In this document: positions 1 to 64,000 of the stretch, piece after piece
How the letters are laid out: every line of letters starts with the position of its first letter
Position numbering within the stretch: the stretch's first letter is position 1
From: Tilletiopsis washingtonensis
Taxonomy: Eukaryota > Basidiomycota > Exobasidiomycetes > Entylomatales
NCBI RefSeq assembly: GCF_003144115.1
Contig: NW_020312010.1
Coordinates: 318,428 to 382,427, forward strand
Length of the DNA stretch: 64,000 nucleotides
Direction of reading: 5' to 3'
Notes under the pieces: model-generated
Told to the model about the DNA's origin: nothing
The model's input: only the letters and a program-made list of their open reading frames with translations
Database searches by the model: none
Made by a program: the position numbers and the translations under genes

Positions 1-2150
1 CTTGAGGCTCCACAGGCGCGCTGTGCGGTCAGCAGATGCCGTGACGAACGCAGCGTCGGCCGGCGAGAAGCGCACGGCCCACACGCCTCGCTTGTGCGCG
101 GTGCACGTGGCCAGGGGCTTCAGGCTCGCCGATGCCGTGTTGCTGTTCGACTTGCTGGGCGCGGCGTAGCCGAGCGCCCAGACCTTGGCTGTGCGGTCCT
201 GACTGCCGGACAGCAGCAGTGCATTGTTGGGCGAGACGTCCAGAGCATTCACATCCTTGTCGTGGATCTTGAGCGTCGTGAGGCTGCGCAGCTTGAGCGG
301 AACGGCCGGCGACGGGTCCTTCTCAAGGTACTGAGCAAGCACGCTCAGGTCCCACACCTTCGCCGTACGATCCTGGCTGGCAGTGACGAGGAATGGCGCT
401 CCGACAGCGCCGGGTGCAGCTGGGCGGCGCGCAAAGGCCACTGCGCCGACCGATTCAGCGTGGCCCTCGGCGACTGCCACACACAGCCATTCGCCTTCTG
501 CAGTCTCTGATGAGGCTGCGAGCTCGCTGTCGGTGACGATCGTGCCCAGATCGGCGGCGGCGGAGGTCGAGGCGGCGCTCGCCTGCTGCCGCTTGGGGCA
601 CCATGCCCACACGCGGGCTGTCCGGTCCTTTGCGCCACTGGCAAGCCACTTGCCGTCGTACGTCTTGTCCAGGCAGAGGACGAGAGCCGAGTGGCCGGAA
701 GATGCAGCCGCGTCGGAGGGCAGGAGCTCGACGTGCTGGCTGTCACCCTCAAGCGTGTACACGCGGATCGACGAGCTGTTCGTGGCGACGGCGAGGTGCG
801 TCTCCTGCGGTGCCTCCTTCGAGCTCGTAGCTCGCGGCGACAGCAGAGCGAGATCAACCACCTCGTCGTTGAAGCCAACGAGCTGCAGTGTGCGGCTCAG
901 AGGCCTCCGTCCCGCTCTTGGCCGCGAGACCGGGTTTGGCACAGCGTGGAAGATCAGATTCTGGTCGGCGTGCACGCTGACGACGACGTCGAGGGCCGGC
1001 ACGTAGTGGCACTCGATGACGGCACGCGCCTCGTCAGGAGCAGCATCGTCGGTCGCAAGCGCGGCTGCGCCCTTGCCGCAAAGGCCTAGCGCCCAGCGGC
1101 CGCCGGGCTGCTGCACCACGACGTTGTGCTGCGCGAAGCTCCACAGGCGCACCTCGCCCTCCGAGCCGCCGGTCCAGAAGAGGTCCTGAGCAGCAGCGTC
1201 CTCGCGGCGCCCGAGACTGCAGCCCGGCTCCAGGAAGCCGGCGGCCTCGATGCCCTCTCCTGCTGTGAGCGTCTCCACCATCTCCCATCCGCCAGTTGAA
1301 GCTTGTCGGGAGCCGGACGCGTCGCCTTTTCGCCGCCAGAAGACTAGCGTGCGGTCACGCGCGCCAGTGACGAGCGAGCGGCCGTCCGCAGAAAGTGCCA
1401 AAGCGCGCACCACCGACACATGCGCCGCCAGCACTGCCGCAGGCTTGTGCGCGCCGCTCGCCGGGCGCTGGCGGAGATCCCAGAGACGCACGCGGCCGTC
1501 GATGCTGCCAGTGAAGAGCTCGATGCGCCGCTCGGACGAGGAGGCCTGCGGCCCCTTGCCCTTGCCCTTGGCTGCAGCCTGCTCGCTCTCTGGCGACGGC
1601 ATGTTCCACTTGAGCGCACTCACGACGCCGCCGTGTCCGCGGAAGACGTGCGTGCAGAAGCCGCCCGCAATGTCCCACACCTTCACTGCGCCGTCGGCGG
1701 CGCCGGTCGCGAGCAGCGTCGACGTCGGGTCGACGGACAGCACCGCGACAGGCGCATCGTGAGCGCGCGGCAGCGAGCGCACAAGCGTGGCGGTGACTTC
1801 TTCTTGCGAGAAGTCGACTGCGAAGATGCGCACTGCGAGCGAGCGCGATGCGATGATGACGTGCGTGTCCGATGGCGTGAGGGCGAGCGAGGTAACATCC
1901 TCGGTGTCCTGCGGGAGCGTCCGGTCAGCACGGACTGACACGCGGCACGCTGCTTTCGACTCACGCTCGGGATGGTGGCGGCCACGCGGCCCGTCTGCAC
2001 ATCAGTGATCACAGCCTCCTGGTCGAGCGTCGAGACGAGCCAGCGGCCGTCGGACGTGAGCGCGACGCTGCCGCCGCTGTAGAACGGCTGCAGCGTGCGC
2101 CGCCGCCGATAGTGCGTCTTGAGCGCCGGCGTGGCGACTGCGGCGGCCAT
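1..2150 (-). CDS. UTP13: Utp13-like U3 snoRNP WD40 protein (3' end outside window)
   Basis: WD40 beta-propeller protein of the UtpB subcomplex of the small-subunit processome, needed in the nucleolus for early 18S rRNA processing. Exon 1 is 2150-1965 and exon 2 is 1908-1 (minus strand), joined in phase 0 across a 56-nt intron with a GTGAGT donor. The start gives an N-terminus with PFYSGGSVALTSDGRWLVS, the TBL3/Utp13 signature ahead of the first blade. Repeats ending in VKVWDI, VRLWDL, VRLWSF, ARVWAW, AKVWDL, AKVWAL and ARLWSL can be read along 698 residues, as expected of a double propeller. The frame is still open at base 1, so the C-terminal Utp13 domain lies outside. Assignment to Utp13 rather than another WD40 processome protein rests on the N-terminus and repeat spacing. 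Confidence 0.88.
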
Positions 2151-5100
2151 GTGCGCAGGTATAGGAGAGGCGAGGCGGTGGGTTGAGGCAGTGGAGGGAG
2201 ACGTCGATGCAGGGGCGTCCTTCGCAGCCCAGACAACTTTTTGGAAGCACCGCACGTGATCGCGGGAGCAGCTTGAAGTCTAGAATGTTCGGCGCGCAGC
2301 ACCTCCACCCCAGGGTCCACAGCTGCTCGGATCTGGCCCTGCCGCTCTCCACCACCTCGCTCCCTGCTCCTCAGTCGTGCAACATGACTTCGCCGCTACA
2401 TCAACGCGGAGATCTTCTTGCTGACGCTTGGCGGACGACTGACCCGCTGCAGCGCGGCACCGGCGCATGCCTGCGCGTGGTCAGCAAGTTGAGTCCGAGC
2501 GCCGCTCCAGATGCAGCAGCCGTCGGGAAGCGTGCATGAGCGGCCAAGAGCACCCCAAGGCGCGGCAAGCCGACGGGAAGCAGAAGCGAGGCCGTTGGCT
2601 GGCTCATGTCATGCTGTCAGCGAGGCCACTCCGTGCCAAGCACCTGCTCTGCTGCCACTCCGCGCCCTCGAGACAGGCATGCACCGCACGCCGCCAGGTC
2701 CGCCTCGACTGCGCTCTCGGCGCGTACCACAGGTTGGCCTCGGCGTCGGTGACGCTAAGCATTCTCCGCGAAGACCGACGACGCATCTGCAATCACTCTC
2801 GCTCCCATGCCAGGAGCGCCCGTCAAGGGCTCGGACAGTCCCGCACCCCACACGTGCGAGCCGGGCCGACTCCTGGCGTTGACGTGCTCTCGCGGACGAG
2901 ACCGCGAGTCCAGACGGCCACGCATCCACAGGCGTTGCCTTCATTGCGCGGCCAGAGCTGGCTTACTCGAGGCTGCTCTGGCTTCTCCGCAGCGCCAAGA
3001 TCCGTCTGCATCGGCGTCGAGATGAGCAACTGCTTCGAGGCGGGCCCCTCGGAGCCGTCGGAAGCGTGCAGTCCTTCTCCGCATTCGACCTGTCCACCTA
3101 GCCGCGGCAATCAGGATGCGCCACGGACAGCAATCAGAGCGTACGTCGCAGTCCTCTCAGTCCTCCAGGCTCGATTTTGACTGCACGAGACCGGGGCGGG
3201 TCAGAACGCAACTCGCAGCGAGAAGCTGCACCCGCCCGTCTTGTTGTCGCAAGAGCCCCACCGACTTGTCACCGAAATGCGAATTGCGCTCGACTCCGCA
3301 GCAGGGGTCGGGGAGCGGAGAGTTGCACGCTCGACGGTGCCCTTGTCCTCTCAACGCTGACGCTGCGGCAGCGCATGTGTTCATGCGTGGCGTGTGCGGA
3401 GTGCAAAGTTGGTGTACCTGACTCGCAGGTAAAGCTCGTCAGCTGACGAGCCAGCATGACCAGCATCCTGGGCGGAGGGGCGGGCGAGACGACTCTCAAG
3501 CCTCCGGAGCTCCTTCAAGTCCGGAAAAGCTCCGGCAGGCCGTCGATTGATCCACAGAGCGGCACGACACCTGCAGCAGCCATGGGAACGAAGCCTCTGG
3601 CCCGCTTGGCCCGCGGCCCTTGGCCCGGCGTGCGCTGGCTGGCTTATTTCGGCCGGCGATGGCCAGCCGCAGCCGTCGGCACCCGTCATTGGGCCGCGGC
3701 GGCAGCATCAGGATCAGCGCCTGCACCGGCGTCCGAGTCAGCGCCTCGTCGCCGTCGAGCGCCTCGGGTTCACATGCAAGAGCAGATGCAGGACGCGGCA
3801 TGCAGGCGCCAAAGAACGATGCGGCGCGTCTATCGTTGGCCCGTGGGCTTGCGGCGCTGGCGCGTCGCCAGAGCGGCAGCGTCAGCGCTCAGGGTGCAGC
3901 GGCAGCATGCGTCTAGCGCACACACGCGGCCGGGCATATGCTGCGTGCGCCTACCCCCCTGCACGACCGCTTCCGTCGGGAGGGGTCGACTAGGCTGCAT
4001 GCCGACCAGGCGACGAGGCCGACGAGGCTGCGCTGCGCATCTGCTGTGAGTCTCTGTCGGAGCCGCGCGCGTACTGCTCGCTGACGAGATGGAAATCGAG
4101 AACAAGAGAGAACGAGGCGAAGAGGTGCCAGGCGCCCTGCGGACTGCGGCTCGCATTTGCCGGGGAGGCGCCATTCCTGCGGCGAGCAGACGCTTCATGC
4201 ATCAGGCGCCGGGTCCTTGGATGCGCGTCGAGAAGCACAGCTCAAGCTCCTTTCGCGTCGGCGACAAAGCGGGAGGAAAACGAAAAGAAGGGCCCCTGCG
4301 CTGGCAACGAGGACCTTGTCGCCCTCTGCGCTGCTTCGATACGGTCCTTAGCGCAGCCTCGGCCGGCGCTATGCAGTGCTTAGGCACGCACGCATGCAGT
4401 CGCAGAATGCAGGAGCTTTTCCGGGGTTGGCCAGGGGGGATGGGAACGCGACAGCACACCAAGGAGACCAAGTCGCCGGCCGCAGCCACGAACGCTCTTG
4501 TTCCCGTCGAGCACGCATGGCAGAAGCCCCGGGACTGCGTGCCATGGACTAAGGCTAGCTATGCATGCACCTTGCTCCGCATTGATGCAGCCGATGGAGG
4601 AAGGCGGTTTGCTGCGAAACGCGCAACAACGAAGAGCAGACGCGCGTCGAGGCGGCCGCGTCGTCGGCAATCTCTCCCCGCTGGGAGCCCGAAAGGCCTG
4701 GCACGCCGTAGATCAAGAGTCAGGATGAAAGTCGGGCCGCGAGCGATGGCCGTCTGCGCGTGTCGAGCAAGAACGGGGGGTGGCTGCCGCGACTGCCGCC
4801 GCTGCTTCTCGCACGGCTCGGGGGAGCTTTTGCTTTCGTGCCGCGGCAGAGGTCCAACACTCCTCATCGGTGCGCATGCACGCCGCGGGCTGCTGGGCCG
4901 AACAAGAAGCAGGTGCAGGAAGGTACCAAGCCTGCGCCACGCTGGCGGAGCTGCGGCTGCGTTTTCAGCGGCGACCCGCGTCAGATTCAAAGCCAGCGGC
5001 GGCTGCGTCGACGGCGGCGCGGGCACGCGACGGGACGATGGACGCAGAGACGCAGCAGCTCGCACACCTGCCATGCCGCCGCCCGCGCAACGCCCAGCCT

Positions 5101-8100
5101 TTTCGGGGCGGAGGCGGCCGTGCGGCCCATCCCGCTGCATCGCTGCGGCGTCTGAGTTGCTCGATGTCGTCCGTGCCTTTCATGCTGCGTGTGAGCCGGA
5201 CCAAGCTCGGCGGCCTGTGCGGCGCGGCAGGCCAGACGAGCACGTCACGGCGGACGTCTGCGGCATTCGACGTGCCGCCTGCTCGTCGCGGCGAGGAGTG
5301 CGGCCCCGTGAGGCGGCGCTGCTGCGGTGCGCCTGCGGAGTGCGGCACCGAGTGCGGCGGCCGTTCCCGCGGCCTGTGCTGGGGTGCCTCAAGGACTCGC
5401 TGCGTCGCCTCTCATGCGGCTGTGGAAATGCCGCTGCACGCCAGCGGGTGGGCAGCCGAGCGGTGCTTCTATGGGCCTGCGCAGCCGTCGGGGCGACGGC
5501 CCTGGCACGGCACGAGCAGGTGCAGCGGCAGCGCACCTCTGTCTGCGTGTGCGCCTTCTCTTGATCCAGCACGCTGCAGCTGCCATCCTGCCACGCAGAT
5601 GCTGATGCGCGCGGCGGGCTCACATGCTTCGGCGCGCCGGGGAGAGAGGGCCAACGAAGCGCCGTCAGCTCCAACGCAGGCGTGGCGGTGCAGCGCCGGC
5701 ACCGGAGGGGGCCGCGGCAACGCAGGCATGCGAAGTGCAGCTTGGTGGCACCCCTCGTCACCACACCGTCGGGCCGGCGCGCTGCCGAGAGCAATTCGCG
5801 GCCGTCTGCACTGCACGAGGTGCAGCGAGTTGCGCAGAGAGCGCAGCATGCGGTGTGCCCGTGCAGAGGTGCAGCGCAGGCGAGGAGCGTGGATCTCACA
5901 CCGCTGCGTCCGCGGACATGGCGGCGCCGAGCAAGGGCGGAAGCGGGCCGTGGAAGCGCTGCATCTGCGTCAGAGAAGACCCTTCCGCCTCGTCTCGGCT
6001 GCGGCATGCGGGCTTCTCTGCGCCTGCGGCCCTTTCGCATTTCCGATGAGAAGGCGCCGCTTGCGAAGGCGCCAGGGAGCAACGCCTGGTGCAATGCACC
6101 CGCGCCGGGAACTGGACGAGGAGCAAGGCTGCGCTCGCTGGATCTCCCGCGCCGGCGTGTTCCCCGCGGCGCCTGCGCTGCTGGCGGCGGCTGCTGCGCT
6201 CCCCGGTATCTGATCGAGCACGGCTTGGACGCTCCTCCTTGCTCTGCGAGGCGCGGCGAAGCATCGTGAGCGCGCCGCCTGAGTCAGATCGGATGCGGGC
6301 GCTGCGTGGGTGCAAGCACGAGCCGGCGAACTCACCTCACACACAGGCACACACGTCACTGAATTTGAAGCGGGACAGGCGGCGCTCGACGGAGCTGCCC
6401 ATCCGGCATGCTCAGTGTTCCTTGGCAGCGAGGACAAGGAGCGCCGCGGGCGGGGCTGGTCTGCGGAGCGATGACGTGCGCCGTCGGTGCCGCGTGAGCT
6501 TCTCCTTGCACCGTGGCCTGCTGGGAATGGGAGCGGACGACGCGGCCAGACGCTCTTGATCTCCCGCGGCCCGGCGCCGACGACGCAGCGGCGCTGCACG
6601 CTGGAGTCCGAAGCTTCAAGCCTTCGCCGTAATGCGGCTGCTTGGGTGCGGCTGCATCGATCTGCGTGCCTCTTTGACGGCGCTTGGCACGCGCGCGCGT
6701 CGCTGGACGAGGGCCCCTCCTGCGATGCTGCCCGCTGCACCTCTGGTGCTGGCGCTCCCTGCTGACGCTGCATGCTGCATCTTGCACTCTGCACCTCTGC
6801 TGCCGGTGCTGCCCTGCGCATCACAGCGGCGGCCGCATTGCATGCCGAGCCATCTCGTCGTCGTCGTCGTCGTCGGCGCCCGCAGCTTTAAATCCCGTTT
6901 GCAGCGGCACCGGCGCGGTGGCTGCGCTGCATGACGTGTGCCGCTCGCCCTCCTCGCTCGCTGCCGCTGCGCTGCATCTGCACGCTGCATGCTGATGCCG
7001 GCTCCCAGCGGCGGCAGCTGCAGCGTGGTTGCGCCGCGCTGCAGGCTGCACGGCGCCTCTCCCGATGGGCCGGCGCTGTCGGCGGCGCCTGTCAAAATGT
7101 TAGCGCCGCTGCGCTGCGCTGTGTGAGCGAGGGGCTCGCTGCGCTCGAGAAGACTCGCCTCGCACCGCCGCAGGTTCCACCGCAACACAGCGCCGCCGCA
7201 GACGCAGCGGAGCAGCACCCGACGCTCTGTCCTCGCACATGGGCCGCCGCCCGCGGTCCGACTTGGCGTGCAGGCGCGGGCAACTCAGCCGTGTCGCCGG
7301 CGCACAGCAGCATGCTGCCCGTGCAGGTGCAGAGCGGCAGGTCCCAGCCCAGCGGACTGAGGCGCCCGGACGCCGCAGCCGAGAGCGCTCCGCGAGGGTT
7401 GGTGGTGCGCCCGCTGCAGACCCTTGCTGTTGCGCTCGCGTGCGCCGGCTGCGGCTGCGGCGGCGGAGCGGCGCCGCTGCCGACGGGGCGTGGAGTGACG
7501 TGCGGGCAGCACGGGAGCGCGAGCGAGAGGTGGTGCTGGCTGGCGGTGGTGGTGCTGCTGCAACGCCGAGAGCGTCTCCCCGCTGCGCAGGTGCGGCGAC
7601 ATAAAGCTATAGCGCCCTCGCGTGCGGCACGCGGCCGCCCCTCTGCCCCTCTCTCGCCTCCGCTTCTGCCGCCCGTCGGCCCCTGCCGCTCTCCTCACCA
7701 CCATCCTCACCGCCGCCGTGCGGCTTCTGCAGCTCCCAGCGCCCTTACGCCCTCGGCCCCCTGTCGCCTCTTGTGCCGGGCTTGCTCGACCGGACCGCAG
7801 CGTGAGTGTGCCGGAGCCGGCCTGTGCCCCTCGCGCCCCTGGCACGCCCGTGGCTTGGGCACTCTGGGCGACGGCGGCGGCGCTCTGCTCGTCATCGATC
7901 GGACACCGGGCACGCACGCAGCGTGCCGCAGAAGCCGCTCGCTTCGCTCTTGCCCCTGCACGTTCTGCCAAGCACGGCGTCCGAGCAGGGCCTTGAGCGT
8001 GCACACTCGCGGCCGGCGAGGCGCGCCGCTCGGCTTCTCTGTTCCAGCAGCCACTTTGCGGCGTACATTGCCGTGCGCCGCCGCTCGGCTCCGCTTTTGC

Positions 8101-8458
8101 GAGTCGCACTTTGGGTGCACGGATACACGGCTTGCCCCTGTGGCGTCCATCTAGGCGGACACTCAACTTGAGTGGCCCTGATGGAAGCGGTGGCCGCAGC
8201 GGAACTGCGGAAGGCCGGCAGAGGACCGGCCGGCCGGCTCTGCTCTGCGGCAGAGCACCGCTTTCTTTGCAGCGGCGCAGCGTGCCGGCCGTGCTCGGCC
8301 AAGAGCTCTTCTCGCGCTTGTGCCCATCTCGTATGCTGACCGCTGCGGGCGCCGTCCTCCAGCTCTCCCACCAACTCGCGTGTACCGCAGGCGGACGCGC
8401 AATCTCTCCCTGACTCTCGCGACCGCATCTTTCCTCGGCGCCTCTCTCCCCACACCGC
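2151..8458. other. 6.3-kb gene-poor stretch upstream of the HSF-type gene
   Basis: No reading frame here has the strong third-position GC bias or domain content of the real genes around it. The conceptual proteins are rich in Arg, Cys, His and Ser in every frame, as in non-coding GC-rich DNA. Open frames of 280-490 codons overlap on both strands between about 4.1 and 6.8 kb because stop codons are scarce in all six frames. Words built on TGC/GCA are very frequent. A (TCG)7 run sits at 6855-6875 and a TATA-like ATAAAGCTATAG at 7601-7612. The last kilobase is probably promoter and 5' leader of the gene starting at 8459; nothing else could be assigned. Confidence 0.6.
6855..6875. repeat. (TCG)7 microsatellite
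   Basis: Seven perfect TCG units inside the gene-poor stretch; not part of a supported gene. Confidence 0.9.
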
Positions 8459-10855
8459 ATGGCCACGGCGGCAGTCCAGCGGCGGGAACCTATCGGAGGG
8501 ATGACAGCCGGCTACAGCAGCGGCGGCGGACGGCCAGGCAGCCTCGCCGAGTCGTCTACCGCAAGCAATGCCGCTACGTCCGCCGACGCCGCTGAGCAGC
8601 GTTCCTCTGCCGCCGACTGGCACTATGGCCGGCCGGCCAGCTCGTCGTCGAGCACCGTCGGCCACAAGCGGCAACGGTCAAGCCGCTCGCCGTCTCCGTC
8701 TCGTGACGAGCGCGGCCAGCAGCACGACCAGCAAGGACGCCGTTCCCGAGCTGGCATGTCTCACCACGAGGCCGGACAGGACGACGAGGGCCGCGAAGGC
8801 AGCCCCAGCGCCAGAGCACACACTCGCGACGGTCCGTCATGGCAGTCGCCTTCGCGTCCCGGCTCAAACCGCGCCAAGATCCCGCGTCTCGCAGAGATGG
8901 GCGGTCCGAGCGACGACTGGACGCCGCCGAAGGATGTGCGCTCCGGCCGCGGCCCTCTTGCTGCCATGGCGCAGCGACCAGCCTCGCCCGGCCGGCCTCA
9001 GTCCAACGACACCGACGCCAGTCCCGACACCGTTCCGCGGCCCGACGACGCGCTGAAGTCCGCCTCTGCCACGTCGCGGATCAAGGCAGAGGAAGACAGA
9101 GAGTCGAACTACACGTGGAGCCGCGAGCGCTCCGGACGAGAGAGCGCCGGCGGTGCTGGCGAAGAGGCACGGCACTTTGGCAACCGAGGCGGCGAACCCA
9201 GCCGAGAGGCGCGTGCGCTGCCGCCGCTGTCGTCGTTTGGCGGCATGGCTGCGCCCGATGCGCCGTACGCTCCGCCGTCGTACCAGCAGCCGTATCCGCA
9301 GTCGGGCCACCACAGCGCACGGCAACGCCTCTCGCCGTCGCCGCGTCTGCCTGGCTTCGCCTCGCTGCAGCAGTCGCGCGAGCGCGGCGAGCCGGTGCAG
9401 GAGCAGCGGTACCACCATGCCTCGCAGCCCTACGGTGCGCCGCCGGCGAGTCTCATGGGCGGTGCGCCGCGAGCACCGTCGATGCTCATGCGCGGCGCGT
9501 CGCCGCTGCCGTCTGGCAGTCCGCCGAGCGTGCGCCACCCGAGCCCGAGCCAGTCGCAGCACTCGTCGTACACGCCGGGCTACCCGCCCATCCACCCGTC
9601 GCTCGTCGGGCTGCCCGGCTCGGGCGGCGGGCCGGGCAGCAAGCAGCAGCCGAGCTTCGTCAGCAAGCTCTACTCGATGCTCGAGGACCGCTCCATTGAG
9701 GATCTCATCCAGTGGGGCCCCGACGGCACGGCGTTCAGCGTGGCGAACCCGGCCGAGTTCTCGCGCCTCGTGCTGCCGCAGTGGTTCAAGCACTCGAACT
9801 GGCAGTCGTTCGTGCGGCAGCTCAACATGTACGGCTTCCACAAGGTCAACCACACGTACCAGGGCAACCCGGCCGACGAGGTGCAGATCTGGGAGTTCAA
9901 GCACGCCAGCTTCCGCCGCGGCGACATCCATGCGCTGGCCGACATCAAGCGCAAGTCGTCGCGCCACAAGCGCAGCGACAGCCAGGGCCCGCACCCGGCG
10001 GGCATCGGCATGGTCGGCGCCATGGACCTCGAGGGCCACCACCCTCGCAGCATCGGCAGCGACGGCTCGTCGCCGCGCACGCACCCGCACACGTCCGTCT
10101 ACGGCGGCGCTGCGAGCGGCGTGGTCGGCGAGGCTGGGCGCCACCGCCCGATGTCGCCGCCCGGCATGCACCAGCTGCCGCTGCACCGCGACAGTCGCGA
10201 ATCGCTCGACTATGCACGCACATCGTCCCTCGCTCCGCCGGGCGTGCAGCAGCACGGCCTGTACGACAACCGATCCGCGGGCCGCTACGAGGCGCAGCCG
10301 GGCTACCCGCAGGAGCAGCGCGGCCCGCCGCCGCCGCCTGCGCACCAGCAGCTGCCGCGCTCCCTTCCTGGCCATGCCGGTCCGCAGGGTGCCGAGGAGA
10401 CAGTAGCCCGTGTGGACGATCTGTCCGACCGCGTCGACGCCATCATCCGGCACGCCAACTACCTCGAGACGCAGCTGCGCAGCGTCTCCGAGCAGCTGTA
10501 CCAGTCGCAGCAGACCGAGGCCGGCCTGGTGCGCCACGTCGAGCACCTCGAGGCACAGCTGCGCTCCGTCAACGAGCGCATGTTCCAGCCGGGCAAGAGT
10601 GAGCCGCCGCAGGCACCTCTCACTGGCATGCCTCGCGGCGCCGAGTCGGCTGGCCGTCGCTCGTACCCCGGCCCGCCGCACGAGCCCGACATGGGCCGCC
10701 GCCGCAGCGACGAGATGCCACTCGCCCGGCCGCCGCCGCCCATGCCGCCAGGACATGTGGCACGCCCGCCGATGCACCACGGGCCGGGCCCGCCGCCCGG
10801 CGAGCTCGAGCATCCCGCAGCTACGGGCGGCCGCTATCCCGGCCGCTACATGTAG
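8459..10855 (+). CDS. HSF-type DNA-binding transcription factor (Sfl1/Mga1-like)
   Basis: Intronless, 798 aa. The HSF-type winged-helix domain spans about residues 398-500, from FVSKLYSMLED through SNWQSFVRQLNMYGFHKVN (recognition helix) to WEFKHASFRRG and a basic IKRKSSRHKR tail that may act as a nuclear signal. A heptad-like segment at about 647-715 (VDDLSDRVDAIIRHANYLET onward, followed by a second HLEAQLRSV repeat) is a probable oligomerisation coiled coil. The first 390 residues and the C-terminus are Ser/Pro/Gln/Gly-rich and probably disordered. The KLYSMLED start and FKHSNW...EFKHASFRRG resemble fungal Sfl1/Mga1 more than Hsf1, but this cannot be settled by eye. Such factors control stress, flocculation or morphogenesis genes. 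The start codon sits in a CACCGCATGG context. The gene is preceded by 6.3 kb without genes. Confidence 0.88.
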   Translation: MATAAVQRREPIGGMTAGYSSGGGRPGSLAESSTASNAATSADAAEQRSSAADWHYGRPASSSSSTVGHKRQRSSRSPSPSRDERGQQHDQQGRRSRAGMSHHEAGQDDEGREGSPSARAHTRDGPSWQSPSRPGSNRAKIPRLAEMGGPSDDWTPPKDVRSGRGPLAAMAQRPASPGRPQSNDTDASPDTVPRPDDALKSASATSRIKAEEDRESNYTWSRERSGRESAGGAGEEARHFGNRGGEPSREARALPPLSSFGGMAAPDAPYAPPSYQQPYPQSGHHSARQRLSPSPRLPGFASLQQSRERGEPVQEQRYHHASQPYGAPPASLMGGAPRAPSMLMRGASPLPSGSPPSVRHPSPSQSQHSSYTPGYPPIHPSLVGLPGSGGGPGSKQQPSFVSKLYSMLEDRSIEDLIQWGPDGTAFSVANPAEFSRLVLPQWFKHSNWQSFVRQLNMYGFHKVNHTYQGNPADEVQIWEFKHASFRRGDIHALADIKRKSSRHKRSDSQGPHPAGIGMVGAMDLEGHHPRSIGSDGSSPRTHPHTSVYGGAASGVVGEAGRHRPMSPPGMHQLPLHRDSRESLDYARTSSLAPPGVQQHGLYDNRSAGRYEAQPGYPQEQRGPPPPPAHQQLPRSLPGHAGPQGAEETVARVDDLSDRVDAIIRHANYLETQLRSVSEQLYQSQQTEAGLVRHVEHLEAQLRSVNERMFQPGKSEPPQAPLTGMPRGAESAGRRSYPGPPHEPDMGRRRSDEMPLARPPPPMPPGHVARPPMHHGPGPPPGELEHPAATGGRYPGRYM

Positions 10856-11398
10856 CCGCACCGCCTTTCCGGTTCCCCACCTCTGCTCTGCCAGTCTCTC
10901 ATCCCTATCCTGCGATCCTACTCGATCACCTCTCTGCCCCCACCTCCCACTGTGCTTCTCTGCTCGCATACATACCTCTATGCCCCACTTCATCCCTCCA
11001 CTTGTGCTGTGCCTCGACGAATGCATTTCTCTGCATCGACCGAACGGGTACGGATGCCAAGTTGGGCAATGCGGCTGACCGGCGAGTGCAGCGACCCAGA
11101 GCCTGGTTAATTTGGCAGCTGTCCTGTCCAGTCCGTACCGGCGGCGTTGTGGCCGGCAGAGGAAGGGGGGCACCGCTTCCGCGTCCTCGCGAGCGCGAAC
11201 AAGGCGCGCGCTGTTCCCACGCTTGGCTTGCCACGTGGTCGAGACGCCTTTTCGCGCGGCGCGATCCGCTGCGCGCCGCCGCCCAGTCCTTCCAGTCGCC
11301 TGCTCTCGCACACCATCCCACGGCCAGCTAGCTCAACCCCCTAGCACGGCCCTCCCGCACGCCACCACCTCAGAAGCGCCCCACGACTGACGCCCATC
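10856..11398. other. Intergenic: HSF-type 3' region and eIF3c promoter/leader
   Basis: 543 bp between two plus-strand genes. The first part is pyrimidine-rich, typical of 3' UTRs here, and the last 60 bp form a C-rich leader before the eIF3c ATG. No other gene seen. Confidence 0.5.
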
Positions 11399-14336
11399 AT
11401 GTCGAGCCGCTTCTTCCGCAATGCGTCCGACTCCGAGTCGGACGACGAGGAGCTCATGTCCGAGTCCGGCAGCGAGGACGAGCAGCCCAAGACCAAGGGC
11501 GCCAAGGGCTCCGACTCCGATGCCTCGGACTCGGACGCCAGCGACGACGACGACTCGGACGACGAGAAGCCCAAGGACGGCGCCGCCAAGCCGCGCGCCT
11601 CGCGCTTCCTGCGCGGCGGCGGCGACAGCGACAGCGACAGCGAGGAGGATGTCAAGAAGGTCATCAAGTCGGCCAAGGACAAGCGCGTCGACGAGATGAA
11701 GGCGGTGATGAAGAAGATTGAGAATGCGCAGCGCATCGACGACTGGGTGGCCATCTCCAAGGGTGAGTTGATGCGTCACTTTTGAGATCCATCGCTGCAC
11801 GGCGCTGCAGGGTCGGCACGGAGAGGGAGATGATGGTGCCGGCCCGGCTGCGTGGCGCCAGGCTTCGCTGCTGCTGCGGGCTTCGAGACGAGCCGCACAG
11901 CATTATGTCTCTTCGGCCCTCGCTGTCCGTCTACATGCTCACACTGCGATGCGCAGAGTACGAGGGCCTGATCCGCATGACGGAGCGCCAGCGCAACGTC
12001 AACGAGCCCATCCCGGCTGCGTTCATCCGCTGCCTCGCCGGCCTCGAGGACTTCATCAACGCCTCGATCGCCAAGGAGAAGAGCGCGAGCAAGAAGATGA
12101 AGGCGCCCAACGCCAAGGCCATGAACGGCATGAAGCAGAAGATCAAGAAGTCGCTCGCCGAGAACGACGCGCAGGTGCAGGCCTTCCGCAAGGTGAGTTG
12201 CGTGTGCTGCGTGTGGAGTGGGGTGCAAGAGGGGGAGGACCCTGCGCAGGCTGCCGCACTTCGCAGGTCCGGGCTGCCGTGCTGATCCATCGTCTTGACC
12301 AGGACCCTGATGCGTTCGAGGCCGAGGCCAACGCGGCCTCTGCGCCGGCGCCCGAGAGTGCTGCCGTCATTGCGGCTGGCAAGCGCAAGAAGAAGCTTGC
12401 TGCTGCCGACCTCGAGGCGGGCGCTGCCGAGGGCGAGGGCGACGATGACTTCCAGACGGTCGGCCGCGGCGGCCGCGCCATGGCGTTCACCAGCGAGGGC
12501 CTCTTCAAGCACCTTGCTGCCGTCATGGAGGCGCGCGGTCGCAAGAGCACGGACCGCAACGAGCAGGTGCTCATCCTGAGCAAGCTGCTCGGCGTGGCCG
12601 AGTCGACGTACCAGAAGATCCGCGTGCTGCTTGCCCTGATCGCCGCGCGTTTCGACTACAACGCCTCGACGGCGGCCTACATGCCGCCGGAGATGTGGAA
12701 CGCGGCGCGCAAGGAGGTCGACCAGCTGCTCGAGATCCTCGCGCAGGACCGCACCTACTCGGTCGAGGAGGAGACGGACGACTACGACGACTCGATCGAT
12801 CGTCTGCCGAACCAGGATGGCGAGGGCCCGGTCGTTGCCGTGCGCGGCAGCGTCATCAGCTTCATCGACCGCCTCGACGACGAGTTCACCAAGAGCCTGC
12901 AGAACATCGACCCGCACACGACCGACTACGTCGACCGCCTCGTCGACGAGAAGACGCTGTACCAGACCATCGTCCGCGCGCAGTGCTACTTCGAGACGAT
13001 CAACCAGGCCGACTCGCTGAGCCGCGTCGTGATGCGCCGCCTCGAGCACGTGTACTCGAAGCAGGATGTCATCGTGCACGCCCTCGAGGCGTCGCGCGTC
13101 AAGGCGCAGGCGGACCTCAAGTCGCAGCTGGCGCCGAGCAACGAGGCCATCGCCGAGGCGCGCGGCCCGACGGCGCTCGTGCGTGCGCTCGCCGTGCACC
13201 TGTACAAGATGCCCGGCCTGGCCGCCGAGCGGCTGCGCACGCGTGCCATGCTGTGCCACACCTACCACCACGCCCTGCACCGCGACTACCACATCGCGCG
13301 CGACATGTTCCTCATGAGCCACCTGCAGGACAACATCGGCCTCGCCGACGCCGCCACGCAGATCCTCTACAACCGCGTCGTCGTGCAGCTCGGCATGTGC
13401 GCCTTCCGCCTCGGCCTCATCCGCGAGTCGCAGAGCGCGCTGCAGGAGATCTTTGCCACGGGCCGCGTCAAGGAGCTGCTCGCGCAGGGCATCCAGCGCC
13501 AGAACCAGTACTCGACGATCACGCCCGAGCAGGAGAAGCTCGACCGCCAGCGCCAGCTGCCGTTCCACCTGCACATCAACCTCGAGCTGCTCGAGTGCAT
13601 CTACCTCGTCTCGTCGATGCTGCTCGAGGTGCCGAACATGGCCTTCGCCGGCTCGGACCCGGAGCTGCGCAAGAAGATCATTTCGCGTCCCTTCCGCCGC
13701 ATGCTCGACTACACGGACCGCCAGGTCTTCTCGGGCCCGCCGGAGAGCACGCGCGACCACGTCATGCAGGCGTCCAAGGCGCTGCAGAACGGCGACTGGC
13801 AGGGCTGCACGGAGCTCGTGGCCGAGATCAAGATCTGGTCGCTGCTGCCCGGCGCCGACGACGTCAAGCAGATGCTGGCGCGCCGCATCCAGGAGGAGGG
13901 CCTGCGCACCTACCTCTTCTCCTACTCGTCGTACTACAGCACCGTCAGCCTGGCGCACCTCGCCGCCACCTTTGAGCTCACCGAGCGGTCGGTGCGCGGC
14001 ATCGTCAGCAAGATGATCTGGAACGAGGAGCTGGCCGCATCGCTCGACCCGCTGAACGGCGTCGTTGTGCTGCACCGCCTCGAGCTCTCCAAGGTGCAGC
14101 AGCTGGCGCAGACGCTCGCCGAGCGGAGCGAGACGATGCTGCTGCAGAACGAGCGGCTCCTCGACACCAAGCTCGGCGAGAAGGTCACGGGCGGCGAGCG
14201 CGGCGAGCGTGGCGAGCGCGGCGACGGCCCCGGCGGCCGGAGGGAAGGCCGGCGGGGCGGCGGTGCCGGTGGCCGTGGTCGTGGACGGGGTCGTGGCCGC
14301 GCGGTCGGCAACGCTCTGCCCGGCATGGTCCACTGA
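11399..14336 (+). CDS. NIP1: Translation initiation factor eIF3 subunit c
   Basis: eIF3c is a core subunit of cytosolic eIF3, which docks mRNA and eIF2-GTP-Met-tRNA on the 40S ribosome. Exons: 11399-11762, 11957-12192, 12303-14336, giving 877 aa; phases (1, 0) join cleanly across introns of 194 and 110 nt. The N-terminus MSSRFFRNASDSESDDEE and its Ser/Asp-rich acidic run are typical, followed by KKVIKSAKDKR and DDWVAISKEYEGLIRM, both hallmarks of Nip1/eIF3c. The C-terminal third carries the PCI domain (about residues 600-790; LRTYLFSYSSYYSTVSLAHL). The tail is an Arg/Gly-rich stretch that could bind RNA or be methylated. It converges on DBF4 downstream. Confidence 0.95.
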
Positions 14337-14889
14337 GCACGTCCTCCCGCTGCTTCGCTCCTCCACACTCCCATCCCAGCATGCCCCGCCTTCCCACTCC
14401 CCTCACCGGCATCGCCCGCTGTACTTTACCTTGCGCAGCCCTTCGGCCTGTGCTCAAAAGACATCTTCTGGCTCCCTTCTCTCGCATGCGCTCGCGGTGA
14501 ATATGCCTTGCTGGAGGTGAGGTTACAGATGCGTGGTAACGATGAAGGGCCGTGCGTGAATACGTGAGAGAATGCAGGTCGCGTCGGGAACATGAGGTGT
14601 TGGGGTTGTGTGCGTGTGAGAGGTGCTGAGGAGGTGGTGGGTTGCTCGTCGTGATGAGAGCCGGAGCTCAGAAGCGCGCGGAATGGGCGCGGGGTGTCGC
14701 CGCCAATAGTAGTGGGAGAGATGTGGGCCGTCAAGCGCAAGAGGGACGAGGCAGGAGAGAGCGTGTGGCAGCGCTCTGGCCTGCGACGTCCGATGCGGTA
14801 GCGCTCGAACGGACGACGGGTACTCGACGCTCCGTGCGGGTGGAACGCCGACGTCGCCCTCGGCCGGATGCTGGTGCAGAGCAGACGGC
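14337..14889. other. Intergenic between convergent eIF3c and DBF4
   Basis: 553 bp holding the two facing 3' ends. Pyrimidine-rich near eIF3c; no gene, RNA or repeat recognised. Confidence 0.5.
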
Positions 14890-17786
14890 TCAGTAGGCAT
14901 TGCCCGTCCAGCCGCCGGCAGCGTTGCCGTAGGCCTGTGCGTGCGCATGGCCGCGCTCGTGGCCCGCACGCCGAGCCTTGGCGTCGAAGTGCGTGCGCTC
15001 GGCGTCCGGGCTGGTCTGCGGGCTCGTGTGGCCCTCGTCGGTGGTGCCGGCCGAGGCATCGAGGTACTCGGCGTAGAACTGCTCATCGGTGTACTCGGCG
15101 CCTTCGGGCAGCTGGCCGGCCTCGAAGCCGAACGCGTAGTCCTCCTCGCCATACTGCTGCCAGCTGCCGGGCGCATTGGGCAAGTCGTGCATGGGCGAGA
15201 GCTGCTGCTCGTCGCCCTCGTCGTCGTAGTCGGACGTCGACCAGCGCACGCGCTGCACGCGCGCCAGCAGCTCGTCGAGGTCGACGAAGTTGCCGGGGTC
15301 CGCAGCAAACTTGCGGTGACGGCGCTGCATGATGTGCTGTGGGAGCATGGTCAGCCTGGGCCGCACGATCTGGTCTCGAGCCACTCACGAGCTCGAAGTC
15401 TTCGTACTTCACGCGGCAGTTCTCGCAGTAGCCCGGCTTCTCGATCTTCTCCTCGGGCTTGCTGCGGCGCATCTCCTTGCCCGCCGACACGGTGCTGACG
15501 GAGCGGCGCATGGGCCCGCGCTGGTCCGTCAGACCAAGCATGCGGCGCACTGTGGCGCCGTGCTCGGTAGCGCCTGCAGGATCTTGGGCCATGGTGGGCG
15601 ACGGCAGCGTGCTCGATCCGGCCGGGCCGCCGCTGGCAGATGTGCCGAGCGGACTGGCGCCAAGCATCGAGCCGGGAACCAACACACGACGGCCGAGCTG
15701 CGCCACACGCTTGTCAAACGACGCCATGGCGCCGCCGCCGAAGCCCTGGCTGCCGATGGCCGTCGACATTGAGTTGATGTTGGACGTGATGGCCATGCTG
15801 TTGCCCGAGGCCATGGGATACGGCGATGCGCCGCGCACCTGCGCTGCGTGCGTCGATGGACCAGGCTGCGGCGAGGCGCTGCCGCGCGAGCTCGCACTCG
15901 GGTGGCGGCCCACCTGGCCCATCGACACCGAGCGGCGCATCGTCTGCAGGCGATTGCCCTTGGCGTGGTCCTTGTAGGTGCCCGCGGACTCGTCGACCTC
16001 GAGCTTCTGCCGGGTGAAGGGGCAGCGGCCCTCGATCTCGCCGTGCAGCTTGGGCCACGGCGGGTCTGAGTTGGGGTCTTTCGGGCGCTTGTACTCCTGC
16101 GCAATGATGGCGCGGTGCTCGCCCGTGGCATCCTCGACGAGGATGTAGCAGTTCTGCTTCGCAAAGTAGTGGTAGTCGCCGCGCGTCGCCGCCTCGGCCG
16201 TGCCGTGCAGACGCTCCTGCTTGAGCATCTGCGACAGGTTCTGCCGGCTCGGCTCGGCCGCCACCGTGCCGACGTAGCCGTCGCCCAGCAGGCTGGCCAT
16301 CATGGTGTTGAACTCTGCGGGATGGTGGTGAGTAGGGGCCACCGACAGCGCGGCACGGCCCGCTCACTTTCACACGGCCAGATCTTCATGCCGAAGCCCT
16401 GCGCCTTGACGAGAATGTCGTTGGACGCGGTCGGCGGCCCAGTGTCTTCGAAAGGGTTGCGGTCCGAGTGCAGAGGTTGACTAGACGATAGCTGTCAGCT
16501 GCTGCTGTGCTCGCTGGCGCATCCTTCACCCACCTCTTCTTGCTGCGGCTGCTCTTGACGGGCGAGCGAAGCTTGGCCGGGAGCCGGAGTGCTCCGCGCA
16601 CCGCCGTGCCCACGGCGCCGTGCTTCTGCGGGCTGACCTCGGGCGCCGGCGCCGGCGCCAGCGGCTGCGAAGGAACCTTGCGCGACGTGACAAGATGCGT
16701 CACTGAGCGCGAGAAGAATGGCTCGACTCGCTGCGGATTTAGAATGCGTGAGCAAAGTGGCCCGAGATAGAGAGAGAGCAGAGCGCGTCATGGCCGCCAT
16801 GCGCTTCGCCCAAATACACCGCGAGCAGCACTAAGACTCACACCGCCGAGTCTCTCGATGCTGTACTTTGCCGCCTCCTTGGTGTTGACGTCGAGCGCGT
16901 CAAAGTGAAAGACGAATGAGGGAAAGGCCTTGAGATAGCGGCGGCGCCACTCGTCGTTGGCCTCCTTCTTCGAGCGTTCGCGCGCGGCCCGCTCGGCCTC
17001 GGACATGCGCGAGTGCTTGTCGATGCGTGTCGTCGTCGGACGCGGATGCGGGTTCTGGCTTTGCTCCACTGCGCCGCGCTGGGCCGACGGTGTTGCCAGT
17101 GCAGAGAGGCCGCGCGAGTTGCTGGCGGTCGCTGTCGAAACGGTGCGGCCCGACGCCATGCCGACGCTGCGGCTGCTCTCGCGCATGTGGATCTCGGCAA
17201 ACGTCGCCGACACGCCCGTGCTCGTCGCCATGCTCGGATGCGCCGTAGCCACCACCGCCTGCTCCTCGGCCGTGGCAGCGCCGCTGCGCGTGCTGCTGCT
17301 CGTGTTGGAGGAGCGGCTGCGTTTCGACGGACTCTCGCTGCGCTCGTCGGCGTCGGCGTCGCCCTGCACGATGTTGCGGCAGTGCACCTCCTCCTGCGGC
17401 ACGGCACGCTTCTTGGGCGTCAGCACCGAGGAGATGGGCTGCACGGCCAGCATCGCCGTCGCACTGGGACGCAGCCGCGAGGCCGACGCGCCCGGCGCTA
17501 CGGCGCTGGGCGTCGCGTGCGTCGGCAGGCGCGCCACCGAGCGCGGAGGCGGACGCAGAGGCTGCTGCTGCTGCGAGCGCGAGGCGCTCAGCGACGCCGA
17601 GAGAGGCACATTGGCACCGGTGCCCGAGCCAGCCGGCACGAGCGGGCGCCCCTTGTGCGGCTCGAGCGCCTCGCCGCGCGGCTGGCCGTCGCGCGCCAGG
17701 GCGTCAGGATGTCCGCTGGGCAGGACATTCTTGACACCCAGCGGCGTACGCCGCGGCTGCTGCTGCTGCTGCTGCGGCGCCGACAT
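14890..17786 (-). CDS. DBF4: Dbf4/Dfp1-type regulatory subunit of Cdc7 (DDK) kinase
   Basis: Activates Cdc7/Hsk1 kinase, which phosphorylates Mcm2-7 to fire replication origins. Exons (minus): 17786-16842, 16730-16534, 16480-16368, 16314-15389, 15336-14890; 875 aa with matching phases (0, 2, 1, 0) and introns of 52-111 nt. Motif N, the BRCT-like region, is about residues 285-335 (AFPSFVFHFDALD, then RLGGRVEPFFSRSVTHLVTS across intron 1). Motif M is about 455-520 (YILVEDATGEHRAI ... GRCPFTR). Motif C is the zinc finger YCENCRVKYEDFELHIMQRR ending in H (CX2C, HX5H), which crosses intron 4. The open frame continues upstream to 18221, but that part translates a CT/CA-rich leader, so the ATG before the poly-Gln tract (17786) is preferred. 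Divergent from the Nudix gene. Confidence 0.92.
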
Positions 17787-18326
17787 GCGCTCGGCAGCTG
17801 TCAGCGCCGCCGCAGCGAGGCGACGTGGGCGGGTGCTGGAGGGCCGCGACGCTCGGGCAGACAGCGCGCCCTTGCGGGGTGAAGGTGCGAGGGGCCGTCC
17901 GAGCGGTGCGGTGTGCGAGGTGTGTGTGTGAGAGAGAGTGCGTGAGATGTGCTCCTCGTGCCGTGTGTGCTGAGTGGGGACTGGCGAGCGAGAGAGCGGG
18001 AAGTCGCGCGGGAGGAAGAGGGCAGGGACGGCGGACAAGACTCGCGAGCGGCGAGCTGGCCACGCTTGCGGCGCGCGGCGGCGATGCGCGCGACTGCTCG
18101 TGTGCCGCCGGCCTGCCTCTGTGCGCGCGGCGCCCTGCGCCTGCGCCGCAGCCGAAGTGTGTTTCTCCACCTGCGCGTGCAGCGCGACGCGACGCGCTCG
18201 TGACGTCGTCCCAGCCAGCACGCAGCAGCCAGCAGCCTCAGCCCTCGCTCCAGCAGAACGCAGCCCAACAGCTCGCAGCTGAGACCTGCCTTGCCCAAGT
18301 AGCCGAAGCAGACCATCTCACAGGCC
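17787..18326. promoter_or_regulatory. Shared divergent promoter of DBF4 and the Nudix gene
   Basis: 540 bp between the two start codons. On the DBF4 side a run of CA/GA dinucleotides (about 17918-17945) resembles a 5' leader. No specific factor site could be assigned. Confidence 0.45.
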
Positions 18327-18861
18327 ATGTCGGAAGCTCCAGGCGCAGCAGCCACTGTGCGCGAGCAGGACGTCGTGTGTGCGCTGCTGCACCGGCCTGC
18401 ATCAAGCTCAGGAGCAGGCGCCTTTGAGGTGCTCGTCACGCTGGTGAGCACCTGCGGCCCGATCTCCACGCTCCAGCACTGACGGTCTTTCGTAGCGGCC
18501 GCTCTCGACGCACACCTTTCCCGGGCTGTGGGAGTTCCCCGGCGGCAAGACCGATGCTGGCGAGACGCACGCCGAGGCACTGGCGCGCGAGTGCCGCGAG
18601 GAGCTGGGCGTGGATGTCATCGTGGGCGCCGAGGCGTGGCGCTTCGACGCCGAACCACGCCTCAACGAGCACGGCGAGACGATGCACTATCGGCTGCTCT
18701 TCTTCTGGACTACGCTCAAAGATCCCGATGCTGCGCCAAGGCCGCTGGCGTCGGATGAGGTGCGCTGGCTGGCGCCTGCTGCACTGCCAACCCTGCCCTT
18801 CTGCCCCGGTGACGAAGGCCTCATCGCTGGCCTTGTCTCTGGCACGCTGCTCCCACAATGA
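18327..18861 (+). CDS. Nudix hydrolase, MutT-like
   Basis: Two exons, 18327-18443 and 18496-18861, joined in phase 0 across a 52-nt intron; 160 aa. The Nudix box GX5EX7REUXEEXGU is complete at residues 57-79 (GGKTDAGE, then RECREELGV), preceded by TFPGLWEFPG as in MutT-type enzymes. The box binds the divalent metal that hydrolyses a nucleoside diphosphate linked to another group. The C-terminal DEVRWLAPAALPTLPFCP is also common in small MutT-like enzymes. The substrate (for example oxidised dGTP) cannot be read from sequence. No targeting peptide is evident, so cytosolic action is likely. Confidence 0.85.
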
Positions 18862-19432
18862 TACATCTGCTTCGACCGTTGGTGTGTCCCTGGGGAGCAC
18901 CCTTTTCCGTGTCGGCTTTGATAGATGTGATCACGGCAAAGCCGCCACTCCAAGCACACTGCAGCAGAAGGCGCGCACGCTCTTCTCGTGCCATCCCGCA
19001 CTGCGAGTAGCGGCGCGCCGAAGCAGTTTACGGTCGAATCGACACGTTCTGCGGATTATGAGCCCATCATCATCCGTCTTCGCAGCGCGTTAGAGGAGGG
19101 AATAGCGGCGAGAGATGGGCTGAGCGGCGGGAGGGAGAGGGCGAGTCAAGTCACGTGTCTTGCCGGCTCGTCCTGCCTGGTCTGTGCGGGCGCTGAGTCC
19201 GAAAATAGCCCTCGAGCGTGGGACTTTGTGAGGCGGTGCAGCCAGGACACTGCTCCCGTGCCCAGGCTGCGCGGCTGCTGCGCGTCATCGGAAGCGTGGA
19301 GGGGCCAAAAGCGGATGCCTCGCTCAGGGCCCGCCTTGCTCCCTCTCCGGTGCTTCGGCTGCGCACTCTTGGCAGCTTCTCCTCCCGCCACCACCACCCA
19401 CACACACCGCCGCCCACACCCGCTCAGCAGCC
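18862..19432. other. Intergenic: Nudix 3' region and promoter of the senescence-domain gene
   Basis: 571 bp between two plus-strand genes. A CA-rich run (about 19391-19415) lies just before the downstream start codon. Nothing else recognised. Confidence 0.45.
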
Positions 19433-21544
19433 ATGAGCACCACTCCTCCAAACGCAGAGGGCCCGCAGGGCGTCGTCATCCTCGAGCTCGGCGGCGTGCG
19501 CGCCGTGCAGGTGCGTGTGGTCGCGTGCGGATGGACGCCGCAGGCAGCGCGGCCGAGCACATGCTAGCGCCTCGACTGTCGCTGACCATCGCTGCGTCTG
19601 ATAGATGTATGAGGGCGAGCAGGATGAGCTGGCCAGCGGTGAGTCGTTGTGTGCTGCCCCGCGCCACGGCACTGCTCGCTGCGCAGCACGCTGATGCGAA
19701 GCGCGCAACAGGTCAGCTGCAGGTGCTCATCGTGCAAGTCAACACGGCCGACCCGGCGAAGTCGCCGCGCATGAGCGCCAAGCGCGCCGAGCCTGATCCG
19801 ACGTGAGTGCTTGTGGCGTGCGAGCCGCCTTCCGGCGCTGACCGACCTGCTCTGCGCAGCACCGACGTCTGGCTCGTCCTCTCCATCGGCTCGGCCTTTG
19901 CTCTTCCCGTCAAATCGTCCCAAGTAGTGCAGCCCGAGCGCTCTTCATCTTCCTACGTCTTCCCTTCATCGGACGTGCCCGGCGCCTCCATCAAGCTCTT
20001 CGTGCCCGTCTCCGACCCCAACGTCTCCGCATTCGAGAACACGCTGGCGCAATACTGCGCCTTCCAGTCGGACGATCGCAGCGATGCGGGTCAGATTGAG
20101 CTCATCGATGAGTCTGGCGCTGTGCTCGGCACACTCGACGGCGGCTACACCTTCCGCGAGGACCCGACGCTGCGGCGAAAGGGGCACGAGAAGGACCCAG
20201 TGCTCGTCGATCTGGAGGAGCTGGAGCCGAGCGAGATCGAGAGCGCAGCTGTGCAGCAGGGCAAGCAGTACAAGGAGGTGGGAGTGCGCCCGGTGCCGGG
20301 TGCGGACAGTGACGACTGGCTGCTCAAGGGCGCTTCGTTCATCTCGAGAGGCCTCATTCAAGGCTCGACGTTCTTGGGCGCCAAGATGAACAGCGCGGCA
20401 GATGCTTACAGTGAGTTGTTGAGCCAAGATGCAGCGCATGGGCGGATGGCAGGGCGGTAGCAGAGGTGGTCGTGCGCTGTGACGAGTGTGGTGGCTGCGC
20501 ATCGCAATGGTCGCTGACGCTCCCGTCTTGCGCCAGTCGAGAAGTCACGCTCCGCAAGTCCCGTCGGCGGCTACATCGACGATGGCAAGCGAGGTTCGGA
20601 CGCTGCGTCCATCGCGTCGACAGCGACGACTGGCAGTGGCAAGCGGCCGCTGACTTTCAGCAAGAAGTGCGTGCTAGGCGTGTCGCGCTTCGTCTGCGTC
20701 CGTTGCTGACCTGACTCGCCGAACAGCACGCATGCCGCAGCTGGACAAGCGCACAAGTGGACCGGCAAGGCCGTGAAGCTGTCGCACAGCACCAGTGCGT
20801 GATCTCTCTGCACCGCCGCTGTCTTTGCACTGACGCATCACCACCTCAGCAACGGCTGTCCTCTCCGCCGCCTCAGGTATGGGCGCCACGATCGGACAGC
20901 GCACTGGCATTCAGGCCAAGCCGCGCGCCGACGGCACGCCCGGTCCGCCGCCCAAGGGCCTGCGCGGCGTGATCAACCGCGGCCTCATCGCTGCCAACAT
21001 CGTCCTCGAGGGCGCAGAGCAGAGCGCCGAACGTCTGGTGAGCGAGCACAGGGCGGTGTGTGAGAGGGACAAGCAGCTGATGTATGCCTTGCCCAGCTGA
21101 CGGACGGAGGCAACTCGGCTGGCAAGGCCATCGAGCACCGCTTCGGCACGGAGGCCAAGGTCGTCTCGGGCCAGGTGGGCAGCATCGGCAAGGGCATCTT
21201 CATGGTCTACAAGGACGTCTCCGGTGAGTCAGCCTTCTCTGCCTTCTCTCCCTCGCCAGGAGCTCATCATGTCCATGCGCACAGGCGTCCGTCGCAAGTG
21301 CCTTCTGCACGTCGCAAAAGGCACCATGGTGCGCGCTCGCACCGACGATGGCCGCGAGGTCATTCTGCAACTCGACGCCGATGGCAAGCCGAGCACCAGT
21401 GGACAAGCATCGCCTTCCAGCGCCGGCTTCGCTTCGTCGTCATCGAGCGGCGGCAACCCGTACGCTGCTGGGGCGCAACCGCCGCAGCAACGACAGTACA
21501 ACGAGAAGAGCGCGAGTGCATTCGGACAGGGACCGGTGCGGTAG
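19433..21544 (+). CDS. Senescence/spartin-domain protein
   Basis: Nine exons: 19433-19510, 19605-19638, 19712-19802, 19860-20410, 20537-20666, 20727-20794, 20850-21037, 21097-21223, 21285-21544; all phases agree and give 508 aa. The C-terminal half carries the senescence domain found in plant senescence-associated proteins and animal spartin: GVINRGLIAANIVLEGAEQS, then AGKAIEHRFGTEA and IGKGIFMVYKDVSGVRRK. The N-terminal half (residues about 20-240) is acidic and without a recognised fold; no MIT domain is visible. Spartin-type proteins sit on lipid droplets, endosomes or mitochondria and act in lipid transfer or turnover; this role is inferred only from the family. Exon 2 is only 34 nt. Its stop codon lies about 70 bp before the first hairpin of the downstream array. 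Confidence 0.8.
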
Positions 21545-21612
21545 TCCGCCTATCCCCTTCTCTCCCGCCAGTCGTCACTCCTGCTCGATCGGTGGCGGTG
21601 CCGGTGTCGAAT

Positions 21613-21689
21613 GGCGCTCTGCAGCGCAAGTGCTCGCCGTCGTTCGCTCATTGCGAGCTACTGCAAGCACTTGAGTGACGGAGAGCGCC
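21613..21689. ncRNA. Candidate structured RNA, hairpin unit 1
   Basis: Three nested helices read from the sequence: outer GGCGCTCT (21613-21620) with AGAGCGCC (21682-21689), middle CAAGTGCT (21627-21634) with AGCACTTG (21666-21673), and apical GTTCGC with GCGAGC (one G-U) around a TCATT loop. Strand is undecided because inverted repeats fold on either strand, though the G-U pair is kept only as plus-strand RNA. Confidence 0.4.
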
Positions 21690-21818
21690 TGTTCGACATC
21701 GGCTCTCTCGCCTCTTCGAGCAGGACTCTACGACTGCACACACTTCTCTTCCCTCCCCTCCCCTCCCTTCTCCCTCCTCTCCGTCATCGGTCCGCCGACG
21801 AAGGCCACGTCGTCCGAA

Positions 21819-21915
21819 GCCGAAAGAGTGAAGATGGAGAACCAACGGCCTGCAGCTCTTCGCCGCTCTGCGAAGCCAGCTGTCGACACTTGGTTCTTCT
21901 TCTACTCCTCTCGGC
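21819..21915. ncRNA. Candidate structured RNA, hairpin unit 2
   Basis: Outer GCCGA/TCGGC (21819-21823 with 21911-21915), GGAGAACCAA with TTGGTTCTTC (21836-21845 with 21890-21899, one G-U), then CAGCT/AGCTG directly abutting the apical CTTCGC/GCGAAG (21858-21875) around a six-base loop. The most diverged member; it lacks the AAGTG word. The 3' flank contains a GTCGAC repeat (about 21914-21930). Confidence 0.35.
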
Positions 21916-22054
21916 GTCGACGTCGACGTCGTAGCGCTTCTTCGACAGGACCCGCGCGCGATATGGATCCCCCCCCCCCCCCTTCCTTCCTCCTCTTCCT
22001 CTGCCCCTCTTCATCGTACGGTCCGTCGACGAGTCTATCAAGCGCACGTCCAGC

Positions 22055-22136
22055 GATGACTGTCGGGACCGAAGTGCTCGCAGCCCTTCGCTGCCACTGC
22101 GAAGCGCGCGTGGACTTTGTCTTCTGCACAGTCGTC
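22055..22136. ncRNA. Candidate structured RNA, hairpin unit 3
   Basis: Outer GATGACTGT with ACAGTCGTC (22055-22063 with 22128-22136, one G-U), a short AAGT/ACTT helix (22072-22075 with 22114-22117), and apical CTTCGC/GCGAAG (22086-22104) around TGCCACT. Confidence 0.4.
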
Positions 22137-22245
22137 CCTCGGCGTGTACTTCCTCGACTCTCGGCGCGGCTTGCGCGCTGGACACACACCTCCTCCTCTC
22201 CCTCTTCACCCCTGCGTGCGATGCGCCGACGATAGGTTGAGCAGC

Positions 22246-22348
22246 AGGCGACGTGAGTTGAGGCTCGGGCGAAGTGTCCCGCTGCACTGCGCTCTCACTG
22301 CGCAGCATCTACGAACACTTCGCTGCAGCTTCTGCTGCCACGTCGTCT
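22246..22348. ncRNA. Candidate structured RNA, hairpin unit 4
   Basis: Outer AGGCGACGTG with CACGTCGTCT (22246-22255 with 22339-22348, one G-U), middle CGAAGTGT with ACACTTCG (22270-22277 with 22315-22322), apical CTGCGC with GCGCAG (22287-22305) around TCTCACT. The apical stem has exchanged a T-A pair for a G-C pair relative to units 2, 3 and 5. Confidence 0.42.
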
Positions 22349-22443
22349 GCTTCTGGACGCCTCTCGGTCGCCGCACGCCTGTACTACACCCCCTTCTCCA
22401 CTCTGCTCGCCACCGTACAGTCCCTCGATGGTGCAACCTCAGC

Positions 22444-22545
22444 GGCGACAAGCGCCCTGGTGCCACGATCAAGTGTCTCGCATCCCTTCGCTCCCACTGC
22501 GAAGGCAGCACACACTTGACCGTGCGGACAGGCGCTCTTGTTGCC
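22444..22545. ncRNA. Candidate structured RNA, hairpin unit 5
   Basis: Outer GGCGACAAG with CTTGTTGCC (22444-22452 with 22537-22545, one G-U) plus CGCC/GGCG, a 13-bp middle helix from CACGATCAAGTGT (22464-22476) and ACACTTGACCGTG (22512-22524) with one A-C mismatch, and apical CCTTCGC/GCGAAGG (22485-22505) around TCCCACT. The longest and best paired member. Confidence 0.42.
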
Positions 22546-22610
22546 GAAGTCTTGCACCGTCGAGAGACTGCACGCTGTACATACACTCGACCCTATTCCT
22601 CGCATCACCG

Positions 22611-25600
22611 ATAATCTTCAGCCTCCTTGGAATCCTTGCTGCGTTCTGGTGGGCGCCAGCTCGCGGCTGCATGCTACGCTCCGCTTGCGTCGTCCTCGCT
22701 GCTCCGTCTCCGGACGCATGTGGGGCCTTCAGCCGACCGTTGGACCTCGAGCTGCTGCAGGCACGGCACCAAGCCTTGCTTCTCTACGCCCTGCTTGCGG
22801 CCTTGCCGCTAGAGTCACAAACAAGACTCAGACCCCGACCACACCCAGGGCCGCTTGTTGTGCTTGCTGCGGCAACGACTGAGAGGCAGCACCCGGAGTC
22901 AAAGGCTGAGAGCGAAGAGCGCTGCAGCTGCGAGGCACGCGCCTGCGTCTCGCCTCGGGCAGCGCGCATCCGTCGGGAGTCCCACGCCTGCGACGCCCGA
23001 GCCTTCGCAGACCGCGCCTTGCGGCCGCAACGCTGGGCTTGGCCCTCGCTGCGGCTGCGGCTGCACGAGCGCGGAATGCGAGGAGCCTCGCTTGCGGCGC
23101 GGCGGGCTGCGGCTGCGATGCTGCGATGCGCTGTCCATGTGCCAGGCGCAGCATCGGCATCAGCGATGTGGGTGGCAAGCTGCAGCTCGACCGTTGGTAT
23201 CGGCTGCGCCCTGCCAGGATGCAGGCGACCGCGTGCTGCTGCGGCAAGCGGCGGCGGCCCATCGGGCGAAGCTCGCCGGCCGCCGCATGCCGCCCGCGCA
23301 GCGCAGCCCATGCTCGCTGCCGGCGTCTCGTTACGGCCGACCCCACAGCCCGTGCCGCAGCATGCCGCGAGGAGTGCCAAGGAGCGCAAGGAAGCGTCGC
23401 GAGCGCCGGCGAGCGCAAGGAGCGGCGCGCGCGCGTGCAGAACGAGCTCGGTCAGGTGCCCTTCTCCGCTCTCGCACGGCCCTCCTTCCTCCTCTCTCTC
23501 CGCCCGGCTGTGCGCGTCCCGGATGTGCTCTCCGCTTCTTCTCCTGCAGCTGCGTGAGCTGCAAATGCAAGCTGCGTCGGCCCCGCTTCCATCAGCAAGG
23601 GGCCACAGTCGGACCGCAGCTCCGAGAACGCAGCGCCGAATACGCTCGGGCTCGCGCGCGTTCTGTGCCCCTTGAGCCGGCAGCGGCGCACGTTGGCAGC
23701 GCCCTCGTCCCCCCTTCCATGCAGCTGCATTCCCGCTGCACGCTGCCTATTCACCCTGGGGTCCTCGCCTCGGCCAAGCCGGCGCTGCGGCTGACCCGAG
23801 GGTCTCTGCTTAATCAGCTGCAAGGAGCAACGCTCGAGCTCAGACGAGCGTGGCACGGAGCTGAATTGCTTTCAAAAGGGCCCCACGATCAATGCAGTCT
23901 CGCGGCTGGCCGTAGTCGCGATTGAAGCGCTCACTAATGTGATTCTCCGTCGGGTTGTATCAAGCACGCCAAGCTGATTCAACTCCAGCTTCTACTGCGG
24001 CCTGAGAAGGTGTGGCAAAACCTGCTCGGCCGCAGCACCACGGCGCCGCTGCGAGCCCCTTCTTTGCCCGCGCGCCTTTCGCTGCCAGGGGCTCCCGGTT
24101 CCACGCGCGTGCGCGGCCATTCCTGCATTCAGATTCTGCGCAGCTTTGTAGTCGTGCTGAGGGCAACTTCTATGCCTCGTGCAGCTCGGGACGCAGCAGC
24201 AGAATGCACAAATGCGGCCGAGGTGCGTCCCGCCGAGCGAGCGAGGGTCCCACGCCCAGCGTCGCCGCACGCCGTGGGATTTGCCACGCTCCCATGGCCT
24301 TGTCAAGGGGTCGTCGTAGCCCCAACCAACTCTGAGCGCTCGTGGCTCTCATCTCGCCTCCTCGTGCTGGCACGGGGCTTCATGCGTGTGCGACTGGCGC
24401 ATGACAGCTGTGCATCTCTGCTCGGTACAGCAGCGCGGCTGCTGCCTCGCTGGCAGAGCGACACCACGCGACGCGTCGTGGCGACAGGCCGGCAGCCGAG
24501 ATGCCTCTTCTGCGCGCCGGGGTGCCGCCACTGGCAATGCGCAGATGCGTCGATGCGTGTGGGAGACCGGCGAGGCATGGAGGAGGTCGCGCCTGGAGGA
24601 CGCTGCCGACGCTCCCGCTGCCGCTGTCTCCTGCCGGCGCCGTATTTCGGGCAGCCCGAGAGGCGTGGAGAACGCAGCGCGGCAGAGGCGGGAGGCACGG
24701 CAGCGGTGCGTCGGTGAGCGGGATGCGTTTTGCCCGCGCTGCCGCACGCCGCACGCCGGCGCCGACGTCGGCCTTCGCACGCCGCAGCTGCGCCTCGAGA
24801 GCGCCACCTGTCTTGCGCCTTGCGCCGAGCGTCGGCGGGCGGCAGCTTGCACCTCCGACTGCGAGCTGGGAATGGGAAATGCTGTCCGATGAGCCCGCCT
24901 GCCGGGAGAGGAGGCGGTCAGGTGGACATTGCCGAGCACCGAGCGCCGGGCTCGGAAAATGCAAAGTCGCCCCGCCTCAGCTCCAGCCTCAGCCTCAGCT
25001 CCGCCGGCGCTCCCACCGTCAGTGGCCTCCGCCTCCGCCTCCGACGCACGCCGCTCCCGACTGGGCTCGGCAGCGCAGGCGGGCAGCGCGGCCTGCGAGC
25101 CTTGTCGTCGCCATCGTCGGCAGACGCTGCCAGCGGAGGAGCAGAGGAGCTCCGACGTTGGCAGACAGCTCATGGGACGTGCGACAGCTGCCGTTCTGAT
25201 GTGCCGTCCTGGGGCTTTGTGCGCCTGGGCCTCGATACTCGACGCCATCGAGACGCCGATGGACAGAGCGAGAACAGAAGCGTGCCGAGCAATCGCCCTC
25301 GAGAGCTGCTCATCGCATCGCCGAGCTGGCGTCAGCTGGAATGTTGCGCCAGCATCGAGCATCGGGGCGACGAGCCATCGAAGATAGCCGCTTGCTGATT
25401 GCTGGCATGTCCAGCTGCTTGCTGTGGGAAACAACGCCGGGTGTGCGAGGCACGGAGAGCACGAGCCGGCGCAGGTCCGAGCGGCTAGCACCTGTCAAGC
25501 ATGCTGCTGCGGCGACGACTGCATGCTGTGAGTGGGTGCACGAGGGCACGAGGCAGACGCAGCGCCGCACCGCGAGGCTCGTGCCTTCTTGCTCGTGCTC

Positions 25601-28600
25601 TCGTCCACGTCTCGTTCCCTCGCTAGCCCAACGGTCCAGCGGTGCACGGGGGTGTGCGAGTGTGGGTGCGCGTGGAGCGCTACGCTGCCTAGCGCGCCGA
25701 CACTGAGATCGAGAGGGCATGCCGCGGATTCGAGCTGCTTGGCGTGCTCCAGAAGCACAGCATCAGGGTCAGGCAAGCAACTCGAATCAGAATCGAAGAG
25801 CGATGAGATGGAAGTGGTGGTGCGAGCCGCCCTGGGTGCTGGCGTGGGATCGTTCGACATCGGGCTCCGGGCGCATGCGGCGTGCTGCGGCAAGGCGCGC
25901 GGCCGTCTCACCTTGACCCGCTCGCCGTGCCGATGCGACCTCTGCACGAACGTTTGCTGTTGCTGCGTACCGCATGCTCCAGGGTCAGCCATGACGCGCG
26001 ACTGCACACTGCCTCGTCTCTGAATCAGGGCCTCACGCCGGTGCGGGCCGGCGGTACGAGTCAGCGTGCCGCACGCAGCGGACGCGGAGCAGCGGATGTT
26101 GCACGGCCTTGCTTGGCTCTGTCTCTCATCCGCAAGGCTTGTATTTGCTTCTGTCTCGCCTGCGCCTGACTCGAGCAAGCACGTCTTCGCGCCGCAAGCG
26201 GCTGCGGAATAGCATGTCTCTGCTGCGCCCGCCTGTCTCTCTGGTGTCATGAGAGCTCGGTACTGGGCGCCGCCGCAATCCGCATGCAATGGGCTGTAAA
26301 TGGATACCGCGAGCGCCCCGCAAGGGTACCTGGACGCCGCCGCTCGACGCCAACGCCAGCCGTCGCACCCCGACGTTGCCGCTGCGGCGCATCGAGCGTC
26401 CGGCGTCCGGCGCCCGGACCATCTCGGTATGGCATGGGCGATGCTGTTGATTGCAACCCCGCATTCGCTGCGCCGCCTGCGCCCAGCCCTCAGAGAGAGG
26501 GGAACGGAAGGAGCTCGGAGAAAGCGGCACCCAAGAGAGGTGTTGGAGCGTGCGGGGCACGCAAGCGAGCCGACGAGCCGTAGGCCGAGGCCGCCCTCGC
26601 TCGCGCCTTTCAGCATGCTCGCGGCGTATGCCTCGTGGGAAGCGTCGGATGGGCGGACAGGACAGCGGCGTGTGCTGACACGGAGAAAGCGGCATCGGCG
26701 CCTCGGCGCTCGGCGTCGGCGCTCGGGCAAAGCTGCGCTCTGCGGCGCTGGAGGCTGCACGTCGTCGCCTTGGTGGCGGCCGCAGCTCGGCTGCTGGCGC
26801 TGGCAGCAGCGTCGGAGTCAGACCATCCGCAGGAGGTCGCAGCATCAAAATCGCCACAGGCGCCATCGAAGTCTCCGCAGCGCCGAGATTTCTCCATGTC
26901 GCCTCGATCTCAGCGTCAGAAGGCATCGAAGGCCGCTGATAGCAGAGCTCGAGATCCGACCTGCGCTGGTCAGAGCATGCGGTCGAGGCCAGCAAGCACG
27001 CACGCGGCGCCGTGATGCTGGCGTGCGTCCGCGGAAGCACGCCGGCCGTTGATCTTAGCACGTCTCTGCGCATGCTCTCGCTGCAGCTGCATGCTGCATC
27101 AGCTGCTGATCCCGTCGCTGTGCTCTGCCTGCGCTGCTGCTCTGCTGGGTACTGGAAGATGCAGTCTGCAAGGCTGCGTGCTAAGCAGGTGTGCCGCGCG
27201 CTATGACTCGGCGACGAGCGAGGCGCAGCTGCTTCCGAGGCGATCAGCGCCTCACAGCAGTGCAAAGGCCCTTCTGCCGCGCTCCTCGCCGGATGCAAGC
27301 TCAGAAGGCTGCCTCCATCCGCCGGCTGCAGCAAGCGAGGAGCACCGGCTCCGGACCTCGCAGCGTTGGGCCGTGGACGGTCCCTCTGGCGCCTATGGTG
27401 CCACAGTGCAGCAGGGTCAGCAGAAGCACACCTGGCCCACGGGCACGCGCACGCCTCCTGGACGGTCCGGTACCCGGAGCGAAGCGTGTCTCTGGCGCAA
27501 TGCACACTTGCGAAGCTTCGGCCGCCCTGCTCACGCTGATGCTCCTTCGGCCAGGATCTGCTTCGGCCAGGAGACGAGGAGAAAGGGCGTCCGGCCGTGC
27601 GCTCGTGCTCGGGAAGAAGCGACGCATGAGAGAAACGCGCACGCATCGCGCGAAATGCCCGGGCGCCGCCTGCGCCTCCGGAGCGCGCGTGAGCCGGCTC
27701 GGCCTCCTTGTCCGCAGCGCCTCCTTCTTCCTGGCCCCCCCTCTTGCGCTGCTCCGTGCGTGCCAGGTGACGCAGTGCCACATGAGAGCAGCCCGAGAGA
27801 GATTCGGCGCTCCGAGCACGGGGCAAAACGCCGCACTCTGCACAGAATTTGGTGTCCCTCCCTCTCTGGCGATCGCTGCTGCGGCTTGCACGGAGGCGCC
27901 GAGCACGAGACGCCGCAGATCGACGATGGCGCTGCGATGCGTTCGCGCGCGCGCCGCTGCATGCCTTGCCTTGCGCGAGCGGACGGCGCCGCCGACGGGC
28001 GTAGCGTGCGCCTTTGCACCGCGTCCGCCACGCGAGCCGGCCGCTGCAGGCAGCCGCAGCGGCGGGCAAGCAGCCAGGAGCGGCAGGCGCCGTGCCCGAG
28101 CGTGCCCCATGACAAGTCATAGTGCCAGATGCAGCCGGAGCTGCAACGCAGCGTGATGGGCCTGCGCTGTGCTGCACCTCTGCAGGGCGTGTGCAGCGCG
28201 ACCTGCCGTTTGCGAACAACGAATGCGCCGAGCTGGACCGTCGCAGCGCGCAGGCAGCAGGCAGCGTCAGGGACGGCCTCCGTTTGCGTTCGAGGAGGCG
28301 CTCGATGGGGCCATGCTGCGATGCGGATGACGCTGCGCCGGCCGCTCCGACGGTGTTGGTCTCGCCTGGCCAGGGGGTGCGCTGCGCTCGAGAACGGAGC
28401 TCCTGCGACTCGAGCTGCCACTGAGCTGTGGCAAGGCGAGCGAGCGGGAGCAGTTCGGCTCGCAGCGCTGTGCTCTCTCGAGCGAGCTGCCGCTGCCGCT
28501 GCGCTCCGCCCGCGCCGTCGGGCGCCGGCACGCGGCACGCCTTGCGTCGCGCACTCGCCCTCTCGCAGCCGCAGAACACCGCATGCTCTGCGCTGTGCCT

Positions 28601-29731
28601 TGCCCGAAGCGCTGGGCGCTGCGGCTTGCTGTGCTCGATCTGTGATGCATGCAGCGCGTGCAGCGCCGGCGAGAGCGAGCGGTGCGAGGTGCGAAGGTGC
28701 GCGTTGCGGCGCGTCTGTGTGTTGCGCTCGCTGTGCTGGTGCGAGCTGCACCTCGCTGCACGCGGGCGGAGTCGACTGTCGCCGTGCCTGTCTCGCCGTG
28801 CGCCGCCGGGCCGCGTGCAGCAGCCCAGGAGAGGGCGGCGGAGCGAGCGGCGCGCATGCCTGCAAGTGCGCGGGAATGATGCGCAGTGCCGCATGGCAGC
28901 AGCTCGCCGCACCGCCCGCCGCCGCAGCCGTGCGCCCCCTGAGCGCGCGCGTGCGAAGGCGGTGGCGCGGCGGCGGCGAGACACGGGCGCTGCGCCCGGC
29001 GTGCTTCTGATTGAGAGCGCTGCACGCCGCACAGCAAGCCGCAGACCCTGGCGGCAAGGCGCGATGTGCCGGGCGCTGCGCCAGTGTCCGCGCCACACTG
29101 GCGCTGTGCCCGGCGCGCCTCGCCTCCCCGCGCCGTTGCGTCCGCTGCCCCTCGCAAGGCCGTGCCATGGCCGCATCGCTGCCTCCTGGGCCGCTCGAGC
29201 ACGAACAAAAGGTAGGCAGCGCCGGCCAGCGGCGAGCCACTCCGCCTCCTCCTCCTTCTCCTCCTCGCTCTGCACTGCGTCTCGCTCCATCCTACTGCGT
29301 CCTGGCCCAAGCACACCTTCGCGCGCACGCTCCTGCTCGCCGCGCCTCTCTCTCTCGCTCGCTGAGCCGCACCCTCCTGCACCTGCACTCCCAGCCATCT
29401 ACACCCTGGTGAGCACTTGGCCGAAGCGCGGCACACTCGGCGGGCGGCCCGAGCAGCAGCAGCGGGCACTCTCGCACGCACCGCCGGCCACTATATGTGG
29501 CCGAGGGCCACTCTGCGGCAGAGACGCCGAGGTGATGAGTGCCGCCCGCCGCGCGGCCCGAGCGCGGCCCAAGCTCGCATCTCTCCTGCCAGCTCGGCCA
29601 GCACCCGCTGCCCGCTCCCAGCCACTTCGCACCATGCTGACTCGCAGCCACAGGAGCATCGCTTTCACTCTTACGCCCAGCTGCGTCTCCGTTCCCGGCA
29701 CGCGCCTGCGCCGTAGCCCTCGCGCCTCGCC
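22611..29731. other. 7.1-kb gene-poor stretch upstream of the kinase gene
   Basis: No supportable gene on either strand. From about 26.1 to 29.4 kb long open frames overlap in most of the six frames, the longest being 1,090 codons on minus (29398-26126). Codons sampled at the end of that frame have only about 60 percent G or C at the third position, against roughly 90 percent in genes such as eIF3c, and the translation is rich in Cys, Arg and His without domains, so I do not call it. A slightly AT-richer island lies at about 23870-24000. The final few hundred bases (CT-rich) are probably promoter and leader of the gene at 29732. No tRNA or repeat family was recognised. Confidence 0.55.
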
Positions 29732-32700
29732 ATGTCGGCAGCTCTCCCGCTCTCCTCGACGGACTCGTTCCTCATGACGGCCGACTCGCAAGCACTGCAG
29801 CCGTCGCATCTTGAGAACATGGCCTACCAGCTGCCGTCGCCGACGCAGCTCAAGGGCAGCGCGCCGTCGCAGCAGCACTATGCCCTGCGCGGCCAGCACA
29901 CCGGCGGCTCGTGGGGCTCGCAGGACTCCGACTCGATGGGCATGGATTGCGACGAGATGAGCGGCCTCGAGGACAACGGCACGCCGCCGCAGTCGCGCAG
30001 CAGCTCCACAAGCCGCAAGGTCGGCGCCAGCAGCAGCCAGCTCGGCGCCGACGCGCGCTCGTCACTCTCGTCGCGCATGGGCATGGGCCTCAGCATGGGC
30101 ATGATGCCCTCGCTCTCCAGCGGCTCGCTTGCATCCACCGTCTCGGCCTCGACGCTCGACGGCGGCGACACGGACGCCGACGCCTCGATGCCCGAGCTCT
30201 CGCAGTCGCTTGGCTCAACAACAAGCTTCGAGCTGCGCACGCCCATCAAGCCCTCGCACCACGCACTCGGCGGCTTGCCGCCGCACCACGACGACGGCTC
30301 CATGCCGCGCTACTCGTTCCCCAGCGCTGGCGCTGGCGCCGTAGCCCGCTGGTCCAAGGGCGTCACGCGCTCGCCCGACTCGCTCGCCGCACACCACGAC
30401 CTCACCGCCTCGCCCGACGCCGCCAACTACCCGGGCCTGCAGTCGCGCCGCGGCAGCGATGAGGCGCCGCTGCACCTCTCGCAGCAGCGCCAGTCGCTCA
30501 GCCAGAGCCTCGGTCTGCACCTCACCGCCGCACCGACGGCACCGAGCGTCCAGCAGGAGCCGCAGCTCAACGGCATCAGCGAGGAGGGCAGCAGCGCCGA
30601 CACGCAAGCACCCGCAACGCCGGCGATGCGCCGCGCCAACCGGCCACAGGCTCCCGGCTCGGCCGGCCGTCTCAAGATCAGCCTGCCGTCGCTCGGCAAG
30701 TCGGCCTCGTCGTCTGCCTTCTTCCGGCCAAACATGCCGCAAACGCCCGGCGGCAGCGCCTTCGCCGGTGCTCGCGACGGTGCCGCACACGGCGGTGTTC
30801 CGGTCAGCCCCTTCGAGCCTCCGACGCCGCTCTGCCAGGCCGCCGGCACCGATGCCTCGCAGTCCTTCTTCCCCGAGGGCGTCACGGCCTCGTCCACCGC
30901 ACCACGGCGCACGTCGCCCGTGCCGTCGCAGCAGAAGCGCGCCAGCCTGCCGTCCATCACGCCGATCCGCTCGCCGGCCTCGCGGCCGTCGCTGCAGCGC
31001 AACGGCTCCGTCGGCATGTCGCCGCTCTCCTCCGAGTTCGCCGCGGCCGTGAGCATGCAGCGCGACGGCTCCAGCAGCGCCGCCACGTCGTCGTCGGTCG
31101 ACTCGGCGCGCAGCAGCAACCTGCTGTCGTCTGCCTCGTCGTCGGCCACGCTCCTTACGCCGCCTTACTCGCCGCTCGGTGCGCCGCGCAGCCTCTCCGA
31201 CGCCGAGCAGGACTCGCCCGTCACGGAGCTGCCGATCGCCGACCGCCGCGTCAGCAGTGCCGGCTCGGCCAGCGGCAGCAACAGCAGCGCCGTGCCCAAG
31301 AAGCGCAGCAGCGTGCTCGGCAGCAGCGGCCTCGCCCGCTCGCTCAGCGCCTCGCGGCCAAAGGTGGCCAAGATCAAGCCGTCGCCGTACCCGCTGCGCG
31401 ACGAGGCATCCAAGCCGCAGCAGCAGCAGCGCTCGCCGATGGCCTCGCCACGCACCACGTCGCAAGTCGAGGCTGAGCTGCCGTGCTCGCAGCCGATTCC
31501 CGTCGCTGCGGCTGCTCGTCTCGCGGCGCCCATGATGGAGAAGTCGGCCTCGGCGCCGGCGCACGCCATGACCGTCTCGGCCAAGCACCTGGCACACCGC
31601 ACGCTGCACCCGGGCTTCGCTGCTGCCTACACCTTTGGCGACGAGCTCGGCAGCGGCGGCTTCGGCTTCGTCGTGAGCGCGACGCGCAACGCCGACGGCC
31701 TGCCTGTGGCGGTCAAGTTCATCTGGAAGGACAAGGTGCCGACGCACGGCTGGGTGCGCGACCCGACGCTCGGCGTCGTGCCCATGGAGGCCTTCGTGCT
31801 CAAGGTCGTCGACCACCCGGGCGTCGTCAAGTTCGTCGACCTCTTCGACGACGACGAGTTCTTCTACCTCGTCATGGAGCTGCACGGCACGCCGTGGAAG
31901 GCGCCGGGCAGCGACGACACGCCGACGCCCAAGGCCAACGCCACGCCCAAGGCCTCGTCGCAGCTCGCTGCGCCGGCCGGCATGCCCACGTCGGCGCCGA
32001 TGCAGCTCTCCAAGTCGACGCCCAACGCCTCGCAGCCGCTGGCCTCGCCGTCGTTTGCCGTCTTCCCGCCGGGCAGCCTGACGCCGGCGCCCGCCGACAC
32101 GCTCATGGAGAGCGCCAGCTCGCTGAGCGAGCCGGCCGCACCCAAGCCTACGGCGGCACTGCGCCCGGCGCCGATGGAGCGTCGCTCGTCGTGCGACCTG
32201 TTCGAGTGCATCGAGCAGCACTCGCGCCTGCCCGAGGACAAGGCACGCTGGGTCTTTGCGCAGGTCGTCGAGGCCGTCTTCCACCTCGACCGCCTTGGCA
32301 TCACGCACCGCGACATCAAGGACGAGAACTGCGTCGTCGACGCCGACTTCAACGTCAAGCTCATCGACTTTGGCTCGGCCGTCATTTCGGACCCGCGCAA
32401 GCCGTCGCCGTACTTCAACCGCTTTTTCGGCACCATGACGTTTGCCTCGAGCGAGATTCTGCAGGGCAAGCCGTACCGTGCGCCGCACGCCGAGGTGTGG
32501 TCGCTCGGCGTGCTGCTCAGCATCCTGCTCAGCGGCGAGTGCCCCTTTGCCGACCCCACGGCGGCGATCCGCGGCAAGATCAGCAAGCCCAAGGGCGCCT
32601 GGACCAACGACGCCCTCAACCTGCTGCGCGGCTGCCTCGAGGTCGACCCCGACCGCCGCGCCACCATCGCCCAGGTGCGCGACCACCCCTGGGTGCACTC

Positions 32701-32737
32701 GGCCTGGCAGCAGCGCGGCCGCGTGCGCCCTCTGTGA
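29732..32737 (+). CDS. PAS-kinase-like Ser/Thr protein kinase (Psk1/PASK group)
   Basis: Intronless, 1001 aa. The kinase domain covers about residues 631-998: glycine loop GSGGFGFV, VAVK lysine near 662, catalytic HRDIKDEN near 858, DFG near 877 and a conserved lobe end at DHPWVHS. LGVVPMEAFVLKVVDHP, FYLVMELHGTPW and DLFECIEQHSRLPEDKARWV are typical of PAS kinases, which tune carbohydrate and stress metabolism. Oddities: about 95 Ser/Pro/Ala-rich residues (about 720-815) are inserted between ELHGTPW and DLFE; the usual APE reads SSE (FASSEILQG); the usual DxWxLG reads AEVWSLG. The first 600 residues are low-complexity, Ser-rich and basic, and I see no PAS domain. It could be an active kinase with an altered activation-segment anchor. 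Confidence 0.85.
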   Translation: MSAALPLSSTDSFLMTADSQALQPSHLENMAYQLPSPTQLKGSAPSQQHYALRGQHTGGSWGSQDSDSMGMDCDEMSGLEDNGTPPQSRSSSTSRKVGASSSQLGADARSSLSSRMGMGLSMGMMPSLSSGSLASTVSASTLDGGDTDADASMPELSQSLGSTTSFELRTPIKPSHHALGGLPPHHDDGSMPRYSFPSAGAGAVARWSKGVTRSPDSLAAHHDLTASPDAANYPGLQSRRGSDEAPLHLSQQRQSLSQSLGLHLTAAPTAPSVQQEPQLNGISEEGSSADTQAPATPAMRRANRPQAPGSAGRLKISLPSLGKSASSSAFFRPNMPQTPGGSAFAGARDGAAHGGVPVSPFEPPTPLCQAAGTDASQSFFPEGVTASSTAPRRTSPVPSQQKRASLPSITPIRSPASRPSLQRNGSVGMSPLSSEFAAAVSMQRDGSSSAATSSSVDSARSSNLLSSASSSATLLTPPYSPLGAPRSLSDAEQDSPVTELPIADRRVSSAGSASGSNSSAVPKKRSSVLGSSGLARSLSASRPKVAKIKPSPYPLRDEASKPQQQQRSPMASPRTTSQVEAELPCSQPIPVAAAARLAAPMMEKSASAPAHAMTVSAKHLAHRTLHPGFAAAYTFGDELGSGGFGFVVSATRNADGLPVAVKFIWKDKVPTHGWVRDPTLGVVPMEAFVLKVVDHPGVVKFVDLFDDDEFFYLVMELHGTPWKAPGSDDTPTPKANATPKASSQLAAPAGMPTSAPMQLSKSTPNASQPLASPSFAVFPPGSLTPAPADTLMESASSLSEPAAPKPTAALRPAPMERRSSCDLFECIEQHSRLPEDKARWVFAQVVEAVFHLDRLGITHRDIKDENCVVDADFNVKLIDFGSAVISDPRKPSPYFNRFFGTMTFASSEILQGKPYRAPHAEVWSLGVLLSILLSGECPFADPTAAIRGKISKPKGAWTNDALNLLRGCLEVDPDRRATIAQVRDHPWVHSAWQQRGRVRPL

Positions 32738-33413
32738 GGGCGCCGCTTCCTTCTCGACTCCTTTCTCTCTTCTCCTGGACTGCCCGACGTGGCCTCCTCT
32801 CCTCACATGCAACCCGGACACCACACACACACACACGCACCACGCACACCTGCATCCTTTCTCTCCTTCTCCGCGACGCCCCTAATGCCTCTCTCTGACG
32901 GGCCCCGCTCCGTCACACACGATCCCTTGACGACCCATCCTCGCACCTCTGCGAGCGTGCGCGCCCACCACAGCGCCGCCGCCGCATCCGTGCCAGCACT
33001 TCCCGACTCCGACCATCTCTCTTCTCATCCAGCCGCCTGCGGCAAGACGAATCGCACTCGGCGCGTCCCAGTGCGCCGCTCTCACGCATCGTCCTCGCCC
33101 CCACGCCGCTTCCCCCCTTCTCTCTCATGCGCTCTGACGACACACGCATTCGCCCACCAGCCCGGAGCTTCGTCCATCTTTACCCCCCTGTAGCGAATAC
33201 TTGACCCCTGCGCCACCTTGTCAGCAACTATTTTGGATCGGCAGCTGTGCGCGTGTGATTGATGGGAAGGGCGACAGGCGAGCGCCCGCATGCGACGGGG
33301 AGCGACCAGGAGCAGGCAGAGGACGCAGTCTCTCCGCTCGCCAGACGTTTCGCAGCGGAACACGACTGTATTGCACAACGAGCGGAGACAAGGCTGGGGG
33401 ACGGCAAAGCACC
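32738..33413. other. Intergenic between convergent kinase and NDUFS7 genes
   Basis: 676 bp with both 3' ends. Very pyrimidine-rich on the kinase side. Contains a short (CA)n run at 32822-32837. No gene seen. Confidence 0.5.
32822..32837. repeat. (CA)n microsatellite
   Basis: Eight CA units in the 3' region of the kinase gene, continuing as imperfect CAC-rich sequence to about 32850. Confidence 0.85.
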
Positions 33414-34856
33414 TCAGACGGAGCGGTACCAGCGCGTGACCTTGCGGCCGCGGCGCATCTTGCGCATGAGGCAGAGCATGCCGTGCATGAGCGCCTCGGC
33501 CGTCGGCGGGCAGCCGGGCACGTACAGGTCGACGGGCACGATGCGGTCGCAGCCGCGCACGACCGAGTAGGAGTAGTGGCTGCGGAGCGGCATGTGTCAG
33601 CATGCGGGAGAAGCGAGGCAGCACCACGCAAGCTGCTCACTAGTAGCCACCGCCGTTGGCGCAGCTGCCCATGCTGATCACCCATCTGCAGGAAAATCAC
33701 TGTGAGCCGACGTGTCTACGGCATTGGTGCGCTGGCGGAAACGGACCGTGGCTCAGGCATCTGCGAGGAAGTGTGCGTCAGCATCGAGGCTCTTGCACAG
33801 CTCGAAGGCATTAGACTCACCTGGTCGTACACCTTGCGAAGCGCCGGCGCCCTGCGATTACGAGCAAGCGTCAGTGGCGTCGTCGAAGATGGTCCGCGCG
33901 AGACTCGACTCGGCAAGGCATCGCACTGCGCCTGGCGCATCGCCACGCTCTCCTGCTTGCACCGCATATCATGATGCTCCCGCCCTAGGGCTGCAGCAAC
34001 ACGCGATGCGAGAATAGGCTCGCGTCCGACACGACGTGCAGAGAGCTACAAGCTGCGCCAGACGGACCGCAAGCGCTCTCGGTCCGGACGATTCTCCGCC
34101 AATTGCGCAAATACCGCATGCAAGCCTGGCAACCTCCAGCGCACGCGCTCCTGTCATGCTCCACTTCATCACACGTGCCCCCTTCTGTCACCCTCCTAGT
34201 CGTCTGCTTCGAGTCGCCCAAGCGCCGCACTCACATCTTGTTCGTCAGCGTGCCCGCCACAATCATGACATCGCTCTGGCGCGGGCTGGCGCGGAACACG
34301 ACGCCGAGACGGTCCTGGTCGTAGCGCGCCGTGGCGACGTGCATCATCTCGACGGCGCAGCAGGCCAGGCCGAACGTCATGGGCCACATGCTGCCCTGGC
34401 GCGCCCAGTTCACCATCTTGTCGAGCGTCGTGGTGACGTACTCTGCGAGGTGCATAAGCACCAGGTCCAGTCTGCACGCTGTACTCTGGGTTCAAAGGGG
34501 GCCGACTCACCGACGCTGTTGCGCGGCGTCTCGAGTGCCAGCTGGTTCGAGTTGGCATTGCCAAGCGTCGTCATGGGCAGCGGCTGCTCCGAGGGCGCGG
34601 CCTGCTCGCGCGCGCTGCTCGTGGCGAACGCGCGGGCCAGCTCGGGCAGCTGCGGTGCGGCCGCCGCGGCGACGTGCTGCTGCTGCTTGCGCGGCGCCGG
34701 CGGCGCAGCGAGGGTGCGCAGGGCGCGTGCCTGCGGTGCGAGCGGCGCACGCAGCGCTGTGGTGCAGCGCGAGGTGAGCGGCAGTGAGGTGGCCGTGCGA
34801 AGCCGGGCGTGCGCACCGGAGCGGCTCAGCAGCGACATGGTGCGAGGCGCCGACAT
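33414..34856 (-). CDS. NDUFS7: Complex I 20-kDa iron-sulfur subunit (PSST/NDUFS7)
   Basis: Carries Fe-S cluster N2, the last electron donor to ubiquinone in mitochondrial NADH dehydrogenase. Exons (minus): 34856-34511, 34442-34235, 33851-33821, 33760-33747, 33685-33641, 33579-33414; 269 aa, all phases consistent. Exon 4 is a 14-nt microexon (MPEP plus part of R) with a GTCCGT donor. The N-terminal ~110 residues are Arg/Ala/Ser-rich, a mitochondrial presequence longer than usual. All four cluster cysteines are present: CC in [10 protein letters not shown] in [10 protein letters not shown] and C in [10 protein letters not shown]. The core from [20 protein letters not shown] to KVTRWYRSV is intact. 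It lies downstream of AROM on the same strand. Confidence 0.95.
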
Positions 34857-35378
34857 GGCGGCAGCGAGTGCGGAGCGGCGAAGGAGGCTGAGTGGTGGAG
34901 AGGCGCGCAGCGAGGAGCGGCAGCGGCGCGAGAGGAGAAGGAGGGCGGCGGCGCGGGGGTGAGGGAGATCGGCGACGGGACGAGAGCGTAGCCTGGGAGC
35001 GGCGTGGGCGTGGCGCCGCCGACGAGCGCGGCGGCGGCGAGCGGCAGCTGGCGGGGGCGGATTGGTCAGTGGTCACGTGCGCCCGCCGCGCCGCGCCAAT
35101 CACGGCGCGGCGCCGCGCCCGATGCTCCCTCACTACTGCAGCAACAGCATCAGACTCGCAGCTCGACGAGCGAAGGCAGAGGCGAAAGTCTGCCTGTCGT
35201 GGAGCAGGAGGGGGACAGGCCGCACAAGTCTGATGGCACACCGCACGTCAGTGAGCCCCGACTCGGACAGAGTCAGGTCCGCATCGCGCTCTCGCCCTCA
35301 ACCAACCCCGGTGCGCTCATAGACGTTCTATTTGCTTTTCCCACCTCTCGCCGAGGCGCTGCGCTTACAGACGCCGCC
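34857..35378. other. Intergenic: AROM 3' region and NDUFS7 promoter
   Basis: 522 bp between two minus-strand genes; purine-rich on the plus strand just upstream of the NDUFS7 start. Nothing else recognised. Confidence 0.45.
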
Positions 35379-38300
35379 TCACTGGGCGCGGTAGCGCTGC
35401 CAGGCGACACGCTCAATCTCCGCACGCGGCGCCTGGCGGCCCGTCCAGCGCAGGAACTGGTGGCAGCCCTGCTCGAGGAGAATCGTGAGGCCCGGCACGC
35501 CCGTCCACAGCCGGCCCTGACGCAGGTTGTGCCGGTCGGCCTTGGCCGAGGCGGCGGCGTTGGTGCGCTCCACCAGCTCCATGAGCGGCGTGTGCGAGGG
35601 CTTGTCTGCGAGAGAGACGGAGATGAGAGTGCGGCAACGAGGAGAGCGGGGGGAGCATACGCACAGGACATGTCGATCGCCACGCCGCCCTCTGCATTGT
35701 TCAGGATGGACGCAGGGAGGATGACACCTGCGCCGCTGCTCGCGTCCAGGCTCGTGCCGTCTGCCGGCACGTTGCTGACGACTGCGCTGGGCTGCGACGG
35801 CAGGCTCTCGAGGCTCGCGACGACCTCGACGTGCCACTCGGCCGGCACCTCGCCCGCCAGCTTGTCGGCGTTGGCCTTGGTGCGATTGAAGAGGAAGATG
35901 CGCCGCGCGCCCAGCTTGTGCATGGCGTATATGGCCGCGCGAGCCGAGCCGCCGGCGCCGATGACGAGCGCGGTGAACGCGGGCGAAGAGAGGGCCAGCG
36001 GCGAAAGGTTGCGCCGCGAGCACTCGGTGATGGCGATCCAGTCCGTGTTGTCGCCCTCCAGCAGCGCGGGGCCGGCGCCGGCGCGCCGAGGCACAATCGT
36101 GTTGACGGCGCCGATGGCGCGCGCGTGAGGCGTGATGCTGTCCAGCTCGGCCATGATGTCAAGCTCTGCAGAGAGGTGTCAGCAGTGGCATGCAGAGGAG
36201 CGTGTAACCCGACGCACTCAGCGGGATCGTTACGCTCGCGCCGCCGAAGTTGGGCTGCCGGATGAACGCCTTGATCTCGCTGCTGACGTGGTCGACCTCG
36301 ATGATGCCGTAGTGGTGCGGCAGGCCGAGCTCCTTGAAGCCCGTGTTGTGCAGCGTCGGGCTGAGCGAGTGCTTGATCGGCGTGCCGAAGAGCGCGTACT
36401 GCTGCGCGGGGATGACGCCGGCGAGGGCTCGCGCCGCGTGCAGCTGCGCCACGGTGAGCTGCCCGGGAGCCGCGGGGAACGGCATGGCGGCGTGTGTGGC
36501 GGGACACATGGTGTAGTTGAGCACGCGGCTCAGCTGGCCCGCCACGCCCATGTTGAGCGCAATGAGCGGCTTGGCGTCGCTGCGCGCGGCGACGCGCAGG
36601 CGGAACTGCTCCAGCGCCACGTTGTCCGCCATGCTGTCCGCGCGCCCGATGATCTTGACGACGTCGCCTATCCGCAGGGCCAGCTCGTACTTGGCCAGCG
36701 TGTCCGCCGCGTCCCAGCGCAAGGCGCCGCTCCAGTCGTGCCACGAGGCAATGAGCTTCGTGTGTCCTCGGTGCGCGCGGACCGTCTCGAGCCGCTCCTC
36801 GGGGTAGCGCAGCTCGACGTCGAGATACTCGCAGCCCTGGCGGAGACCCAGCTTGAGCAGCTCAAAGTACTCCTCGACGGCGTTGTCCGGGAACATGCCG
36901 CCCTGGCTCTTGGAGCGCACGGTGAAGATGATCGGCAGGTTGGTGCGCTGCCGCAGGGCCGCCAGCTGCACGGCCACGTAGTCGAAGGCCGGCACTTGCG
37001 GCGTGGTGGGAGCGGTGCCGGAGGGGTCGAGCAGGTCCACGCGCAGCTCAATCACGTCGGCGCCGGACGTCAGCTGCTCCATGAGCGGCAGTGCGGGCGT
37101 GACGTCGGGGAACGTGAGGCAGAGCATGAACGTCGGGCGTCCCGAGGCCAGCTCCGGCACGTGGTTCGTCTCGACGCCGGCGATGAAGCGGAAGTAGCGC
37201 GCCACCTCTGCCTCGAGGCCATGCGCAGGACGGATGGACGAGGAGCGGTGCGGCGCACCAAGCGCCGAGTCGTTGGCATCGAAGAGGGCCGCGCCCGTCT
37301 CGGCGTCGAATGCATCGGCGTCGAACGAGCTGCCCGAGTAGCTGACCAGCTCGTAGCTCGAGCACGAGTAGAGCAGCGGCACTCTGCGCTTGTGCACGTC
37401 GCGCACCGGCTCGCCGAACGCCGGCCGGTCGGACGTCTCGAGGAACTTGACGACCTCCTCGACGTCGCGCATCACGTACACGACGGGGCCGCGCGATCGC
37501 GCGTATTCCTGCAGCAGCGCGCGGTTCTCGGCGCTCTCGATGACGCCGCCGCCGAGCGAGATGAGGTGGCCGGTGCTCTTGTTGGCAAGCAGCTCCTTGA
37601 GGATCTCCGTCTCTGCGGCACGGAATGCCGGCCAGCCGTGCGTGGCGACAAAGTCGTTGAGCACGAAGCGCTCGTTGAAGATGACGTCCGCATCGAGGAA
37701 GGGCCGCCGCAAAGCCGCAGCGCCAAAGCCTCCCAGGTACGTCTTGCCCGAGGCGCGCATGCCAATGCAGATGATGCTCGCATCGCGGGCGTACTGCACG
37801 GGCGTCAGACTGTCGCTGATGGTGCTCAGCTTGGCGCTGGTGGACGCCGCCGGGCGGACAATCGGAATGTCGGCGCCGACGAAGGCGATGCCGAGCGAGC
37901 GCGAGATGTCGTCCCAGTAGCTGGGCCAAGTCTTTGCCGTGCAGCGCGCCTCCTCCATCACGGCGCCCGAGCCGCCCGACGCCAGCACGGCAAGCACGCT
38001 GAACGCCATGGCGACCCTGTGGTCGTCGTAGCAGTGCACACTGGCGTCCGCACGCAGCTGCGCGGGCGCGACGCCGAAGATCTCAAGGCCGTCGGGGTGC
38101 TCAATTGTGCGCACGGCGAACTTGGCCAGCTCGTCCATGACAGCCTTGATGCGGTTGCACTCCTTGACGCGCTGGTTCGCAATGCCCGTGATGCGCGTCG
38201 ACGTCTCGCCATTGACGCCGGGCGCCGCGACGGCGAAGAGCGCCGACGCAGTCAGGAAGGCATCCGTCATGGGCTCCATGTCGATTGTGCCGAGCTGCCG

Positions 38301-40566
38301 CAGCTGGCCGACGGCAGGGCCGCGCACGGTCGTGCTCGAGGCACCCTGCTCCACGGCGCAGCCCATCGGCTTGAGCACGTCACGAGCGAAGCGAGCATCG
38401 CCTTGCAGACTTGCCGAGCCGATGTTGGGCACGACGACCTCAGTGCCCATGATGGCCGCGAATGCGAGCGGGTACGTGGCGCTGCTCGCATCGCTCTCGA
38501 CGTCGTACGTCTCCGGCGCCTGGTAGACGCCCTGCGGCACGCGGTACGCATCTCTCGGCTTGCCTGCGTCGTCGACGAGGCGCTCGGCAACGATGCCAAA
38601 GTCACGCATCATGGCGAGCGTCATGTCGATGTACGGCTGCGAGATGACGGCGCCGCCGACGAGCTCGAGCGTGACTTCCTTCTGTGCGTACGGCGCCACG
38701 AGGAGGATGGAGGAGACGTACTGCGAACTGATGCTGGCGCTCAGCTGGATGTGGCCGCCCGCGAGGCCGCCGGAGGCAATGCGCAGAGGCAGGCAGCCCG
38801 ACGAGCCGAGGTAGTCGACGCTCGTGCCGTTGGTGCGCAGCGCATCGACGAGGGCGCCAATCGGGCGCTCCTTCATGCGCGCGTTGCCCGTGACGACGAC
38901 GTGCGAGTCGGCCGCGTCGGCGGCGACGAGCGAGCAGACGCCCGTCATGAAGCGTGCCGCCGTGCCTGCGTTCTGCAGGTAGATCTCCTTGCCCTTGGCC
39001 GGCGGGCTCATGCGGCCCGAGTTGCCGCGCACCACGACCGTCTCGCCCTCGTTCTCCCACTCGAACTCTGCGGCGTTGAGGTCGCGCAGCGCCGCCATCA
39101 TGACCTGCGTGTCGTCGGAGTGCAGCAGGTTGCGCACGCGGCAGGTGCCGCTCGAAAGCGCGGCGAGCACGAGGGCGCGGTTGGAGATGCTCTTGCTGCC
39201 CGGGGGCTGCAGCGTGGCGCTGGCCTTGGGCGGCGAACGGGCAATCGGCACGACGCGCACGCCGGCGCTGAGCACGCGCTCGATGATGCTGTCGTGCACC
39301 GTGCTGGCCTTTTGCTCTGCGGTGGCACCGATGCGCGAGAGCAGCACAATCTTCTTCTCGTGGCCCGCATTCTTCTTGTCGACGCGCATGATGTCGAGCA
39401 GACGCTCGACGCTCAGGCCGTCTGCTCGCGGGAGGCGTGCAATACGCGCGTCGGAGAGCGAGATGGGCAGGTTGTACTGCTGCAGGCAGCGCGAGAGACG
39501 GCCGACGGAGACTTGCGAGAGCCCGACCATGCCGCGCGCGATCTCGGCCTCGAGGATCATGCCCACGCTGACGCACTCGCCGTGGAGCATGTCCGGCGTC
39601 AGCACCGCCTCGATGGCGTGTCCGATCGAATGCCCAAAGTTGACGAGGTTGCGCAGGCCCATTTCCTTCTCGTCGATGGTCACGATGTGCGCCTTGACGC
39701 CGACACTGCCGCGGATCACGTCGAGCAGCAATGTCTGCGCCTCGCTGCGCGTGCCCAGCTCGCGCCCGGCGTCGGCGGCTTGCCCCTCGGGGAACGGGCC
39801 CAGAACGGCGGAGCGGATCGCAGGCGCGGACGACTCGAGCTTGTGGAAGTCGGCGGCGTCCCAGATGGCCGCCGTCTGAGCAGCACGTCAGCACATGCAG
39901 CACCTGCCCAATCCTGACGCTCGCACCCACCTTGACCACCTCGGCCATGCCGTTGCTGAATTCGCGCTCAGGCAGCGTCTGCAGGTACGCGGCGTCGACA
40001 AAGACAAACGTCGGCTGGTGGAAGGCGCCGATGAGATTCTTGCCCTTTGGCGTGTCGATGGCCGTCTTGCCGCCGACGGCGCTGTCGACCATGGCGAGCA
40101 GCGTCGTGGGCACCTGCACGTAGCGCACGCCGCGCATGAACGTGGCAGCGACGAAGCCGCAGAGGTCGCCGACGACGCCGCCGCCGAGGGCGATGACGAC
40201 GGCGTCGCGCGTGACGCCCTGCGCCAGCATCCAGTCCTCCAGCTCGGCCTTTGTCGCGCGGCTCTTGCTGCCCTCGCCCGGCGGGATGGCGCGCGTGAGG
40301 ACGCGCGAGGCGCCGCTGGCGGCACGCAGCTTGGCGTGCAGCGCATCGAGCAGCGCGGGCGCATGCAGCGTGGCAAGGCGCGTGTCGGTCAGCAGGATGT
40401 AGGTGCTGCTGGGCACCTGCTCGACGAGCACGTCGGCGATGTGAGAGGCGAGGTGGAAGCCGAGATGGATGGAGGCGTCGAGACAGCGGATGACGTTGAT
40501 GTCTGCGCCCGCAGGCGAGCGCACGGGCGGCGCATGGTACGAGGCCGCCTTGAGGCCGGACGCCAT
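35379..40566 (-). CDS. ARO1: Pentafunctional AROM polypeptide (shikimate pathway)
   Basis: Catalyses five steps from DAHP to EPSP in cytosolic aromatic amino acid synthesis. Exons (minus): 40566-39931, 39875-36218, 36165-35665, 35605-35379; 1673 aa, introns 52-59 nt, phases 0/1/1. Domains in order: dehydroquinate synthase (1 to about 415; [21 protein letters not shown]), EPSP synthase (about 420-870; [12 protein letters not shown]), shikimate kinase (about 905-1090; Walker A GMRASGKT), type I dehydroquinase (about 1125-1350; SWHDWSG with catalytic His and [10 protein letters not shown] with the Schiff-base Lys) and shikimate dehydrogenase (about 1365-1673; [24 protein letters not shown]). All key residues I can check are present. 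Slightly longer than the usual ~1580 aa. Shares a 297-bp divergent promoter with the ESSS-like gene. Confidence 0.97.
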
Positions 40567-40863
40567 GCTGGGAGAGAGATGGAGGTGACGGCGGGAAGGA
40601 GCGAGAGAGGCATGGCCGCCGCTGGAAGATCTGCCGGCGAGGCGCAGGCGCAGGCACGCCGCCGGTGTCGCGCGGCCGTGGCCCAGGCCAGGCCTGACTT
40701 GCCCCGCTTCCCGGGCAGCGCACGTGACGCGCGCGCCCAGCCGTAGATCGGTCGGTGCGCGGCGGCCAGCGGCAGCAGCAGCAGCGGCGCTCGAGCGCCT
40801 CGCCGAGATCTCGATCGTCCGTCGCCGCGGCCCAGCGCTCCCTCCACCACACCCTCGCCCGCC
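40567..40863. promoter_or_regulatory. Divergent promoter of AROM and the ESSS-like gene
   Basis: 297 bp between the two start codons, GC-rich, without a clear TATA element. Both transcripts must start within it. Confidence 0.5.
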
Positions 40864-42225
40864 ATGTCGCTCCCCACACGCTCGCTGCGCGCGCTCGTCA
40901 CGCGCCCGGCGGCCGCGCCCGCCCAGCGCCGCGCGCTGCACGCCTCGCGCCCGGCCATGGGCGCCCATGCCGAGAGCGGCGCGCACGACGAGGCGACCGA
41001 GGAAGGTGAGTCTGCGCGCTTGCCTGCCGCGCGGGCGGGGAGGCGATAGAGCCGCAGACGCTGTGGACAAAAGGGAGCAAAGGGCCGAGGGCGCGCAGAG
41101 ACAGCCACGCTGGACAGAGACGGAGAAGCGAGGCGGCCTGCGAGCAGCGGCCGCGCCCGTGCCCTCTCCTCGGCGCCGTCTCGTGCAAGCGGATGCGCGC
41201 GCGGGCATCGCGTGCTGTCTGATCCCAGACAGGCGAAGGGCGGGATGATGGCCGGGATGCACCGCCCTCTGCGCCGGAGCATTGCCGCGTGCTGTGCCAG
41301 GCAGACGCGAAGCAGTCGATCAGCACGAGGCATGGCCCTGGCGCAACTGTCGCCGCAGCTGCAGCGCCTGCAGAACGATGCCGGCACGGGGGGGGGGGGG
41401 GCAGCTTCCGGACAGGTGTGCTGCGTCTGTGCGAGTGGGCGACAGTGTGGGGAACGGAAGCGGCAAGCGCGGTCCCCTCCACGCTGCCAGCCGGCTGTGG
41501 GCCTGCGCTCAAGAAGGCGGAGCAGGGAGAGGGAAACGAGGAGCGTGCGTCGGACTCTGTGAAGACGACTTGCAGTGCGATCTCAAAGCATGGCTGTGCA
41601 TGTGTTCCTCCGGCCTCGCGTCTCGGCCTCGCCATTCCTCGCTCTCTGGCGCTCTTCTCCCGAGGCCGTCACGCTGACTCTGGTTCCGCTCCTTCTAGGC
41701 TTCTCGAGCCCCATCTGGCGCAACACCATCCTCGCGCTTCTCGGTGGCTTCGCAGCCGTGAGTCGGTTATCTGCGAAGACGGTGTCTCCAGATTGCTGAT
41801 GATGTCTTACGGGCGCGCAGTACCGCTTCTCCAACCTCTCTTCCCAAGCACACCCTTCCCCCGCTTCTTCTTCCGGTCTTTCGGCGCCCGGCAACGAGTC
41901 GGACGACGCCGGCGAGACGCCGCTGATCACGCGCTACCTCGAGCACTACGGGCCCTCGGTCGATGCGCTCAAGGAGCGCAACGCCCGTCACCTTGACCTC
42001 GTGCGTCAGCGTGCCGAGGACCGGCTGTTCTTCGACTCTGCCGAGCGACCGGCTGTGCACCGGTGAGTTTGCAGATGAAGACGCCGCGAAGCAAAAGCAG
42101 CACTGACGTGCGTCCGTGGTAGCCTCCGGTACACTGGCCTCCTGGACCAGGCGAGCCAGCACAGACAGCCCGTGGGTGGCACTGTCGACATGAGCGGCGT
42201 GCGTGCCAAGGGCGACTCGGACTAG
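40864..42225 (+). CDS. Probable complex I ESSS subunit (fungal 17.8-kDa, NDUFB11-like)
   Basis: Four exons: 40864-41005, 41699-41757, 41821-42062, 42123-42225; 181 aa. Intron 1 is 693 nt, over ten times the local norm, and contains a G14 run (41388-41401). The N-terminus [20 protein letters not shown] is a mitochondrial presequence (RRALHASRP follows), then one hydrophobic segment ([17 protein letters not shown]) that fits a single inner-membrane span. The conserved block [20 protein letters not shown] then [14 protein letters not shown] and PVGGTVD matches what I recall of the Neurospora 17.8-kDa complex I subunit (SAER followed by a basic/aromatic stretch). Family call is moderate; mitochondrial inner-membrane location is well supported. 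Confidence 0.68.
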
Positions 42226-42856
42226 AGAGGGACTGTAGAGGCCGCCGTGGGATGCGCTGCTCAGGCACAGGCGGCTGGAATGGAAGATGATGTGATTCGC
42301 ACAAGTGGGCGTGAAGCACGGGACAAGGCTTGAAGGACTGCAGAATCTGGAGAAGACGACACACAGGCGCAGGGAAGGCACGCATTCAGATTGAGGCGGA
42401 CAAGCGACGAGAGAGCTAGAGATAGGCGCCGGTGTGGCCGTGCGCTGGGTAGATGCAGGTGCGTGACATTGTGTGCGTGGAGCGGAGGAGCTGAGCGTGA
42501 TGGAGAAGGGTGACCTGCTCGACGAGTGGACGCAGAGGAGAGAGCGAACGAGAAGCACGGACGAGGATGTACTCGGTCACGGCGAGAACCCTGAGCGCGT
42601 GACTGATGCAGCCGGCTAGAGCGGGTCGATCTTATTCTCCGCCTTGCTGGCGCGACGACGCGGGCCGATGACGAGGAAGAGAAGACGATTGAGAGAGACG
42701 GAGGGTTGAGCAGGAGGAAGGAACGGAGCAGGAGCGGTGACGAGAAGTGGAGGTGAAGATCGACGAAAACGAAGGACAGCGCCGACGATGTGTGGAAGCA
42801 AGGCGCAGAGCAGTGTCGATGTCGACGAGCGCACTGTTGATGTTCGGAACTCGGCC
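42226..42856. other. Intergenic between convergent ESSS-like gene and family member 1
   Basis: 631 bp with two facing 3' ends; purine-rich in its second half on the plus strand. No gene supported. Confidence 0.45.
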
Positions 42857-44393
42857 CTAGTCAATCTCTTGGAACCACACGCCAGCCTCGTGCTCGACAC
42901 GTTCAGCGAACTCGCGCATGCGCACCACCTCTACGCGATTGCGCCCGACGTAGTGCCACACCTCGTCCTCTGTCAGGCCTCCAGCTCTGCTCCAAGGCTC
43001 CTGCCTCGTCGCCGGCCACGGCCGCGGCAGCATCGTGAACAGCGGCGTATGGTAAAGATCGGCAAAGTCAAATCTGTCTGGCCAGCGGCCAAGGTCGGCG
43101 AAATCAACGCAGTCAAGCGCGAATATGCGCGCACGCACGTCGCGCCAGCCTTCACCGGTATGGCAGGAGAGGATCTGGCCAACGAGCCCGATGAACATGT
43201 TTTGGCCGGCGACTGCACGAAGGGGTATGAGGTCGACACTTCTGGCGCGCATTGCCCCAGGAGCACTCACTCATTCGACGCGGACTCTCGGCTCTATCCA
43301 GGTCCGTGAAGGCAGAGGACAATGCGCTGCTCAGGAAGCCACGTAGCCGGTGGGTCATGAGAACGCGCAAGTCGAGGACGACGCGGTGGATGTGGCGAAT
43401 GCGACGGTCTCCCCACTGCAGCCACGGCTGGTAGCTTTCGCTCAAAGGAGGCATCGCTGCCCACGCGTCAGGCGGCGGATACTCAGACAGCGCTTCCATG
43501 TAAGCGCGATCCAATGAGGGCTCGACAGCAGGATGCTGGGCTTCGGGCAGTGGAGATGAAGGCGCATGGCCTCGTTGCTCGCTCGAGGAAGACGGAGGTA
43601 ATGAAGTGCGGGAAGCAGCTGCAGCAGACGGAGAAGTAGCACCGCCATCGCCGTCGAGTCCAGCCGATGCAGCAGTGGTGCCTTGTTCACCAGTCACTGT
43701 GGAAGGCGAGCCAGCAGCACGACGGCTGCCGTCGTCCGCCTCGTTGCGCTCGACGAGAAGAGGCGTGACCGGCGACGGCAAAGGAGCTGGCGTGCACACC
43801 ATCTCGTCGTTCATGTGGAGATGCGCCATCGCACCGCAAAGCTCGCAAACATCGTTGTCGCTGCTGTTGCCTTGGCTAGGCTCGTCGGGTGTCGGGCCAT
43901 CTGACGCACTGCACTTTGGGCGGCCTGGCTCGGCCAATGCCGGAATTGCGGGCGTGCCTTCATCGATGGCGACGACCGAAGCCTCCACTCGCACTGCGAA
44001 GCTCTCGGTGCGCCCAAGAGGAACGGACGATGCCTCCGATGAGCCATTCGCGGTAACGTCGAGGCCGTCGTTGGAGCCGAACGACGTCAAAGACTGTTCG
44101 GCGGGCCGTACGCGGGCAGCGAGAGAGCGAGCTCTGCGCAAAAGGGCGTTAGCGCCGACATAGACTCGGCAGGTCGTGGGAAAGCTTGAGAATCGATGCG
44201 CTTGCAGGTCCGGCTCGCGCTTGCGATACTCACGAGACGTGCCGGCGTGCGGCGCCGGATCGAGCCGCAGCGGCAAAGCGAGACATGGGAAAGGCGCAGC
44301 GGCGGACGCAGGGCGGGGACCGGAGAGCGTTGGCGGAGGACGGCAGTGGCAGTGGCGGAAGAGCGTTGGCGGAGTGCGGCTGATGATGCGCAC
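42857..44393 (-). CDS. Unrecognised protein, local three-gene family member 1
   Basis: Proposed exons (minus): 44393-44234, 44164-43271, 43212-42857; 469 aa. The last intron (58 nt, phase 1) is secure because members 2 and 3 have one at the same point. The 5' exon and start are tentative: the intervening 69 nt is itself open in frame. Residues about 70-340 are Ser/Glu/Asp/Ala-rich. The conserved C-terminal domain begins near SESYQPWLQWGDRR and continues FTDLD...RRM, then IAGQNMFIGLVGQILS, GWRDVRARIF and DFADL; it is mainly helical with hydrophobic heptads and has no recognised family. CELCG followed by HLH in the acidic region could bind metal, but this is weak. Codon bias is weaker than in housekeeping neighbours. 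Confidence 0.6.
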
Positions 44394-45258
44394 TCAACGA
44401 CGTGCCATGTGCGAGCGAGGTGTTGATGAGGTGCAGATGGGAAGTCGGCGCTCGGGGCGCGGCCGATGAGCTGCGGCTGGCGAGTGCGAGACACTCGCAG
44501 CCAAGCGAGAGGAGCGAGATGCGAAGTGCAGAACGCGCGGGCCGTATGAGCTGGGTGGTGGTGGATCGGAGGCAAGGTGCGAGGAGCTCGGCCTCGCACT
44601 CGACTCTCTTGAAGCGGGCCGCGCACGTCCCATAAGGACGCGACGCATAGCGCGTAAAGTGGCGCGTTTCGCGACTGCGAAGCTACGCTTTGAGACTGAG
44701 CGAAGCCCTGCAGTCATGCCACCTCCGAACGTTTCGAAGCCATACTACAGAGGTGGAGCACGTTGGTTCTCCTTTCCCTCACTCCATCTGCAGCCCTCGC
44801 CCATGCGATGAAGCTCTCACAGCTGTGTGAGCTCGCTGCGGCCTTTCCATTCCATCCCGGCTGCAACGCACGAAGCGGCGCTCTGTTTGACACACAATCA
44901 ACAAGCGGCGCTCAGCGAGAGCATCCTGGAGCTGCTTCGCCGACGTTCAGCAACCTCGCGCGCCGCCAGTACCTGCCACCACCGTCACGCCGCACTCCTG
45001 CTATGAACGGTGAGGAGGACGCGAGAGATCATGAAATTGTGATGACAACAATGTTGAGGATGCACGGGATGAAGGGAGAAGAGTAAGTAGCTGTGAGACG
45101 GCGCTGATGACGTTGAGGATGAAGAAGACAACGACGATGACGAGGCCGCTTCTTGATGCGCGGTGGAGTCGAGCTGGCGGGAGAGTCAGAGAGTAACCCG
45201 CGAGTGCGGCCTCCGAATGACTCACGAGTAGCTCGAGGGCTCTTGTAGCCGCCAATCA
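44394..45258. other. Intergenic with upstream element of family member 1
   Basis: 865 bp between the start of member 1 and the stop of member 2 (both minus). Contains the shared 20-bp element at 44649-44668. The region 45001-45250 is unusually A-rich on the plus strand, probably the 3' UTR of member 2. No gene supported. Confidence 0.5.
44649..44668 (-). promoter_or_regulatory. Shared 20-bp upstream element, copy 1 (two ACGCG words)
   Basis: Plus-strand AGCGCGTAAAGTGGCGCGTT, identical to 46713-46732. On the strand of the gene it reads two ACGCG words in the same direction 12 bp apart, the core bound by fungal MBF/SBF-type G1/S factors. It lies about 255 bp upstream of the proposed start of member 1. 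Confidence 0.5.
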
Positions 45259-46250
45259 TCACTCGAAGAATTCTGCGAGGCGCCAGATTTCGTCCACATT
45301 TTGCTGGTGGATCGTCGCAGGCGCCGCAGCAGCGTCGTCGTCTGCGCTCGTCTGCGCATGCTCGTGCGCGTCGCCTTCGCCTGCTGCTACACGCGCGACG
45401 TACTCTAAGGTGCGGCGCTTCGACGAGAGCTGAGCTGCTCTGCGGTGCTGGTCTGCCCAAGGCGCCGGAGGCTCCCTGGCTGGCACGGCCCCGGCGCGAT
45501 CCAGTGCAAAGGAGCTGTAGTCGATCATGTCTTGTCCGACCACCTGCGCACGGAGCTCGCGCCAATGACCCCCTACGCGCTGCGACAGAAGCTCTCCGCA
45601 GAACTCGAGGAAGAGGATCTCGGTGCCGACTGATCACGACAAGTCAGCATTGCTCGGTTTGCAGATTCCGACATCGCCAGCTCACGCATGTCGCGGAACC
45701 CGTAGCCCTGATCGATGTCGTGGAGACAGAGACTAATCGCACCGAACACACTGGCCCGATCCTGGCTGCTCCAGAGCAGACGATGACTGGCGACGCAGTG
45801 ATAGAGGTACAAAACGCGCTCGATGCACCAGCGCCTCCAGTGCGCCCTGGAATAGAAGGGCAGCGGCTGGTAGTGTGTCGTCGCGTCGTAGAAACAGGGC
45901 AGAAGGGGTAGCAGAGCGAATCCTCGCTCATCCGCACGGCCGACGACCAGGCTGTTCAGCGCAGCTGACGTCGAAGGATCACCCGAGTGGGCCCATGGAG
46001 CCGTAGACGGCATGTTCGCTGCCGCAAAGCTGCTGATCTCCTGCTGCTTCCGAGTCACCATGGTAGCGGCCGACACGAAGGAGGGCGATGCTGTGGACGA
46101 TGCTGTAGAGTAGCGTCTGACGCGATGAAGCCGCACATGACGCTGCCGGCGGCGCGACGAGGTTTCGAACCTCGGCGTGCTTGAGTCCGTGGCGAAGGAA
46201 GTCTCGTCGAACCACTCCGAGCCGTGCGGCTCGTACGAGCTCTGAGACAT
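45259..46250 (-). CDS. Unrecognised protein, local three-gene family member 2
   Basis: Two exons (minus), 46250-45686 and 45629-45259; 311 aa. The 56-nt intron (GTGAGC donor, CTGAC branch-like word) is in phase 1, at the same point as in members 1 and 3. The N-terminus MSQSSYEPHGSEWFDETSF is followed by a basic patch, then ALNSLVV and the conserved domain from SRAHWRRWCIERVLYLYH through SSQDRASVFGAISL and GFRDM to LGTEILFLEFCGELLS and HWRELRAQVV. The C-terminal ~70 residues are Ala/Asp/Glu-rich. Similarity to member 1 is strongest just after the intron (FxxxxGxxLS...WRxxRAxxxxxDxxD). No domain I know. Start chosen at the first Met giving an acidic, non-leader N-terminus. Confidence 0.7.
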
Positions 46251-47291
46251 GACGAGAGTGATCTTCGAGCGAGTGTATGCGTCGAAAGTGCGTGACCTGG
46301 AGGAGCTGGTGTGAGCGCGCTCGCAGCTGTGCAAAGCGCGGAGGAGGCCGAAGGTGCGTCTCGTGCAGTTGCATGTGCAGTACTCACGAGCGGGTACTCG
46401 GTGGCAAGACCGAGTGCGACGATGATGACGAGGCGGATAGGCGAGCAGTGACCGGTGGTGTGCTGGCGAGCTGACGAGGCGTTGACGAGGAACTGATGAG
46501 GAGCGGGAGGTGACAGGCGCCGGGTGAAGGGTTTGAGGTGCAAGGACTGGGAAGCGTGGAGGTGGTGGAGGAGAAGCAGGCTGTAAGCCGTGCTCTTGGT
46601 CCTTAAGAGCTCGCAGCGAGCGTAGTCCGGGCCTCGCTGCTGCGCCGCGCGCACGAAAGCAGCGAATGAGGCGCGACAGGCGTCCGGCGCGCTGCTTCGG
46701 GACACGCGGTGTAGCGCGTAAAGTGGCGCGTTGCATGGCACGCCGAGCCCTCCTGTCGCACTCTCTCTTGCGATGCTGATGCCGCTCGATGCGTCGGAGA
46801 CGCAGCTCTGCCAGAGCTTGGGGCAACAGCAGACGCCATCGAGCTGCTTGCTTGGGGTCCGCGGAGGCCGCGCTGTGCTGGTTCAGGGGGTGACGCGACG
46901 CGATCGAGGTGCGTCACTGCGGCCTCGAGGCCATCCGGGGTCAGAGCTGTGCTCGTCGAGGTCGCTTCTCGCCCAGCCGACTCTACTGCTGACGCTGCTC
47001 AGCAGCGAGCAGCATGTCCGCTTGCCAGTGCCGAGCTCGGCGAGGCGAGCAACACACTCTCGAAGCAGCGTTCCCACGCCTGCGTGTTGTGGTCACCACT
47101 CTGTGCCCCTGACCGGCTCCGCCCATGATTGCGCTGGGGCAGCCGAAGCGGCACTTTGCTTGGCGTACAAAGGCGCAGCTCGCACCGCCTGCAGCTTGCC
47201 TCCGCCCCACCACCGTCCAGCAGCTCGTCCGCACCGCCGGCACCTTCTACCTCTCTCCCTCACTACACTTCACTCCACACTTCCCTGCACC
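46251..47291. promoter_or_regulatory. Divergent promoter region of family members 2 and 3
   Basis: 1,041 bp between two start codons. Holds the second copy of the shared element (46713-46732), 463 bp from the start of member 2 and 560 bp from member 3. The last 60 bp before 47292 are a CT/AC-rich leader. No gene supported. Confidence 0.5.
46713..46732 (-). promoter_or_regulatory. Shared 20-bp upstream element, copy 2 (two ACGCG words)
   Basis: Identical to 44649-44668 (AGCGCGTAAAGTGGCGCGTT on plus; the preceding T also matches). Flanks beyond 21 bp are only weakly alike, so the core has been kept while the surroundings drifted. Confidence 0.5.
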
Positions 47292-48120
47292 ATGCCCTGC
47301 CTCTCCATCGTCGCCTCGGAGACCGACGAAGACGGCTCCTGGCTGCGCCTCCAAGCGCGTCTGCTCGCCGCAGGCGAGATCAGCGTCGGCCTCAACGACA
47401 TCGTCATGTCGGGCATGGAGGCTGTGAAGAGCTACGCGTCCGACGTCGAGGAGGAGACGCCCGCCTGGACGCTGTGGGAGCTCTACGAGAAGAAGAAGCG
47501 CGAGGAGCGCGAGCTGCAGGCGGCGCTCACGGGCGTCGAGCTGCAGAGCGGCGACGCCGGCACCAGTGCTGCGCCGCTGGCTGCACTGGCGCCGCAGTCG
47601 GCGCTCAATCGCATGGTGCCATTCCCGTTCGGGCCCAACGACGGCGACATTCTCAACGAGCTGCCTCTGCCGGCCGAGGACGCGGCCATCGACGCATGGC
47701 GCGACTGGGCCGACATGACGCTAACGGCGCTGTACCGCCGTATTCTCGCGCTCGAGCTGCGTCTCTCGCGCCAGGAGCGCGGCTTTTTGACGTACACCAT
47801 CGGCGTCAGCATCACCATGCTGGACGATGCCTCGGAGCGCGGCATGCTTCGTGAGTATGGCGTAGGGTATTGGCGCTGCACGGGCTAATTCTCATTCTCC
47901 AGTCTACACGATGATGAAGACGACGCTCCAGATAGGCGGTCTACTGCTGCGTCGTGCGGACAACACGGCGCCCGACGCAGCGGCGCGTGAGCTCGGCAAG
48001 CGTCTCGTGCACACGGCCGAGATGTACCTGCGCTCCGGCGCCAACAAGAAGCATGTGCCGCCCGGCATCAGCGGCAACAGCCAGTCGCGCCGCGGACACG
48101 GCAACCAGCGTGCGCGTTGA
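47292..48120 (+). CDS. Unrecognised protein, local three-gene family member 3
   Basis: Two exons, 47292-47850 and 47903-48120; 258 aa; 52-nt intron in phase 1 right after GML, matching members 1 and 2. N-terminal region is acidic and helical (WTLWELYEKKKREERELQAA suggests a short coiled coil). The family domain runs from ALNRMVPFPF and AIDAWRDWADMTLTALYRRI through LRLSRQERGFLTYTIGVSIT to LYTMMKTTLQIGGLLLRR and GKRLVHTAEMYLRSG. The tail is Gly/Ser/Arg-rich. Codon bias is as strong as in housekeeping genes, unlike members 1 and 2, so this may be the conserved founder. Function unknown. Confidence 0.75.
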
Positions 48121-48986
48121 GCAAGTGAGGCTCGGCGGTGGCGATGCGGGCTTGCAAGATTGACGTGAAGGCGCATCAAGGGCCTCATCATCGCAGCGTC
48201 CACGAGGCGCTGTGCGGATGCGCAACGGCGCTTGGTCTTGCACCAGTCGCTCGCCGTTCTATGTCTCGTCGGCGATGCAGCTCTTCACCCACTCATTCCT
48301 CGCGCGCGCCTCCACCTGCCTTCGCCGCTCTCGTTCCCAGCGCACGGCTCCGCACCGTCACCCGTCTCTTCACATGTCGGTCACGACGCTCGTGCCTCGA
48401 AGCTCGTCTCTCCGCGTGCCGTCCTTGTCGTTCTGCAATCATCACTCTCCGTTCCCATCAATCAGCCACGATGGTGCTTTGCCAGGGCGACGAGCTTCAG
48501 CCTATCCGCCTCACGCCCTGCTGCCGCGTGCTGCCCCCTGGCGGCGGCGGTGCGCGGCATGACTCGACGTTACTCCGCCCAGTGCATCCGCTCGTCTCCC
48601 GGCCCTTGTTGCTTTCTCTTGGTCTCGCAGCGGTCATCCGGACCGATTCAATGCATTGAGGGCCCGTATCCGACAGCAGACCATGCTTGAGACGCGCCTT
48701 GGTGGGTCGAGATGTCGAGTCAGGAGGACGGGCCGGCACACCCTTCCGCGGCGCCGGTGGAGTCACCTCAGCGGCCAAGGGCGCGGGAGTCGCAAGCCGG
48801 CGGCGTGATGCTCTGTGCGCGCGCGTAGCTCTCGTGCGGGAGAAAAGTGGCCTGCTGCTCGGCTCATAAGCTGCCCGCTCTGCGCGCCTTTCTTCCTGCT
48901 CCACATCCCTCTCCTCCCGCGAGCCTCACGACACTCCTCGCCACCTGTCACCTTCACACCTCGCACCGCCTCATCTATCCGCCACC
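48121..48986. other. Intergenic: member 3 3' region and eIF6 promoter
   Basis: 866 bp between two plus-strand genes; pyrimidine-rich with no coding frame showing codon bias. The last ~100 bp (CT/AC-rich) is the likely eIF6 leader. Confidence 0.45.
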
Positions 48987-50558
48987 ATGTGCTCGCGTCT
49001 TCAGTTTGAGGGCAACTCGGACATCGGCGTGTTCGCCAGGTGCGTGTGTGCGCAGCGGCGGCGGAGACACGCAGGAGCAGTCGCAAAAGAACGGCGCATG
49101 CGGCAGCGAGCGGACGCCAGGAGGGAGAGCGAGCGCCATGCTTGCCCCGTCTGCATTCTATAGGGCAGTACAGGTTCGCTGCAGCAGCCATCGGGCATGC
49201 GAACAGGCGCCCCTCCACCAGAATGCGCGACGCATAGTGCGGTGGCGCCAGGGCTGCGTGGCGTCGCAGCATGCGCCAGCGGCCCCTCGGCGACTCTGCA
49301 TCTCTGTCTTCTTACGTGCACAAAGGGCGCATGCGGTGCGGGGCGACCCGCTGTGCTGGTGCACTGCTGCCTCTGCTGCACCCGATCTGCGACTCCTCTA
49401 GGCGAGATGAGAGCCGTGAGGCGTCGGCGGGAGCCTCGCTTGGTGTGCATCTATGCGCACTTAGCTGCTGCGCATGCGCATGGGACGACTGCCACTCTCG
49501 GCGGATGCCTCTACGTATGCGCAGCATGACGCGGCGATGAAACGACCCGTCGCGGCGCACGCTGTGCGCCTGCCGCTGTGGTTCTGCACATGCTCGTGCT
49601 CGACGGCACGGCTCGGGCGCTTTATCGAGCTACCACGCATATCCCGAGCGCGCTGCAGCTCCACGTGCCATCCACCGGCTCTGCAAGCGCTGACCCTTCG
49701 CAACAGTCTGACGAACAGCTACTGTCTCGTGGCCGTCGGCGGCTCGGCCAACTTCTTCAGCACCTTTGAGGCCGAGCTGGGCGACACGATCCCTGTTGTG
49801 CACACCACGATCGCCGGCACGCGCCTCGTGGGCCGCCTCACGGTGGGCAACCGGCACGGCCTGCTGGTGCCGAGCACGACGACGGACCAGGAGCTGCAGC
49901 ACCTGCGCAACGCGCTGCCTGACGAGGTGGCCATCCAGCGCGTCGAGGAGCGCCTCAGTGCGCTCGGCAACGTCATCACCTGCAATGGTGAGTGGAGGTG
50001 TACGTGCTGCACTGCAGTGGCGCTGATCACCGCCACACAGACTATGTCGCGCTCGTGCACCCCGACCTGGACCGCGAGACCGAGGAGATCATCGCCGACG
50101 TGCTCAAGGTCGAGGTCTTCCGGCAGACGGTCGGGTGAGCAGCATCGTACGCTCTGCCGCCGCGGGCCCTCACTGACGCTATGCAGCGACAACGTGCTCG
50201 TCGGCTCGTACGCAGCCCTCTCGAACCAGGGCTGCCTTGTGCACCCCAAGACTTCGCTGCAGGACCAGGACGAGCTGAGCAGTCTGCTGCAGGTGCCGCT
50301 GCTCGCCGGCACGGTCAACCGCGGCTCGGAGCTGATCGGCGCCGGCCTGCTCGTCAACGATTGGGCGGCGTTCGCTGGCATCGACTCGACGGGTGAGTGG
50401 GAGCAGCGAAGGTGCAGTGCTGCAGCGCATCTGGCTCACGCACCTCGACAGCCACGGAGCTCTCAGTCATCGAGGCTGCGTTCAAGATCACACAGGGCGG
50501 CGGCGGCTCGGGCGTCGTCGACGAGCTGCGCGACGCTCTTGTCGACACCTACGCATGA
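48987..50558 (+). CDS. TIF6: Ribosome anti-association factor eIF6
   Basis: Binds the 60S subunit to block premature joining with 40S and acts in 60S maturation in nucleolus and cytoplasm. Exons: 48987-49039, 49707-49987, 50041-50134, 50187-50392, 50452-50558; 246 aa, the canonical length, all phases consistent. The whole five-fold propeller sequence is recognisable: [97 protein letters not shown]. Intron 1 is 667 nt against 52-59 nt for the other three. The extension after AAFKITQ is Gly-rich then [12 protein letters not shown]. The gene converges on the minus-strand gene 113 bp downstream. Confidence 0.97.
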
Positions 50559-50671
50559 GCGAGCGGGCGAGAGGGTGGCTTGGACACGGGCAGATCTGTA
50601 CTCTAGAGTGATCCATTACTGCATGTCTTGCGACGTCCGGAGCTCGGCGGGAGCGGCTGAGCGCAGATCTT

Positions 50672-53362
50672 TCACGCTTCAGCTCGGCGCTGGAGCAGCT
50701 CGAGGGCATTGCGCGTGTAGATGTTCGGCCGCCAAGCGCGCCATCCCTCGTCGTGCGCGGTGAACTTGTCCTCGACGTCCTGCCACTGCTGCAGCACCCA
50801 CTTGGCGTCGTCGCCCGAGACGCGGCGCATGGCGGTGAGGAGGAAGAAGAGGGCCTTTGGCGGCGGGGCCGCTGCAGTTGTGCTGCTGCTGCGATGCACT
50901 CGGTGGCGCTCTGCGTGCGCGCGCCAGAGAGGAGCGGAGGGCGCATGACTGGCGCCTGCTTCTGCTCGCTCGTTCGCCGCATACGCGGCACGAGGCGAGC
51001 AGTCGAGGAAGAGATCGAGGAGCTCGAGGAAGGCAGACATCGTCCACGCCTGTTGATGAGGTGCCGCTGCCGCCGCTGCTTCCTCGTTGGGCACCCAGCT
51101 GGAGGTCTCGACGTCGAAGCGTGAAGGCAAGGCATGCTTGGCAAAGCCGCGGAAGATGGCGTCAAAGTCGGCGAGCGAAGGCTGCATCTTCTCCCTTTCT
51201 CCCTCCTCTTCCTCCTGTTCCAGACGAGCTGCTTCGCGCGCCATGGCGTCTTGTCCGCGCAGTTCTGCCATCTGCCAGCGCTGTGCCCGCTCAGCAGCGT
51301 CCAGCTCCGTGCTCGTCAAGTCGTGCAGCACATCGAGCATGCCCGCAAAGTCGCCCTGCCGCGTCGCGAGCGTCAAGAGCAGCGTGTAAGTCGTGTGCGT
51401 CGGCATGACGTGCGCCGGCATCGGGCGCAGTGCGCTCGGCAGCAGCTGCGCATTCGACTCGTCGGGCGCGGACTGTTGAGGTCGCAGAGGCGCGGGTAGC
51501 CCGAACATGGCGCGCCGCATCTCGGCTTGTAGGAGATTGGACCGTAGCGCCGTATATGTCGTCTGCACGTCGTTCCAGCTCGGCCAGTCCTCCTCGAGGC
51601 CGTCCGAAGGCCGCCAGCGCATGGCACCGTACATGGCGGCATTGACGTGCGAGACGTGCAATGCATCTGCATCTGCGATGCGCGCCAAAGCAGCGCGCAC
51701 GGGCGCCCAGGAGTCCCAGCCGGCGCGTGATGCCTCGAGTGGATACGCAGCTCGGATGCGCCGACGCTGCGCGGCAAGTCGGATCTCGAGGGCCAGGTAG
51801 CTGCCCCATGCGCGCAACGTGGGCGCACGAGAACGAGGCCAGAGGTGCGCAAAGAGACGCACGGCAGCGGGCGTGTCGTAGTGCTGCGCCTCGAGTTGCG
51901 GCAGCTCGACAGTCGCAGGAGGCGAGGAGCGATGCTTCTTCTTGCGAGGGGTAGTAGGAGGCAGCTCGACGCGTAGATGCGCCACTTGCTGCATCGTTCG
52001 CAGCGTCTCGGTGCGCACAGCATCGCGCGAGGTAGAGGCGAGCGAGAGACCCATGCTGTGAGCATTGACGGAGCGAGCGACGAGATCGAGTATGCCGTCA
52101 ATCAGTCTACCTTCCAGAACGTCTGGCGCTGCGGCAGAGCGCTCAAAGCGACGAGTGCTCCACTCCGAAGCCGCTGGTCCTGCAGGTTTTTGCACGCGAT
52201 TCAGCCAGCTCAAGGCCGCGGTCACCTCTTCGCCTGCAACGCCTCGGCGCGCGCGCGTCAGCGCAGAGAGGACGGCTCGGCGCGTCGAGGGAGCGTTGAG
52301 GGCCTCGAGGTAGGCTGCCACGACGGGATGGCCATCGGCAGCGCTTGGCCCTTCGTCCTCGCCGCTGCCATTGCGGCTGCCGCTCGACTCTGCTGCAGCC
52401 TCGGCGGCGGCAGATGTGCTGTGTCGAGCAGCCAGCACGCCGGCGCGAGCGCGGGAGAGGCCCCGCTCGAGCGCGCCGAGAAGCGCCAGCACACGAAGCG
52501 CTGCCTGGTTCGTCAGCGGCGAGGCACCCGCCGGTAGCAGCCCGTCGCTGTCGATGAGTGCCTCCTCTTCGGCATCGTCGAAGTGGGCGTTTTCGAGGTA
52601 CGCGTGCGTACGACTACTGCTAGCGACTGCGTCGGAGCTCCTCTCGTCGGCGAGAGAGGCGTCACCGTTGTCCTCTACTGTGCCTTTGAACAGCTCTTCA
52701 CCTTCCTCCTCTTTTCGTCTCTCGCCCTCTCTCCCTCCAAGCCCCGCGCCCGGTCTCGCCACCTTGCCGATACACTGTCGCAGCAGATCTGGAGGGAGCA
52801 TGCTGCCTCGTGGCGCGCCGCGCATGAGGGAGACATAGGCGTGCCAGACGTCATCTGGTGTTGCTGAGACGTTGGCGAGAAGACGTTGGAGCGGAAGAGT
52901 GGAGAGCGGGGAGATGAGAGGCAGATGTGGGAGGAGATCGGGGAGAGAGAGCGGCAAGGAGTCGAAACCTCCGGGAAGAGCGTCATCGACATGGCCCGAA
53001 GAAGATGCCGCTGGCATGTTTTGCTTGGCCTCGGGCTCGAATTCGGACGCGAGAGCCGCGTCGAGGCGCGACGAAGAAGCGACTGCCTCGACGCCGGCAT
53101 CGTCACCGACGCCGGCAGCACTGCCGTGCAGCTGCGTGTGCGCATGTGCACGCGAAGAGCCCACTTGCACCTCTCTCTCTTGCCGTCGCACAGGCGACGC
53201 GGCGTATGTGCGAGCGAGAGCCGGTGTGAGGGCGAGAGAGAGCGCATCAAGCTGCGGCGTCGCAGGCAAGACGCCGCGAGACACGGCTGCGCTGCCACTG
53301 CGGCTGCCGCCGCGGCGCAAACGCACGCCGCGAGCGCTGCCTGCCAACGAGGCGCGCAGCAT
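50672..53362 (-). CDS. Mitochondrial helical-repeat (PPR-like) protein, putative
   Basis: Single exon, 896 aa from the Met at 53362; the frame is open upstream to 53665, but the [20 protein letters not shown] start is a good mitochondrial presequence and the upstream part reads like leader sequence. Scattered segments such as [20 protein letters not shown] and [15 protein letters not shown] resemble pentatricopeptide helices, with [12 protein letters not shown] and [20 protein letters not shown] near the end. Long acidic, Ser-rich and Glu-rich linkers separate them. Fungal PPR-type proteins act in mitochondrial RNA processing or translation; the exact ortholog cannot be named. Divergent from the lipase-GT8 gene across 305 bp. 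Confidence 0.65.
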
Positions 53363-53667
53363 GCGGACCGGCAACGCCGACGAGAGGAGAGGAGAGGGAG
53401 ATGGAGGTGAGAGAGGAAGGAGCGGCAGCGGCCGCGGCGCCAAAGGCCAAAGATCGCGGCGACGCAGGCCGAGTCCCGCCTCCGCGGAGTCCGGCACGGC
53501 TGCCCGATCCAGCGATGCGCCCGCCGAACGTGCGGCTGCGCGCGCGCGCTGCCGCTGAATTCGCTTGCCGGCGGCAGCATGACGTGAGCTCGCCTTGCAC
53601 CCTGCCTGGCTTGCGCCGCTGCGCATCTTGCCGTCCCACCACCACGCATCCATCGCACCGCGCAACC
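53363..53667. promoter_or_regulatory. Divergent promoter between the PPR-like and lipase-GT8 genes
   Basis: 305 bp between the two preferred start codons, no distinct motif recognised. Confidence 0.4.
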
Positions 53668-56483
53668 ATGGCCAACATCGCCATCGCGCCCGACGTCGAG
53701 CCGCGCCGCGAGGAGTTCACGCTCACCGCGCCCGACGGCTGCACCTTCCCGGCGCTGCGCTACCGGCCCGCGGCGCACATTCCCGTGCGCGCTGCGCTCG
53801 TCCTGCTGCACGGCTTCATCGAGCACCACCTGCGCTACGACCACGTGCTGCGCTTCTTTGCCAGCCAGGGCATCGACGCGCTCGCCTTCTCGCAGCGCGG
53901 CTTTGGCGCGCGCAGCAAGGGCGAGTACGGCGACACGAGCTGGAAGGAGCAGTACGAGGATGTGGAGGAGGTGCTGGTTGAGATGAGGAAGACGCTGGAC
54001 GCGCAGTACGAGGGCAGACTGCCGATGTACCTCTATGGCCACTCGATGGTGAGTACAAGGGCAGTACTAGGAAGGGATGGGAGAGGCAGAGGCGAGACGA
54101 GCTGCTGAGCGGGGAGCAGTGTTGCGGATGCGCAGAGCCGGCGACGCGAAGAGCTGGTGTAGCAGAGTAGGAGACGGTGGTCGGAAGAGAGCAGCAGCGA
54201 GCTCTCCAGATGCTCAGTGCAGGGCCGTCCGAGTCTCGCGTTTCGAAGTGGATTGATGCGCAGCGGGTGGTCGGACGAGCAAGACCTCGTGGCGCCGAGG
54301 GCGGATCGGCGAGTAGACGACCGCGCGCGTAGGCTTGAGCTCTATACGCCGCGCTTCTTGCCTATGTCGCTGCCTCCATTCATATCGCCTCTCGCCTTTG
54401 CGTGAGCTCAGGTCGTACACTATTGCTGCGCATCACGCACTTGCTCTCGCATGTCACACGACACTCGGCTGCGCATGCTGACTCTTCTTTCAGGGCGGCG
54501 GTCTGGCGTTCGGCTTCTTCACGCGTCCCTCCTCTTCTGCTGTGCCATCCGCCTCGACGAAAGCGCTCATCTCCGGCGTGATCTGCTCTTCGCCCTGGCT
54601 CCGCCTCGCGCATCCTCCTCCGGGCGTCGCCTTCTGGCTCGCGCCTCGGCTGCTCAAGCTCTTCCCAAAGATGCCGTGGTATGCGCCCGTCAACCCGGCG
54701 GAGCTGTCGCACGATCAAGCAGTCATCGATGACAACAAGTCCGACCCGCTCATCTCGCCGCGTGTCTATCTCCGAGCCGTTGTTGGTCCTCTCCTCGGCG
54801 GCCTCAAGCTGCTGAGTGACGAGTACAAGAACTGGCCTGCAGACCTGCCGATTCTGTTCACGCATGGCGAGGACGATCCGGTGACGGACTGCAAGGCGTC
54901 GCGAGAGATGGAGAGCAAGATTGAGGCGCGGGATAAGGAGTGCAAGACGTGGAAGGGCGCGTACCATGAGGTGCACAATGAGGAGGGCGAGATGAAGGTG
55001 GGTCGCATTGCGTGAAGAACGGAGGCACGGGCTGACATGCGCTGTCTAGGTCGAGTTCTTGCAGTACACCGTCGAGTGCGTGCAGATGGGCCGTCTGCGG
55101 CAGGCCTGCAGCTGACCTCATTTGCGCCTCGCAGCTGGATCCTCAAGCGCGCTCCCGGCGAAGGCATCTTTGCCAAGGGCGAGGCTTCGTCGAGCAAGGA
55201 TGCCTCGCAGCTGCAGGCGCCGCCGTCGCAGGGCGGCGACGACACCAATGCCTCGAACACGACCGACTCTGCCTTCTCCACGCTGCCCACAACCATGGCT
55301 TCCTCCTCTGCGCTGCCCAGGGGCGCCTGGGCCACGCTCATGACGGGCGAGAAGTACCTGCCCGGCCTCGCGGTCTTTGCGCACTCGCTGCTGCGGGAAC
55401 ACAAGAGCGCGTACCCGCTCGTGGTCATGACGACGGGCAAGCTCAGCGAGGAGGCAAGGCAGTGCGTGCTTGCGCTGGGCTGCGAGATTCGGGAGGTGAA
55501 GGATCTGCGTCCGGAGGTCGCTGGCACCGTGAGTTTCTCGGCCCTCACCTCGCAGCATCGCGGCTCATCCCTCCCAGAACATGGCGTACGCGCGCTTCGG
55601 CGACGTCTGGACCAAGCTGCGCGCCTTTGAGCTGGCCGAGTACGAGCGCGTCATCATGGTCGACTCGGACATGCTCGTGCGCCGCAACATGGACGAGCTC
55701 ATGACGCTGCCGCTCGACGACGGCATGCAGATTGCCGCGGGCTTTGCGTGCACGTGCAACCCAGCGAAGATGGCTAGCTACCCGAAGGACTGGTGAGTGG
55801 CGCGAGCGAGCGAGTCGACTGGCTAGCCGTTCCCTCCCGTAGGCGCTGACTTTGCGCTTCACCCTCGTTCCCGCTCAGGATCCCGGAGAACTGCGCCTTC
55901 ACCCCGCAATCGCACCCGGCGGCCCTCACGCAGCCGCTCAAGCTCGACGCCTCGTCGATGCCGACGCACAAGCTGCTCAACTCTGGCCTCGTCGTCCTCA
56001 CGCCCTCGAGCGAGACGATGCGTGCCATGGAGCAGCGCCTCAACAGCGACCCGAGCGTCAAGGAGATGGCCTTCCCGGACCAGGTACGTGCGGCGCTGCC
56101 ACGGAGAGAGTATCGGCTGATCACGGCCGCACCAGGACTTCCTCGCGGCCTTCTACGCCGGCGCATGGCAGCCGCTGCCGTGGGTGTACAATGCGCTCAA
56201 GAAGCTGCGCGCCGCGCACGCCGACATGTGGCGCGACGACAAGGTCGCCAACGTGCAGTGAGTCTGCCCGCTCCAGGCCATCTCTTGCAGAGCTGACACG
56301 CTGCGCAGCTACATCATCGACAAGCCGTGGGAGTCGCTGCCCTCCGATGAGCACCCCGACGCAGTCACGCACGGCTGGTGGTGGGCCGCCTGGCGGCACC
56401 TCGACGCCACGCACGGCAACATCGATGCGCCGCTGTGGCAGCTCGTCAACAAGTACGTCGTGCAGGAGCAGCAGGCTCAGTGA
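53668..56483 (+). CDS. Monoacylglycerol lipase-GT8 glycosyltransferase fusion
   Basis: Exons: 53668-54048, 54494-54997, 55050-55075, 55135-55528, 55578-55792, 55879-56083, 56136-56257, 56309-56483; one frame of 673 aa with consistent phases. Residues 1 to about 310 are a Yju3-like monoacylglycerol lipase: HGFIEHHLRYDH, nucleophile GHSMGG (Ser126, split by intron 1), acid in HGEDDPVTD and His in GAYHEVHNE. Residues about 360-673 are a GT8 domain: WATLMTGEKYLPGLAVFAHS, metal-binding DSD at 464-466 (VDSDMLVRRNMDEL), LNSGLVVL and FPDQDFLAAF, as in glycogenin/galactinol synthase-like enzymes using UDP-sugars. A ~45-residue Ser/Ala/Asp/Gln linker joins them with no stop. An ATG at 55295 in ACAACCATGG could start the GT8 part alone. 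Intron 1 is 445 nt; exon 3 only 26 nt. Confidence 0.82.
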
Positions 56484-56938
56484 GAGCGCGCTGCGATCGT
56501 GGGAGAGCACACTCCCCAGCCGCATCTCGCTCGCCCGCCGTAATCTGCTCCTCTCGGTCACCCACCCTTCTTCGCCTCGCAATACATCGTTCGTGTTGCC
56601 TGCCTCGCATCTTGACCCATACACGTGGCGTGAGGACCCAACTTGCCTGAAGCCGTCTCGCTCGCTGAGCCTGACGGAGAGAGTGCCGCACACGTGCCGC
56701 CTCCGAGCGAACGCCTGAGCAGCCGTGGGAGCACCGCAAATGCATGGGTCCATTGGCGTCACGATCGCTGTCACAGTCGCTCCGGCTGACAGTCGTACGT
56801 CCAAGCCACCAAAGACTCGTCAATCAGACAGGCTCAGGGAATCGTCATTATCGGGCTTGTCGAGCATGTGGGTAATCAGGCCTCGCGTGACGAGGGGCAT
56901 GTGCGGCTCTCCTCGTGGCCAAGCTGCGGTCGAAGTGC
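56484..56938. other. Intergenic between convergent lipase-GT8 and FDH genes
   Basis: 455 bp with both 3' ends; mixed composition, no gene or repeat recognised. Confidence 0.45.
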
Positions 56939-58691
56939 TTACTTCTTGGCCTCCTGGTTCTGAGCGACACGGTTGCCGTACGCCTTGGTGGCTGTGGGTG
57001 CTGAGGATTAGCAACATACGAGAGACGTTTGTGGCGAAGCCCGCACCGTAGCTGCCGGATTCAGTGATCAAATCCTCAGGCTTCTGGGGCTTCCCGGCAA
57101 GCCAATTATCGACTAAGAAGATGCGTGAGCAGCGTGCACGAAGCGCAGTACAAGCACAATGACGTACAGATGGCCTTGGTGCCGGCGGCGTAGCGCTCCT
57201 GTGCGTCAATGGAGGTGCCGCTGACGTGGGGCTGCGCGACGGAAGGGAATCAGCGGCGCGCTCTCGAGCGTCTTGACGCACAACCCACCGTCATCGCGTT
57301 GCCACGGCCGCCGGGACCCGACATCTCGCGCCACGGGTGGTCCGCCGGGGCCGGCTGCACATTCCATACGTCGCCGCCATAGCCTCGAAGCTTCCCCGAG
57401 TCGACGGCCTTGCGCACGGCCTCGGCGTTGCAGATGGCGCCGCGCGCAGTGTTGATGAGCCATGCGCCGTCCTTCATGTACTTGATCGTCTCCTCATTGA
57501 TGAGGTCCTTCGTGCCAGCGTGAAGCGGCGCGTTGACGGTGACGACGTCGCAAGCTCTGTGACGAGGAGATGAGAGATGAGCAAGTGGAAGGATGCGCGA
57601 CGAGCTCGTGGGCCACACGCACCCCAGGAATTCCTTGATGTCCTCGATGCGACGCGCGCCGACCTTCTTGGCGGCCTCGGCGGGCAGGTCCTGGTAGTCG
57701 TAGTAGAGCAGCTCTGCAGATAACGTGTAAGAAGACGAATGTAACGTGTTAGAAGACGTATGGAAAGCCCATGTCAGGGTGAGAACGCGACAAGGAGCCC
57801 GAACGCGTCTCCGAGCACGAGTGGCTAGAGACCAGAATCGGATGCTCACCCTTGCAGTTGAACGGAAGGAGACGCTCCAAGACGCGGTAACCTGCGGGAT
57901 TGGTCAGTCTCTATTGGCGCCCCCACGCGTCAGGCAAACGCACCAATGCGGCCTAGAAAAGGTAATTTATCGTCAGCTACGGCCTGGGGTTAGCCTAGGC
58001 ATGCTTTCTCACCAGCGCCGATGGTGCCGACGACCTTGCCCTCGAGGTCGTAGCTGTCCTTGGCGACGGCGGCGACGTCCCACGCCTTGCTGCGGTACAC
58101 CTGCTCATGGCCGACGTTGTAGTTGCGCACGAGGATGAGAATCGTCATGATGACGTGCTCGGCGACGCTGACGACGTTGCTGCCGGTCACCTCGGCGACG
58201 GTGAGCTTGTGCTCGTTGGCGGCGTCGAGCTGCGAGAAGAGTGTGAGCGTGCGGAAGAGGAGCGAGCTGTGAATGGACGCACGTCGATGTGGTCTGAGGG
58301 CGCGGCGTCAGCAGCAGTTCGAAAGCAGGCGCACAGGGCAACTTACCAGAGCCGATACCCGCGGTGATGCAGAGCTTGAGCTTCTTGGCCGTCGCCATGA
58401 TCTCCTTGGTGAGGTAGCCCGGGTGGAAGGGCGTGGTGATGACGACCTCGGCATCGACGATCTCCTTGGCAAAGACCGAGTTGGGCCCCTCCTTGTCGTC
58501 GGTGACGACAAACTCGTGGCCGTTGTCCTTCATGTACTGCTCGAGGCCGAGCTTGTTCTCAATCGTGCCCAGCAGGCGCGGCTGCTCCTGCGCGTGCTTG
58601 CCGCCGGAGTAGAGGACGCAGAGGACTGCGCGGGCGTGTGAGTGGGTGTGGCAGAGGCGCAGCAGGCTCGGCAGGGCGCACCCTTGACCAT
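56939..58691 (-). CDS. FDH1: NAD-dependent formate dehydrogenase
   Basis: Oxidises formate to CO2 with NAD+; cytosolic, as no presequence is present ([20 protein letters not shown]). Exons (minus): 58691-58682, 58625-58347, 58293-58283, 58229-58013, 57952-57944, 57891-57850, 57713-57623, 57556-57289, 57231-57168, 57112-57047, 56991-56939; 369 aa, the family length. Exons 1, 3 and 5 are 10, 11 and 9 nt. The Rossmann loop GAGRIG is built from three exons; YYDYQ ends the next strand with the Asp that favours NAD. Catalytic Arg (NTARGAI) and His ([18 protein letters not shown]) are present. For the last intron the donor GTGCGG at 57046 gives the conserved GSYATKAYG end, preferred over a 28-nt alternative. 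Confidence 0.95.
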
Positions 58692-60121
58692 GTTGGATGC
58701 TGTGTGATGTGGTGTGGTGTAGGGTGGTGGAGTATGTGGACGAGAAGAGGGCCGCATGGCGGGAGTGCCGCCTTCTTATGGGCGGCCTTCGCAGCGGCTT
58801 TCGCGCACGGTGCGGGGAAGGCAGGCCGCGCCTCTCGCCGCGTGCCGCACCTTGCCTTCTCACAGCAATCAGACGGCGGCCCGGCGGCCCGCTGCGACAA
58901 ATTGGCGCGACACAGGCACACCTGCTGTGCGAGAGGCCGGCCATGCATCGCTGCTGCAGTGCTGGGCGGTGCTGTCGCATCGGCATGCCGAGCAGCGCCA
59001 GAGTGCGGGGCACCACGCCGGCCGCCGGTGCTCCACATGCGCACTCGCCGGCGCGGACCAACACAGACGACCTTCCCGCTGCTCCTCCGTCGTCCTCCAA
59101 TCGCCTCGCTGCGCTGGACACGCTATCGCCTCAGACAACTCATGCTGCATCTCTCATGCAAGACGGCCGCTGCTTCTGCCTGCTCCAGCCACGAAGCAAG
59201 CGCTCGCACACGCGCGCGAGGCGCTGGAAGATCGGGCGTGCAGCGGCGCGCGCCGGCGCGTCCACGCGCGCTGCATTGAGAGCGGCTACAGCCACATCGC
59301 GCCGGTCAGCGCCTCGCCTCGGAGGCCCTCTCTCTCTCCCTCGGCCTCGGACCGGCCGCGTGGAGCGGCTCTTCGGCCTTCGCAGCGAGTGGCGCCGTGC
59401 CGAGACTGGACTCCGATGGCGCACAACACGGCACTTGCGGCGCTCCCAAGCACGCATGACGGCCCGCCAGGGCCTTAGCGCGCACGGATCATCCGCCTGC
59501 TGCGAAGCGGAGGTGGAGGCTGCGAGCTGCCGTCCGCCTGCAGCCTGGCTGCGCTGCACGAGCCGCCGCCGCTTCGCAAGATGCCTGCGACCAGGACGCC
59601 GGCGATGTGTTGCGCCTGCTTCTCGGCAGGCTTCCTGCTCATCGTACAGCAGGATAAACAACGAGAGCAGTCGCAGAGACACACACCGAGGCTCAGAGAC
59701 GCGAATGTGAGGTCCTCGCCAGCGCCCCGCCCGGCGCGGCGGCGCGACGCCCAGCGGCCGCGACTGCCGCGCTTCGCGGCGTGGCGCTGCCGTGGCGGTC
59801 ACCGACGGCCCGATGCCGAGCGCGCCGCCGTTGGTGCTCCACCTTGAGCCAGCCCCTTGGCACTCGGCCACGCGCGAGATGTTCGTATGCCGCGCGTCCA
59901 GGGGGCCAAGCTTGCACCGTCGGTCTCCGTGTCTGCACGGCTGGAGGGGAAAGAGCCGCGATGCCCGGGCGTCGTCGTCGGGCGTCGTCGTGAGCTCCCA
60001 CGCTGGGCGTCTCACGTGAGCAGACAGCGCGTCAAGCGTCATGCAGGCCCACGTCACTCTCGCCTTCGACCCCTGTTCCTCGCTCTCTCCTCTTCACCAC
60101 CACCACAAGCAGCACACAAAC
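58692..60121. other. Divergent intergenic region between FDH and the small protein gene
   Basis: 1,430 bp. Several overlapping open frames exist on both strands but all translate to Arg/Ser/Cys-rich sequence without codon bias or domains. Probably promoter sequence for both genes; a CACCACCACCACAAGC-type leader precedes 60122. Confidence 0.45.
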
Positions 60122-60724
60122 ATGTCAGCGCCGCCGTCCATCGTCCGTCCCGGCGCATCTGCTGCGGGCCCGCCAGGCTGGGAGGAGCGTCGTGCCGCCG
60201 ACGTCGAGGCCGAGCACGCCGAGGAGGCGGCAAAGCACGAGGCGGGCGGTGGAGGCGGCGAGGGCGTGTTCTCCAAGCTCAAGGACGGCCTGCACAAGGT
60301 CGGCGAGAAGATGGCGCTCGTGCCCGAAAAGGACCAGCCGTTGCAGGTGTGTCTGCGAGGCAAGAGCTGCGGGGCGGGCCTTGTGCACAAACGAAGTCAA
60401 GGCGAGGCATGCTCGGAAGAGGACGCTCTGCATGCGGCCCTTTGCTCTTGCTCGGCGGCACAGCAGAGCGGACGAGCACGGCAGGTGCGCCGTCGTGGAG
60501 ATGGCTACGCGCGCTCGTGCGCGGGTTTGCGTGCCGTCGCGGCCAGGCAACAGGCGCGAGATGCAGAGCGGCGCGCGCATAGCAGAGCTGCCCACCCAGC
60601 CTGTGCTCGATGTCGCGCGCGCTTAGCCCTGCGCAGACCAGTGCTCGCCATCCGCGAGCCACACACTGCCAGCGCTGACGCTCTCACTCAGGACGCATCC
60701 ACTGGCCCCGAAGTCGCCTCGTAG
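60122..60724 (+). CDS. Small conserved-looking hydrophilic protein, unknown
   Basis: Two exons, 60122-60346 and 60692-60724, joined in phase 0; 85 aa. The intron of 345 nt is long for this window. The protein is charged and helical: WEERRAADVEAEHAEEAAKH, a Gly run, then an amphipathic VFSKLKDGLHKVGEKMALVP, and a short DASTGPEVAS tail. The frame is open through the intron, but that stretch loses the codon bias and turns Cys/Arg-rich, which supports splicing. The amphipathic helix could bind a membrane; no family recognised. Confidence 0.6.
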   Translation: MSAPPSIVRPGASAAGPPGWEERRAADVEAEHAEEAAKHEAGGGGGEGVFSKLKDGLHKVGEKMALVPEKDQPLQVCLRGKSCGAGLVHKRSQGEACSEEDALHAALCSCSAAQQSGRARQVRRRGDGYARSCAGLRAVAARQQARDAERRAHSRAAHPACARCRARLALRRPVLAIREPHTASADALTQDASTGPEVAS

Positions 60725-60837
60725 AGCGGGCCCGGCGCTTTCTGCCGCACACGCCAGCCGCTGCATCTCCGGCAGCACACTTCTGCGCACTCCGCAGCAC
60801 ATCACACATCGTCTCTGGTATCAAATGTCACGCATTG

Positions 60838-62590
60838 CTAGTCCGGCGCCAGGCGTCGCACGACGGCCTCCCACTTGCGCACCACGGCCAGCGCATGCTC
60901 AAAGCCTCCCTCGCGCCCGCCGGCGCCGCGCGGCAGGCGGAAGAGTTCGCGATGCCGGGCGCCGCAGTCGCTGCAGGGCGGCTGCACTGCCCAGGCGGCG
61001 TTGATGTCGCGCAGCTCCAGGTGCACCAGGCGCTCCCACTGCGGAGCGTCAGCTGTGCTGCAGAGGAAGACATGCACGCGCCTCACCAGGTGCGAGCCGA
61101 CGATGCCGCGCGCCGTGGGTGCTGCGGCGCCGGGAATGAGCGACTGCGATGCGCCCGACGGCACGATTGCGCGCAGCACTGGGGGAGCGTCAGCGCATGC
61201 CAGTGTGGCGCCGCACTCGGCTCCACCCACCAGGCTGCTTGCTGGCGCACTGCGCCCGCCACTCGCCCACGCGCTTCAGCGCACTCTTGGCGCGCCCCAC
61301 CTTGAGGCACTCGTGCGTGGCGTCGTCGAGCGCGCGCAGCGAGTAGATGTAGAGATAGCCGCGCTCGCCGGCGTCTGCCGCCGTCAAGGGCCTGCCGAGC
61401 AGCGCACGGATGCGCGCGGCAGTCGCTTGTGACAGACCGACGAGGAGCGCATCGAAGGCGAGAAAGCCGCGAGACGAGGGCAGGTGCATCCCGCCGGTCT
61501 TGTTGATCTCCTTGACATGCTGGCTGCAGAACACGTCCTCCTCGTCGCCAGACGCAGCCGCCTCATCATCGTCCGAGATCACAATGACCTCTCTGCGCGT
61601 GGCCTTGGTCGGACTTGGCGTGCGTTTGCGCGGACTGGGCGTGCGTGTTGCCGCTCTCTCGACGCGCACTCGTCGTGCACAGCGTACGCCGTCCTTGCGA
61701 ATGCCAGCGCAGCGCTGTGTGGCGCCGCCCGCTGGCGCCGGACTGGCACTGCCGCGTCCAGGCGGCGAGCGAGCGGCGCGTGTGGGCGGCGGCGAGGGCG
61801 AGACGCTGCGCGGTCGAGTTGGCGGTGCTGGTGCTCGCACGGGCGTGCTGGGCAGCGAGACGGGGCGGCCGGTGCTTGGATGGAGAGCCAGCAGCGAGCT
61901 CTCCCAGGGATTCGGGTGGCGCAGAGAGCCGTACGCCACGTCGGCGCTCGAGATGCTGGGCGGCCGAGGCAGAGGCACCGGCGGCGTCTGTGCTGCGCGC
62001 AGAGAGGCGGGCAGCGAGGCGCTCGAGGTCGAGAAAGGCAGCTGCGAGGCGCTTGAAGTGGGCGCTGATGGCTGTGGCCGCTGCGGACCGTGCTCATTGA
62101 ACTGCGGCCGTGCAGCGACGAGCTGCGAAGCGTGTGCCCATACGCTGCCCGCCGGCGCACGCGGCAGAGGCCCTCGGTGTGCAGCGGCGAGGGGAGCCAG
62201 CCGCGAGGGACCAGCTTGTGCTTGCTGCCCGTGCTGTGCGTATGGCTGCGGCGCCGGCGCAGCGTGAGGGTCCCAGCGTGTCGCGTCCTCGGCTCGCCGG
62301 TGCTGCGGAGCGTGCTGCGCCGCAGGGCTGGCCTGCGGACGCCATTGCGGCTGCTGCAGTGGTCCGTACGCCTGCGGATATGGCGCACAGCCCTGCTGCG
62401 GCGGCACATCGGGCAGCGGCTTCTCGCGCCGCAGCGGCGGCGGCGGCGTGTGCGAGGGCGCGCTGCCGGCGCCGCCGAGCTGGGTGTCCGCCAGCCGTGC
62501 GGCCAGCGCCTCGAGCGGCCCACGGGTGCGCGGCGGCGGCGGCGAGGCGTGATGAGCCGGCGGCGCAGCGCGGCGATGAGCGTCCGCCAT
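60838..62590 (-). CDS. T5orf172/Mug113-type (DUF1766) protein
   Basis: Two exons (minus), 62590-61231 and 61178-60838; 566 aa, phase 1, 52-nt intron. The first ~290 residues are Pro/Ala/Gln-rich and disordered. From about residue 290 the DUF1766/T5orf172 layout appears: RCAGIRKDGVRCARR, a basic and acidic linker, FCSQHVKEIN (four putative zinc ligands in all), then GYLYIYSLRALDD and ECLKVGRAKSALKRVGEW, the GIY-YIG-like core of this family, and DCGARHRELFRLPRG near the end. Members include fission yeast meiosis-upregulated Mug113; nuclease-type chemistry is inferred from the GIY-YIG relationship and not proven. It ends 113 bp from the small protein's stop, in convergent orientation. Confidence 0.8.
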
Positions 62591-63616
62591 GGCGCCGACG
62601 CCGACGCCGACGCGAGAGCGGGCTCGTCACGCCCTCAAGCTGATTGGCGCCCGCCGCCGCCGTGCGCTCGCTCGTCTGTCTGCTCCCGCTTCTGTAGAAG
62701 TTGCGCCTTCTCCCTCTCTTGTGTGCGATGCGCTTGCGTGCTGTGGTGGAGCTGCGGCTAGCTGCGCCTGCGCACTTGCACACTCTGACTTCCGAGGCGG
62801 GCAAGGCGGTCGCACCCCTGTCAGGTCTAGCCGCAGGCGGCAACTGCCGTCCAGGGGTCCAGCAGCAGGCCGCGCGAGGCGGTGCAGCCGTGTGTGGAGC
62901 GCTGGCTGGAAGTTGAGCCGTCACGTGTACCGTGCTGGTGCTGCTGCCTGCCTGGTGCCTGCGCGAGCGACTGGGCGCAATGATGGGCGGCGTGGGGCGA
63001 GTCACTGTGCGTGCGTGCGCCACCGCCGCGCAGCGCCCATGCAGGGGCGGCACGTCGGCGCGAGAGCGGGTCTCGCCCCGGCGTACGGCGGCGGCGGGCG
63101 CGAGTCACGGCCGGCCTGCTGCTGCTGCTGCGCCACCGCTCCGCCGCGCGATGGCGATCCAAGCGGCAAGCGGCGGCGTACTGCGCTGCCGTGCTGCGTG
63201 CCACCTGCGCAGTCACACGCCCGCCAGCGTCACTCGCAGTCACCGCGCCGCCCAGCCTGCTTCCTCTCCACCCCACCTCACCCATGCACACACACCCCGC
63301 CATGGTCATCGTCATCCACGCGCGCCGCATCTAAGGCGCACCTGCGCGCAAGCGTCTGGAGAGAAGAGAGTGTGTCGGTGTCGGTGCTGTGTGCTATCCG
63401 CATCCCGCCCTGCACCCTCGCGCCACCGCCAAGGGCTGCACCTCCGCAATCCCCTTCGCACCTCCGCAGCCATCTCCTGCTCTCGCCAGCCACCCGCGCC
63501 TCTGCGCGCCTCTCGGTCTTCCTCGTCTACGGTCCTCTTCGCTCCTGATCACCGGCCTCCGCTCTCGCGGCGCACTTAGCTGCTGCGCCTGAGAGCATAC
63601 ACACACACCCCGCACC
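62591..63616. promoter_or_regulatory. Divergent promoter region of the Mug113-type gene and the right-edge gene
   Basis: 1,026 bp between two start codons. Overlapping Arg/Cys-rich open frames on both strands lack codon bias. The last 150 bp are CT-rich and likely the leader of the gene at 63617. Confidence 0.45.
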
Positions 63617-64000
63617 ATGGCCTCGCCTTCTGTCTCGCGTCCGCCGACCAGCATCGGCAAGCGCTCGCGCAGCAACAGCAGCAGCAGCATGGCCAGCATG
63701 GCCAGCAGCAGCAGCAGCATCAGCAGCTGTGCAGACGACCACTCGCCTGCATCGCTCGACGATGCCGCCGCCGCCGCCCACGCCACTCCCTCCACCTCAT
63801 TCGACTCTTCTTCCTCCTCTCCCGCATCGACGTGCGACTCGCCCGGCCTCGCGCCTCGCAAGGCGCGCCGTGCCTGCCGCGCGGCCATGGCGCCGTGCAG
63901 CAGTGGCGCGCGTTCCGACGACGCCGTCTCTGGCCCGCCGCCACCGCCGCTGCCGGCGTCGCTCGGCAATCCCGACTCGGAGGACGAGGCCGTGTCGTCG
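63617..64000 (+). CDS. Ser-rich protein, 5' part only (cut by window edge)
   Basis: Frame open from ATG at 63617 (GCACCATGG context) to the last base; 128 residues in view. It is low-complexity: poly-Ser and Met-Ala-Ser repeats, SPASLDDAAAAAHATPSTS, a basic patch GLAPRKARRACRAA, and an acidic NPDSEDEAV at the edge. Third positions are almost all G or C, as in true genes. This kind of N-terminus is common in fungal regulators (kinases, transcription factors), but the family cannot be told. Confidence 0.55.
   Translation, partial: MASPSVSRPPTSIGKRSRSNSSSSMASMASSSSSISSCADDHSPASLDDAAAAAHATPSTSFDSSSSSPASTCDSPGLAPRKARRACRAAMAPCSSGARSDDAVSGPPPPPLPASLGNPDSEDEAVSS

What the first reader, a model, noticed from the sequence alone, without database searches (positions are those of the whole stretch)
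21560..22610. Array of five tandem hairpins with compensatory base changes: possible new structured RNA family
Five units about 200 bp apart each fold into a long hairpin with apical, middle and outer helices, while the spacers have drifted. Columns covary. The apical stem has a T-A pair in units 2, 3 and 5, G-C in unit 4 and a wobble in unit 1. The middle stem starts C-G in units 1 and 5 but G-C in unit 4, and ends C-G in unit 1 but T-A in units 4 and 5. Outer stems differ in sequence between units (GGCGCTCT, GATGACTGT, AGGCGACGTG, GGCGACAAG) yet each pairs with its own partner. Selection on pairing explains this better than mere duplication. Loops in units 3-5 follow TNYCACT. Each unit comes with a pyrimidine tract. 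Possible roles: small-RNA precursors, a structured 3' UTR of the upstream senescence-domain gene, or a DNA-level palindromic control array.
Basis: seen in the sequence. Interest (0 to 1): 0.92.

Follow-up and report, generated by a model that had tools for sequence, protein, structure and literature searches.

The report
Tandem RNA hairpin array in fungus
Just after a fungal gene, five long RNA hairpins stand in a row; similar rows occur elsewhere in the same genome, one inside what looks like a spliced non-coding RNA, so they may be a little-known class of hairpin RNAs that could feed the fungus's RNA-silencing machinery.

Summary
Five imperfect hairpins (49-62 Watson-Crick pairs each, 21569-22577) start 25 nt after the stop codon of a senescence-domain gene, about 200-230 nt apart. 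Four of the five are the best-folding places among 3192 sub-windows; the fifth is 17th. The "compensatory changes" are only partly supported. Each 5' arm pairs best with its own 3' arm (rank 1 of 120 permutations), but the outer stems can hardly be aligned between units, and a covariation count on the alignable 50-nt core is not above shuffles (reached by 93 of 500). The array is not unique. In 334 kb of this genome two more clusters stand out (scores 89 and 64; window 98; best of 20 shuffled sets 38). One lies on a strand with five strict introns (none on the other strand), has strongly folded exons and no frame open throughout: apparently a spliced non-coding RNA made of hairpins. The genome has Argonaute, RdRP and Dicer-like genes. 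Best reading: transcribed multi-hairpin RNAs that feed RNAi, laid out like Drosophila tandem hpRNAs. No small-RNA data or relatives' DNA were available, so function is inferred. A DNA-level palindrome process remains a live rival.

The parts
19860..21544 (+). upstream spartin-like senescence-domain gene, at least four coding exons as I read them; its start is uncertain (an intron-like stretch ends at 19859); stop TAG 21542-21544
   Evidence: ORFs; spliced C-terminal part matches Pfam Senescence PF06911, E 7.5e-17; first ORF E 0.0018, below the curated cut-off
21569..21736 (+). hairpin unit 1: arms 21569-21646 / 21654-21736, 61 WC pairs in the alignment
   Evidence: plus-strand z -9.4
21737..21788 (+). 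pyrimidine-rich spacer 1-2
   Evidence: sequence
21789..21952 (+). hairpin unit 2 (21780-21961 with laxer scoring), 59 WC pairs
   Evidence: z -3.2 plus, -5.6 minus
21962..22011 (+). pyrimidine-rich spacer 2-3, with a C tract
   Evidence: sequence
22024..22166 (+). hairpin unit 3 (22012-22180 with laxer scoring), 49 WC pairs, loop TGCCACT
   Evidence: z -4.3 plus, -1.5 minus
22181..22213 (+). pyrimidine-rich spacer 3-4
   Evidence: sequence
22214..22378 (+). hairpin unit 4, 55 WC pairs, loop TCTCACT
   Evidence: z -5.4
22379..22410 (+). pyrimidine-rich spacer 4-5
   Evidence: sequence
22411..22577 (+). hairpin unit 5, 62 WC pairs, loop TCCCACT
   Evidence: z -8.5 plus, -10.3 minus
22072..22117 (+). 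conserved apical core, shown for unit 3; the same core is at 21628-21672, 21844-21891, 22272-22320 and 22471-22517
   Evidence: alignment A4; covariance model R1 finds all five on the plus strand with 48-61 bits (the model was built from these five, so this is by construction)

Best explanation
The array is part of a transcribed RNA, read on the + strand as a 3' extension of the senescence-domain gene or as its own non-coding transcript. In that RNA five roughly 145-170-nt imperfect hairpins fold independently. It is one of several multi-hairpin loci in this Ustilaginomycotina-type genome. The long, mismatched stems are most likely substrates of the fungus's Dicer-like enzyme, giving small RNAs for its Argonaute, similar in layout to the tandem hpRNA clusters of Drosophila. 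Shown: the hairpins, their clustering, the recurrence of such clusters, and the RNAi genes. Partly shown: transcription of a sister array, from its introns. Inferred: transcription of this array, dicing, and any target.
For: Hairpins far above chance. Clusters of hairpins: three in 334 kb scored 98, 89 and 64, the next real one 29, and the best of 20 shuffled sets 38 (bases counted). The sister array L027/L051 (contig C17, about 108.5-110.3 kb) has five strict introns on the + strand and none on the - strand within 2.3 kb; the rate over the window and the 20 stretches (L027 included) is 0.218 per kb per strand, and 0.062 in shuffled sequence. Its four inner exons of 253, 252, 711 and 449 nt have fold z of -2.7, -2.4, -6.7 and -9.2, and no frame is open through the 253-nt and 711-nt exons. 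The five main hairpins lie inside exons. A Piwi/Argonaute gene, an RdRP, and a Dicer-like gene with two RNase III hits and a Dicer_dimer domain. G.T exceeds A.C on the + strand in all three arrays: 23:15, 36:22, 22:9. In a second array (L035) two neighbouring hairpins are also clearly related (z 14.6), so tandem duplication of hairpins recurs.
Against: No small-RNA or RNA-seq data. The strand signal is weak: 81 G.T to 46 A.C, while base composition alone predicts about 71 G.T of 127, and no single array is significant against composition (P 0.15-0.21). Units 2 and 5 fold better on the minus strand. Covariation on the core is not significant. No strict intron in the window array or in the L035 array. 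In the sister array two weak centres that I also tried (scores 9 and 11) span introns, two of its inner exons do have one stop-free frame each, and the longest open stretch of the spliced RNA, 258 codons, exceeds the shuffled mean of 204, so a coding remnant is not excluded. No trans target was found with two core patterns: one off-array hit with 3 mismatches and none. Well-supported fungal milRNA hairpins tend to be short (PMC9757828, section read).
Confidence: 0.42

Rival explanations
1. DNA-level palindromes: short core palindromes were duplicated in tandem and then extended or corrected by template switching or fold-back synthesis, so each arm is copied from its partner. The hairpins need have no RNA function.
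For: Outer stems match their own partner and show little homology between units, as expected if each was copied locally. The G.T/A.C ratio is close to composition, and in the window array neither strand folds consistently better. Template switching is proposed to create hairpins and maintain their pairing (PMC8794818, passages read).
Against: No excess of long perfect runs, the mark of recent copying: longest runs are 6-10 WC pairs, not longer than in simulated decayed hairpins (in the one-sided test for shorter runs, Fisher P 0.13 for the five window units and 0.22 for the 12 tested; one of 13 dropped for too few simulations). It does not explain why the main hairpins of the L027 array lie inside exons of a multi-intron strand.
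Confidence: 0.27
2. Structured 3' UTR or structured long non-coding RNA that acts without dicing, for example in RNA stability, transcription termination or protein binding.
For: Unit 1 starts 25 nt after the stop codon TAG 21542-21544. The L035 array also follows a stop codon as I read it (2081-2083), its first strong hairpin about 260 nt later. A sister array looks like a spliced non-coding RNA.
Against: Five or more large hairpins seem more than a UTR element needs (judgement). For the L027 array I identified no coding gene immediately upstream (read by eye; no protein-library search was made there).
Confidence: 0.22
3. Neutral remains of one inverted duplication that was then amplified in tandem and is decaying.
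For: The mismatch pattern is compatible with simulated random decay of perfect hairpins. In the core, pairing (75% of cells) and between-unit column identity (78%) are alike, as neutral decay after duplication would give.
Against: In the outer stems own-arm pairing is strong (z 3.6-9.0) while between-unit homology is mostly near background. Decay of a single ancestral hairpin should not leave arms more alike than units. Three such clusters occur in 334 kb.
Confidence: 0.09

Closest known systems
Drosophila hpRNA clusters, e.g. hp-CG4068 (endo-siRNA precursors)
   Same: Several hairpins in tandem from a common transcript, at least one hpRNA transcript spliced, rapid turnover, in a genome with Dicer and Argonaute (PMC10317233, passages read: 20 tandem copies in D. 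melanogaster, 9 in D. simulans).
   Different: There siRNAs and Dicer-2 dependence are shown; here there are no small-RNA data. The units of the window array have diverged strongly outside the core, and most hairpins of the L027 array share no detectable sequence with each other (1 of 10 pairs above all shuffles). The kingdom differs.
Fungal miRNA-like RNAs (milRNAs)
   Same: Imperfect hairpins at gene borders of a fungus with RNAi genes; fungal milRNAs are often associated with protein-coding genes (PMC9757828, sections read).
   Different: Well-supported fungal milRNA hairpins tend to be short (same paper); here the window hairpins have 70-85 alignment rungs and five stand in a row.
Template-switch-made RNA hairpins (Monttinen and Loytynoja)
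   Same: Arms kept complementary along the stem (PMC8794818, passages read).
   Different: No excess of long perfect runs here.

Membership tests
hpRNA / endo-siRNA precursor | long hairpin(s) in one locus, far above chance | tested here: met
hpRNA / endo-siRNA precursor | located in a genome with Dicer and Argonaute | tested here: met
   (and RdRP); domain matches only
hpRNA / endo-siRNA precursor | transcribed as one RNA | tested here: inconclusive
   introns in one sister array only; none in the window array
hpRNA / endo-siRNA precursor | Dicer-dependent siRNAs from the stem | not testable with these tools
   no small-RNA data on hand
hpRNA / endo-siRNA precursor | homology or complementarity to a target gene | tested here: inconclusive
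   DNA search of the whole array finds only itself; two core patterns give 1 and 0 off-array hits at up to 3 mismatches; outer arms were not tested by pattern
fungal milRNA | short hairpin with one dominant 19-25-nt product | not testable with these tools
   hairpins here are long; products unknown
any Rfam 15 family | match above the gathering score | tested here: not met
   0 matches in the whole window
MITE / dispersed repeat | many similar copies in the genome | tested here: not met
   DNA searches with each of the three arrays find only the array itself (the tool skips very common words, so this is not proof of rarity)
structure-conserved RNA by covariation | significant covariation between aligned columns | tested here: inconclusive
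   93 of 500 shuffles reach the score on five sequences of the core; power is low and the alignment is off register in places

The most novel reading that the evidence does not exclude
This fungal genome carries a dispersed class of multi-hairpin non-coding RNA genes. Two arrays beyond the given one in about 270 kb examined scale to roughly 140 in 18.7 Mb, with a very wide Poisson range of about 17-500. Their fold and spacing are kept while their sequence turns over almost completely, and some are spliced so that exons carry the hairpins. They would be a structure-defined gene class, nearly free of sequence conservation, that loads RNAi, perhaps in an arms race with selfish elements.
Probability: 0.3. 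Interest if true: 0.87.

Novelty: new variant of a known kind. Interest (0 to 1): 0.62.

Why it matters
If these arrays are transcribed and diced, they would give fungi a counterpart of the tandem hpRNA loci of flies. They would form a class of non-coding genes that sequence-similarity searches miss because mainly the fold persists. A genome-wide fold scan plus small-RNA sequencing would test at once what RNAi is kept for in this lineage. They also offer a natural test of whether compensatory change in long stems comes from selection or from template switching.

Tried and rejected
Rfam and tRNA scans of the window: nothing. Phage collection with the array DNA: no match. A first palindrome scanner crashed; its mended version with cheap gaps did not separate real from shuffled sequence well and was replaced by an affine one. 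Mismatch evenness looked striking against simple permutation (observed longest run below the permuted mean in 13 of 13 hairpins) but was not significant against a decay simulation run through the same aligner, so I drop it. Protein-coding explanation of the array: five array ORFs have no Pfam match at or above a curated cut-off; one chance-like match at E 0.058; no search for homologous proteins was made with them. DNA homology between the three arrays: none at E 0.01; that BLAST also missed the relatedness of two L035 hairpins, which a pairwise test then showed (z 14.6). Core patterns as small-RNA guides: nothing convincing. A pattern for the apical stem-loop gave 44 places against 34 for the reversed control, so it is not a marker of further arrays. 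In one search, of seven L027 and seven L035 centres tried, I kept five and three non-overlapping hairpins for the wobble count; the rest were weak or overlapped others. With another scoring the window array gives 29 G.T to 22 A.C instead of 23 to 15.

Full report
Setting. The window is contig C13, 318428-382427, of an unnamed 18.7-Mb, 32-contig genome. The best named hit of its PAS-kinase-like protein is Ceraceosorus bombacis (51% identity over 85%), followed by other Ustilaginomycotina, so this is a smut-relative fungus. The array begins 25 nt after the stop codon of a gene whose spliced C-terminal part matches the Senescence domain at E 7.5e-17.

The observation. Five hairpins were found by folding and by a strand-neutral alignment of arms. 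Each has 49-62 Watson-Crick pairs in 70-85 alignment rungs; the loops are 199-229 nt apart. In the non-overlapping ranking of 3192 sub-windows of 160 nt by composition-corrected fold energy they hold places 1-4 and 17. Against dinucleotide shuffles u1 and u5 are extreme (z -8.5 to -10.3 on either strand) and u2-u4 moderate (z -1.5 to -5.6). The apical 50 nt are clearly homologous (26 of 28 nt identical between u3 and u5), which points to tandem duplication.

Compensation. Own-arm pairing beats every other assignment of arms (rank 1 of 120 for the whole arms, for more than 30 nt from the apex, and for more than 45 nt). In the outer stems the between-unit homology has mostly gone (a few comparisons reach z about 4), and ladders of the window units align there no better than other pairs of ladders. 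Homologous columns are therefore lacking where sequence differs most. In the core 2 of 18 pairs change on both sides, and the covariation score is reached by 93 of 500 shuffles; five sequences give little power, and the MAFFT alignment is off register in places.

Is it alone? A whole-array DNA search finds no other copy. A palindrome scan of the DNA I could hold does find relatives in form. Over 333,749 bases the cluster score is 98 for the window array, 89 for L027 (C17) and 64 for L035 (C8); the next real cluster is 29 and the best of 20 shuffled sets 38. A fold-energy scan of nearly the same DNA shows the same clusters, though single strong folds elsewhere rank among them. The 20 large stretches were taken at a fixed position of contigs 1-20. 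L035 was brought in by a pattern match on the apical stem-loop, but its hairpins are not at that match. Two extra arrays in 269,749 bases outside the window give a rough expectation of 139 per genome (Poisson 95% range 17-501); with L035 left out it is one array in the 200 kb. The three arrays share no sequence at E 0.01, and each is found only once by DNA search.

What the relatives show. In L027/L051, strict introns (GTRAG ... CTRAC ... YAG) occur five times on the + strand and never on the - strand in 2.3 kb; the rate over the window and 20 stretches is 0.218 per kb per strand, and 0.062 in shuffles. The exons between them measure 253, 252, 711 and 449 nt and have fold z of -2.7, -2.4, -6.7 and -9.2; the 253- and 711-nt exons have stops in all three frames, the other two have one open frame each. 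The five main hairpins lie inside exons; two weak centres (scores 9 and 11) span introns. By eye the folds of the 711- and 449-nt exons show three and at least two large hairpins; the last two were not scored by the scanner as a cluster. A VPS11-like gene follows downstream. This looks like a spliced non-coding RNA made of hairpins, though a decayed coding gene is not excluded. L035 follows a gene with a weak signal-peptidase match (E 0.0016, below the curated cut-off) and has no strict intron in its array. Its first two hairpins are clearly related to each other (z 14.6), so tandem duplication of hairpins recurs; in L027 only 1 of 10 pairs of hairpins scores above all its shuffles (z 5.2).

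RNA or DNA? If RNA pairing on one strand is under selection, G.T should exceed A.C. It does in all three arrays on the presumed transcribed strand, 81 to 46 over 13 hairpins, but base composition explains most of it (about 71 of 127 expected). The longest perfect runs are not longer than in simulated decayed hairpins, so there is no mark of recent arm-to-arm copying; slow or short copying is not excluded. I weigh RNA function higher mainly because of the introns and the clustering.

Machinery. The genome encodes a Piwi-domain Argonaute, an RdRP and a Dicer-like gene: two RNase III hits about 250 bp apart and, upstream on the same strand, a Dicer dimerisation domain. Long imperfect hairpins in such a cell are plausible Dicer substrates. 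The nearest known layout is that of Drosophila tandem hpRNAs (PMC10317233, passages). Fungal milRNA hairpins that pass strict tests tend to be short (PMC9757828; outline and abstract, sections). My literature searches returned no title or abstract start that reports tandem hairpin arrays in fungi or smut relatives (open-licence PMC papers only; listings read, not the papers).

Verdict. Real and more interesting than a lone oddity, because the architecture recurs; the covariation argument should not be used as proof; function awaits small-RNA data.

Noticed in passing
L027 8444-10000 and L051 1544-3501 (contig C17 about 108.4-110.4 kb): Second hairpin array, with five strict introns on the + strand and no frame open throughout; five main hairpins inside exons and, by eye from the fold, two more.
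   Followed up: yes
L035 2342-3019 (contig C8 about 71.2-71.9 kb): Third hairpin cluster, downstream of a gene with a weak signal-peptidase match; two neighbouring hairpins are related; it runs to the end of the DNA I could fetch.
   Followed up: partly
window 22650-29700: About 7 kb of GC-rich sequence between the array and the PAS-kinase-like gene; seven long ORFs tested there have no Pfam match above a cut-off.
   Followed up: partly
window 28936-29089: A strong palindrome pair (scores 25 and 44) in very GC-rich sequence, the fourth-best cluster of the scan.
   Followed up: no
window 53203 and 53821-53980: A long one-loop hairpin (z -2.5) with another palindrome about 700 nt away.
   Followed up: no
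L045 1981-2140 and L037 1541-1700: Two strong isolated folds (z -4.2 and -3.7); gene context not examined.
   Followed up: no
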